A stretch of 41,698 bases of DNA from Desulforamulus aquiferis (GTDB taxonomy: Bacteria > Bacillota > Desulfotomaculia > Desulfotomaculales > Desulfotomaculaceae). Numbering within the stretch: position 1 is the stretch's first letter; every line of letters starts with the position of its first letter. The DNA is taken from positions 5,233 through 46,930 of the forward strand of contig AWVY01000035.1 in the NCBI GenBank assembly GCA_004143605.1. Direction: 5' to 3'. Shown here piece after piece: positions 1-41,698 of this stretch. The position numbers were made by a program, and so were the translations under genes. A model generated the notes under the pieces. It was not told the origin of the DNA and ran no database searches. It saw only the letters and a program-made list of their open reading frames with translations.

Positions 1-10
1 AAAACTGAAG

Positions 11-778
11 GTGATAATAATTTCAGTTAAAATATATAATCTTGACGCCATTGTACTTAAATCCCGGGATATGAGAGAAGCGGACAAAATATTAACCCTT
101 TTTTCTTTGCAAAGGGGAAAGCAGCGGGTGGTTGCCCATGGTGTAGCGAAACCCAAAAGTACTAAGAGGGGGGCAGTTCAACCCTTTTGCTATTCTTCTT
201 TGCTGATGCACAAAGGGAGAGATTTAGATTCCATCAGCCAAGCAGATCTAAAGGAATCTTTTACCGAGCTAAGATATGATTTAGACCGTTTGTCCTTTGC
301 GGCTCAGATGGCTGAATTGGCAGATGGTTTTACGGAAGAGGGAGAGCCTAATCAGGCAACCTTTGCCCTTCTGCTAAGCACCCTGTATGTCATTGCCAAG
401 GGAGATGCAGAACTTGCCCTGCGATTTTTTGAAGCCCGATTATTAGCCTTGTCAGGTTTTTTGCCGGAATTGGATTTTTGCAGCGAGTGCGGTCAACCAT
501 TAAGGGAGGCTAAGGTTAATTTTGAGCAGCAGTTGGGGGGCTTTGTATGCAGGGAATGTATTTCTACTACCGGAGTAAAAGCTACCTTTAATCGCGGGAG
601 CCTGGAAGTATTAAAAACCCTTTACCGCTGGGATTTGTCTAAGCTTCATCAACTAAAGGTGTCAGATATAATCAGAAAGGAACTAAAGGGTCTACTTCGA
701 GCATATATTGAATATCATTTGGAAAAAAGATTAAAAACTGCAGAATTTTTGGATAGATTGTATAAAAATAAGTACTAG
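11..778 (+). CDS. recO: DNA repair protein RecO
   Basis: Recombination mediator that works with RecF/RecR to load RecA on SSB-coated single strands in the cytoplasm. The frame is unbroken, 255 aa, the family's usual size. The N-terminal OB-fold opens with YNLDAIVLKSRDMREADKIL, typical of RecO, and a four-cysteine zinc knuckle is visible (C157-x2-C160 and C180-x2-C183). The start is uncertain: GTG at 11 lies inside the AAGGTGAT ribosome-site-like sequence, so the true start may be a few codons downstream on a rare codon, or a base may be missing. Its place just before the glyQS operon matches Bacillus subtilis, where recO also precedes glyQ. Confidence 0.93.
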   Translation: MIIISVKIYNLDAIVLKSRDMREADKILTLFSLQRGKQRVVAHGVAKPKSTKRGAVQPFCYSSLLMHKGRDLDSISQADLKESFTELRYDLDRLSFAAQMAELADGFTEEGEPNQATFALLLSTLYVIAKGDAELALRFFEARLLALSGFLPELDFCSECGQPLREAKVNFEQQLGGFVCRECISTTGVKATFNRGSLEVLKTLYRWDLSKLHQLKVSDIIRKELKGLLRAYIEYHLEKRLKTAEFLDRLYKNKY

Positions 779-826
779 AGGGGAAAAGCTATATAACGAT
801 AATTGTTCATAAAGGAGGACTATTGC

Positions 827-1272
827 GTGACCAGTGAACTGGAAAAAATAGACCTTATCAGGGCCCGTCTTGGTGTTGGTTATAAAGAGGCTAAGGAAGC
901 CCTTGATTTAGCTGGAGGGGATGTTGTGGAAGCCCTTATCAGCCTGGAACAGAAAAACCGTCAGTGGAACGAAAAACTGCACGGTAAAGGTAATGAATTT
1001 ATGGGTCAAGTTAAACATATTTTTGAAAAGGGTCAGAAGACAAAGGTAAAGGTTAAAAAGGATGACCGGACAGTGGTTGAATTTCCTGCCACGGTTGGTG
1101 CCCTAGGGGTGCTGGGAGCCATGGCTAGTACACCGGTCCTGATTATCGGTGCATTAGGCAGTATTGTAGCTTGGCCAATAATTACAGACTTGAATTTGAT
1201 GATCCTAAGGATCAGTGGCAGCCTGAGGTGGAGGTTCCCAATAAACACGAGGATAACACTCCTAAGCATTAA
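827..1272 (+). CDS. DUF4342 domain protein, frameshifted near 1170
   Basis: Small cytoplasmic or membrane-linked protein of unknown function. An N-terminal UBA-like helix pair (residues 1-45, containing ARLGVGYKEAKEALDLAGGD) is followed by a short linker and the DUF4342 region with basic KVKVKK and a hydrophobic glycine/alanine segment. The start is GTG at 827 after AAAGGAGG. The frame breaks after GSIVA. Restoring one T near 1170 (GCTTTGGCC for GCTTGGCC) gives a sensible acidic tail ending NTPKH at the TAA of 1270-1272; the uncorrected frame runs on to 1303 with unlike sequence. The UBA-like part resembles the EF-Ts N-terminal helix pair, a common match for this family. Confidence 0.75.
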
Positions 1273-1304
1273 GAGTATTGACAATAAACTAGTAATTTGG
1301 TAAA

Positions 1305-1526
1305 TTGTATGCTGTAATTCAAGAATAGGCGATGAGGGAAAAGATACTTGGAGAGTTGTTTTGACAGCGAGCCGGGTTAGTGTGAGCCGGTAAAGCAAGC
1401 CGAGTGGTGGAGTTCCTGAGCTAACTTTTAATTAAGGTGGATTGCCCCTTGGGCAGTCAAACAGGGTGGAACCGCGGGAGAGATCTCCGTCCCTGACTTA
1501 TGTCAGGGACGGGAGTTTTTATTTTC
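1305..1526 (+). promoter_or_regulatory. T-box riboswitch leader of glyQS
   Basis: The leader carries the conserved T-box sequence AGGGTGGAACCGCG at 1463-1476, upstream stem I-like structure (GCGATGAGGG near 1330, a GAGCCGG-rich apical part near 1373-1390), and a terminator directly after it. Uncharged tRNA binding at the T-box would form the antiterminator and switch on glyQS; the gene downstream makes tRNA-Gly the ligand. I could not assign the specifier codon with certainty from the primary sequence. The 5' edge is approximate. Confidence 0.93.
1485..1522 (+). terminator. T-box regulated terminator before glyQ
   Basis: CTCCGTCCCTGAC (1485-1497) pairs with GTCAGGGACGGGAG (1502-1515), followed by TTTTT. 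It is the terminator of the glycyl T-box; its 5' side overlaps the region just after the T-box sequence, as needed for mutually exclusive antiterminator formation. Confidence 0.92.
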
Positions 1527-1553
1527 ATTTATATTATCAGAGGAGGAATACAC

Positions 1554-2439
1554 TTGAATTTTCAGGAGTTAATTCTGACCTTAAATAAATTTTGGTCAGA
1601 GCAAAACTGCATCATCCAGCAGCCCTATGATATTGAAAAGGGAGCCGGCACCATGAATCCGGCCACTTTCTTAAGGGCATTAGGACCAGAACCCTGGCGG
1701 GTTGCCTATGTTGAGCCGTCCCGCCGCCCCGCCGATGGTCGATATGGAGAAAATCCCAATCGTTTGCAGCACTATTTCCAATACCAGGTAATCCTAAAGC
1801 CGTCCCCTGATGAGGTTATTCCTGTTTACCTGGATTCTTTACGGGCAATTGGCATAGACCCGGACAAGCATGATATTCGCTTTGTGGAAGACAATTGGGA
1901 ATCACCTACTGGGAGCTTGGGGCTTAGGCTGGGAAGTTTGGCTGGACGGCATGGAAGTAACTCAGTTTACTTATTTCCAACAGTGTGGCGGCATTGATTG
2001 TCATCCTGTTTGTGCGGAAATAACCTATGGCTTGGAACGCTTAGCCATGTTTATTCAGCAGAAGGATAGTGTCTTTGATATAGTATGGGTGGGTGACATG
2101 ACCTACGGTGATGTCTATCATCAAAACGAGGTAGAACAATCTGGCTATAATTTTGAACATGCCAATACGGAAATGCTTTTTGACCTATTTGATATGTATG
2201 AGACCGAGGCTACAACCATTGTTGAAAAGGGACTTGTACTCCCGGCCTATGATTACGTACTAAAATGCTCCCACACCTTTAACTTGCTCGATGCCAGAGG
2301 GGCCATCAGCGTTTCAGAACGGCAGGGGTATATTGCCAGAGTCAGGCAGATGGCCCGGGCCTGTGCGCAAGCCTATGTTGAGCAGCGTGAGAAGCTAGGA
2401 TTTCCTTTGTTAAAGAAAGGAGCTAATAAAAATGGCTAA
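1554..2439 (+). CDS. glyQ: Glycine--tRNA ligase alpha subunit, frameshifted near 1908
   Basis: Catalytic alpha subunit of the bacterial-type alpha2beta2 glycyl-tRNA synthetase. The start is TTG at 1554 behind AGGAGG. Motifs are complete: [32 protein letters not shown] near the N-terminus, [34 protein letters not shown], and later [23 protein letters not shown] split across two readable frames. The frame shifts near CCTACTGGGAGC (about 1908), where two bases are lost or one gained relative to the expected [11 protein letters not shown]. Corrected length is about 295 aa, normal for GlyQ. It overlaps the start of glyS by 8 bp, indicating translational coupling, and sits under the T-box leader. 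Confidence 0.95.
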
Positions 2440-4464
2440 GGATTTTTTACTGGAAGTTGGCATAGAAGAAATGCCTGCCCGTTTTCTCGGGCCGGCTCTG
2501 GGACAATTAAAGGAACTGGCAGCTAAAATGCTGCAGGAACAAAGGATTAACTGTGGAGATATTGCAACCTATGGTACACCACGCCGTTTAGTTCTTCATG
2601 TTAAGGATGTTGCAGAGCGACAGTCTGACCTGGAAAAGGAAGTAAAGGGGCCTGCGAAAAAGGCAGCCTATGATATTGATGGAAATCCCACCAAAGCCAT
2701 ACAAGGATTTCTAAAGTCCCAGGGGGTAACCATAGATGATTTGGTGGTTCGACCTATTGGTCAGGTTGAATATCTATATGCCATAAAGAGAGAGGAAGGA
2801 CGCCCCGCTGCTGATGTACTGGCTGAGATTACACCTGCCATGATAACGGGACTTCATTTTCCTAAGCCAATGAGATGGGGTTCATTGGAAATGCGCTTTG
2901 CCCGCCCTATCCGCTGGCTGGTGGCCCTTTATGGAGAACAGGTAGTTCCCTTTGAGTTAGCAAATCTAAAATCAGATAGATATACCTTTGGTCATAGATT
3001 TTTAACTACAGGTGGCTTTGAAATCCTTAACCCTGAAGATTACTTTAATAGAATTAGGGCTGCCTATGTATTGGTGGATCCGGCTGAGAGGAAAGAGATA
3101 ATCTGGCGTCAGATTCAGGAGTTAGCTGCTGCAGAGGGTGGGCGGGTTGAGCCTGACGAAGATCTTCTGGAGGAGATTACCAATATTATTGAGTGGCCAA
3201 CAGCTCTGTGTGGTAGTTTTGATGACAATTATCTTAATCTGCCCGAGGCCGTTCTGGTTACACCCATGAGGGAGCACCAAAGATACTTCCCTGTTATGGG
3301 CGAGGACGGAAAGCTATTAAACAAGTTTATCGCAGTAAGAAATGGTACCAGTGCACATATAGAAATTGTAACCGCCGGCAATGAAAAGGTGCTGCGGGCT
3401 CGTTTGGCCGATGCTGCCTTTTTCTTCGACGAGGATTTAAAACGTCCCCTGGCTGAAAAGGTGGAGGGACTTAAAAAAATTGTCTTCTTAGAAGGATTAG
3501 GTTCCATAGCTGATAAGGTTGATAGGATTGGTGCCCTGGCAGAACACATTTCTGAAACCATGGGGGCCAATGGGGTTCAAGCGGAGCAAATTCAAAGGGC
3601 AGCCCTTCTGGCTAAGGCTGACCTGGTGACCAATATGGTTTACGAGTTCCCGGAACTACAGGGTCTGATGGTAGAGAGTATGCTCTCCGCAACGGTGAAG
3701 ACCCGGTGGTGGCCGAGGCCATATTCCAACACTATCTGCCAAGATCTGCCGGCGATCAACTGCCTGATACTTTGGCAGGAAGAAGCCTTAGCCTGGCGGA
3801 CAAAATGGATACCATTGTGGGCTGCTTCTCCATTGGAATCCAGCCAACAGGCTCACAGGACCCTATGCCTGCGCCGCCAGGCCCTTGGGGTATGTAATAT
3901 CATTATTGATGGCAGACTTCATATTTCCCTGGATCAAATAATTGAATGGGCTTACCAGGGCTACAGTGAAGGCGTGGAACTCAAACAGGAGCTTAACCAG
4001 GTTAAGAATGAAATTCAAGAGTTCTTCAAGCAAAGGCTTAGGGTATATTGACCGACAGAGGACTGACCTACGATACAGTGGAAGCAATACTAGCTGCTGG
4101 CTTTGAGGATATTACAGATGTAGTGGAGCGTGGTCAGGCCCTGGCGTCCTTCCGGTCTGAGCCAGCCTTTGGTGCTTTAATGACCGCATTTAACAGGGCT
4201 AACAGCCTGGCAAAACACGCAAAGGTAAGCGACATGGTGGAGGAGCGATTGGAGCATCCAGCTGAGGTAGAATTATATCGTCAATTGACCTTGCTGATAA
4301 GAGAGGTTCAACCCCTGGTGGAAAAAAGAGAATACACCATTGCCTTTGAGAGAATAGCCGGTATAAAGGACCCCCTGAATAACTTCTTTGAAAATGTTAT
4401 GGTAATGGTTGAGGATCAACAGGTAAAAGCAAACCGTCTGGCCCATGCTCAAACAATTAACTAA
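2432..4464 (+). CDS. glyS: Glycine--tRNA ligase beta subunit, four frameshifts
   Basis: Beta subunit of glycyl-tRNA synthetase, involved in tRNA recognition. It begins [20 protein letters not shown] and has the family's long B domain, an HD-like domain and an anticodon-binding C-terminus. Corrected length is about 679 aa, as expected. Single-base losses break it near 3669 (ATGGGTAGA read as ATGGTAGA), twice near 3864-3872 (CCCTTATGCCCTG read as CCCTATGCCTG) and near 4046 (TATTTGACC read as TATTGACC). Restoring them gives one continuous protein ending at 4464. An essential gene cannot carry four nulls, so these are taken as sequence errors. It is cotranscribed with glyQ. Confidence 0.94.
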
Positions 4465-4565
4465 TTTAAGTTTAAGTATGGCAGATTTCAGTAAAATTGT
4501 TGTTGAAGGATAAAAAATAGCTTTTTGATCAAATTTTTTTGAAAAAAGAAGGGATTTTTTTATCG

Positions 4566-4583
4566 ATATAATATATATTATAT
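4566..4583. promoter_or_regulatory. 18-bp AT-only perfect palindrome upstream of ccpN
   Basis: Positions 4566-4583 read identically on both strands (ATATAATATATATTATAT). They lie about 50 bp upstream of the ccpN start and contain a TATAAT -10-like hexamer. It could be the operator for CcpN autoregulation or simply an AT-rich promoter. A function is inferred from position only. Confidence 0.4.
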
Positions 4584-4633
4584 ATATCGTTTTTGGTAAT
4601 TAGTATGTCATATTGAAGGTTGGGGGTAAGGGG

Positions 4634-5267
4634 ATGGAACTTTCCAAAAGGCAGGAGACTATTTTAGAAATAGTAAAAAAGAATGGTCCCATCACCGGTG
4701 AGCAAATTGCAGAGCAACTCAACCTTACCAGGGCAACCTTAAGACCGGACTTGTCTATATTGACCATGGCAGGATTATTAGAGGCAAGACCCCGGTAGGG
4801 TACTTCTACAGTGGGAAATCCACCGACCGAGTCTTGGCGGATAAAATCACCAGGATTAAGGTTGGTGACGTGAAATCAGTGCCCATTGTAGTTCCAGAAA
4901 GCTGCACCGTCTACGATGCGGTGGTTACCATGTTCATTGAAGATGTTGGTACCTATATGTTGTTCGGGATGGTGGACTCTTAGAGGGAGTTGTTTCCCGG
5001 AAGGATTTGCTAAAAACTACCCTAGGCGGTCAAGATATCAATAAACTGCCGGTAGGGGTTATTATGACCCGCATGCCTAACGTCTACATGACAGATGTTA
5101 ATGACTCAGCTTGGTTAGCTGCCCACAAGCTACTGACCCATGAAGTGGATTCCTTACCAGTGGTTAGAACTGTTCCTGGTACTAAAGGGAAAGAGTTTGA
5201 AGTTGTAGGCAGATTCTCAAAAACTAATATCACCCGAATCTTTGTAGAATTAGGTGAAGGGTCCTGA
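4634..5267 (+). CDS. ccpN: CcpN-type transcriptional repressor (HTH + two CBS domains), two frameshifts
   Basis: DNA-binding regulator of the YqzB/CcpN family, which in Bacillus represses gluconeogenic genes. Residues 1-55 form a DeoR-like winged helix ([33 protein letters not shown]), followed by two CBS domains likely to sense nucleotides or sugar phosphates ([15 protein letters not shown] in the second). Start ATG 4634 is preferred over TTG 4613 because a purine-rich site precedes it. One G is missing near 4793 ([12 protein letters not shown] resumes in the next frame) and one C near 4953 ([16 protein letters not shown] resumes). The position between glyS and the PPDK regulator copies B. 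subtilis ccpN-yqfL. It probably controls the pyruvate phosphate dikinase system next door. Confidence 0.86.
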
Positions 5268-5275
5268 GGAGGGGA

Positions 5276-6111
5276 TTGACCATTATAGCGCCGAAAGATG
5301 ATAATCCGGTAGTATATATTGTTTCTGACTCCATTGGTGAAACTGCTGAGCTGGTTGCCAAGGCAGCCGTTAGCCAATTTAACGGTGGCAACGTGCAAAT
5401 CAGGCGAGTTCCCTACGTCAATGATCCCCAGGACATAGTGGATGTGTTGATGAAGCTCGGGGTCAAAACTGCATTGTTGCTTTTACCCTGGTTCTTCCTG
5501 AATTGAGGGAAGTGCTGGTTAGAGAGGCTGACCGACATCATATTCCAACAGTGGATATTATGGGTCCTTTCCTGGATGCCCTGACCCTAATAACCTCAGG
5601 GCCGCCAAAATTAGAACCAGGATTAGTTCGTAAGCTGGATGAAGAATATTTTAGACGAGTAGAAGCAATCGAATTTGCTGTAAAATATGATGATGGAAAA
5701 GACCCTAGGGGTCTTTTGAGGGCGGATCTAGTTATACTTGGAGTATCTAGAACTTCAAAGACTCCCCTGAGTATGTACCTGGCGCATAAACGTATCAAAG
5801 CAGCTAATGTGCCCCTTGTGCCGGAGGTTGCTCCACCCCAGGAGATTTTCAACCTTCCGTCCCATAAAGCTATCGGTTTAACTATCAAACCACAACAGCT
5901 TAATTTTATTCGTACCGAGAGATTAAAGACCCTGGGATTAACCTCCCATGCGGATTACGCCAGTCCTGAGCGAATTTTAAAGGAACTGGAGTATGCGGAG
6001 TCAATCATGAAGAGGGTTGGCTGCCCCATAATAGATGTAACCAACAAGGCGGTAGAGGAAACTGCCAGCAAAGTTTTAGAAATCTATTACCGGGGCGAAC
6101 GGCATAGGTAA
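5276..6111 (+). CDS. yqfL: Pyruvate, phosphate dikinase regulatory protein (DUF299), one frameshift
   Basis: Bifunctional ADP-dependent kinase / Pi-dependent pyrophosphorylase that inactivates and reactivates PPDK by phosphorylating a threonine next to its catalytic histidine. The protein opens [19 protein letters not shown] and contains the nucleotide-binding [15 protein letters not shown], both diagnostic. One G is lost near 5449 (TTGGATGAA read as TTGATGAA), after which the frame continues [14 protein letters not shown]. The start is not clean: TTG 5276 is only one base from the AGGAGGGG site, so an ATT at 5282 or a missing base is possible. It lies directly before its target gene ppdK. 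Confidence 0.9.
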
Positions 6112-6170
6112 GCTGTATTTTAAATGTAGTTGAAGTGATTTTGTATTTATAACTGATACTTGTTTTAAAG

Positions 6171-6193
6171 GTGAGAGGTTAAACCTCTCACAT
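6171..6193 (+). other. Hairpin between the PPDK regulator and ppdK
   Basis: GTGAGAGGTT and AACCTCTCAC form a nearly loopless inverted repeat 28 bp before the ppdK start. There is no uninterrupted T run, so it is a weak terminator or an mRNA-stability hairpin at the intercistronic junction. The rest of 6112-6219 is AT-rich without a convincing promoter. Confidence 0.45.
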
Positions 6194-6219
6194 CTAATTT
6201 TGAATCGGGGAGGATTAAA

Positions 6220-8882
6220 ATGGCTGCTGCTAAATACGTTTACACCTTTTCGGAGGGAAAGGCTGATATGAAAAGCCTATTAGGTGGTAAAGGAGCCAAT
6301 TTGGCTGAGATGACAATATTGGTTTACCTGTGCCCCCTGGTTTTATAATCACCACAGAGGCCTGTAAAGAGTTTTACAAAGCAGGACGTCAGTTTCCAGA
6401 GGGTATGGAAGCTGAGGTGGAGCAAAAGGTTACTTGGTTGGAGCAAACCCTTGGTAAGAGTTTTGGAGATCCTAACGGACCATTGTTGGTTTCGGTTCGT
6501 TCAGGGGCGGTAATATCTATGCCTGGCATGATGGATACTGTGCTTAACCTGGGTTTAAATGACAACACTGTCATTGGCTTGGCCGCCAGCAGCGGTAATC
6601 CCCGCTGGGCCTACGACTGTTATCGACGGTTTATCCAAATGTTTGGAAATGTTGTGTTAGACATTGAACATCATAGGTTCGAAGCGGTTTTAGAGGACCA
6701 AAAATATAAAAGGGATGTAAAGTTTGACAACCAATTAACTGCCGAGGATTGGCAGGAGGTAATTAAACAATATAAATATATTGTCCGCCGGGAGACAGGT
6801 GCTGAATTCCCCCAGGATCCCAGAGTGCAGCTTTATAAGGCAATCTATGCTGTATTTAATTCCTGGGAAAATGATCGTGCCAATGTATATCGGAGGATAC
6901 ATAAAATTCCTGACGATCTTGGTACAGCGGTAAATGTACAGACCATGGTCTTTGGTAATATGGGTGATGACTGCGGAACCGGGGTTGCCTTTACCCGCAA
7001 TCCTTCCACGGGAGAAAACATCCTTTATGGGGAGTATTTAACAAACGCCCAGGGTGAAGACGTGGTTGCAGGCATTCGCACACCTTTACCTATATCAAAG
7101 CTTCAAGAGGAAATGCCCGATGTATTCCAACAGTTTTCCACTACCTGCACATTGCTTGAGAACCACTATAAAGATATGCAGGACATTGAGTTTACCATTG
7201 AACGCAACAAACTATGGATGCTGCAGACAAGAAACGGTAAACGTACGGCCCAAGCTTCCATTAGAATTGCCGTTGAAATGGTGGAGCAAGGCTTAATTAC
7301 AAAAGAAACAGCTATTTCACGTATTGATCCAAATCAATTGGATCAACTGCTGCACCGGAGAATTGATCCTAACGCCACCCTGGATATTTTGGCCAAGGGT
7401 TTGCCGGCTTCCCCCGGCTCAGCTTGCGGTCAGGTGGTGTTTGATGCTGATTTAGCAGAAAAAATGAATGAGCAGGGGCAAAAGGTTTTGTTGGTAGGTA
7501 CAGAAACCACCCCTGACGATATTCATGGTATGGTGGCTTCCCAGGGGATACTTACCTCCAGGGGGGGTATGACCAGCCATGCTGCTGTGGTAGCCAGGGG
7601 TATGGGAAAACCGTGTGTATGCGGTTGTGAAGCAATTAAGATAGACATGGAAAACAAGCAATTTTCAGTTGGTAATCATGTTATTAAAGAGGGAGATCTA
7701 ATCTCCATTGATGGGACCAGTGGCCAGGTTATAATTGGTGAGGTACCAATGATTGAGCCTGATTTATCAGCAGAATTCTTAAAGCTTTTGGAATGGGCAG
7801 ACGATATTCGCTCCTTGGGGGTAAGGGCTAATGCCGATACTCCTGAAGATGCTGCTAAGGCCAGGGAATTTGGGGCCGGGGGAATCGGACTTACTCGTAC
7901 CGAGCATATGTTTATGGCCCAGGATAGATTACCTATTGTACAGGAAATGATCTTAGCCACAACTATGGAAGAAAGGGCCGAGGCCCTGGCAAAGCTGCTG
8001 CCCATGCAAGAAGGAGATTTCTATGGCATACTAAAGGCCATGGAAGGATTGCCTGTTTGCATTCGTTTATTAGACCCTCCTCTGCATGAATTCCTGCCCA
8101 ACGCAGAAGAATTAGCAGTGGAAATTGCCAAACTAAAGCTGACTGATAGTGACTCCGATAAAATAAGAGAGCACGAAGAGCTACTTCGCAAGGTGCGATC
8201 TTTGTCTGAATTCAACCCAATGCTAGGACACAGGGGCTGCCGATTAGGTATTACATGGCCGGAGGTTTATGCCATGCAGGCAAGGGCCATCTTCCAGGCT
8301 TCAGCAAGGCTGGTTAAAGAGGGCTATCAGATAGAACCGGAGGTAGAGATTCCCCTGGTTATTGAAATTAAAGAGCTTGCCTACTTGAGAGAATTAGTAG
8401 AAAAGGTGGCAGAAGAAGTTAAGGAGTCTACGGGGGTAGATTTCCATTACACCGTGGGAACCATGATCGAGGTCCCCAGAGCGGCGCTGCTGGCTGATGA
8501 GATTGCCACCCAGGCTGAGTTTTTCTCCTTTGGCACGAATGATTTAACACAAACCACCCTTGGCTTCTCCCGTGATGATGCGGAGGGTAAGTTCATGCAT
8601 GCTTATATAGACAAAAAAATCCTTACCGAGAATCCCTTTGTAGTATTGGATCGCAAGGGTGTTGGCAAACTTATGCAGTGGACCGTTGAAAATGCCAGAC
8701 GTGTAAAACCAGATTTATTGATTGGCATCTGCGGGGAACATGGTGGTGAGCCCAGTTCTGTAGAGTTCTGCCATATGATTGGGTTGGATTATGTGAGTTG
8801 TTCTCCATACCGGGTGCCTGTTGCCAGATTGGCAGCAGCCCAGGCGGCTGTAATCAACAAAGATCAATCGAAGACTAAATAA
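6220..8882 (+). CDS. ppdK: Pyruvate, phosphate dikinase, one frameshift near 6318
   Basis: Interconverts pyruvate + ATP + Pi and phosphoenolpyruvate + AMP + PPi. The ATG at 6220 follows GGGGAGG and gives MAAAKYVYTFSEG; the frame then loses one A near 6318 (ACAAATATTGG read as ACAATATTGG) and continues GLPVPPGF. The N-terminal ATP-grasp, the swivelling domain with GGMTSHAAVVARGMGKPCV (catalytic His and regulatory Thr region) and the C-terminal PEP-binding TIM barrel (GIGLTRTEHMF, MLGHRGCRLG, SFGTNDLTQ, GICGEHGG) are all present. Corrected length is about 887 aa, normal. It forms a unit with the adjacent regulatory protein. A fragment of it is duplicated at 14903-15040. Confidence 0.97.
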
Positions 8883-8953
8883 ATATAATGAAAATAGTAT
8901 AAGTAAAGTATCAAAGCATTTCTACCAAGGCTTTAAGAGTTTATATGTAGAGA

Positions 8954-8987
8954 AAAGGTATTGTCTTTCAAGACAGTACCTTTTTTT
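8954..8987 (+). terminator. Terminator of ppdK
   Basis: AAAGGTATTGTCTT pairs with AAGACAGTACCTTT around a two-base loop and is followed by a T run. It closes the glyQS-to-ppdK block, and the accessory region begins after it. Confidence 0.85.
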
Positions 8988-9023
8988 ACTGCTATTATTT
9001 TTTTAGCTAGATGGAAAGTTAGC

Positions 9024-9055
9024 TTGACATAAGAAGTAATAAGTGTTATCTTATT
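9024..9055 (+). promoter_or_regulatory. Promoter with overlapping inverted repeat before XRE gene
   Basis: TTGACA (9024-9029), a 17-bp spacer and TATCTT (9047-9052) form a good sigma-A promoter. AATAAG/CTTATT (9038-9043 and 9050-9055) overlaps the -10, a plausible autoregulatory operator for the XRE protein encoded just downstream. Confidence 0.6.
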
Positions 9056-9098
9056 AATGTAAAGCATGCTTTCCATAAATAAAGAAGGGATGTTACTT

Positions 9099-9296
9099 TT
9101 GAAAAACAGGTTAGAAGAAATTCGAAAGCAGCAAGGAGTTAAACAAGAAGAATTGGCGACTGCTTTAGAAGTATCTAGACAGACGATTGGTTCATTAGAG
9201 AATGGTCGTTACAATCCATCTATTATATTAGCATTTAAAATAGCACGATATTTTGATATGCCAATCGAAGAAATTTTTATTTATGAGGAGGAATAA
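9099..9296 (+). CDS. XRE-family helix-turn-helix regulator (YozG-like)
   Basis: Small DNA-binding protein of about 65 aa. The whole chain is one HTH_3 domain: EEIRKQQGVKQEELATALEV and SRQTIGSLENGRYNPSIILA contain the two helices, with a short acidic C-terminus. TTG at 9099 sits eight bases after AGAAGGGA and gives the usual compact N-terminus; ATG 9090 would fall on the ribosome site. The stop is two bases before the next gene's start, so the two are coupled. Pairs of a YozG-type regulator and a small membrane protein are common in Firmicutes; the target is probably its own operon. Confidence 0.88.
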   Translation: MKNRLEEIRKQQGVKQEELATALEVSRQTIGSLENGRYNPSIILAFKIARYFDMPIEEIFIYEEE

Positions 9297-9298
9297 TC

Positions 9299-9715
9299 AT
9301 GGTAAAGAAAACGTCATTTTATGTCTTTATACTTATATTGGGAATTGGGCTGATCGTCACAGGCTTTTTATTTCGAGCAGAAGAGGTTAAAAATATCTCA
9401 GGAGTCTTGATTGGGATTGGAATGTCATTATTTGGTAGCAGTCTTTTTAATTTATTTATGAAACACTTCCAGCAAAAACACCCTGAAATTAAGAAGCAGA
9501 ATGAAATTTATTTTAATGATGAACGCAATGTAATAATTCAGAATAGATCAAAGGCAAGAGCGGCTGATATTATCCAGTGGTTTATCATAGGATTAGCATA
9601 TGTTATGATTTTATTTGATTATCCATTATGGCTATTTGGAATTACCGTTGGAATTTTCCTTTTATATTACTTAATATCAATTTACTTTGCGGTTAAATAT
9701 CAAAAAGAAATGTAA
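9299..9715 (+). CDS. Small multi-pass membrane protein (DUF2178-like)
   Basis: 138-aa integral membrane protein of unknown function. Four hydrophobic segments are visible: about 7-25, 36-55, 95-112 and 116-133. A soluble loop with NDERNVIIQNRSKARAADI joins the second and third; such a DERN..I..RS.AKA motif is typical of DUF2178-type partners of YozG-like regulators. ATG follows GAGGAGGAAT and the upstream regulator stops two bases before it. The regulator may control, or be antagonised by, this protein, but no direct evidence for that is visible. Confidence 0.8.
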   Translation: MVKKTSFYVFILILGIGLIVTGFLFRAEEVKNISGVLIGIGMSLFGSSLFNLFMKHFQQKHPEIKKQNEIYFNDERNVIIQNRSKARAADIIQWFIIGLAYVMILFDYPLWLFGITVGIFLLYYLISIYFAVKYQKEM

Positions 9716-9787
9716 GATTCATTCAGAACACATGGCTTAAAAGCCTTGCAATGTGATGATTTAAGAAAAAATTAATATAATGTAAAT

Positions 9788-9834
9788 AGGGTGCTGTCAG
9801 CTCAAATTTTGGGTGTCGGCACCTTGTTTTTTTA
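9788..9834 (+). terminator. Terminator after the XRE/membrane pair
   Basis: GGGTGC and GCACC arms surround a long loop, followed by TTGTTTTTTTAT. It is placed about 75 bp after the membrane protein's stop. The stem is short, so confidence is moderate. Confidence 0.55.
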
Positions 9835-9861
9835 TATAAAAGTGTTCCAAAGTGTACGTTT

Positions 9862-10140
9862 TTTTCATTATGGTATAACTTGCCATGCAAACTCTGGCGT
9901 AGAGGACAAAAGAACGATTTTTGCCTCAGTCTCAAAGCTGCCGCAAATTTTATTGTTCTGGTTTTTTACATCTCACACCGTTTCCTACTACATTTCACAC
10001 CGGAAGACACATTATTTCTCATAAATTGCTATGATGTTTTTGTACAGAAATGATTACTTGCAGGCATAAAAAAAGGGGAGGGCCCTGTTTGACTACAATA
10101 ATTGTCTGTTTCATAGCTTTATGGTTTTGGTGGTTGGAGG
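9862..10140 (-). pseudogene. Decayed, internally deleted copy of the LytTR regulator locus
   Basis: This gene-free stretch is a degenerate copy of sequence from 12895-13450. 9868-9945 matches part of the response-regulator gene (CAAACTCTGGCG, then GAGG, then ACGATTTTTGC), then jumps over about 250 bp to the direct-repeat operator (CATCTCACACC ... CATTTCACACC), the TACTTGCAGGCAT stretch and the start TTTGACTACAATAATTG of the small membrane protein, which is itself shortened. No frame of useful length survives. It records a tandem duplication followed by deletion, with the YhaM-like gene and the sensor gene lying between the two copies. Confidence 0.75.
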
Positions 10141-10194
10141 TTGGTGTGTTGAGTTTTGTATTTTAATTGGGGCATTAGTTAAATAGGAGGGGTA

Positions 10195-11086
10195 ATGATG
10201 AGTTCTTCTATTGGTGATTTAAAGCTTGGGGTAGAGATGCAGGGGGTATACGCTGTCAAGAATAAGAAACTTCTTCCCTTTCGTGACGGCTCAGAGTTTT
10301 TCCTTGCTCTTACCTTGTCAGATAAAACTGGTCAGGTGCAAGGTAGGGTCTGGGAACAAGTTGAGGAAGTTAGCAACTGCTGTGTTGTTGGTGATGTGGT
10401 TAAGGTTACAGGCCTGGTTAGTGAATACAATGGGGCGGCTCAAATTATTCTTTATTCCATTACAGTCTGCAATGACGAGAATTTAGATATGGAGTGTTTC
10501 CTTCCCTCTACTGAAGTTTCAGTAAAATCTGTTTGGGAGGAATGGTTAAATATAACGTCATCCCTTAAAAATCCCTATTTGCAATCATTACTAACTGTTA
10601 TGGTTAAGGATAAAGGTTTTATGGAGGGTATAGCCAAGCACCGGCGTCTAAGCGAAACCATCATGCCTTCCCAGGTGGTTTATGGCAGCACAGCAGGGAT
10701 CTTGTTGCAGCAGCAGAAGGACTGGCAAGAGTATATCCTCAAATAGATCGGGATTTATTAGTACTGGTGCTTTATTGCATGACTTGGGAAAAGTGGAAGA
10801 ATATCGTTGCCGATCAACCATTGACTTTGCCGATGCAGGAAGGCTCTCAGGTCATATAGTTTTAGGGATAGGACTGGTGGAACGTTACATCTCTCAGATC
10901 CCAGACTTTCCAGAGGTATTGCGAAAAAAGCTGTTGCACCTGATCGTTATCAATCATAGGGAGTATGAGTGGCAATCACTGAAGAGACCAGAGTTTTTGG
11001 AAGCGGCAATCCTCCATCAGTTGGATATGCTGGATGTTATGGTGGAAATGTTTACATCTGCAGAAGGGGAAGGAAGGGAGATGTAA
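10195..11086 (+). CDS. yhaM: YhaM-like 3'-5' exoribonuclease (OB-fold + HD domain), frameshifted
   Basis: The N-terminal OB-fold (residues about 10-95; SDKTGQVQGRVW and GDVVKVTGLVSEYNG) is followed by an HD phosphohydrolase domain, the YhaM architecture. Breaks near 10638 and 10763 hide the HD part; corrected frames read RNHHAFPGGLWQH and LLVTGALLHDLGKVEEY, keeping the first His and the HD pair. The later catalytic stretch reads VINHREYEW, where the family usually has SHHGE, so one histidine and a glycine are altered. The C-terminus also stops abruptly before a terminator. It may be a real gene with sequence errors or one starting to decay. Start ATG 10195 follows AGGAGGGG. Confidence 0.68.
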
Positions 11087-11094
11087 GTATAAAA

Positions 11095-11148
11095 GGGTGT
11101 TGGATGCTAAAATCATGTGCGATTTAGTGTACCAACACCCTATTTTTT
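11095..11148 (+). terminator. Terminator after yhaM-like gene
   Basis: GGGTGTTGG (11095-11103) pairs perfectly with CCAACACCC (11132-11140) around a 28-nt loop, followed by TATTTTTT. It lies between the convergent yhaM-like gene and the sensor kinase gene. Confidence 0.75.
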
Positions 11149-11167
11149 ATCATTCTCTGCTAAAATG

Positions 11168-12464
11168 CTATACAACCGGCAGGCTACTGATGTTCTCCAT
11201 CGGCAATACCACCCGCAGGGTAAATATACCGCCATCGGTTTCAAAGGTGGCAAAGCCTTTTCTCTTTTCTGCAATGACTTCAATACTCCGACAGCCGAAA
11301 CCGTGTTCTTCTTGTTTGGAAGATGGTACATCGCTTTTTTGCTCAATTTCTCCGGTGTACGCGTTTTGTATCATAACTAATAGCTTATTTCGATTGACAG
11401 AGCAGCTTACTCTAACGGTGCGTAGAGACTTGTCCTCTATTTTGCTTGCAGCAGTGATAGCATTTTCCAGTCCGTTGGACAGTACGCTGCAAAGCTCTGT
11501 GTCGGAAATTTCCAACTCCTTGGGCAGCTTTGCAGCAGTGAGCAGTGTGACCCCCACCTTTTTGCCTTACTGTCAAAGAAGGAAAGCACAAGATTGACCG
11601 TGTCGTTTTCACAAAACAGGATTGGTGTAATTTTGTCCAGGTCCTTTGTGCCTGCAAAAGATAACCTTTGATTTTATCTATATTCCCACCTTCTGCAAAA
11701 CCATACAGCAAAGATAAATGATGCCGCAAATCGTGCCTGTGAATAACTGCCTGCATTTGGGATTCCCTAAGCATTTCTATTTCTTTGCTAAAACTATTTT
11801 CCATTACACGCAAAGCCATATACTCTAGCTTCATTTCTGCCTTTTCATACAATGTCTTGAGAAAGATTACGGTAAAAACAAAATAAATAATCACCACGGC
11901 AGCATCCATAAATTCAACAATAGCCGCTCCACCTGTATAAAGTAAATTGGTATATACGGTAAGTGTATATTCGATAAAGTAATAAAGCATAGGTACTGCA
12001 ATAATTAACTTCAGAGTTTTGCTGTTTTCATATTTAAGGCGCACTACATAGGGTGCAACCCATTTTACGATGATAAACAACAGTGGTAGAGTGATCGCAA
12101 TCTGTACTATATAGGAGATATTAGCATCATAGCCCCAGAACAATGAAATAAATGTGCCAATCCATTTTCTCGGTGTACAAAACAGGTAGGCAGAAAATAT
12201 CGAAATTCCTGCGAGGAGGGCTTGTTTTTTATAATAAAATTTTACAACCAGAAAAAGTGGCAAATGAATTAAAACAGGATAAGCCTTGAATAAAAATTCC
12301 GATCCTAGAATTGAATAAGCTAGGGCTTGTATCAAGCCGAATACCAAAAACAAAACACTATATTGCCCAGGGTCTTTGCGAAAGGATAAGCCAGAAAACG
12401 ACAACGTAAGCACAATGCCGAATAAAAGCACACTTGAAAAGTTTAAAAACTCCAATAGATTCAT
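11168..12464 (-). CDS. GHKL sensor histidine kinase (AgrC/LytS-like), two frameshifts
   Basis: Membrane sensor that would phosphorylate the LytTR regulator encoded just upstream. About six hydrophobic segments fill residues 1-205, followed by the dimerisation/phosphoacceptor motif VIHRHDLRHHLSLLYGF and a HATPase_c domain with SNGLENAI (N box) and HGFGCRSI (G box). ATG 12464 overlaps the regulator's stop as ATGA. Two A losses on the coding strand, near 11650 (CAAAAGGACCTG read as CAAAGGACCTG) and near 11560 (GCAAAAAAGGTG shortened), break the linker before the ATPase domain. The multi-pass input domain and GHKL kinase match peptide-sensing clostridial systems; no AgrB/AgrD-type peptide gene is recognisable nearby. 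Confidence 0.85.
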
Positions 12465-13186
12465 AGAGTATTCCTCTCTTCCCAAAACAGCTGCTTGACA
12501 TAGGCATCTCGTACCTCTTTATACAGTATCCTAGATATAGGGATGCTTTTTCCTTGATGTGTAGTCAGTCCGTTTGATGTAAGCTCATTGATCTGACACA
12601 GGTTAACGATATAGGAACGATGAACCCGCATAAATTCGGGTCTTGCAAGAAGTGTCTGCTCAAACTCTGAAAGACGTGCAGTTACCTCACGAACACTTTT
12701 ATCCGAAAGGTGGAAATACACCTGCTTATTCATAACCTCCACATAGACAAGTCTTGAAAACAAAATCCGTGTAATACAATTTTTTGATTTTACGGTTAAA
12801 CCTTGCTGTGGTTTTTGGCTGTCTGTCATTAGTTCGTTAAGAACACCAAAAAGTCGACCTTCACCTACCGGCTTTAAAATATAATCCATCGCCTTGACGG
12901 TATAGCTTGCCACGGCAAACTCTGGCGAAGAGGTCAGAAAGACGATTTTTGCTTCAGTGTCAAAGCTACGGATTTCCTTTGCCGCCTCCATACCGTTAAC
13001 CGCAGGCATAATCACATCCAAAAGATACAGTGCATAATCACCACTTTTAACTGTGGAAAGCAGATCCACTCCACTGTGAAAGGTTTTATATGTAAGCGAG
13101 GCATTATGCTCTCTATTGTATTTTTCTAGAAATGATGAGATACGGACAAGCTCCTCCTTATCATCATCGCATATTGCAATATGCAA
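12461..13186 (-). CDS. LytTR-family response regulator
   Basis: 241-aa intact regulator. The receiver domain (1-120) has acidic D8-D9, phosphoacceptor D57 in LLDVIMP, T85 and K105 in YILKP. The LytTR DNA-binding domain (about 140-238) contains FMRVHRSYIVNLCQINEL and ISRILYKEV. It starts at TTG 13186, five bases after GGAGGTGA. It is translationally coupled to the sensor kinase (ATGA overlap). LytTR proteins bind pairs of 9-11-bp direct repeats about 21 bp apart, and exactly such a pair lies at 13264-13295 in the divergent promoter region, so the small membrane gene at 13378 is its likely target. Confidence 0.93.
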   Translation of the reverse strand: MHIAICDDDKEELVRISSFLEKYNREHNASLTYKTFHSGVDLLSTVKSGDYALYLLDVIMPAVNGMEAAKEIRSFDTEAKIVFLTSSPEFAVASYTVKAMDYILKPVGEGRLFGVLNELMTDSQKPQQGLTVKSKNCITRILFSRLVYVEVMNKQVYFHLSDKSVREVTARLSEFEQTLLARPEFMRVHRSYIVNLCQINELTSNGLTTHQGKSIPISRILYKEVRDAYVKQLFWEERNTL

Positions 13187-13263
13187 ATCATTTCACCTCC
13201 GCTAATATATAAAAATTGACAATAATTATACCGTAAATTTTATCATTTTTGAGGCTTTTTTTG

Positions 13264-13295
13264 CATTTCACACCGTTTCCACTACATTTCACACC
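13264..13295 (+). promoter_or_regulatory. LytTR direct-repeat operator
   Basis: CATTTCACACC occurs at 13264-13274 and again at 13285-13295, a 21-bp period (two helical turns), the classic spacing for AgrA/LytTR regulators. It ends just before the expected -35 position of a TATTCT -10 (13324-13329) in front of the gene at 13378, a layout that suits activation. A decayed copy with the same two repeats lies at about 9968-10000. Confidence 0.7.
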
Positions 13296-13377
13296 TGAAG
13301 CCACACTTTTTCTCACAAATTGCTATTCTGTACAGAAACATTACTTGCAGGCATGAAAAAGAGGGAGGATGAGCTAT

Positions 13378-13700
13378 TTGACTACAATAATTGCCTGTTC
13401 CATTGCTTTTTTCAGCACAGCCGCATTCATAGCTTTATGGTTTTGGGTGGTGAGAAAGGAGCTGAAGGCAAAAAAAATATGATAGAAAGTGCAAGGTCAC
13501 AGCTTACCGCCAGTCGAAGACAGCTTCTCCGTGTAAGGTATACTCCTGAGACAGAAAAGGCACAGGAGATAATGGACAGAAGCCAGGACATCTACCGTCA
13601 GTCGGTGGAGCTGTATAACGACACCTTGCAAAAACCATGGAACGCTATTCCGGCATTCTTTCTGGGCTTCCGCCCCATTGCAGAGGGAGACAAGCTATGA
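13378..13700 (+). CDS. Small membrane protein with LemA-like tail, frameshifted at poly-A
   Basis: About 107 aa after correction. TTG at 13378 follows GAGGGAGG. The N-terminus TTIIACSIAFFSTAAFIALW is a transmembrane or signal-anchor helix, followed by basic residues and a helical, charged region ending in YNDTLQKPWNAIPAFFLGF. That ending resembles the C-terminus of LemA-family proteins, though the chain is shorter; I do not assign a function. The run of eight A at about 13470 must be nine for the two parts to join. It is placed directly after the LytTR repeats and divergent from the regulator, so probably part of that regulon. Confidence 0.62.
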
Positions 13701-13813
13701 TTTACATCGAGAAAATGCTAAAGCTACGGTAAGAACTCCTAACAGTTGAGGAAGACCGTCAGGCAGGCGGGGGTAATACTGGGAGAACTGGATAAATACC
13801 TTGAGACGTATTA
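13697..13813 (+). pseudogene. Remnant of a small gene overlapping the previous stop
   Basis: ATG at 13697 overlaps the preceding TGA (ATGA), implying coupling, and reads MIYIEKMLKLR then a stop, after which ELLTVEEDRQAGG continues in frame. The helical, antitoxin-like pattern suggests a small gene that is broken either by decay or by base losses. Nothing more can be recognised before the convergent gene at 13873. Confidence 0.35.
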
Positions 13814-13872
13814 TTGTTACTGTCACTTAATAATTTTAAGGGGCAGTAGCTTGTTAACATAGGGATCTCCTA

Positions 13873-14823
13873 TTATTTATTTTCCTGATCTCGTTTCAGC
13901 AATTCAATGAGGTTGTTTTCTCTGGCTCTCTTAAGGTTCTCCAGTCCCTCCGGTGTCCACTGGTATAAACCTGTACCTGTCTTAGCGCCCAAGTTTCCCT
14001 GTTCAACTGCACTTTTTAATATGTGTGAAGGTTCTGTCCGACTACTAAGGTCCTTTAGTAAGTAATTAGAGATGTTAAGGAAAATATCTAAGCCGCCCAG
14101 ATCTGCACTCTCAAATGGTCCGGTTGTTGACAGTCGCCTCCCCAGGCTATACTTTACGGCTGTATCCACTGCTTCTTTACTGGCAATACCAGCTTCCACA
14201 ATATAAAATGCTTCACGAAGCAAAGCCAGCTGCAGTCGGTTTCCTATAAAGCCTAGGGCCTCATTGTTTAGCAATACAGGTTTTTTGCCAATCAGTTCCA
14301 TTAATTGGCAGGCAATGTCGACGGTCTGTTGTGTTGTGTGTAATCCTGGAACTACCTCAACCAAAGGCATCAGATGAGGTGGGTTCCAAAAATGTGCTAC
14401 GATAAAACGGTCTTTAAATTTTAATGGTTCAGCAATAGCAGTTGGACTGAGGCCTGAAGTATTGGTAGCAAATATTGTTTTAGGTGAACAATATGTTTCA
14501 AGCTCGGTAAAGACTTGCTGCTTGATGTGAAGATTTTCGGCTATGGATTCTATTACAAAGTCTGTCCCAACGGCTGCCTCTTGCAGTGTAGTGACACCTT
14601 CAATTCTTGACATTATCTCTGGAATTTTGACTTCTTGGACTAGACCATTAATCCGATAAGTTTCAAGGGCAGCCCTAATGTTTTTAAAACCTCGCTTAAT
14701 GCTTTCCTCTGAACGGCCAAACATCTTGACCTGGTACCCGGACAAAGCAAACATTAAAGCTGTACCAAAGCCCATGTTACCGGTACCCAAGTTACAGATA
14801 GTTTTTATCTCCTTAGCTTTCAT
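13873..14823 (-). CDS. 3-hydroxyacyl-CoA dehydrogenase
   Basis: Intact 316-aa NAD-dependent enzyme oxidising or reducing 3-hydroxyacyl/3-hydroxybutyryl-CoA. The Rossmann motif is GTGNMG at 13-18, followed by the catalytic region TNTSGLSP, AHFWNPPHLMPLVEVVPG (His and Glu) and the C-terminal dimerisation domain with ALGFIGNRLQLALLREA and LGGLDIF. AGGGGGT precedes the ATG. No thiolase, enoyl-CoA hydratase or acyl-CoA dehydrogenase lies next to it, so the pathway (beta-oxidation or butyrate-type metabolism) cannot be read from context. The N-terminus has NLGTGNMG rather than the commoner GAGxMG, still a functional dinucleotide fold. Confidence 0.9.
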   Translation of the reverse strand: MKAKEIKTICNLGTGNMGFGTALMFALSGYQVKMFGRSEESIKRGFKNIRAALETYRINGLVQEVKIPEIMSRIEGVTTLQEAAVGTDFVIESIAENLHIKQQVFTELETYCSPKTIFATNTSGLSPTAIAEPLKFKDRFIVAHFWNPPHLMPLVEVVPGLHTTQQTVDIACQLMELIGKKPVLLNNEALGFIGNRLQLALLREAFYIVEAGIASKEAVDTAVKYSLGRRLSTTGPFESADLGGLDIFLNISNYLLKDLSSRTEPSHILKSAVEQGNLGAKTGTGLYQWTPEGLENLKRARENNLIELLKRDQENK

Positions 14824-14871
14824 TATTGTTACCCCCTGGAATTGAGTATTTATCCAGGATTATACCACATA

Positions 14872-14900
14872 AGGGTGCCAGGCACTTAACTTATTAACTT
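14872..14900. repeat. 29-bp direct repeat, left copy
   Basis: Identical over 29 bp to 20106-20134. It begins AGGGTGCCAGGCACTTAAC and contains the small palindrome GTGCCAGGCAC. The pair brackets the ppdK fragment, toxin-antitoxin, SNF2/SWIM and membrane protein/XRE genes. Confidence 0.85.
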
Positions 14901-14902
14901 TT

Positions 14903-15040
14903 AAATGAGCAGGGGCAAAAGGTTCTGTTGGTAGGTACAGAAACCACCCCTGACCATATTCATGGTATGGTGGCTTCCTTAAAGAGGGAGATCTAATCTC
15001 CATTGATGGGACCAGTGGCCAGGTCATAATTGGTGAAGTA
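14903..15040 (+). pseudogene. Captured fragment of ppdK with internal deletion
   Basis: 14903-14978 matches ppdK 7466-7540 and 14979-15040 matches ppdK 7683-7745 with only about four substitutions over roughly 137 bp; about 143 bp of the parent are missing between them. No reading frame is kept. It starts directly after the 29-bp repeat and ends just before the toxin-antitoxin promoter. The high identity suggests a recent copy made within this genome. Confidence 0.88.
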
Positions 15041-15058
15041 ATGTAATCGAATGAATTA

Positions 15059-15098
15059 TTGAGTTCATAGGCATATTATGATATGATATGCCTATGAA
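15059..15098 (+). promoter_or_regulatory. Toxin-antitoxin promoter/operator
   Basis: TTCATAGGCATAT (15064-15076) and ATATGCCTATGAA (15086-15098) are perfect 13-bp inverted arms around nine bases. They overlap a promoter TTGAGT (15059-15064), 17-bp spacer, TATGAT (15082-15087). This is the expected operator for autorepression by the antitoxin, alone or with toxin. Confidence 0.8.
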
Positions 15099-15122
15099 AA
15101 GCATGAGAAAGAAGGTGCATAT

Positions 15123-15401
15123 ATGGAATCTCAGATCAGACCATCCTCTGATTTAAGAAATCATTATAGCGAAATCTCTAAGCAATGCAGGGAGACACAG
15201 AGACCAATTATTATTACTGTAAATGGACGTGGAGATACAGTGGTACTGGGATTGCAAAAATATTATCAGATGGAATCTGAACTTGAGTTGTTACGTACAC
15301 TGGCAGAAGCTGAAGATGATGTAAAAAATGGAAGAGTTACACCTATGCAGAATGCGTTTGATGACATTCGGAAATCTTTAATGGAGAGAAAGAATGGATG
15401 A
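15123..15401 (+). CDS. Phd/YefM-family antitoxin
   Basis: 92-aa antitoxin. The N-terminal Phd/YefM fold (SSDLRNHYSEISKQCRETQRP, then IIITVNGRGDTVVLGLQKYYQM) binds the operator; the acidic helical C-terminus (residues 55-92) would wrap the toxin. ATG follows AAGAAGGTG. It overlaps the toxin start by ATGA, the standard coupled arrangement, and is preceded by a 13-bp inverted repeat that spans its promoter. Confidence 0.92.
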   Translation: MESQIRPSSDLRNHYSEISKQCRETQRPIIITVNGRGDTVVLGLQKYYQMESELELLRTLAEAEDDVKNGRVTPMQNAFDDIRKSLMERKNG

Positions 15402-15709
15402 AATACGAAATTATGAGGACGGATAAAGCAGAGGAGCAACTTCGTGAGATCATCTTTTATATTGCTGATGATTCGGGAAACGTAGATATTGCGATAAATT
15501 ATCTAGATAAAATAGAAAATGCAATAAATAGATTAAAGGACTTTCCAAGGTCGGGAAATACACCAAGATATTTAATTTTAAAAAAACAGGGATATCTAGT
15601 ACTTATTGTGGAAGAACATCTTGTCTTTTATAAAATAGATGATGAAAAAAAGACTGTAACGATTTATGCTGTGGTAGATGGAAGACGAGAATACAGAAAC
15701 TTAATTTAA
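15398..15709 (+). CDS. RelE/ParE-family toxin
   Basis: 103-aa basic toxin. KAEEQLREIIFYIADDSGN, NAINRLKDFPRSGNTPRYLILKKQGY and the C-terminal KKTVTIYAVVDGRREYRNLI match the RelE/ParE fold (ParE-type alpha hairpin plus sheet ending with VxxGRR). It may cleave ribosome-bound mRNA or inhibit gyrase; the family name alone does not decide. Both genes of the pair are free of frameshifts. It may stabilise the segment between the 29-bp repeats. Confidence 0.9.
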   Translation: MKYEIMRTDKAEEQLREIIFYIADDSGNVDIAINYLDKIENAINRLKDFPRSGNTPRYLILKKQGYLVLIVEEHLVFYKIDDEKKTVTIYAVVDGRREYRNLI

Positions 15710-16079
15710 TTGTAAGGGTTAGACCTTCTCTTAACTTGTGATTAAAGAGGATGTACGAGAAAAATCAATGAGGCCTCCAAAACTGTCAGCATTTTACTTT
15801 TCTTCTACGGAGCACAAGATTATATAAAGCTAATATAAAATTTATGGTTAGAAGAAGTGTTCCATAATGTGAAAAAACGATGATTGGTCTATTTAAGGGA
15901 TTAAACTATCGAAGAATTTCGTCGGTAGTTTTTTTATTGCCGTGTATACAAACAACCGGCCGAAAAGAAGTCTAAGGCTGGGTAAAACGCACAAAGCTTT
16001 AGCAATAGCTGCAAGAAGAGACAATAGCGGTTATAATAGATTTGTAGATAACCTAACCGATTAGTGGAGGACAAGTCTT
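15710..16079. other. Gene-free stretch with terminator and promoter
   Basis: No convincing coding frame. It contains a terminator-like hairpin at 15903-15936 (AAACTATCGA ... GTCGGTAGTTTTTTT) and, near the right end, TATAAT at 16032-16037 without a strong -35, probably the promoter for the helicase gene. GGAGG lies about nine bases before ATG 16080. Confidence 0.5.
15903..15936 (+). terminator. Possible terminator downstream of toxin
   Basis: AAACTATCGA pairs with TCGTCGGTAGTTT allowing wobble and one bulge, followed by seven T. It lies about 190 bp after the toxin stop. Confidence 0.6.
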
Positions 16080-18728
16080 ATGCCACGAATAAAAAAACAG
16101 GAAGAACAGCAATTATGTGCCTACTTCACACCTTCAGGCTTTGTCATTGAGGAGGACCTATTGGAGCCTCAGGATCCTCTTAAAACCTGGATGGAGCAGT
16201 TCAAAGCAGACAAATACAGGGCCTTGTTTCATCTTGGTTTTCTAGAAAGGGCAAAGTGGTTTTCGCCTTCCCTTGAATACCTCCATCACGTTACAGAGTT
16301 GCTCATTATAAAAATCAGCCAACAGGCGGATCTCGAAATCAGCCGGGAGCGAGTTCAGGTTGAATTGCGAAATGACGAAGTGGAAAGGCTTAAAGACGAA
16401 ATTCCCTTTGCTATTGGTATGGAATATATTGACACGGACTGGATTCGAAGGCTCAGTGAGGAACTGTTGACTGTTTTCCAGACGGAAATTAGGGACTATG
16501 ATGGTACCGTTAACAGGTACTTTGCGGATTATAACTCCAATATCAATGTTGCAGGCAGGGTGTTTTTCACCTAGTTGAAAATAAAGAAGAACAATTTCCT
16601 TTTGCCTTTATGGCCACTTACTCAACTAAGACGGTCAAGAGTAAGCGAGCAGTACACACCCCTTTGAAAAATGCATTAGAGGAATTTAGAGGGAGGATAA
16701 GAAGCTGCTTAACCTCATTTCAACAGTCATCAAGGCTGCGGAGAAGAGCAGCTTTATCTCTGAATTGCTGGAAAGTGGGGAATTGTTCTCGCCCCTGAAG
16801 CTCAATAGAGAGGAAGCATACATTGTTTTAAAGGAGATTGCCCTTTACGAGGAAGCCGGCATTATGTGCAGGGTACCGGATTGGTGGCGCAAAGGCAGCA
16901 ATTCCATCGGGCTTTCGATTAAAGTGGGAGAAAAGGAACCTCCAGGGTGGGGTTGGATGCTATTATGGATTTTTCACCTACTCTTAAATTAGGAGATGAG
17001 TCACTTACCGAAAATGAACTGAGGAAGTTTCTGACTATGGCAGAAGGACTCATACAATACAAAGGCAGATGGGTTGAGGTCAGTAAAGCTAAGTTGGAAG
17101 CCCTACTTCAGGCTTTTGATAAGGTAAAGGACCTTGCCGAAGAGGGGGCATTATCCTTGGGGAGGCCATGAGGCTTGAGTTGAATGGGAATGAGCTGCTG
17201 AATATTCCTGCAGATGAGTTAGAGGTATCGGTTACCAATGGGCAATGGCTCAAAACCATGAAGGAGAATCTAACTCAGCCAGCAGCATTGCCGGAGGTAA
17301 CTACCGTACCTTCTTTCCATGCAACACTTAGGCCCTATCAAAGAAACGGATATCAGTGGCTTCATCAAATCTCTGCGATGAGATTTGGGGCTTGTCTTGC
17401 AGATGATATGGGGCTGGGTAAGACCGTTCAGATGATTGCCTATTTGGAATATGCCAGAATTAATTACGGTGGACATGCACTTCTTATCTTGCCGGCCTCT
17501 CTGATTGGCAACTGGCAGAAGGAAATTGATAAATTCGCACCGGAAATGCCTTACCAGATACTGCATAAGAGCGAGCTAAAAGCAAAAGAAGCAATTCAGA
17601 TCAAAGAAGATTGTTTCCTGTATATTACCACCTATGGCATGGCAGTCAGGCTGGAAGAACTTAAGAACAGGAAGTGGGATTACCTGATTTTGGATGAGGC
17701 ACAAGCCATTAAGAATCCCGGTACTAAACAAACAAAAGCTATCAAACAGATTCCGGCTAAAATGAGAATTGCTATGACTGGAACTCCCATTGAAAATCGA
17801 TTGGGTGATTTGTGGTCCTTGTTTGATTTTTTGAATCAAGACTTTTGGGAACTGCCAAGGAATTTACGAATTTTGCGAAAGAGCTTGGAGATCATTCGGG
17901 CGGGTATGCCAGGCTGCGTAAAATGATACAGCCCTTTATCCTGAGAAGGCTGAAAACAGATAAGAACATCATATCAGATCTACCTGATAAATTGGAAATG
18001 AACTCCTACACCACCTTGTCCAATAAACAGGTTGTTCTTTATAAGCAACTTATTAAAAAGATTGAGGAGAAGCTGAGAGATTCGGAAGGAATTGAACGAA
18101 AAGGCTTATTTTATCCAGTATTATGAAGTTGAAACAGATTTGTAATCATCCGGATCAATATGTAGGCCGAGAGGAATTTAAGCCTGAGCAAAGTGGCAAG
18201 TTTGAGCAACTTAGAGAAATTTGTGAAACGATTCGGGAGAAACGGGAACGAGTACTTATCTTTACTCAATTCAGAGAAATGACGGAGCCAATTTCCGATT
18301 TTCTAGCAGGAATATTCGGTAAAGAGGGTTTTGTACTTCATGGCGGCACCCCGGTGAAAAGACGAAATGAGATTGTAGCACAGTTCAATAGAGAACAATA
18401 TATTCCCTATATGGTGCTGTCTCTAAAGGCAGGCGGGGTCGGTCTGAATCTGACGGGAGCCAATCATGTAATTCATTTTGATAGATGGTGGAATCCGGCT
18501 GTGGAAAATCAGGCCACCGACCGTGCGTTTCGTATTGGGCAGACGAAGAATGTCCTGGTGCATAAGTTTGTTACGAAAGGTACCATAGAAGAGAAAATAG
18601 ATGCGATTTTGGAAGAGAAGCAAAAACTGTCTGGGGACATTCTGAGTACAAATGGAGAGCAGTGGATTACGGAGTACAATAATGAAGAACTGATGGAGCT
18701 ATTTGCATTGGGCGGTGACAAAGCATGA
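16080..18728 (+). CDS. SNF2-family DEAD/H helicase with N-terminal SNF2-associated domain, six frameshifts
   Basis: Predicted double-stranded DNA translocase of about 883 aa. The N-terminal third is the bacterial SNF2-associated region; the motor has motif I DDMGLGKT, motif II DEAQ, motif III MTGTPIENR, and C-terminal motifs LSLKAGGVGLNLTGANHVI and ATDRAFRIGQ. Single-base losses near 16571, 16693, 16945, 17164, 17847 and 18109 split it, yet all motifs survive when rejoined. ATG 16080 follows GGAGG. It overlaps the SWIM gene by ATGA, so the pair is translated together, as is usual for bacterial SNF2/SWIM couples. Roles proposed for such pairs include repair, transcription recycling and defence; nothing here decides which. 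Confidence 0.88.
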
Positions 18729-19440
18729 GCTATTACGGATATCCAAAGTATGTATCAGTTGAGGAGAAAAAGGCAAAAGCGGAAAAGGCACTGAAAAAAT
18801 TGAAAAAGAATAACCCAGGCTTGGAACCAGTCATCATTGAGGGAAGGACACTGGCCAGGAGCTGGTGGGGAAAGGCCTGGAACCTAAATCTGGAAAGCTA
18901 TGCAGATTACAGTAACCGGATCGCTAGAGGTAAAAGCTATGTCCGTAGCAATGCAGTGTTGGATTTAAAGCTATCGAAAGGAAGAGTAACTGCCATGGTA
19001 CAGGGGAGCAGGGCAAAGCCCTATGATACCGAGATTTGGATTGATACCCTAAACAGTACGAAATGGCGTGAAATCTCTGAATTATGCAATCACAGAATTG
19101 ATACCCTGGAACAGCTGATAGAAGGAAATTTCCCAAGGAAATGGAGATTTTGTTCACGGATAAAAGGTATTCTATGTTTCCATCTCCGAAGGAAATCCAT
19201 TTTAACTGTAGCTGTCCTGATTACGCAATTATGTGCAAACATGTGGCGGCAGTATTGTATGGTATCGGTGCCAGATTGGATCAGAATCCGCTGCTGTTTT
19301 TCGAACTCAGAGATATCGATGGAAGAGAACTGATCCGGAAATCCATGGAGCAGAAGCTTGATAGCATGCTGAAAAATGCAGGCAGGAAAAGCAAACGGGA
19401 AATAGCGGCAGAGGATATTCCGAACATCTTTGGATTGTAG
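18725..19440 (+). CDS. SWIM zinc-finger protein, one frameshift near 19135
   Basis: About 239 aa. A basic N-terminus (KKAKAEKALKKLKKNNPG) is followed by GRTLARSWWGKAWN and the SWIM motif FNCSCPDYAIMCKH, whose Cys-x-Cys and Cys-x-His bind zinc; SWIM domains bind DNA or partner proteins. The two halves join when one C is restored in TTTCCCAAGG (about 19135), giving EGNFPKEMEILF. Start ATG overlaps the helicase stop. The partner SNF2 gene and this protein very probably form one complex. No methylase, nuclease or other defence gene accompanies them in this interval. Confidence 0.87.
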
Positions 19441-19472
19441 AGCACCTTAAAATTGACCTGATCCATATTAGG

Positions 19473-19500
19473 TTGACATACATAGCTCCAATGTTATATA
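19473..19500 (+). promoter_or_regulatory. Promoter overlapping the left arm of a long palindrome
   Basis: TTGACA (19473-19478) and TATATA (19495-19500) with a 16-bp spacer. The -10 lies inside the left arm of the 25-bp inverted repeat, so a protein bound to the palindrome would block RNA polymerase. Confidence 0.6.
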
Positions 19501-19538
19501 TTTATAACGTGCAGTTATAAATATATAACATTGGAGCT
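19484..19538. repeat. 25-bp perfect inverted repeat with 5-nt centre
   Basis: Arms 19484-19508 and 19514-19538 are exact reverse complements over 25 bp around GTGCA. The left arm holds the -10 and the right arm holds the GGAG ribosome site of the downstream gene. It is either a very strong operator for the XRE regulator encoded downstream or, on readthrough from the SWIM gene, a hairpin hiding the ribosome site. Confidence 0.9.
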
Positions 19539-19545
19539 GAGAACG

Positions 19546-19902
19546 GTGTATTTGAACAACAAGTTAGGGTATTTAGGTTTTTTAGGCTTAATCGGATTAA
19601 TGGGATTGAAAGGTAATTTCTACTTTTTCGGATATTTCGGCTTCTTAGTCTACTTTAGATACTTTAAAGTAATCCCGGATGAGCTTTTTAAAGAGAATGT
19701 TCGAAAAGCGGCTTCACCAAGTTTTTTTCTTGGTATCACGATAAGTGCGCTTATAAGCGTTTATATTGCTTTAATGGATAATCCGAATTTTCAGGATGTA
19801 GCAAGTAGTTTGGCCATAGGTCTGGCAATGAACTTTGCCCTCCCGATTTTTGTGTTTACAGGGATTTTGCTATATTTGGAAACTCGAGAAGGCTGGCGGT
19901 AA
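19546..19902 (+). CDS. Small membrane protein (DUF3796-like)
   Basis: About 119 aa with three or four hydrophobic segments: [49 protein letters not shown] and [15 protein letters not shown]. The repeated GFLG/GLMG glycine pattern and following [12 protein letters not shown] are typical of DUF3796, a family often next to YozG-type regulators. GTG 19546 is chosen because GGAG lies nine bases before it; TTG 19531 would place the start inside the palindrome. Function unknown. The regulator gene begins five bases after its stop. Confidence 0.75.
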
Positions 19903-19907
19903 TTGCT

Positions 19908-20107
19908 ATGATTTTAAAGACAAAAATGAAAGAGTTTCGAGCAAAGTTAGGGATGAAACAAGAAGAGTTGGCCGAATTAGTCGGTGTAAGACGGGAGACA
20001 ATAGGTCATTTAGAAAACGGAAGTATAATCCATCTTTAAAGCTAGCCTTTGAGATAGCCAAAGTATTTGATACAACAGTGGAGGAACTATTTGAATTTTG
20101 TGATTAG
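19908..20107 (+). CDS. XRE-family regulator (YozG-like), one frameshift
   Basis: About 66 aa, a single HTH_3 domain: [31 protein letters not shown], then [19 protein letters not shown]. One A is missing near 20026 (GGAAAGTATAATCC read as GGAAGTATAATCC); restoring it gives [11 protein letters not shown]. It is a paralogue of the regulator at 9099-9296, here downstream of its membrane partner instead of upstream. Probable ligand: the 25-bp palindrome in front of the operon. Confidence 0.83.
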
Positions 20108-20134
20108 GGTGCCAGGCACTTAACTTATTAACTT
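20106..20134. repeat. 29-bp direct repeat, right copy
   Basis: Same 29 bp and same orientation as 14872-14900, placed directly at the stop of the XRE gene. The next 13 bp after it differ from the left copy. Confidence 0.85.
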
Positions 20135-20140
20135 ATAATT

Positions 20141-20176
20141 AAAAGCAGGACAGCTGAAGGGTTGTTCTGCTTTTAT
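20141..20176 (+). terminator. Terminator after the membrane protein/XRE pair
   Basis: AAAAGCAGGACA pairs with TGTTCTGCTTTT with one G-U, loop of about ten bases, followed by ATTGT. The stem is strong; the terminal T tract is part of the stem. Confidence 0.75.
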
Positions 20177-20330
20177 TGTCACAAAACAAGTGGATTTTTG
20201 TCATATTTTAAAGTTAATATTTAAAAATGTATAAATCTGGTCAGGATAAGCCTAAAGGATAAGTTGTTTTAAGCACAAGGTTAAAAACCTAGAAAAACAC
20301 GCCTTTACAAAAAAGGATTTTCTTACCTAT

Positions 20331-20337
20331 TGTCGAA
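20331..20337 (+). promoter_or_regulatory. Spo0A-box-like TGTCGAA before thpR
   Basis: Perfect TGTCGAA 27 bp upstream of the thpR start, after AAAAGGATTTTC. The 7-mer is expected several times by chance in a window of this size, so this is a candidate only. A second copy is upstream of dnaG. Confidence 0.3.
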
Positions 20338-20363
20338 TGATAAACAAGCAGAGGGGGCGAAAA

Positions 20364-20944
20364 ATGGAACTCCTTCGTTTATTTGTAGCCATTGATCTGC
20401 CAAGGGAGTTAAAAAAGAATATTTCACAGGTACAAAGACAATTAGCCCAAAAAAGTAAGGGTATTAAGTGGGTAGAAGATGTGAACTTACATCTTACACT
20501 TAAATTTCTTGGAGAGGTACCGACTGAGAGAAGAAACGACATCCACCTGGCAATAAAGGATTCAGTTCAGAAGATGAATTCCTTTAAACTGCAATTAAAG
20601 GGACTAGGGACCTTTGGTTCTCCGGGAAAACCTAATGTTATATGGATAGGCATAGAAGGCCAAAGGGAAAAATTGCTTAACTTGCATAATAGGCTAGATG
20701 CTAAGTTAAGCCATTTGGGTTTGGCAGGGAAAAAAGAAGGTATTCTCCCCACCTTACCTTGGGAAGGATCAAGGAAGGTGCTGTATTAAATGATATTCAG
20801 CGAGAAATTGATAGTCTAGGACAGAAAAATTTTGGTGAGTTGTCGGTAGCATCCATTGAATTATTCCAAAGTAAACTCACTCAGGCAGGACCAATTTATA
20901 AAATACTTGAAAGTACAGCATTAGAATGCCAGCCTCGGGTCTAA
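20364..20944 (+). CDS. thpR: RNA 2',3'-cyclic phosphodiesterase (LigT/ThpR), one frameshift
   Basis: 2H-phosphoesterase that hydrolyses 2',3'-cyclic phosphate ends of RNA. Both HxT motifs are present: HLTLKFLGEVP near residue 42 and SPHLTLGRIKE, the latter only after correcting a one-base loss near 20715-20730 (GREKRRY precedes it in the corrected frame). About 194 aa after correction, the usual size. ATG follows GAGGGGG. It starts FVAIDLPRELKKNI, typical for the family. Confidence 0.88.
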
Positions 20945-21043
20945 AGTTAGAATGGCAGGCATAATTTTTATATATCGGAGTATTTAGGGATATTAGCCAT
21001 CTTTCTGGCATTTCCCTTCTTAATATATAAGGAGGTAGAAACC

Positions 21044-21652
21044 ATGTTAGTAATTGGTTTGAATGGTAGTCCAAATAATGATGGCAACACGTTTTTTTTA
21101 CTCAAAGAGGCTCTAGGGGCAGCCAGTGAGCTGGGCGCGGAAACAAAGCTGATAAATGTAGCTCCCGCTGTGAAAACTCTTAATGAATTGTTTTGCGATG
21201 CTTGCACCACTCCCTGTGCGGGGGTTTGTTACCAAGGAACAAAGGTAGAGGAACTATTAAACCAACTTAAAGAGGCTGACGGAATAATTATGGCAAGCCC
21301 TGTTTACTTTGGAACTGTGGCCTCTCCCTTAAAGATTCTTTGGGATAAAACCAGAGCAATACGTAAGGAGAAGGCTTTGGTAGATGTTGTGGGTGCTGCA
21401 GTGGCGGTGGGTGGTTCCCGTTTCGGCGGGCAGGAAACTACCATCAGGGCAATGCAGGATATGATGTTGGTGCAAGGCATGACCATTGTAGGTGATGGTT
21501 CCTTTTTAGATGATGCAGGTCACCAGGGAGCCAGTGCCCAGAAGCCTTCAGATAAGGACCAGATAGGAATAAAGCGCAGCCAAATATTAGGCCGACGGGT
21601 GGCTGAAGTTGCCCAGGGGACAATGGCTTTAAGGGAAAGGAAAAAGGGGTAG
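21044..21652 (+). CDS. NADPH-dependent FMN reductase / iron-sulfur flavoprotein family
   Basis: Intact 202-aa flavodoxin-fold protein. The FMN phosphate loop is GLNGSPNNDGNT (5-16). A cysteine cluster CDACTTPCAGVC at about 50-61 resembles the compact Fe-S site of archaeal/clostridial iron-sulfur flavoproteins, and ASPVYFGTVASPLKILWD is the second flavin-binding loop. It probably transfers electrons in the cytoplasm; partner unknown. The ATG follows AAGGAGG. It ends six bases before dgt, implying cotranscription. Confidence 0.85.
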   Translation: MLVIGLNGSPNNDGNTFFLLKEALGAASELGAETKLINVAPAVKTLNELFCDACTTPCAGVCYQGTKVEELLNQLKEADGIIMASPVYFGTVASPLKILWDKTRAIRKEKALVDVVGAAVAVGGSRFGGQETTIRAMQDMMLVQGMTIVGDGSFLDDAGHQGASAQKPSDKDQIGIKRSQILGRRVAEVAQGTMALRERKKG

Positions 21653-21658
21653 TTCCCC

Positions 21659-22658
21659 ATGGAAATCAGGCTGCAAACTGAGGAACTTGAGAGGCAGCTG
21701 CTGTCCCCCTATGCCTGCCGCAGCGTTGATAGCAAGGGGAGGGAGAAATTTGAGGAACAATGCCCCATTCGCACGTTGTTTCAGAGGGATAGGGATAGGA
21801 TTATCCACTCAAAGGCCTTTCGTAGGTTGAAGCACAAAACCCAGGTGTTTATTATCCCTGAGGGAGATCATTATAGGACGAGATTAACCCATACCCTTGA
21901 AGTAGCTCAGATTGCCAAAACTTGTGCCAAGGCCCTTCGCCTTAATGAAGATTTAACCGAGGCAATTGCCATGGGTCATGATCTAGGGCATACACCTTTG
22001 GTCACGCAGGGGAGCAGTCCTAGATAAGGTTTATCCACCGGGCTTTAAGCACAATGAACAAAGTCTTCGTATCATAGACAAACTGGAAGGTCACAGTGGT
22101 TTAAACCTAACCTGGGAGGTGCGGGACGGGGTATTAAATCATACCGGTCCAAATAAGCCAGCCACCTTAGAAGGCCAAGTGGTCAAAATTGCAGATCGCA
22201 TTGCCTATATTAATCATGACATAGATGATGCATTGCGTGCCGGTGTCTTGGACAGGGAGGATTTGCCTGGGAGTTGCTTGGAAATACTTGGACATCGTCA
22301 TAGTCAGAGAATTAATACTATGGTATTAGATTTAATTAAATCCAGCCAGGGCAAGTCTGAAATTTGCATGAGTACACAGGTTAAGCAGGCCATGGACAGA
22401 TTAAGGAGTTTTATGTTTAACAATGTGTATATAGGTTCTGAGGCTAAAACTGAAGAAAGTAAGGCTAGGCACCTGGTGGAAAATCTATATTTCTACTTTT
22501 TAAATAATCCAAATAAAATTCCTGGAGATGTATTGAGCAGGGCTGAGCAGGAAGGCATCCCCAGGGTTATTGTAGATTATATTGCCGGAATGACTGATCG
22601 CTTTGCAGTTGCCCAATATAAAAATTTATATATACCGCACGGTTTTCCCTTAGGTTAA
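21659..22658 (+). CDS. dgt: dGTPase-like deoxynucleotide triphosphohydrolase, two frameshifts
   Basis: HD-domain enzyme that cleaves dNTPs to nucleoside and triphosphate. [25 protein letters not shown] and [16 protein letters not shown] carry the metal-binding His/Asp set; the last is readable only after restoring one T near 22003 (CCTTTTGG) and one G near 22018 (CAGGTCC). [19 protein letters not shown] and the C-terminal helical part follow. Corrected length is about 334 aa. Placement immediately upstream of dnaG-sigA is common in Peptococcaceae. Substrate preference (dGTP or other) cannot be read from sequence. Confidence 0.9.
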
Positions 22659-22866
22659 TATTATTTTGATATATTCATTGAAAATATTGGCAATAATAAA
22701 GTTGTTGCCCTTGAAAAATTGTCGAAGTAATGCAGGATATTTTCAAGGGATAGCGAATAGTCTTTAAACTGTAGCCTCAATTACGTGGTGATTCCATTAG
22801 CAGGAAAAAATCCCTTTATGGAGAAACTTTACTATAATAACTGTTTTTTTTCAAGGGTGGTTTAAC
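22659..22866. promoter_or_regulatory. Promoter region of dnaG-sigA with inverted repeat and 0A-like box
   Basis: 208 bp without a gene. CCCTTGAAAA (about 22708-22717) and TTTTCAAGGG (about 22741-22750) form a 10-bp inverted repeat that encloses TGTCGAA at 22720-22726, a perfect Spo0A-box heptamer. GTCTTTAAACTG and TTTACTATAATAAC further right could be promoter elements. Sporulation control of the dnaG-sigA operon is known in Bacillus; here it is inference. Confidence 0.4.
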
Positions 22867-24689
22867 ATGGGGTCATATATCCCGGATGAGGTAGTTGAGG
22901 ACATAAGACAAAGAACCGACATTGTGGAAGTAGTATCCCAGTATTTGACGCTGGAGCGGCGTGGCAAAAACCTGTTAGCCCTTTGCCCCTTTCACCAAGA
23001 GAAAACGCCTTCCTTCAATGTTAATCCAGAGAAGCAAATATTTCATTGCTTTGGCTGTGGAGTTGGAGGAAACGTTTTTAAATTTCTTATGATGGTGGAA
23101 GGTGTTTCTTTCCCTGACGCAGTAAGAACACTGGGGGCTAAGGCGGGGATTACAGTCCCAGAACGATATTCCCCGGCTGATACAGCACAAAAAAGTAAAA
23201 AAGAAAGGGCTTGGGAAATCTACGGACTTAGCAGGGAGTATTACCGCTTGCTGTTATCAAAGGAAGTTGGACAAAGGGCCATGCAGTATTTGGTAAAGCG
23301 TAATTTGACCAAGACTTCCCAAGAGACCTTTCAATTGGGATATGCTCCAGCAGGTTGGGATGCTTTAACCAAATATCTTCTCTCAAAGGGCGTTTCCAAG
23401 GATGAATTGATAAAGTTGGGATTAGCCCAGAGCAAAGAGAATGGCTGCTATGATCGGTTTAGGGACAGGGTTATATTTCCCATTTGGGATTCCCAGGTCG
23501 AGTAGTCGGATTTGGTGGCAGAACAATGGGCGATGACCCACCTAAATACCTTAACTCTCCCGAGGGTGAGTATTTTAATAAAGGCAAGCTTTTATACGCC
23601 TTGCACATTTCACGAAGGGGGATTCGAGAGCAGGGTTTCGCAGTACTTTTGGAAGGTTATATTGATGTGGTTTCTGTTTACCAGCGTGGGGTCACAAATG
23701 CGGTTGCCTCCCTGGGGACAGCCTTTACTAGGGAACAGGGCAGACTTTTAATGAGCTACACCCATAATGTGGTTATTGCATATGATGGAGATGCGGCGGG
23801 TGTTAAAGCAGCCATTAGGGCTGCTGAAATTCTTCAAGAACTAGGGTGTAAGGCTACCATAGCGACTATTCCTGACGGTATGGATCCTGATGATTTTATT
23901 CAGGCCCAGGGACTAGAAGGATGGTCAAATATGATTGCTAGGGCATTACCTCTAGTTCAAATTAAACTGTTACAGGCTGTAAAACAATACGGAATTGGTA
24001 ACAGTGCATCTAAACAAAGGATACTTCAGGAGGTGCTACCCAATTTGGCTGCGGTGGCCAGTTCAATAGAATTAGAAGAAGCAGTTCAACATACGGCCAC
24101 AGTTTTACAGGTCAATTGGGAAACTGTTCTTGATGAAATAAAAAGCTATAGGATAAATAACAGGAAAAAATCCCAATTTAGGGATATTTCTTCAAAAGAT
24201 AGCCATAATATAGCAAGTAATTCCAATAACCAGCATTCTAAAAGGCCTGCCGATGCCAGGGCTACTGCAGAGGCAAACCTTATTAGACTGGCCTTGGAGG
24301 ATAAAAGTTGGCTCAACCGAATTAATCAGGAGCTTGGAAGAGAATTTTTTCAAGACCCGGATTACCAGTTAATATACCGAACAATTTTGGATTTAGAAGC
24401 AGATGGAGTTTCAGCAACAATATATACAAGGCTTGGGGAAAAACAGCAAAGAATATATAGTGAGCTTTTGGTTCAAGATATTCCAGGACAAAACCTGGAA
24501 CAGGTTTTTGCTGACTTAGTCAAAGCTATTAAAAAAACTGGAAACAAGGCAAGACTGGCAAATCTATTAGAACAATTGGCTACGGCCGAACGAGCAGGAG
24601 ATGCCGAAAAAGTTTTTATGCTTCGTCGGGAAATAAACTTATCAATTTCGAAATCCGAGGGGCCGAAAGGGGAGTGGCAACGTGAGTGA
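22867..24689 (+). CDS. dnaG: DNA primase, one frameshift near 23497
   Basis: Makes RNA primers for replication. The N-terminal CHC2 zinc finger has C40-H43 ([11 protein letters not shown]) and C61-C64 (HCFGCG). The RNA polymerase domain contains [19 protein letters not shown], the TOPRIM acidic motifs LLEGYIDVV and AYDGDAAG, and a C-terminal DnaB-helicase interaction domain. One G is missing at about 23497 (CAGGGTCGA read as CAGGTCGA). Corrected length about 608 aa, normal. ATG lies in a weak context after AAGGGTGG. It overlaps sigA by 8 bp. Confidence 0.97.
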
Positions 24690-25780
24690 GGAAATAAAAG
24701 TTGAGCAAGTGAAAGAACTCGTAGAGAAGGGCAAAAAACGAGGCGTCCTTACATATAGCGAAATAATGGATGGTTTGCAGGGAACAGAACTCACGCCTGA
24801 GCAAATTGATGACATTTATGAAAAATTAGCAGGTATGGGTATTGAGGTTGTCCCTGAGGTAACCGATCTTGAGCCACTGGAAGTAGATGAGACTACAGAA
24901 GCTACCCCCGAAGAGGTTGAAGTTGAGTTAGATTTGTCTATTCCTGAAGGTATCGGCATAGATGATCCCGTACGAATGTATCTAAAGGAAATCGGGCGCG
25001 TTCCTTTGCTTTCACCTGAGGAAGAAGTAGAGCTAGCCAAACGAATGGAATTAGGGGATGAAGAGGCTAAGCGTCGCTTAGCAGAGGCCAACCTCCGTTT
25101 GGTGGTTAGCATTGCAAAGCGCTATGTTGGCCGGGGCATGCTGTTTCTTGACTTAATCCAGGAGGGCAATTTAGGACTTATCAAGGCTGTAGAAAAGTTT
25201 GATTTCCGTAAAGGCTTTAAATTTAGCACCTATGCAACCTGGTGGATTCGACAGGCTATAACCAGGGCCATTGCTGATCAGGCCCGTACAATACGTATTC
25301 CGGTACACATGGTTGAAACCATAAACAAACTTATACGAGTTTCCCGCCAGCTTCTTCAGGAATTGGGTCGTGAGCCAAGCCCTGAAGAAATTGCCAAGGA
25401 AATGGAAATTTCCGGTGAAAAGGTCCGGGAAATTATGAAAATAGCCCAGGAACCAGTATCCTTGGAAACACCTATTGGTGAGGAGGAAGACTCTCACCTG
25501 GGAGATTTTATTGAGGATGCCGATGCCAGGCACCTGCGGAAGAGGCTTCCTTTACTCTATTGAGAGAGCAGCTTGATGAGGTTCTGAAGACCTTAACAGA
25601 CCGTGAACAAAAGGTGCTTCGCTTAAGATTTGGCTTGGATGATGGAAGGGCACGCACCCTGGAAGAAGTGGGTCAAAATTTGGCGTAACCAGGGAACGCA
25701 TTAGACAGATCGAAGCAAAGACCCTGCGCAAGCTGCGTCATCCCAGTCGGAGTAAAAAGCTTAAGGATTACCTTGATTAA
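24682..25780 (+). CDS. sigA: RNA polymerase primary sigma factor, two frameshifts
   Basis: Housekeeping sigma-70. Region 1.1-like acidic N-terminus, region 1.2 [21 protein letters not shown], region 2 with [30 protein letters not shown] and [17 protein letters not shown], region 3 [13 protein letters not shown], region 4 [15 protein letters not shown] and [18 protein letters not shown]. Losses near 25528 (AGGGCACC read as AGGCACC) and near 25676 (CAAAAATTTGG shortened) cut region 3/4 off; the corrected protein is 366 aa and ends [11 protein letters not shown] start, overlapping dnaG by 8 bp. It is the classic end of the macromolecular-synthesis operon. Confidence 0.97.
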
Positions 25781-25902
25781 GCTTGATATTGAATAGAAGC
25801 TGTCCAATCTTTATAAAAAATGCAAAAACTAATAAATTTAAATGCATTTGCATGTTGACCTGGTAAACCTGTTTTAGTATAATAACTCTTGCATGGTGAT
25901 GC

Positions 25903-25977
25903 TCCTCGATAGCTCAATGGTAGAGCAACCGGCTGTTAACCGGTAGGTTGTAGGTTCGAATCCTACTCGGGGAGCCA
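25903..25977 (+). tRNA. tRNA-Asn (GTT)
   Basis: Full cloverleaf: acceptor TCCTCGA/TCGGGGA, D-arm AGCTCAATGGTAGAGC, anticodon loop CTGTTAA with GTT, T-arm GTAGG-TTCGAAT-CCTAC, encoded CCA. First of a four-tRNA cluster after sigA. Confidence 0.97.
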
Positions 25978-25985
25978 ATATTATC

Positions 25986-26059
25986 GGGCCTATAGCTCAA
26001 TGGTAGAGCATCCGGCTCATAACCGGCTGGTTCCAGGTTCGAATCCTGTGGGCCCACCA
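25986..26059 (+). tRNA. tRNA-Met (CAT), one T-arm base missing
   Basis: Acceptor GGGCCTA/TGGGCCC, anticodon loop CTCATAA with CAT, encoded CCA. The T-stem reads CCAGG-TTCGAAT-CCTG then enters the acceptor, one base short; CCTGG is expected. It is an elongator-type molecule, since the first pair is G-C. The missing G fits the general base-loss error in this window. Confidence 0.93.
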
Positions 26060-26098
26060 CTTTGAATCCTTACTGGTGGCATTTACAAAATTTAATAC

Positions 26099-26174
26099 GG
26101 CCCCTTGGTCAAGTGGTCTAAGACACCGCCCTTTCACGGCGGTAACACGGGTTCGAATCCCGTAGGGGTCACCA
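26099..26174 (+). tRNA. tRNA-Glu (TTC)
   Basis: Acceptor GGCCCCT/AGGGGTC, anticodon loop CTTTCAC with TTC, T-arm ACGGG-TTCGAAT-CCCGT, encoded CCA. Confidence 0.97.
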
Positions 26175-26179
26175 TATAA

Positions 26180-26255
<76 letters not shown>

Positions 26256-26258
26256 ATC

Positions 26259-26287
26259 AAACCTCACTAAAGCATGTGAGGTTTTTT
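26259..26287 (+). terminator. Terminator of the tRNA cluster
   Basis: AAACCTCAC pairs with GTGAGGTTT around TAAAGCAT, followed by TTT. Confidence 0.9.
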
Positions 26288-26310
26288 GCTGTTTTAGAAT
26301 GAGAAAAATG

Positions 26311-26359
26311 CAGGGACGGCTCTTTTGCTCCTTGAAAGGAAGTAAAAGAGCCGTCCCTG
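26311..26359. repeat. REP-like palindromic element
   Basis: CAGGGACGGCTCTTTT (26311-26326) and AAAAGAGCCGTCCCTG (26344-26359) are exact 16-bp inverted arms, extended imperfectly toward a GAAA loop. The GGGACGGnTCTTTT type of palindrome is widespread in Firmicutes and associated with REP-type transposases (from memory); no such transposase lies in this window. It could also terminate the regulator gene on the minus strand. Confidence 0.7.
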
Positions 26360-26361
26360 GG

Positions 26362-27077
26362 TCAGGATTGCTCAGAATCTTTATTATTTCTCAGGGTGGT
26401 CAATACACTGCTTAGATGTTCTTCCATGGTCTTTTTTGCTTCATCCGGCCTACGTTCTACGATGGCGGTTAAGACCTTTTCGTGTTCGTCAATGGAACGA
26501 AGGGCGCGTCCAGGAATGGTATGGGTTTCGTCAGAGGTTGTTTCGAGAAGATTTAAGATATTTTCAGTCATCATGGCTACTACCGGGTTCTGGGAGGCTT
26601 CAGCAATACACAAATGAAAATTACGGTTTAAATCTACGAAACGGTCTGCATAGTCGACTGGGTCCACACTTCTAGCCTCTTCAAGAAGACTTCTAATTCT
26701 CTGGTAGTCTTCTTCGGTACAGCGCTCAGCGGCCCAGAAGGCCGAAGCCTTTTCTAATAGGATCCTTACCTCATATATGTGTTCTAAGGTTTCAAGGTTG
26801 TATGACAGAAGACTGGAAAGCTGTCTGCCAACTGCATTGCTGTCCACTGTGGAAACGAAAATGCCCACACCGTGCTTGACCTCTAGAAGGCCGATGCCAG
26901 CAAGGTTTTCACGGCATCTCGTATTACAGTCCTACTGACGCCAAACTTTTCAGCCATCAATCTTTCAGTGGGTAGACGGTCGCCAGGCTTTAATTTTCCT
27001 TTAGCTATAAGGTTTTGAATATAACCAGCAACCTCATTTCTCAGGGATTCGCTGCGACCAATACGATTATCAAACAA
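26362..27077 (-). CDS. FadR-type GntR regulator of the sulfolactate locus, one frameshift
   Basis: About 239 aa. N-terminal winged helix (SLRNEVAGYIQNLIAKGKLKPGDRLPTERLMAEKFGVSRTVIRDAVKTL) and C-terminal all-helical FCD ligand domain (EVRILLEKASAFWAAER, DLNRNFHLCIAEAS, DEHEKVLTAIVERRPDEAKKTMEEHL). The two parts join when one base is restored near 26880 (GLLEVKHGVGIFVS). TTG 27077 is nine bases behind CGGGAG; the longer open frame upstream lacks a start signal. It is divergent from slcC. Palindromic GGTAATACC in both promoters is its likely operator; sulfolactate or sulfopyruvate the likely effector (inference). Confidence 0.86.
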
Positions 27078-27108
27078 GGATATCAACTCCCGCGTTATAA
27101 AATGGCAT

Positions 27109-27119
27109 TGGTAATACCA
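27109..27119. promoter_or_regulatory. Candidate operator TGGTAATACCA at the regulator promoter
   Basis: TGGTAATACCA is palindromic about its central A and lies about 32 bp upstream of the regulator's TTG, just downstream of a minus-strand promoter-like TTGTGT-18-TATGAT. It shares GGTAATACCA with the slcC promoter operator, consistent with autoregulation by a FadR-family protein. Confidence 0.6.
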
Positions 27120-27260
27120 CACCCGTATCATACTATATAACTTACCCAAGACACAACTTGTTTTTGTAAAGGAACATATATCCAATGCAAACAAACTTGT
27201 CCCCAAAAAGGGAATAAACTGTCGAAATAGCAAGATTGAAATAGTTATTTATTGAACATA

Positions 27261-27274
27261 GTCACCTGGGTGAC
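27261..27274. promoter_or_regulatory. Palindrome GTCACCTGGGTGAC upstream of the slcC promoter
   Basis: GTCACC and GGTGAC are perfect arms around TG, ten bases before the -35. The location suits an activator, and the arm resembles half-sites of CRP/FNR-family proteins in reversed order. Identity of the binding protein is unknown. Confidence 0.4.
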
Positions 27275-27283
27275 ATTTTGGGT

Positions 27284-27339
27284 TTGACGGAGATAGGGAG
27301 AAAAGGTACAATGTAATAGGTAATACCACATACCTATTA
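27284..27339 (+). promoter_or_regulatory. slcC operon promoter with operator over the start site
   Basis: TTGACG (27284-27289), 17-bp spacer, TACAAT (27307-27312) is a good sigma-A promoter. TAATAGGTA (27314-27322) and TACCTATTA (27331-27339) are perfect 9-bp inverted arms covering the predicted start site, with GGTAATACC at 27319-27327 inside. Binding there would block transcription, so the FadR-type protein should be a repressor. Confidence 0.7.
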
Positions 27340-27449
27340 CTTTATACCTTACTACATACATGCAATAAACTATAGGTGTGGATGAAATTAAACAAATTTA
27401 CTTAAACTAGAACAACCAAGTCATAATTGTAAAAAACGAGGTGACTAGT

Positions 27450-28382
27450 ATGAAAGCCGTAGTAACAGAACTTATTTGGGAAGAAGGTCTAGAGGTTTTA
27501 CGCGAACAGGGTGAGGTTAAATATGACCAGAACCTGTGGAAGAGTGATAATCTTTTAGAGACAATTAAGGATGCGGATTTGCTAATTGTAAGGAACCAAA
27601 CAAAAGTAACCAGGGAATTAATGGAGCAGGCGCCTAATTTAAAGGTTGTTGGAAGATTGGGTGTTGGGCTTGATAACATTGATGTTGCTGCTGCCAAGGA
27701 GCTAAACATTAAAGTGGTCTTTGCAAGAAATGCTAATGCAGTTTCGGTTGCTGAGTATGTATTTTCCGCAATGTTTGCATTTTCTCGCCCCTTGGAGAAA
27801 GCTTCACAAGATGTTAAAAAGGGCAACTGGAACCGTAAATTATTTACCAGAGAAGAAATCTATGGCAAGACACTAGGACTTGTAGGGGTTGGTGAAATAA
27901 GTGCTAGACTAGCATCAAGGGCTAAAGCCTTTGGGATGAATGTAATTGGCTTTGATCCATTTTTACCCCCTTACGAATTAGCCTGCACTGATATTGGAGT
28001 ACGCATGGACTCCCTGGAGAAAGTGCTGGCAGAGTCTGATTATGTAAGCCTTCATGTACCATTAAATGATCAAACTAGAAATCTTATTAACCGGGATAGT
28101 ATAAAGACCATGAAAAAGACCGCCTATGTTATCAACACGGCTAGAGGTGGTGTAATAAACGAGGATGACCTCTACGAAGCAATTAAGGCAGGAGAAATTG
28201 CCGGGGCTGCACTTGATGTCCTAATAAAAGAGCCTCCCCAGGGTAATAAGCTCCTGGAATTGGAAAATGTAATAGTAACACCACATATTGCAGGGCTTAC
28301 TGAAGAGGCTCAAGTTCGAACCTCAGAGTTAGTGGCCAGAGAGTGCCTAAAGGTACTCAAAGGCAGGGCTCTATGTGCATAG
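27450..28382 (+). CDS. slcC: (S)-sulfolactate dehydrogenase
   Basis: Intact 310-aa D-isomer-specific 2-hydroxyacid dehydrogenase. NAD-binding Rossmann loop GLVGVGEISARLASRA, catalytic Arg in NTARGGVINEDDL, Glu in IKEPP and His in TPHIAGLTEEAQ. ATG 27450 follows GAGGTGA. Alone it could be a phosphoglycerate dehydrogenase relative; next to comC and suyAB it is assigned as SlcC, which oxidises (S)-sulfolactate to sulfopyruvate with NAD. It is the first gene of the operon under the operator-controlled promoter and is followed after 29 bp by comC. Confidence 0.87.
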   Translation: MKAVVTELIWEEGLEVLREQGEVKYDQNLWKSDNLLETIKDADLLIVRNQTKVTRELMEQAPNLKVVGRLGVGLDNIDVAAAKELNIKVVFARNANAVSVAEYVFSAMFAFSRPLEKASQDVKKGNWNRKLFTREEIYGKTLGLVGVGEISARLASRAKAFGMNVIGFDPFLPPYELACTDIGVRMDSLEKVLAESDYVSLHVPLNDQTRNLINRDSIKTMKKTAYVINTARGGVINEDDLYEAIKAGEIAGAALDVLIKEPPQGNKLLELENVIVTPHIAGLTEEAQVRTSELVARECLKVLKGRALCA

Positions 28383-28411
28383 TAAGGTAGAAAAGAAACG
28401 GAGGGCTGTAG

Positions 28412-29449
28412 ATGAATTTCACCGCTTCACAACTAATAGAGTTTTGCTCCAGCCTGCTCCAGGGAGCCGGAGTTCCCAAGGCTGATGCTGATATTGTAGC
28501 AGATGTGCTTGTAGATACCAGTTTGGAAGGTTTAGATACTCATGGGATAAGCAGACTTCCCATTTATCTCACAAGGATTCAAAACGGTAGAATAAACCCC
28601 AAGGCAGAAATCAAAGTAAATAAAACAGCTCCTGCTGTAGCTAATATTGATGGTGATAATGGGCTGGGACAACTGGTAGGGGTCAAAGCCATGGATGTAG
28701 CCATTGAACTGGCAAAAGAGGCTGGAGTTGGCTCGGTGGCCGTAAAACATAGTAATCACTACGGAGCCTCCTCTTACTTCTGTAAACAAGCCAGTGCAGC
28801 AGGTATGGTAGGACTTGCCTTTACTAATACCCCTTCAGGAATTCCGCCGTGGGGTGGTAAAGAAGCATATTTTGGTACAAACCCAATAGCATTTGGCTTT
28901 CCTGGCAAGGAACAGCCAGTGGTGGTGGATATGTCCTCCAGCATCGTAGCAAGGGGCAACATTATATTGGCAGCAAAGCAGGGAAAACCAATTCCTGAAG
29001 GTTGGGCCATTGACAAGGATGGTCTACCCACCACTGATGCAAAGGCAGCCCTTGATGGCGCAGTACTCCCAATGGCTGGCCCCAAAGGTTATGCCATGGC
29101 CCTTGCAGTTGAGGCTATGTCCGGTGTGTTAAGCGGCTCTGCAGTTGGTAAAGAAGTTGGCTGGATCTATGATGAAAGTACCAAACCAGTTGATATTGGA
29201 CATTTCTTTATAGCTATGGATGTGTCAAAATTTATGCCCATGAATGAATTTCTAGGTCGAATGGATCAAATGATAACAGAGATCAAAGGGTCTCCTAAGG
29301 CAGCTGGGACCGATGAAATATTCATTCCTGGTGAGCGTAGATTCAATAAGGCTAAGATACGCCAGCAAGAAGGTATTCCAGTTACTGACCAGCTTTTAGC
29401 TGAGCTAAATCAATTGGCTCAAAGCGTAGGAGTTAAGCCGTTAGGCTAA
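28412..29449 (+). CDS. comC: (R)-sulfolactate dehydrogenase (malate/L-lactate dehydrogenase family)
   Basis: Intact 345-aa member of the LDH2/MDG2 fold family, unrelated to classical malate dehydrogenases. SLEGLDTHGISRLPIYLTRI, VKHSNHYGASSYFCKQA (catalytic His), GTNPIAFGFPG and MAGPKGYAMALAVE are the family signatures. In the known bacterial pathway ComC reduces sulfopyruvate to (R)-sulfolactate, completing racemisation with SlcC so that SuyAB can act. Its family also holds ureidoglycolate and other 2-hydroxyacid dehydrogenases; the assignment rests on neighbours. ATG 28412 follows GGAGGG. Confidence 0.85.
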   Translation: MNFTASQLIEFCSSLLQGAGVPKADADIVADVLVDTSLEGLDTHGISRLPIYLTRIQNGRINPKAEIKVNKTAPAVANIDGDNGLGQLVGVKAMDVAIELAKEAGVGSVAVKHSNHYGASSYFCKQASAAGMVGLAFTNTPSGIPPWGGKEAYFGTNPIAFGFPGKEQPVVVDMSSSIVARGNIILAAKQGKPIPEGWAIDKDGLPTTDAKAALDGAVLPMAGPKGYAMALAVEAMSGVLSGSAVGKEVGWIYDESTKPVDIGHFFIAMDVSKFMPMNEFLGRMDQMITEIKGSPKAAGTDEIFIPGERRFNKAKIRQQEGIPVTDQLLAELNQLAQSVGVKPLG

Positions 29450-29462
29450 AATAATAAAGGTT

Positions 29463-29492
29463 TGCCAAAGTACTTTATTAAAGTACTTGGTA
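29463..29492 (+). other. Intercistronic hairpin between comC and suyA
   Basis: AAAGTACTTT (29467-29476) pairs with the following AAAGTACTT, extended by CCA/TGG, with a loop of a few bases and no full T run. It may protect or process the suyAB messenger. Confidence 0.5.
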
Positions 29493-29543
29493 AAAAATAT
29501 AAATTAAAGGCTACTAAAGTAGCACAAAAAGGAGGAAGCAACC

Positions 29544-29821
29544 TTGATTAAATTCTTGATCCATGACGAACAAGACATGGTTGGTGTAGCCGTAGCTGAT
29601 ATTAAAACCGGCGAAGCCGTAATCGGTAAGATCCAGGACTCCGACAAAACTGTTGAAATCAATCCGTAAGTGATATCCCCCTAGGTCACAAAATTGCTCT
29701 CCGTGACATGGCTGCCGGAGAAAGAGTAATTAAGTACCATGTTCCCATTGGCAAAACCGTCCAAGCTATTAAAGTGGGCGAGCATGTACACACTCATAAT
29801 CTAAAGACTGAAAGGTGGTAA
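29544..29821 (+). CDS. suyA: (2R)-sulfolactate sulfo-lyase alpha subunit, one frameshift
   Basis: Small subunit of sulfolactate sulfo-lyase, about 92 aa, a single SAF domain of the UxaA N-terminal type. It starts at TTG 29544 behind GGAGGA with IKFLIHDEQDMVGVAVADIK, and ends VGEHVHTHNLKTERW, the hallmark end of SuyA/UxaA. A base is missing near 29669 (NPLSDIPLGHKIALRD resumes in the next frame), which hides the gene from simple frame searches. With SuyB it removes sulfite from (R)-sulfolactate to give pyruvate. The stop is six bases before suyB. Confidence 0.92.
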
Positions 29822-29827
29822 GATAAA

Positions 29828-30986
29828 ATGTCAGTACCGACTTTTATGGGTTACCGTCGTGAAAACGGCACAGTTGGTTGCAGAAACCATGTAATTATCC
29901 TTCCTGTTGATGATATCTCCAACGCGGCATGTGAAGCGGTAGCTTCCCACGTTCAAGGCACCATGCTCTTCCACATCCCTATGGTCGCCTGCAGTTTGGT
30001 GAAGACTTAGAGCTGCATTTCCGTACACTGATTGGTACCGGTGCAAACCCCAACGTGGCAGCTGTAGTAGTTATTGGTATCGAGCCTAACTGGACCAACC
30101 TGGTGGTAGATGGTATCGCTAAGACAGGTAAGCCCGTGGCTGGTTTCTACATTGAGCGCCATGGTGATTTCAAAACCGTTGAAATGGCTTCCCGCAAGGC
30201 GATGGAATTTGTACAGTATGCAACCGAATTAAAGAAAACCGAATGCAGCTTTACCGATATGACCATCAGCACCAAATGCGGTGAGTCTGACACCACTTCC
30301 GGTTTAGCTTCCAACCCCTCCATTGGTCGTCTTTATGACCGTCTGGTAGATATGAACATGACCCTGTTCTTTGGTGAAACCTCAGAGGTTACCGGCGGTG
30401 AGCACCTGGTTGCCGATCGCTGCGCTACTCCTGAAATTAGAGAAAAGTTCATGAAGACCTGGACTGAGTATGATGCTTTCATCAAGAGCCAGGGTGTAGA
30501 CCTTTGTGGTACCCAACCTACCCAAGGCAACATCGCTGGTGGTTTAACCACCATTGAAGAAAAGGCCCTTGGTAACATTCAAAAGATTGGTAAGAAGGCT
30601 ATGGTACAAGGTGTACTGGCCCCTGCAGAAGCTCCACAGGGTAAAGGCCTGCACTTCATGGATACCTCCTCAGCCGCTGCTGAGTGTGTAACCCTGATGG
30701 CTGCCGCCGGTTCCATTTGCCACTTCTTCCCCACAGGTCAGGGCAACATTGTTGGTAACCCCATCATCCCTGTGATTAAGTATGTGCCAACCCCAATACT
30801 GTATCAACTATGTCTGAGCACATTGATGTTGACCTGAGCGGTATTTTACGTGGTGAGATGGATCTGGATGGTGCAGCTGATGCCCTTATGTCTATGATGA
30901 TGCGCACCCTTAATGGCCGCATGACTAATGCTGAAGTTCTTGGTCATAAGGAATTTGTACTTACCAAGCTGTATCGTAGCGCTTAA
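29828..30986 (+). CDS. suyB: (2R)-sulfolactate sulfo-lyase beta subunit, two frameshifts
   Basis: Large catalytic subunit, 386 aa after correction, same length as known Suy[82 protein letters not shown] and the ending [19 protein letters not shown] match SuyB rather than altronate dehydratase UxaA. Cysteines in KCGESD and others could hold a metal or Fe-S site. Losses near 29985 (CCTTATGG read as CCTATGG) and 30779 (AAGGTATGTGCC read as AAGTATGTGCC) break the frame. Codons are strongly biased to GGT, ACC, ATC and AAC, suggesting high expression. Confidence 0.94.
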
Positions 30987-31005
30987 TTAACTATTCTTTT
31001 CAGTT

Positions 31006-31042
31006 CGGGTGTAAGGGGATCAACCTTGATTCCTTACACCCG
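31006..31042 (+). terminator. Hairpin after suyB
   Basis: CGGGTGTAAGG (31006-31016) pairs perfectly with CCTTACACCCG (31032-31042); the following sequence is GCAAATAATATCC without a T run. It is a partial terminator or 3'-end stabiliser. The rest of 30987-31293 holds no gene; it ends in AAAGGAGG before tctC and includes TAAAAT and two GTTAAC palindromes that may belong to a second promoter. Confidence 0.6.
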
Positions 31043-31293
31043 GCAAATAATATCCTTCCTTTGTCATCCCTGTTGCATTTATTCCTGGTATAACTGTTAG
31101 AGAACTGTAAGATTTCTATATTTTATGCCAAAAAATCAGAATATTTTAAATGAGTATTACCATAAGCGTAACATGCTTGTAGAAATGTTCAAAATTGGTA
31201 CAGAGAAAACTGGTGCATAACATAAAATTATTTGGTATATTGGTAACTGTATTGTTAACAATGCAGCCAGTTAACTAAAAAGGAGGATTACTC

Positions 31294-32283
31294 GTGCGCA
31301 GACCAAAGATGCTCGTATTAATGGTAACCCTTTTATTCACAATGTCTTTCTTGGCCGGTTGCGGTAGTTCAAAAGCCCCCGAAGAGGCTGGAAGTAAGTA
31401 TCCCGAAAAGCCAGTTAATATGATTATCGCCTTCACTGCAGGCGGTTCCAGTGACGTACAAGCTCGTCTAATGCAAAAATACTGGAACAAATATGTTCCT
31501 TCACAGCCCTGGACTTTTATTTATAAGTCTGGTGCCGGTGGAGCAATCGGCTTCAATGACATCGCTAAGGCTGACAAGGATGGTTATACCATCGGTGGTG
31601 TAAACGTGCCTCATATCGTTTTGCAACCAATTGGCCAAGGTGCACAGTACAAGCCTGAAGACTTTGACTATATTGCCCAGGTAGTAACAGATCCCCAGGT
31701 TCTAGTTGTTAAGAAGGATAGTCAGTTTACCTCTGTACAAGATGTAGTAGAATATGCCAAGGCTAACCCTGACAAGTTAAAAGTAGGTATCACCGGTACC
31801 TACACCGGTAACCATATGGCCCTACTGGACTTCCAGGATCAAGCTGGTGGTATCAAAGTTGCTCAAATCGTTTACAAGGGTGCCGCTGACCTGAACGCAG
31901 CGCTCCTTGGCGGTGAACTTGATGTAATGATGGGTAACTACAATGATGTAATGCGCAGCCTGGATATGATGACTATTCTAGGTATTGCTACTGAGGAAAG
32001 ATATGCTCCTCTGCCAGATGTACCTACCATGAAAGAGCAAGGTGTTAATGTGGTAGCAGATATCCGTCGTGGCTTTGTGGCACCTAAGGGTATACCTGAA
32101 GATAGCCTGAAGTTCCTGCGTGACACCTTTGAGAAAATTGCTAATGACCCAGACTATGTTGCTGATATGGAAAAGGCCGGTCAACCCCATGACTACCTGA
32201 GTGGTGACGAGTTCGAGAAGTATGTAATGGAACAACAGAGCCACGCTCAAGATCTGTTAACTAAGTTTGGCCTTATGAAGTAA
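31294..32283 (+). CDS. tctC: TctC-type solute-binding lipoprotein, probable sulfolactate receptor
   Basis: Intact 329-aa extracytoplasmic binding protein of a tripartite tricarboxylate transporter. A signal peptide ends in lipobox L20-A21-G22-C23, so the protein is lipid-anchored on the outer face. KYPEKPVNMIIAFTAGGSSDVQARL and PVTMKEQ-like LPDVPTMKEQGVNV, plus FVAPKGIPEDSLKFLRDTFEKI, are TctC signatures. GTG 31294 follows AAGGAGG. Such proteins bind small organic anions; the suy neighbours point to sulfolactate, like SlcH of other bacteria. Codon choice is as biased as in suyB. Confidence 0.9.
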   Translation: MRRPKMLVLMVTLLFTMSFLAGCGSSKAPEEAGSKYPEKPVNMIIAFTAGGSSDVQARLMQKYWNKYVPSQPWTFIYKSGAGGAIGFNDIAKADKDGYTIGGVNVPHIVLQPIGQGAQYKPEDFDYIAQVVTDPQVLVVKKDSQFTSVQDVVEYAKANPDKLKVGITGTYTGNHMALLDFQDQAGGIKVAQIVYKGAADLNAALLGGELDVMMGNYNDVMRSLDMMTILGIATEERYAPLPDVPTMKEQGVNVVADIRRGFVAPKGIPEDSLKFLRDTFEKIANDPDYVADMEKAGQPHDYLSGDEFEKYVMEQQSHAQDLLTKFGLMK

Positions 32284-32297
32284 TCGCCTAAAATAGT

Positions 32298-32331
32298 AGG
32301 GTAGGAGGATTGACTTCAATTCTCCTACCCT
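32298..32331 (+). other. Intercistronic hairpin between tctC and tctA
   Basis: AGGGTAGGAG (32298-32307) pairs perfectly with CTCCTACCCT (32322-32331) around 14 bases, no T run after it. Such a hairpin after a binding-protein gene often keeps its messenger more abundant than the permease message. Confidence 0.65.
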
Positions 32332-32372
32332 GTTCCACCAGTTAGCAAAAATATCGGAAAAGAGGTGGATCT

Positions 32373-33891
32373 ATGTGGGAGCATATGCTGGCAGGTCTTC
32401 TAAATGCAATGACACCGGTTAACCTGCTAGTTGCTGCATTAGGAATTACCGGCGGTATCTTGATTGGGGCCCTTCCTGGGCTAACAGCCACCATGGGGGT
32501 AGCCCTTTTAGTACCACTAACATTTGCAATGGATCCTGCAACAGGCTTGGTTATGTTAGGGGCAGTATATACAGGTGCAATTTACGGTGGTGCCAACTCA
32601 GCAATTTTGATTAACACACCAGGCACACCGTCCTCAGTAGCTACTACCTTTGACGGCTGGCCCCTATGTAAGCAGGAAGGGCAGACGAAGCCCTCATTAC
32701 TTCCCTATTCTCTTCCTCCTTTGGCGGGATTGTTGGAACCATATTCTTAGCCTTTGTCGCAGTTCCACTGGCCATATTCTCGTTGAAATTTGGAGCTCCT
32801 GAATTTTTCTGGTTATGTATTTTTGGACTCAGTACCATTGCAGCCATGTCTATGGACAATGTACTGAAGGGATTGATTTCCGGTGCTATTGGCCTGTTAA
32901 TTGCTTGTATCGGATTGGATCCGATGACCGGAGCACCACGCTTTACCTTTGGCAGTTACTCCATGGTTCAAGGAATTGAAGTAATTCCAGCATGATTGGT
33001 CTATTCTCATTTTCTCAGGTAATTAACTTGGTAGGCAGCAGAGATAAATTCATTGCAGACTATAAACAACCCCAGGTGCATTAAGACGGGTATTAACCAA
33101 GATATATCAAAAATGTAAGATGAACATTATGCGTTCATCCCTGATTGGTACTGTTGTTGGTATTCTCCCCGGCGCCGGTGGAGAAATAGCCTCTATTATA
33201 GCTTACAATGAAACTAAGCGATGGGATAAAGATCCTGCTAAATATGGCAAAGGTGCCATTGAGGGCGTAGTAGCCTCTGAAAGTGCCAATAATGCTGTAA
33301 TCGGTGGTTCTTTAATTCCGTTGTTAACATTAGGGATCCCCGGTAGTGCTGTGGCCGCTATTATTATGGGAGGTCTTCTGGCACACGGAATTGCCCCTGG
33401 CTTTAAAATCTTTACCCAACACGGAGATGTAGCCTATACCTTCATTATGTCCCTGATTGTGGCTAATATCTTAATGTTTTTGTGGGACTGGCCTTAATTA
33501 AAGGCACTGCCCGCATCTTAAACATTCCAACCTCTTACATTGGTGTCGGTGTCGTGGTACTTTCCATTATCGGCTCCTATGCTATACGTAACAGTATGCT
33601 AGATGTGGCATGATGATTGTATTCGGTCTCATCGGGCATTTTGGAGGACGTATAGGTCTGGATACAGGTGCTATGGCCCTGGGTTTAATCTTAGGCCATA
33701 TCATTGAAGAAAACCTTGGTAAATCCATGGCTTTAGCCGGAGCAGAAGGATCTATATGGGCCGTGTTCTTTGGCAGCACCATCTCCTTTATTTTAATATT
33801 GCTGACAATAGCTTCGGTGATGACCCCCTTCTTCCTTAAGAAACGTGCAGCTAAAGCAGCTGCTGCCAGGGGAGGTGCCAAAGTTGACTAA
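32373..33891 (+). CDS. tctA: TctA-type large membrane permease subunit, about five frameshifts
   Basis: About 507-aa integral membrane transporter with ten to twelve helices when rejoined. Signatures GILIGALPGLTATMGVALLVPLTF, YTGAIYGGANSAILINTPGTPSSVATTFDGWP near the N-terminus, and GTVVGILPGAGGEIASIIAYNETKR and IPLLTLGIPGSAVAAIIMGGLLAHG in the middle are diagnostic for TctA. Losses near 32678, 32991, 33078, 33483 and 33607 split it; each is one base and each neighbouring piece continues the family sequence. It moves the substrate delivered by TctC using an ion gradient. It overlaps tctB by 8 bp. Confidence 0.9.
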
Positions 33892-34333
33892 AAGAAAAGT
33901 TGATATTTTGACTGGTATAGTGTGTTTTGTGGTTGCGGCAGTTTTTTGGTTCCAGGGACGGGAGCTAGAAGCTCATCACAATCTGTTCCCGCTATTACTG
34001 GAAGGATTTCTGGTCCTCTCTGGTATCTACCTAATCATTGCAGGGGTATTGAATAAAACTGGTAACAAGGCGGACAATGTAAATATCGATTATGGTCGAG
34101 CTTTACAAATGATCTTGGCTACCATAGTTTACATTGTTGCAGTTAATATGATTGGCTTTTATGTTTCCAGTATGCTGTTTTTAACATTGATGTCTTGGTA
34201 CCTAAATGAAAGGGGCCTTACGCTGCCGGCTTTAGGCATTTCTTTAGCCTTTGCAACCATTTTAACTGGAGCCATTTATGCTGTATTTACCATGTTCCTA
34301 AGGGTACCAACTCCTTCGGGAATACTGTTTTAA
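33884..34333 (+). CDS. tctB: TctB-type small membrane subunit
   Basis: 149-aa four-helix membrane protein. Hydrophobic stretches DILTGIVCFVVAAVFWF, LFPLLLEGFLVLSGIYLIIAGVL, MILATIVYIVAVNMIGFYVSSMLFLTLMSW and GISLAFATILTGAIYAVFTMFL fit TctB, the poorly conserved small subunit. TTG 33884 lies behind GGGGAGGTG and overlaps the last codons of tctA, so the two membrane subunits are made together. Gene order here is C-A-B. It closes the sulfolactate operon before a terminator. Confidence 0.87.
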   Translation: MTKRKVDILTGIVCFVVAAVFWFQGRELEAHHNLFPLLLEGFLVLSGIYLIIAGVLNKTGNKADNVNIDYGRALQMILATIVYIVAVNMIGFYVSSMLFLTLMSWYLNERGLTLPALGISLAFATILTGAIYAVFTMFLRVPTPSGILF

Positions 34334-34336
34334 ACC

Positions 34337-34383
34337 AGGAAACCAGCCCAATAGTTCTTTGAACAGGGGCTGGTTTTCTTTAT
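34337..34383 (+). terminator. Terminator of the sulfolactate operon
   Basis: GGAAACCAGCCC pairs with GGGGCTGGTTTTC around a loop of about 20 bases, followed by TTTATAT. Confidence 0.82.
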
Positions 34384-34484
34384 ATATGAAATAAATGGAC
34401 ATAAAATGGCCATGCTTAAAAGAAAAACTGAAATTAAGAGGATTTTATTGTCCATTTGCAGAAACATTTATTTGAGGTATCAAC

Positions 34485-35183
34485 ATGCTAAAAATTAGTA
34501 ATCGTTTAGAAACTATGGCCAGATACGTCCCAAAGGGAAGTATCGTTGCGGATATAGGCACTGATCACGGTTATTTGCCTATATATTTGGTTGCAGGTGG
34601 TTCCTGCCCCAGGGCTGTAGCAGGGGATATTAACCTTGGACCACTGGAGGCTGCAAGATTGAATGTGGCCAATAATAATTTAACAACAAAGATCGATCTT
34701 AGATTAGGTAATGGATTACAAATCCTTAAGCCTGGTGAGGTTGAGGTTATTTGCATAGCCGGGATGGGAGGCGGCACCATAAGGGACGTTCTGTCAGAAT
34801 CCCCAGAGGTTGCCAAAGCTGCCAGGAGACTAATCCTTCAGCCAATGGCAGATGAAGCAGAGTTAAGGCGATATCTAACGACAACCGGCTGGTATATATT
34901 GGATGAAGAGCTATTAATGGAAGATGGGCGTCTGTATCTAGTTATCGTTGCTGAACAAGGTAATAATTGTCAGTTAGATCCGGTACTGTTAGAATTAGGG
35001 CCAAGACTAGTTGAGAAAAACCATCCTTTGCTTAAAGAACTTATTGATAGGCTGTTATTGAAATACAATAAGGTATTAACCGGTTTATTTAAGAGCACTA
35101 ACCACCAGTCCATTAAAAAAGCAGAAATGATAAAGGATAAAATTAATCAAATAAGAAAAGTGGAAGAGAAACTGCTTAATTAA
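34485..35183 (+). CDS. trmK: tRNA (adenine(22)-N(1))-methyltransferase
   Basis: Intact 232-aa SAM-dependent enzyme methylating A22 in the D-loop of tRNAs. Motif I VADIGTDHGYLPIYL, motif with GDINLGPLEAARLN, and the catalytic-region AGMGGGTIRDVL, then the C-terminal coiled-coil helical domain (from about 165) typical of TrmK. ATG 34485 follows GAGGTATC. In B. subtilis the homologue yqfN lies soon after sigA and next to yqfO, the same neighbours as here apart from the inserted tRNA and sulfolactate block. Confidence 0.93.
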   Translation: MLKISNRLETMARYVPKGSIVADIGTDHGYLPIYLVAGGSCPRAVAGDINLGPLEAARLNVANNNLTTKIDLRLGNGLQILKPGEVEVICIAGMGGGTIRDVLSESPEVAKAARRLILQPMADEAELRRYLTTTGWYILDEELLMEDGRLYLVIVAEQGNNCQLDPVLLELGPRLVEKNHPLLKELIDRLLLKYNKVLTGLFKSTNHQSIKKAEMIKDKINQIRKVEEKLLN

Positions 35184-35222
35184 AATTGTTTAAAATAAAG
35201 AATGCTATGTGGAGGTTTAAGA

Positions 35223-36335
35223 ATGGCTACCGGAAGAGATGTAGTTGCTCTAATCGAAGAAATAGCACCAGGTCTTTGGCAGAGGATTGGGATAATAGCG
35301 GTTGGCAAATTGGCAACCCCCAGGAAGAAGTGGGGAGAGTACTATTAGCCTTGATGTGGATAATATCATACTAAAGGAAGCCCAGGAGAAAAAGATAGAC
35401 TTAATAATTTGCCATCATCCTTTGTTAATGAAGGGAATTAAAAATATACGAATGGATGACCCAAAGGAGCATTGATTACAGGACTAATAAAGGCAAATAT
35501 TGGTGTCTATGCTGCCCATACAAATTTAGATAGCTCAGCCTGGGGAGTCAATAGCCTTCTTGCTGAGAGAATTGGGTTAAGCAATAGCAGTGTATTATAT
35601 CCTGCTGTCGGTGAAAGTTTTAGTAAGCTTGTGGTTTTTATTCCTTCAGAGCAGGTTGAAAAGGTAACGCAGGCAATATGTGGTGCAGGGGCTGGGTGGA
35701 TTGGCAACTATAGTGACTGTACCTTTCAAGTAAAGGGGACAGGGACTTTTTGTCCACAGGAGGGAACAGATCCCTATCTTGGTGAGCAAGGGAAGCTGGA
35801 AAAGGTAGAAGAAATAAGACTCGAGACTATTATACCTACCTCCCTTAAAAAGTTGGTTATCAAAGAAATGCTGGAGGCTCACCCCTATGAGGAAGTTGCC
35901 TATGATCTTTATCCATTGGAAAACAAGACAAACCAACAAGGACTTGGGCGTGTAGGGGAATTAAAGGAGGCTATAAGTTTTGCCGACTTTATCCTAGGCT
36001 GTAAAGCAAGTCTAGGTCTATCAACAGTTAGGGTTGGCGGCAATATGTGGAAAAACATTTGTAGAGTTGCCGTATGTGGGGGATCTGGTGCGGAAATGTG
36101 GCAGGCAGCCTTGGCCGCAGGGGCAGATGTATATGTTACCGGAGATATTAAATATCATACGGCCCAGGATATGCTGGCTGCCGGACTGAACTTCATTGAC
36201 GCCGGACACTTTGCTACAGAGCATTTGATCATGACAGAATTGCAAACAAAATTGGCCGAGCTATGCAGAGCTAGAAGCATTAACACAGAGGTTATTCTCA
36301 CAAAACGTCAATCTGATCCATTTATGTATCTTTAG
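35223..36335 (+). CDS. Nif3-like dinuclear metal-centre protein (YqfO family), three frameshifts
   Basis: About 371 aa after correction. Nif3 metal motifs ICHHPLLMKGIKNI and AAHTNLDSS at the N-terminal half, GDIKYHTAQD and DAGHFATEHLIM at the C-terminal half. A PII/CutA-like insert (KLVVFIPSEQVEKVTQAICGAGAG to KEMLEAHPYEEVAYDLYPL) sits between them, as in YqfO. Single losses near 35268 (SLAEDWDNSGWQIG resumes), 35352 (ALDVDN resumes) and 35468 (PKGALITG resumes). Some relatives are annotated as GTP cyclohydrolase 1 type 2, but the true role is unsettled. It follows trmK closely, as in Bacillus. Confidence 0.9.
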
Positions 36336-36392
36336 GATAGAGGGTATATTGCCCCTGTCCTTTTATTTTTATATAGAAATAGGAGTGATAAA

Positions 36393-37105
36393 ATGCTTGA
36401 ACTTAAAAGACTATGGCATTTACAAATATTGGAGGAGCAGAGAGAAAAGAGCTTGAACAAAAGGATAGATCCCAAGATAACTAAAAAACTAAAGGAACTA
36501 AAAACCGAGATTGAGCAGGGTCAAGAAAAGCTTAAGGAATTAAAGGATTTATACGAACAGGCTGGTCAGCTACAGAAGCACTTTTCCCAGGAGGCTCAAG
36601 TAATAAAAGACAAAATATCTGCAGTGAGTGAGAAAATATATGGTGGCTCCCTGCAGACCAAACAAATTGAAACCTATCAGCAAAGGCATGGTGATTTGAG
36701 GAAAAAGCTGCTGGAAATAGAGGATAGAGAACTAGAATCCATGCAGCAAAGGGAAGATATTAAACAGCAGTGGGAAAAGCAAAAAGCAACCTTAGCAAAT
36801 GACACCAGGAGCTTTAAGGAACTGCATCAGGAATATCTCCAAGGTAAGGAGGAAATAAAAGAAAGGGCCAATGACTTGCCCGGGAAATCGAAGAACTTAT
36901 AAGGAATATTAAACAGGAAAGCATGACTGAATATCTAAGATTAAAGGGAAAGTATCCGAATCCAGTCAGCAGAATCACTAGGGATACCTGCTCGGGTTGT
37001 CACCTGTCTATATCTTTTGAACAGCTAAAACAATTAAAGAGACTTGAGGAAATAACCTATTGTAACCATTGTGGGCGGATGATATTTTGGGATCCTTTAG
37101 AGTAG
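36393..37105 (+). CDS. Coiled-coil protein with C4 zinc ribbon (DUF164 type), one frameshift
   Basis: About 238 aa. Residues 1-165 are a long charged coiled coil (KITKKLKELKTEIEQGQEKL and similar heptads); the C-terminus has TCSGCHLSI and YCNHCGRMIFW, four cysteines forming a zinc ribbon. A G is missing near 36881 (GACTTGGCCCGG read as GACTTGCCCGG). The architecture matches the family of bacterial zinc-ribbon proteins with a helical hairpin thought to bind nucleic acid; function is not established. The stop overlaps the convergent pepF stop by nine bases. Confidence 0.85.
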
Positions 37106-38883
37106 CTTTGTTGCTAAATCGAGACTTTCTCCGAAGGATTTGAGACAGTCATCCACAGGTTGGGGTGTGCCCATATCTACACCGGCATATTTAAGCAATT
37201 CTATGGGATAATCTTTGCCGCCGCTGGATAGGAAAGCCAGGTATTTTTCCAGTTTTTCCTGACCTTCCTTGAGGATACCGTTAGATAGTGCTACTGCTGC
37301 ACTGAAGCCTGTTGCATACTTATACACATAAAATGCGTTATAAAAATGGGGAATCCTGGACCATTCCATACTGATTTCATCATCCAGCTGTACTCCCTGG
37401 TAGTAAAATTTATTCAATTCATAATAGATTTCGCACAGGCTATCCGGGGTAAGGCTGATGCCCTCCTCAATCTTTTGGTGAATAATCTTTTCGAACTCTG
37501 CAAACATGGTTTGTCTAAATACCGTTGTTCTGAACTGCTCTAAATTATAATTTAAAAGATACAGCTTTTCTTTGTTATCTGTTGATTTTGCTAATAGATG
37601 TTTAATGAGTAAATTTTCGTTAAGGGTTGACGCTACCTCTGCTACAAAGATGGTGTAACTGGCATTTCGGTAAGGTTGGTTATTGTGTGAGTAGAAGGTA
37701 TGCATGGCATGACCTGCTTCGTGGGCCAGGGTAAATACATCATTAATGGTGTGGTTGAAATTCAGCAAAATATAGGGGTGATAACCATAGGTACCTGTGG
37801 AGTAGGCCCCGGAGGTTTTACCCTTATTCTCATAAACATCGACCCAACCATTGTCAAGACCGCCCTTAAGATCCTGTAGATACTTTTCACCAAGGGGAGC
37901 CAATCCATCCAACATCAGTTTAGCTGCCTCCTGATAGGTATAGGCTTTATTAAGCTCTGAGACCAGGGGGACGTATAAATCATACATCTGTAATTCAGGA
38001 AGCTTCATTACCTGCCGACGAAATTCAACATACCTGTGCAATAGAGAGATGTTTTTTCGCACGGAGTTTATCAAGTTATTGTATACAGATAGATCAACAT
38101 TGTCGGCAAAAACGCTGGCCTCTAGGGCACTATTATGTTTCCTAAGTCGTGCCAGGAGACAATCCTTCTTAACAGAATTAATCAAGGTCTGGGCGATGGT
38201 GTTCCTGAAGGATTTGTATACACCATATAGCTGGTTGTAGGCGTTTTTTCTAACTTCTCTGTTTTGACTTTGCAGCATACCGTGGTAGCGCCCATGGGTA
38301 AGTTCTACTGATTCGTTATTTTCATTTTTGAGATGCCCAACTTAAGGTCTGCATTATTTAATATTTGAAATATACTCTTTGGTGCTCCAGTCAATTCACT
38401 GAAGGAGGAAAGGATTTTTTCCTCTGGGTCTGATAGGATATGTTCCTTATTACGACCTATCTCCTTGATAAAATGTCGGTAATCTTGAAAATCTTCAGCT
38501 TTTGAATATTCCTCCAGCAGAGTGTAGTCTATTTTCATCAATTCTGGTATGAAGTAACTGGTCATTTCACTATAGGTGACAAAAAGACTTTTAACTTGAT
38601 CAAATAGTGCCAGGGAGGCAGTATTTGCATTATCTTCATCCAGCTTCATGTGGGCATAGGTATAGCATTTTTCCATTAATTGATCTAAAGTATCTTGCAG
38701 AAGTAAAGCTTCTAATATTGTCTCTTTATTGCTTAGCTTTCCACTCAAGCCGTGAAACTTTTCCAGGAGATCTCTAATGAACTGCATGTCCTTTGCAGCT
38801 TCCTCTGAGTCCTTATAGAGGTTGGCTGTATTCCATTTATAGATATCCTCTATCTCATCCCGGTTTTTTATGTTGCTGTTCAA
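37097..38883 (-). CDS. pepF: Oligoendopeptidase F, one frameshift near 38330
   Basis: Cytoplasmic M3-family zinc metallopeptidase degrading oligopeptides. The catalytic motif FTLAHEAGHAMHTFYSH is complete, with the distal Glu in VAEVASTLNENLL, and RIPHFYNAFYVYKYATGFSAA near the C-terminus. The N-terminal PepF domain (IYKWNTANLYKDSEEA) is in a second frame; restoring a base near 38340 gives GHLKNENNESVELTHGRYHGML. Corrected length is about 596 aa, normal. TTG 38883 follows AAGGAGGAAT on the minus strand. Confidence 0.93.
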
Positions 38884-38958
38884 GGCTATTCCTCCTTACT
38901 AATTTTCATTCTTTATAATATGAGCTAATGGCCATGTATTACCATGCCATTTAATGGT

Positions 38959-39420
38959 TTAAATTTCCCCCCTAACATCCGGAAGCAGGTTAGGCTGTTT
39001 GGCGGCTTCTACGGCAAGTTGATCGCAGCGTTCATTTTCAGGGTCTCCGGCATGACCCCTCACCCACTTAAATTTAACCTCATGAAATTTACAAAGTTCC
39101 AGCATTCTGATCCACAAATCTGGATTTAGGCAGGTTCTTTTTTATTGCGCATCCAGCCGTTGGCCTGCCATTTTTTGCCCAACCTTCTCCATGGCATTAA
39201 CTAAGTACTGGGAGTCGGTATGAATGGTTACATTGCATTTTTCTTTGAGGTTTTCCAAGGCCACTATTGCTGCTAGTATTTCCATTCTGTTGTTAGTAGT
39301 ATCTTTGAAACCGGCAGAAAGTTCTTTACGATGCCCTTTATAAAGCATGACAACCCCGTAGCCACCTGGGCCAGGATTTCCTGAGCAAGCCCCATCGGTG
39401 TAAATGACTACCTCTTTCAT
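38959..39420 (-). CDS. rnhA: Ribonuclease HI, two frameshifts
   Basis: Degrades RNA in RNA-DNA hybrids. The DEDD residues are visible: D9 in [17 protein letters not shown]47 in NNRMEILA, D69 in HTDSQY and the last Asp in [27 protein letters not shown] and [13 protein letters not shown] are also typical. The open frame stops early because one A is lost in the A run near 39178 and one near 39128; correction extends the gene to the TAA at 38959 and gives about 154 aa. ATG 39420 has only a weak ribosome site. Confidence 0.92.
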
Positions 39421-39593
39421 TTTTTATTGTCCATCTCTAGAATCCTCATTTCAAATTAGCTTTAGATTTATGGTTGTGGAGCTGGAAGATATGCTTGTTC
39501 CTATATACCTTATTCTACCAGTTTAGTCAAACTAATTATACCATCTGTTGGCAGGGGGTTAAAGCTTGTGGTATTATGTACGAGAGGTGATTA

Positions 39594-40201
39594 ATGTTGA
39601 AAAGAGTTACTTCTTTACTGCTTGTTTTTTGCTTATTCTTTACCATGACTACACCAGCCTGGCTAAAAAGGCCGGTGGGGCTATAGCTAAGCCGAAGCCC
39701 ACCACAAATCAATCTAGCCCGAGCAAGACAAATGATTCAGGTACTGCCAAGACAGAAACTTCAGGGGATAAGATTCCCTATACTAATCTTCCGTCCAGTA
39801 AAGCTGCCACTGGTGCAGGGGCTGCCGCAGGAGCGGCAACGGCAGGTCGCTCAAACCTGTCAGGCTTTGCCCCATCCTTTTCTCCTTTCTCCGGAAACTT
39901 CTGGATGTGGATGTTTTTAATGAACAGCTTCGGACATCGCCCTGCGGCGGCACAGACAGAGGGGGGAGCCGAACTAGCTCAAGCAGCTGCCGGCTCGGCT
40001 GCAGAGTCTGCCCAGTCTGAAATTTACACCCCTGGTGTAGCTGATTACTGGGAGGCAGATCCAGTAGCCAATACGGTTTCCACATTGCTTCTTGTAGCAA
40101 CCGTTGCTTTACCGATATGGTTTTTCTTAAGATGGCGGAAAAGAGAGCATCCCTTAATTGATGCGACCTCCCTTTGGGGAGGTTTATTATTTTTTATGTA
40201 A
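39594..40201 (+). CDS. Secreted or membrane protein with Ala/Gly-rich linker, frameshifted
   Basis: Not recognised as a known family. ATG 39594 follows GAGAGGTG and encodes a signal peptide (LKRVTSLLLVFCLFF then TPAWA). One G is lost near 39662 (GCCTGGGCTAAAAAG). A Lys/Pro/Thr/Ser-rich stretch, an Ala/Gly linker, a WMWMFLMN hydrophobic patch and a C-terminal membrane helix (STLLLVATVALPIWFFL) with a basic RWRKRE tail follow. The open frame runs through a terminator-like hairpin (40167-40198), so the true stop is probably earlier, about 40150-40162, beyond another missed base. Confidence 0.65.
40167..40198 (+). terminator. Terminator overlapping the open frame end
   Basis: GACCTCCC and GGGAGGTTT form a stem with a short TTTG loop, followed by ATTATTTTTTA. 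Confidence 0.8.
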
Positions 40202-40295
40202 GGAATTTTTATTAAACCTGAAATAACTTAATTGTATATAAATGTTAATATTAATAAAACGGGTTATGCTAAGAGCTATTAAGGAGGAATTAATT

Positions 40296-40930
40296 TTGGG
40301 TACTAACGAGATACAACTCGCTAACTGCAAGGACGAAATTAGTAAAGCATTAAGAAGTATATCCTATGGCCTTTTTATTATTTCATCAGTAAAAGATGGA
40401 AAAATCAATGGGCAAGCTGCTAACACAGTTTTTCAAATAACCTCGGATCCTGTAACCCTCGCCATTGGTATTAACAAGAATAATCTTACCCATGAATATA
40501 TTAATTCAAGCAAGGTATTTTCGGTGGGGGTTTTAAACACAGAGGGCCTGTTTTTAGTGCGTAATTTTGGTTTCCGTTCAGGTAGGGATGCTGATAAGTT
40601 TGATGGGATAGAATATGAAACTGCTGAAACAGGGGCACCTTTATTGAAGGATTCCTTGGCCAGCTTTGAATGTAAGGTTGTAGGCAGCATGGATTTAGGA
40701 ACCCATACATTGTTCATCGGAGAGGTTATTTGTGCACAACCTCGGGAGCTGGAGAGCCAATGACCTATGCCTTATATCATAAGATCAAAAACCGGCCAAC
40801 TGCCCAATCGAAAGATAATGTGACGAAATGGGTTTGTAAAGTATGTGGTTATGTGCATGAAGGGGATCAACCTCCAGCCCAATGTCCTGTGTGTGGCGTT
40901 GGCCCAGAGGAATTTGAAAAGTTAGAATAA
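40296..40930 (+). CDS. High-molecular-weight rubredoxin: flavin reductase domain fused to rubredoxin, one frameshift
   Basis: About 211 aa. Residues 1-160 form a flavin reductase-like FMN-binding domain (ALRSISYGLFIISSVKDGKINGQAANTVFQI, GLFLVRNFGFRSGRDADKF). The C-terminal 35 residues are rubredoxin (WVCKVCGYVHEG, QCPVCGVGPEEFEKLE; four Cys bind iron). They join if one base is restored near 40740. TTG 40296 follows AAGGAGG. This fusion is known in Moorella and related anaerobes, where it passes electrons from NAD(P)H or ferredoxin to flavodiiron proteins to reduce oxygen or NO. No flavodiiron gene lies within the window. Confidence 0.88.
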
Positions 40931-40990
40931 GTTTTTACAGCATTGAATGTGCAGATATGGATAAAATAAATATGTAAACAGACCCAGGAG

Positions 40991-41131
40991 GTGAGCGGTA
41001 TAGAATTTCGCAGAAATTACTCGGGTAAAAAACTCTATCTAACAAATCAAAGGCATTTAAATGGCATGATGCACCAGCAGAGTGCTTTTAGTGGGCTGGC
41101 TACATATCTGCCCCTTGAAAAAAATAAGTAA
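40991..41131 (+). CDS. Small hypothetical ORF (46 aa)
   Basis: GTG 40991 within an AGGAGGTGAG site reads SGIEFRRNYSGKKLYLTNQ and ends LPLEKNK at TAA 41131. It is basic and not hydrophobic, no domain recognised. The ribosome site touches the GTG, so the real start is probably a few codons further on (IEF may be MEF with a base error). It fills the gap between the rubredoxin and lipoprotein genes in the same direction. Confidence 0.4.
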   Translation: MSGIEFRRNYSGKKLYLTNQRHLNGMMHQQSAFSGLATYLPLEKNK

Positions 41132-41197
41132 ATTATGCTAAATAAACCATCTCCCCGGACGAATTATGATAGTATGTAAATGGAGGTGGTTTTTACT

Positions 41198-41605
41198 GTG
41201 TATTTCTGGAAGGCAATAAAATTGTCCCTTATCCTAGGGCTATATTTGTTGATCCAGGGTTGTTCCCAGGAAACCTCAATTGTAGAGCCAGTTAAGCAAG
41301 AGCAAGTAAAGGGAAAGGTAACAATTAAATCGGAGGTTGGTCATCAGGATGAAAACTGGCTGAGGGTTACCGGCAGCGTTAAAAATACCTCGGAATATTC
41401 TGTAACTGCCATTGAAAGTAAGGTTGTTTTAATGGGGGAGGGGCAGGTATTTGACTCAAGAATTCTAACCCTGTCCCAGGGCAAAGTGCTCAGGCCAGGA
41501 GAGACCCTTACCTTTGATAGCACCTTTGACTATGGTTCCCGTGAGGTCCCGCTTATTGATGCAGAAGCAGAAATTGTTAATTTGCAAGTGATTCAAAATA
41601 AATAG
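41198..41605 (+). CDS. Lipoprotein with FxLYD-like domain
   Basis: 135-aa predicted lipoprotein. GTG 41198 stands eight bases behind GGAGGTGG. The signal sequence ends LLIQGC with C22 as lipidation site. The mature part NWLRVTGSVKNTSEYSVTAIESKVVLMGEGQVF and GKVLRPGETLTFDSTFDYG has the beta-strand pattern of FxLYD domains, found in extracellular Firmicute proteins of unknown role. Complete and free of frameshifts. It is followed directly by a bidirectional terminator. Confidence 0.78.
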   Translation: MYFWKAIKLSLILGLYLLIQGCSQETSIVEPVKQEQVKGKVTIKSEVGHQDENWLRVTGSVKNTSEYSVTAIESKVVLMGEGQVFDSRILTLSQGKVLRPGETLTFDSTFDYGSREVPLIDAEAEIVNLQVIQNK

Positions 41606-41639
41606 CTTAAAAGCCGCTAATCAGCGGCTTTTAAGCTTA
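41605..41639. terminator. Bidirectional terminator
   Basis: AGCTTAAAAGCCGCT pairs perfectly with AGCGGCTTTTAAGCT around AATC. A-rich on one side and T-rich on the other, it can serve both the lipoprotein gene and the convergent gene at the window end. Confidence 0.88.
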
Positions 41640-41644
41640 TACAG

Positions 41645-41698
41645 CTATTCCTTTTCTTCCTCTTCTTCCTTTTTGACATCCTTTACATCCATCATACC
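41645..41698 (-). CDS. C-terminal tail of a minus-strand gene (partial)
   Basis: On the minus strand, GMMDVKDVKKEEEEEKE precedes the stop at 41645-41647, just beyond the bidirectional terminator. The highly acidic tail is not enough to name the protein; the gene continues outside the window. Confidence 0.55.
   Translation of the reverse strand, partial: GMMDVKDVKKEEEEEKE

Follow-up and report, generated by a model that had tools for sequence, protein, structure and literature searches.

A perfect palindrome over the promoter of a DUF3796-XRE operon in Desulforamulus aquiferis contains a conserved pair of putative operator sites

What is the role of a perfect palindrome that runs from the promoter of a small operon into its ribosome site? 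The question is raised by a locus of Desulforamulus aquiferis that lies within a stretch of 41,698 nt, referred to here as the window. A repeat search found an inverted repeat with two 25-bp arms (19484-19508 and 19514-19538) that are 100% complementary and enclose a 5-nt loop, GTGCA. With loops of up to 30 allowed, no inverted repeat in the 41.7-kb window is longer, while the longest ones in 20 first-order Markov shuffles of the window reached only 9-12 bp. The palindrome is present once in the organism's own assembly (69 contigs, 72% complete). The features of the locus are listed below in the order in which they occur.

18725-19440, plus strand: SWIM zinc-finger gene (PF04434), frame-broken, upstream neighbour of the operon
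19473-19478, plus strand: -35 element TTGACA, from the promoter scan
19484-19538, no strand assigned: perfect palindrome with 25-bp arms and a 5-nt loop, from the repeat search and shuffles
19484-19490, plus strand: left-arm outer extension AGCTCCA, situated in the promoter spacer, able to pair with the Shine-Dalgarno (SD) region, found in the window only
19493-19508, no strand assigned: putative operator site O1, GTTATATATTTATAAC, overlapping the -10 element, kept in DUF3796-XRE loci
19497-19502, plus strand: -10 element TATATT, from the promoter scan, inside the left operator site
19514-19529, no strand assigned: putative operator site O2, GTTATAAATATATAAC, kept in DUF3796-XRE loci
19532-19538, plus strand: right-arm outer extension TGGAGCT, which holds the SD sequence GGAG (19533-19536)
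19546-19902, plus strand: gene for a DUF3796 (PF12676) small membrane protein of 118 aa with a GTG start, Pfam E = 8.9e-18
19908-20107, plus strand: gene for a CylR2-type XRE/HTH_3 regulator, 66 aa when the frame break is ignored, PF01381 E = 3.2e-18

The initial annotation had described much of this anatomy from the letters alone, and the mismatch-free arms, the -10 element within the left arm, the GGAG within the right arm and the GTG start are all borne out. In four close homologues of about 70% identity, an ATG stands where the window has its GTG at 19546 (MY[ML]NNKL). The promoter, TTGACA-18-TATATT, begins at 19473 and matches the consensus at 11 of 12 positions, with a -35/-10 spacer of 18 nt as against 17 in most relatives. 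Each 25-bp arm holds a 16-bp near-palindrome, GTTATA-N4-TATAAC, and O2 lies downstream of the transcription start predicted near 19509, 21 bp from O1 when measured from centre to centre. The long palindrome is two operator-like sites of standard size, placed tail to tail, with flanks of 2+7 bp; by itself, the conserved operator yields near-palindromic arms of only 16-18 bp. The remark that the arms are much longer than usual XRE operators is thus correct as to their 25-bp length, but what they contain is two ordinary-sized 16-bp sites rather than one exceptional operator.

The operon behind the palindrome is of a little-studied kind. The DUF3796 protein is predicted, with low confidence (pLDDT 57), to be all-helical, and the solved structures closest to the XRE protein are a PbsX-family regulator (9k3w) and CylR2 (1utx), the latter matched over residues 6-64 with E = 9e-11. 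The XRE frame is broken near 20021, where an alignment to the homologue at locus L004 shows a one-base gap in an A run; the frames of the XRE homologues at close orthologous loci are intact. Frames are also split around 16600-26000 (SNF2, SWIM, LigT, dgt and possibly rpoD), and dnaG has lost one homopolymer base near 23498, as XRE has at 20021. The split neighbouring frames suggest an assembly rich in homopolymer errors. Since dnaG and other genes of the window are interrupted in a similar way, the break in XRE is probably a one-base assembly error, although it could be that the repressor has been lost in this genome.

Conservation of the palindrome was followed across 38 DUF3796 loci, comprising the window, the loci of close homologues and genes collected by profile search; XRE lies directly downstream of DUF3796 in 37 of them. 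Two 16-bp dyad-like sites, GTKATATATTTATAAC-N5-GTTATAAATATATMAC, are present tail to tail in all 37 of the other loci, some of them degenerate, with a centre-to-centre distance of about 21 bp across the family and a gap of exactly 5 bp in 34/38. In the close relatives L004, L005 and L007, a core identical to that of the window, ATGTTATATATTTATAAC followed after 4 or 5 nt by GTTATAAATATATAACAT, sits between the -35 element and the ribosome site. The O1 core is identical in four of four close orthologous operons, where it follows TTGACA or TTGAAT, and O2 is identical in three of them and degenerate in the fourth, L006. Throughout the family the left site contains the -10 element, and 26/38 loci have a TTGACA-like -35 element, matching at least 5 of 6 positions, 16-18 nt upstream of it, compared with 1.9% at control positions. 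As judged from these predicted promoters, the site pair covers the -10 element and the putative transcription start across the family.

An apparent extra half site or third site was seen near the pair, upstream of DUF3796, at seven loci (L016, L018, L035, L036, L037, L041 and L044), and in some loci with an additional operator-like site the ribosome site is 20 or more nt away. Locus L010 carries a separate, loopless perfect palindrome of 20 bp (ATTGATTTTGTATATTATCT/AGATAATATACAAAATCAAT) in the stretch that separates its DUF3796 operon from a divergent MerR-type gene.

The signature is also highly specific. When 496 distinct genomes from the class and phylum were scanned with the bare pattern GTTATANNNNTATAACN{3,6}GTTATANNNNTATAAC, only G000, G026, G046 and G482 matched, the match in the window included, and each of the three others directly precedes a DUF3796+XRE operon; the reversed control pattern gave no match in the 496 genomes. 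Paired-site scores ranged from 23 to 32 of 32 in the 38 loci, whereas shuffled sequence averaged 19.8 and never exceeded 25. This scoring is partly circular, since the consensus was drawn from some of the scored loci; the bare-pattern scan is the independent part of the evidence. The weakest loci, few in number and with scores of 23-25, overlap shuffled sequence. Anatomy, conservation and restriction to DUF3796-XRE operons are all direct observations.

The two arms also vary together. Pairing between them stands at 82.6% and drops to 77.9% once arms are exchanged at random among loci (none of 2000 shuffles reached the observed value), a covariation that is expected from XRE dimers and from RNA stems alike. 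It arises mainly at position 3 (GTT/GTG), which fits one protein reading both sites. In favour of an operator over an RNA stem, a perfect cross-stem exists in only 7/38 loci, and in L009 the second site is in the opposite orientation, so that the stem is broken while the two sites remain. Among 37 loci, the XRE recognition helix (RRETIxHLE) has His where the operator reads GTTATA and Asn, Arg or Tyr where it reads GTGATA, an association (Fisher p = 1.6e-5, uncorrected for phylogeny) that fails as an independent-pairs test, with only 2 pairs on well-supported branches. The His versus Asn/Arg/Tyr position is a candidate specificity residue of the helix.

The core of the palindrome is very probably the autoregulatory promoter-operator of the DUF3796-XRE operon. 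We infer that the XRE protein, as a CylR2-like homodimer, would bind the dyad sites O1 and O2, which lie tail to tail and two helical turns apart; with O1 over the -10 element and O2 over the transcript start, binding would shut the operon's own promoter. As has been proposed for CylR1/CylR2, the DUF3796 membrane protein may then restrain the repressor or set it free. The 7 extra bp that perfect the 25-bp palindrome are a lineage-specific change. A DNA operator had been part of the initial proposal, which took conservation upstream of orthologous operons as one criterion; for the operator core this conservation is found, and the core is kept over the promoter of orthologous operons across the phylum, in strong support of the claim. 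A wider XRE regulon in the genome was considered and rejected: there are no other good operator sites, and two matches with 2 mismatches are no more than the reversed control gives, so that no site stands above control level.

The closest known parallel is the cytolysin operon of Enterococcus faecalis, in which the repressor CylR2 sits over a promoter and induction requires CylR1, a protein predicted to have three membrane helices (PMC3709268). The window likewise combines the gene of a small membrane protein with that of a 66-aa XRE regulator. The regulator is CylR2-like in being a single HTH_3 domain of about 66 aa with similarity to 1utx, while the membrane protein is likened to CylR1 by gene arrangement and predicted helices, Pfam naming it only as DUF3796. 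Unlike the cytolysin locus, the window has no divergent toxin or lantibiotic operon, its neighbours being the SWIM gene and LigT, and its putative operator covers no promoter but the operon's own. Autoregulated two-site operators of XRE proteins, such as restriction-modification controller proteins and regulators of the ImmR/SinR type, combine dyad sites, a small HTH dimer and overlap with the promoter. The window shares with them the dyad sites overlapping the promoter, and its family differs from them in the GTKATATATTTATAAC sequence, in the near-fixed tail-to-tail pair with its 5-bp gap, and in the DUF3796 partner. The dimers of CylR2, SinR and ImmR are themselves related (PMC8960796). The DUF3796-XRE element is real and conserved but ordinary in kind, very probably a paired operator through which a little-studied CylR-like operon regulates itself.

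What sets the window apart is the outer extension, AGCTCCA/TGGAGCT, which spans the ribosome site and occurs in the window only among the 38 loci; in relatives the ribosome site lies just outside the palindrome. Beyond the 16-mers the stem continues for 9 bp in the window and for at most 6 bp elsewhere, and none of 1406 cross-locus pairings reaches 9 bp. It is unlikely that the extension arose as a chance match or through an error of assembly. Its presence at only 1/38 loci and the indel errors of the assembly (split dnaG, XRE, LigT and others) speak for such an origin, but a permutation gives p = 2.2e-4 for one locus, about 0.8% over 38 loci, and the errors in XRE and dnaG are lost homopolymer bases, which would break a perfect 25-bp stem rather than create one. 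As the right flank, ATTGG- recurs in relatives (L010 and L035), and the right side therefore looks ancestral and the left side derived. Because the extension mirrors the ribosome site, template switching across the palindrome may have created it, the SD side serving as template for the promoter spacer. Template switching at near-palindromes is a described mechanism (PMC8794818), and a derived left side is its expected product.

The extension also bears on the second half of the initial proposal, a double lock in which the operator acts on the DNA and, in transcripts read through from the SWIM gene, an RNA hairpin hides the ribosome site. Transcripts from the operon's own promoter would start in the loop and escape. 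Because the predicted start near 19509 falls in the loop, the own-promoter transcript would hold the right arm only, and it shows no notable structure when folded. In the read-through RNA, by contrast, folding reaches -40.3 kcal/mol (z = -8.3), and the unpaired probability of the SD is 0.00 compared with 0.54 from the own start, as computed in silico. When the left flank is shuffled, the unpaired probability of the SD is 0.44 and none of 60 shuffles reaches the observed value, and the terminator scan found no intrinsic terminator between the SWIM gene and 19473. A parallel exists in the Bacillus subtilis sigG leader, where a hairpin of more than 20 bp hides the ribosome site of a GTG start with its downstream arm and forms only in read-through transcripts, not in own-promoter ones (PMC5942855). 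The window shares this layout, including the GTG start, and in silico the hiding of the SD in read-through only (0.00 vs 0.54), although in the window conservation is confined to the hairpin core, a putative DNA operator, and does not extend to the segment over the SD. The double lock as a whole is an unlikely reading. The outer 7 bp are missing in the four closest relatives and at all other loci, the SWIM gene that would supply read-through is absent from eight other genomes of the genus, and mismatches of the G-U and A-C types number 17 to 12, with no clear preference for G-U. A lock common to the family is rejected by flank shuffling (mean rank 0.55), for the family as a whole shows no tendency of the upstream flank to hide the SD, and the conservation of the RNA lock in orthologues accordingly fails, the SD lying outside the palindrome in relatives. 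Of the earlier claim, occlusion of the SD in the window's own read-through RNA stands as physically possible by computation, and its conservation falls. It is a long shot that a template switch extended the conserved repressor operator by 7 bp into a working translational lock against read-through in this lineage.

Two further readings do not reach even that level. It is very improbable that the palindrome serves mainly to terminate SWIM transcripts or to form their RNA end: a strong hairpin does lie about 40 bp past the SWIM stop codon, but no U run follows the stem, its tail being GAGAACGG, the palindrome is absent from the output of the terminator scan, and it is conserved with the downstream operon while the upstream neighbours vary. 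An intrinsic terminator made of a G+C-rich stem and a T run was rejected for lack of the T run. Long perfect inverted repeats are typical of MITE/REP-like elements, and the palindrome is such a repeat. A mobile element inserted here by chance has, all the same, almost no likelihood, since there is a single copy in the genome assembly and the orthologous operons compared have the core in the same position; copy number and position refute it for the core. Rfam 15 gave no match above the gathering score, only sub-threshold, miRNA-like matches to the bare hairpin, and a search for a phage or plasmid origin found no match in phages, plasmids or IMG/VR. The autoregulatory operator thus accounts for the core, with the extension as an addition peculiar to the window.

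How the operon came to this genome can be approached from its distribution. A single-sequence search did not find the DUF3796 gene in eight other genomes of the genus, profile matches are marginal in three of these eight, and a tree places the window's protein among sequences of Clostridiaceae and Natronincolaceae; together, absence or marginality in the genus and this placement suggest that the gene (19546-19902) was acquired horizontally. A DUF3796 gene adjoining an HTH gene is also mentioned for a Tn6189-like element of C. difficile (PMC11983580). The DUF3796-XRE operons, although scattered through Firmicutes, are almost unmentioned in the literature searched, where a single bacterial mention turned up. 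For this family, the shared and highly specific promoter-operator signature names the DNA that the XRE protein should bind, with its own operon as the expected main target, and so opens the family to direct tests. The window's extension is, more speculatively, a possible case of an operator palindrome perfected by template switching. If the extension did create a working lock, it would illustrate how, in evolution, an operator in DNA could gain an RNA-level function in one step.

Follow-up and report, generated by a model that had tools for sequence, protein, structure and literature searches.

Gene content of the locus

Within the window, that is, the whole stretch of 41,698 nucleotides analysed here, eight genes of Desulforamulus aquiferis lie at 26362-34333: a gene for a FadR-type regulator, slcC, comC, suyA, suyB, tctC, tctA and tctB (Table 1). 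The Pfam and NCBIfam profiles and the reading frames bore out the position and order that the first-pass annotation had given to this unit. The control region between the regulator gene and slcC (about 27078-27440) belongs to the locus as well, and the earlier coordinates should be widened to take it in.

Table 1. Features of the sulfolactate locus of D. aquiferis (positions in the window)
Feature	Position	Strand	Basis and remarks
FadR-type regulator (GntR DNA-binding and FCD)	26362..27077	-	Pfam; one frame break
Weaker operator-like core GGTAATACC	27110..27118	.	upstream of the regulator gene; differs from the full 16-base motif at 3 positions
Promoter-like site TTGACG-17-TACAAT	27284..27312	+	sigma-70 scan, 10 of 12
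Inverted repeat, 20-base arms, 8 apart	27303..27350	.	putative operator core GGTAATACCACATACC lies within it, 27319-27334
slcC, (S)-sulfolactate dehydrogenase	27441..28382	+	D-2-hydroxyacid dehydrogenase family; groups with suy-linked rows
comC, (R)-sulfolactate dehydrogenase	28412..29449	+	malate/L-lactate dehydrogenase family; PDB match 2X06
suyA, sulfolactate sulfo-lyase small subunit	29544..29821	+	one frame break; aligns with D. ruminis suyA
suyB, sulfolactate sulfo-lyase large subunit	29828..30986	+	two frame breaks; Pfam, tree
Strong hairpin between suyB and tctC	31005..31043	+	folding against shuffles
tctC, substrate-binding protein of a tripartite tricarboxylate-type carrier	31294..32283	+	Pfam TctC 1e-40
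tctA, large membrane subunit	32373..33891	+	several frame breaks, five overlapping frames
tctB, small membrane subunit	33845..34333	+	Pfam TctB 6e-15

The regulator contains both a GntR DNA-binding domain (Pfam E 1e-13) and an FCD domain (4e-29), found in two pieces, which makes it a FadR-type protein; we read TTG at 27077 as its start codon. For slcC, comparison with Desulfotomaculum ruminis (hereafter D. ruminis), a congener for which suyB has already been reported, led us to read ATG 27450 rather than GTG 27441 as the likely start. The second piece of SuyA matched SAF (3e-5), while the first (29523-29669) gave no convincing family, with a weak MutS_II match in Pfam (E 0.007) and none in NCBIfam. 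SuyB matched GD_AH_second (5e-19) and GD_AH_C (1e-65). Three pieces of TctA matched their Pfam family (1e-31, 3e-33 and 6e-51), the last piece (33592-33891) having no convincing Pfam family of its own; with TctC, TctA and TctB all present, the carrier is of the tripartite tricarboxylate type (SlcHFG-like). The 307-base gap between suyB and tctC folded more stably than its shuffles (z -4.2; 0 of 100 equally stable), and its hairpin was absent from the terminator-like sites of the terminator scan, with no T-run listed.

The SlcC and ComC dehydrogenases

SlcC is a SerA-related member of the D-2-hydroxyacid dehydrogenase family linked to suyAB (Pfam 2-Hacid_dh_C, 3e-62), without a C-terminal extension of ACT length. 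Its top NCBIfam match, phosphoglycerate dehydrogenase, fell below the cut-off. The SlcC tree grouped it with suy-linked rows, its resolution stopping short of the deep forks toward proteobacterial (Chromohalobacter-type) SlcC. ComC matched Ldh_2 (PF02615) with 2e-134 and 449 bits, and its closest PDB match was 2X06, the L-sulfolactate dehydrogenase of M. jannaschii (E 8e-83). It scored 327 bits against the 500-bit cut-off of NCBIfam NF040650 (L-sulfolactate dehydrogenase). The ComC proteins of D. ruminis, Litchfieldella, Cytobacillus and Rhodobacteraceae, at least three of them beside suyAB, also missed this cut-off, as did one unlinked homologue, indicating that it does not separate suy-linked from unlinked ComC. 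The proposal of a SlcC/ComC pair agrees with these assignments: the two families have opposite stereo-preference (D- and L-2-hydroxyacid dehydrogenases), so the enzymes should interconvert the sulfolactate enantiomers, and D. aquiferis could probably use both.

In the ComC tree, the anaerobic Bacillota form a clade of their own (100/97). A separate origin of ComC was considered and dropped: the first tree, from which, as for SlcC, duplicate loci were removed before counting, forced at least two changes of the 'suy-linked' label, whereas in the revised tree a branch (support 89) sets the 41 linked rows apart, the unlinked rows having been chosen as best matches to D. aquiferis ComC. The revision took in the enzymes of M. 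jannaschii and P. horikoshii and omitted 13 rows, one for its long branch and the others as near copies; the ComC of locus L127 was relabelled from unlinked to linked because it adjoins slcC and the motif described below, about 10 kb from suyB. We do not claim two origins, and one origin is compatible with the revised tree.

Control region and chromosomal place

The putative operator GGTMATACCWCATACC lies directly downstream of a -10-like box and upstream of slcC, and the core element of this control region is GGTNATACC. The sigma-70 scan returned 16 promoter-like sites in the region against 17.2 expected, so the scan by itself does not support a promoter; boxes resembling the slcC site precede the operator in most of the relatives compared. 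The weaker core upstream of the regulator gene is a possible autoregulation site.

The motif recurs at suy, slc and com genes of other anaerobic Bacillota. Among 12 genomes of the order, all five exact matches lay at sulfolactate loci. When one mismatch was allowed, 17 places were found in these genomes against 4 for the reversed control; six of the 12 one-mismatch places were away from known sulfolactate loci, four of these six in the D. aquiferis genome. The motif was missing from most of the 21 genomes of the phylum with SuyB of at least 63% identity: four carried it exactly at a sulfolactate locus, and a fifth, G386, about 224 kb from suyB. A survey of 96 loci favours matches near suy genes, since these loci were centred on suyB and several came from one genome. 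We regard the motif before slcC as a putative conserved DNA control site, new here.

The neighbouring FadR-type protein is the probable reader of this site. Another factor might bind the motif instead, or the motif might act in an RNA leader, which we consider rather unlikely. The inverted repeat could fold as a transcript hairpin, and L127, one of eight loci with a site of 0-1 mismatch, has no flagged FadR-type gene. Against this, six of the eight carry such a gene and the seventh shares a genome with one of them, and the core is kept in relatives that do not all keep the full inverted repeat. A riboswitch in the control region was considered and dropped: the Rfam scan of 26000-34600 found no family besides tRNAs.

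The cluster stands in place of a chemoreceptor gene that lies between tRNA-Val and trmK in six of six relatives examined, and the site shows signs of being a variable chromosomal spot, or hotspot. No att-like repeat of at least 11 bases was common to 26100-26360 and 34300-34520.

Predicted function

The locus is very probably a regulated catabolic operon by which a sulfate-reducing Desulforamulus imports and cleaves sulfolactate. From genes and family placement read in the sequence, we infer the following route. The TctCAB carrier would import sulfolactate, and SlcC and ComC would interconvert its (S) and (R) forms via sulfopyruvate with zero net redox change. SuyAB is predicted to split (R)-sulfolactate into sulfite, to be reduced by DsrAB, and pyruvate, which would supply carbon and electrons. 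The description of the organism as an anaerobe fits the genome, which carries dsrA (589 bits) with the adjoining sulfite reductase gene; together with a frame-broken aprA, dsrAB suggests that the sulfite is respired. Sulfolactate could then act both as electron donor and as electron acceptor, and D. aquiferis may grow on it. The slcC promoter is probably under negative control: the FadR-type protein would occupy the operator that directly follows the -10 box and come off when sulfolactate, or an acid related to it, is present.

That SuyAB is a sulfolactate lyase and not an altronate or galactarate dehydratase, as first proposed, held in the SuyB tree: SuyB joined the clade of sulfolactate lyases, which separated from the UxaA-type dehydratases with SH-aLRT 100 (44 against 13 rows, with long branches flagged among the 13; 57 of 121 rows kept, 64 dropped beforehand). 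Its clade mates come from Cupriavidus pinatubonensis (suyB beside hpsNO), Paracoccus, Halomonadaceae and Desulfovibrio. In 398 genomes of the phylum, 21 had SuyB at 63% identity or more and the next level down was 47%, the ceiling for every unlinked UxaA-type match. SuyB is also adjoined by a separate small SAF-type subunit, SuyA, as in sulfo-lyases. A sugar-acid dehydratase operon, with dehydrogenases acting on another 2-hydroxyacid, is therefore highly improbable, even though SuyAB shares its Pfam families with galactarate and altronate dehydratases, its sole PDB match is a galactarate dehydratase, and the operator motif also lies upstream of another UxaA-type pair in genome G002.

It is also improbable, to a lesser degree, that sulfolactate is merely an intermediate, the cell taking up a different sulfonate, for example DHPS or cysteate, whose degradation the operon completes. 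A second D. ruminis cluster (L115) speaks for this reading; its slcC-comC-suyAB adjoins a HIBADH-type gene and two dehydrogenase genes, one for an iron-type alcohol dehydrogenase and one for an aldehyde dehydrogenase. This cluster resembles the DhpA-SlaB-SuyAB route of Desulfovibrio DF1, where, according to the available text of PMC6278857, sulfolactate is made intracellularly from DHPS via DhpA and SlaB; as predicted here, the sulfite released by SuyAB is respired, but that text mentions neither slcC nor comC (0 occurrences). The D. aquiferis cluster has none of the three additional genes, a search of the incomplete, frame-broken D. aquiferis assembly with the HIBADH-type protein gave no relative at E 1e-20 (a weak point for that reason), and an inverter made of two dehydrogenases suits uptake of the racemate or of the (S) form. 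We give very little credence to a decaying, non-working operon. The breaks (one each in the regulator gene and suyA, two in suyB, several in tctA) would suit decay, but the essential rpoD and aprA are broken likewise, so they are probably sequence errors; from slcC to suyB they are net one-base gaps relative to D. ruminis, which fits such errors.

Relation to known systems

Chromohalobacter salexigens is an aerobe, and its sulfolactate cluster was reportedly described by Denger and Cook 2010. Passages of PMC12421959, PMC10507020 and PMC6018796 cover this cluster, represented in our comparison by Litchfieldella (Halomonadaceae; L065). Litchfieldella resembles D. aquiferis in combining suyAB, TctC-TctA-TctB, slcC and comC into a single unit, with a GntR-family regulator gene running divergently. 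Its SlcC and ComC are just 42% and 35% identical to those of D. aquiferis, and its regulator is of the UTRA type rather than FCD, in keeping with the suggestion that the regulator type departs from the classical one. A departure in carrier order did not hold up as a novelty: Litchfieldella reads suyAB-TctC-TctA-TctB-slcC-comC and Ca. Desulfopertinax (L121) also has TctC-TctA-TctB. The latter shares the gene set and the regulator side with D. aquiferis but lacks slcC. As far as the passages of PMC10507020 go, Taurinivorans muris, a sulfite-respiring anaerobe of a different phylum, likewise has slcC, comC, suyAB and a tripartite tricarboxylate-type carrier, and expresses the pathway on sulfolactate.

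The pathway is thus already known from other bacteria; new here are the putative operator and the hotspot placement, in what is predicted to be a complete two-enantiomer pathway of a sulfate-reducing firmicute. More tentatively, and with less probability than its opposite, anaerobic Bacillota may possess a system distinct from the proteobacterial one: its ComC would form a separate branch, a repressor of the FCD type would read GGTNATACCNCATACC over the promoter, and in Desulforamulus the genes would occupy a tRNA-Val hotspot with cargo exchange; sulfate reducers might thereby scavenge sulfolactate from spores, plants and algae as donor and acceptor. Sulfolactate makes up 5% of endospore dry weight in the relevant passage of PMC9826295, so the operon would link spore and plant matter directly to sulfide in anoxic soil, sediment and rumen. 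The proposed control switch is testable and would predict which anaerobes respond to sulfolactate.

Another close counterpart is the other D. ruminis cluster (L117, genome G203), with a divergent FadR-type regulator (68-71% identical), slcC (84-85%), comC (84%), suyB (about 85-86%) and the exact motif upstream of slcC. It differs in its chromosomal place and in its carrier, which has the order B-A-C and a less similar TctA (36%), followed by a further suyAB-TctC. D. aquiferis TctC is 71% identical to a TctC that follows suyAB in D. ruminis. At suyAB loci of D. ruminis, genome G252, Desulfosporosinus and Desulfovibrio, TctC is 53-71% identical, and the TctA pieces are 74-78% identical at those of the latter three (D. 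ruminis: TctC only).

Gene content and sequence quality

A divergent FadR-type regulator gene and slcC-comC-suyA-suyB-tctC-tctA-tctB were found between rpoD, followed by four tRNA genes (Asn, Met, Glu, Val), and trmK. The first-pass annotation had described a locus for sulfolactate uptake, racemisation and desulfonation; every gene of that set is present, and judged from sequence the pathway reading is very likely right. The available text of earlier reports describes the SlcC-ComC-SuyAB route in T. muris (PMC10507020), a Paracoccus (PMC12421959) and acidobacterial genomes (PMC6018796), and describes SuyAB in Desulfovibrio DF1, listing D. ruminis as one of the firmicutes in which candidate suyB genes occur (PMC6278857). 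Our literature search found nothing linking Desulforamulus with sulfonate. The pathway is already known; what this locus adds is a putative operator that is conserved, together with a hotspot on the chromosome.

Features and their coordinates
Feature	Sequence	Position
Window	G000, contig C35	5233-46930
Inverted GGGACGGCTCTTTT repeat, directly after tRNA-Val	window	26313-26357
Inverted repeat between regulator and slcC	window	27303-27322 / 27331-27350
Repeat core GGTAATACCACATACC	window	27319-27334
slcC	window	27441-28382
Hairpin between suyB and tctC	window	31005-31043
Motif ahead of UxaA-type pair	L154 (G002)	1501-2020
Motif before suyA, Desulfosporosinus	L077	9438
Motif before suyA, Desulfosporosinus	L090	9417
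Extra stretch between two tRNA-Val genes, D. ruminis	L231	5075-13752

The assembly (3.57 Mb, 69 contigs) is an estimated 72% complete. Reading frames are split in the regulator, suyA, suyB and tctA, and likewise in the essential gene rpoD, while aprA lies in two adjacent pieces (model positions 1-284 and 278-616). Alignment showed that the breaks from slcC to suyB are net one-base gaps relative to D. ruminis, and relatives carry intact copies of the broken genes. Sequence error is the simplest cause of these breaks. In SlcC the loop that binds the nucleotide has the sequence GVGEIS, against GVGEIG in one D. ruminis copy (L115), a difference that may be either a genuine change or a sequence error. 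At 1e-60, the only match to SlcC in its own genome was SlcC itself, versus at least one in each of three congeners (G119, G151 and D. ruminis, G203, whose matches include a 546-aa SerA-type protein), so serA is likely broken or missing in this assembly.

Placement of the enzymes

SuyB had matches at 1e-20 in 120 of 398 genomes of the phylum, and at 63% identity or more in 21, its own included; the next best was 47%. In a tree of 57 rows picked out of 121, the 44 rows at 58% identity or more separated from the 13 others with support 100, indicating that SuyB belongs with the sulfolactate lyases and not with altronate or galactarate dehydratases, the placement named beforehand as counter-evidence. 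The 44 include SuyB of Cupriavidus pinatubonensis, adjoining hpsN and hpsO, and of Paracoccus, Halomonadaceae and Desulfovibrio; some of the 13 outside rows have very long branches. D. ruminis carries four suyB copies (L115, L116, L117), each with suyA alongside, 85-86% identical to the window copy and 99-100% to one another, likely from recent duplication or gene conversion. One adjoins a DHPS-type gene set and one stands alone.

Outside suy-linked proteins, the nearest matches of SlcC were mostly full-length SerA-type proteins (about 525-570 aa), and its tree left the deep forks without resolution. According to PMC6303947, SlcC of C. salexigens either falls inside the SerA group or adjoins it. 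The top PDB match of ComC was M. jannaschii L-sulfolactate dehydrogenase; by the naming rules, L-sulfolactate is (R) and D-sulfolactate (S). Seven ComC rows from anaerobic Bacillota formed one clade (100/97), separate from a mostly Pseudomonadota clade (100/100), and a single origin of the two is possible from these sequences. ComC scored below the NCBIfam cut-off, as did all five other proteins tried.

As for sulfite, dsrA scored 589 bits against a cut-off of 393 and adjoins a second sulfite-reductase gene, and each aprA piece fell below the whole-protein cut-off. These genes suggest that the organism is a sulfate reducer.

TctC shares 71% identity with a D. ruminis TctC that follows suyAB and 53-66% with the TctC proteins of four further suyAB loci (L124, L077, L049, L071), where the TctA pieces match at 74-78%. 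The link that these resemblances give between carrier and sulfolactate is one of association. A strong hairpin without a T-run lies between suyB and tctC and might set carrier expression.

A conserved putative operator

The inverted repeat before slcC is the only one in 25800-35000 (arms of at least 20 bases, spacing up to 120), and six bases separate its core from the -10 box of the promoter-like sequence ahead of it. The exact motif GGTMATACCWCATACC occurred five times in four of 12 genomes of the order, always at sulfolactate loci. Across 398 phylum genomes it occurred seven times in six genomes (reversed control, three): five at sulfolactate loci, one at L153 with no listed suy-type gene nearby, and one at L154 ahead of a different UxaA-type pair, which suggests that the same regulator family may control other dehydratase operons.

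Within 96 suy-centred loci, sites adjoined the start of suyA, slcC, comC or the regulator in 6/6 exact, 5/6 one-mismatch and 4/12 two-mismatch cases (reversed control: 0, 0 and 2 sites). The sixth one-mismatch site lies 174 bases before another that precedes suyA. A FadR-type gene was present at six of the eight loci with zero- or one-mismatch sites (L035, L077, L090, L117, L121, L124); the others are L116, from the same genome as L117, and L127, with no FadR-type gene flagged. In two Desulfosporosinus loci (L077, L090) the motif runs on into tandem ACCACAT repeats.

The compared regulators have in common the FH and another two histidines of the FCD domain, residues with a metal role. We infer that the regulator is a repressor. 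A literature search on sulfolactate with GntR and operator found no description of such an operator; suyR appears in PMC6018796, cited there as a regulator gene already known.

A variable chromosomal spot

ComC was found in two of the nine genomes of the genus, its own included, and TrmK in all nine. Upstream of trmK, the order dnaG-rpoD-tRNA(Asn, Met, Glu, Val)-trmK was kept in all six relatives compared (of the other eight), each with a methyl-accepting chemotaxis gene between tRNA-Val and trmK. This gene had no match in the window at 1e-15, and the sulfolactate cluster takes its place. D. ruminis has its sulfolactate loci elsewhere. At this spot it carries the chemoreceptor gene and, in addition, a second tRNA-Val and an extra stretch that includes one or more RAMP-family genes and others like them (type III CRISPR-like). 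On this comparison the spot is variable, since its content differs among the window, the relatives and D. ruminis. Repeats like the inverted one directly after tRNA-Val occur in Firmicutes.
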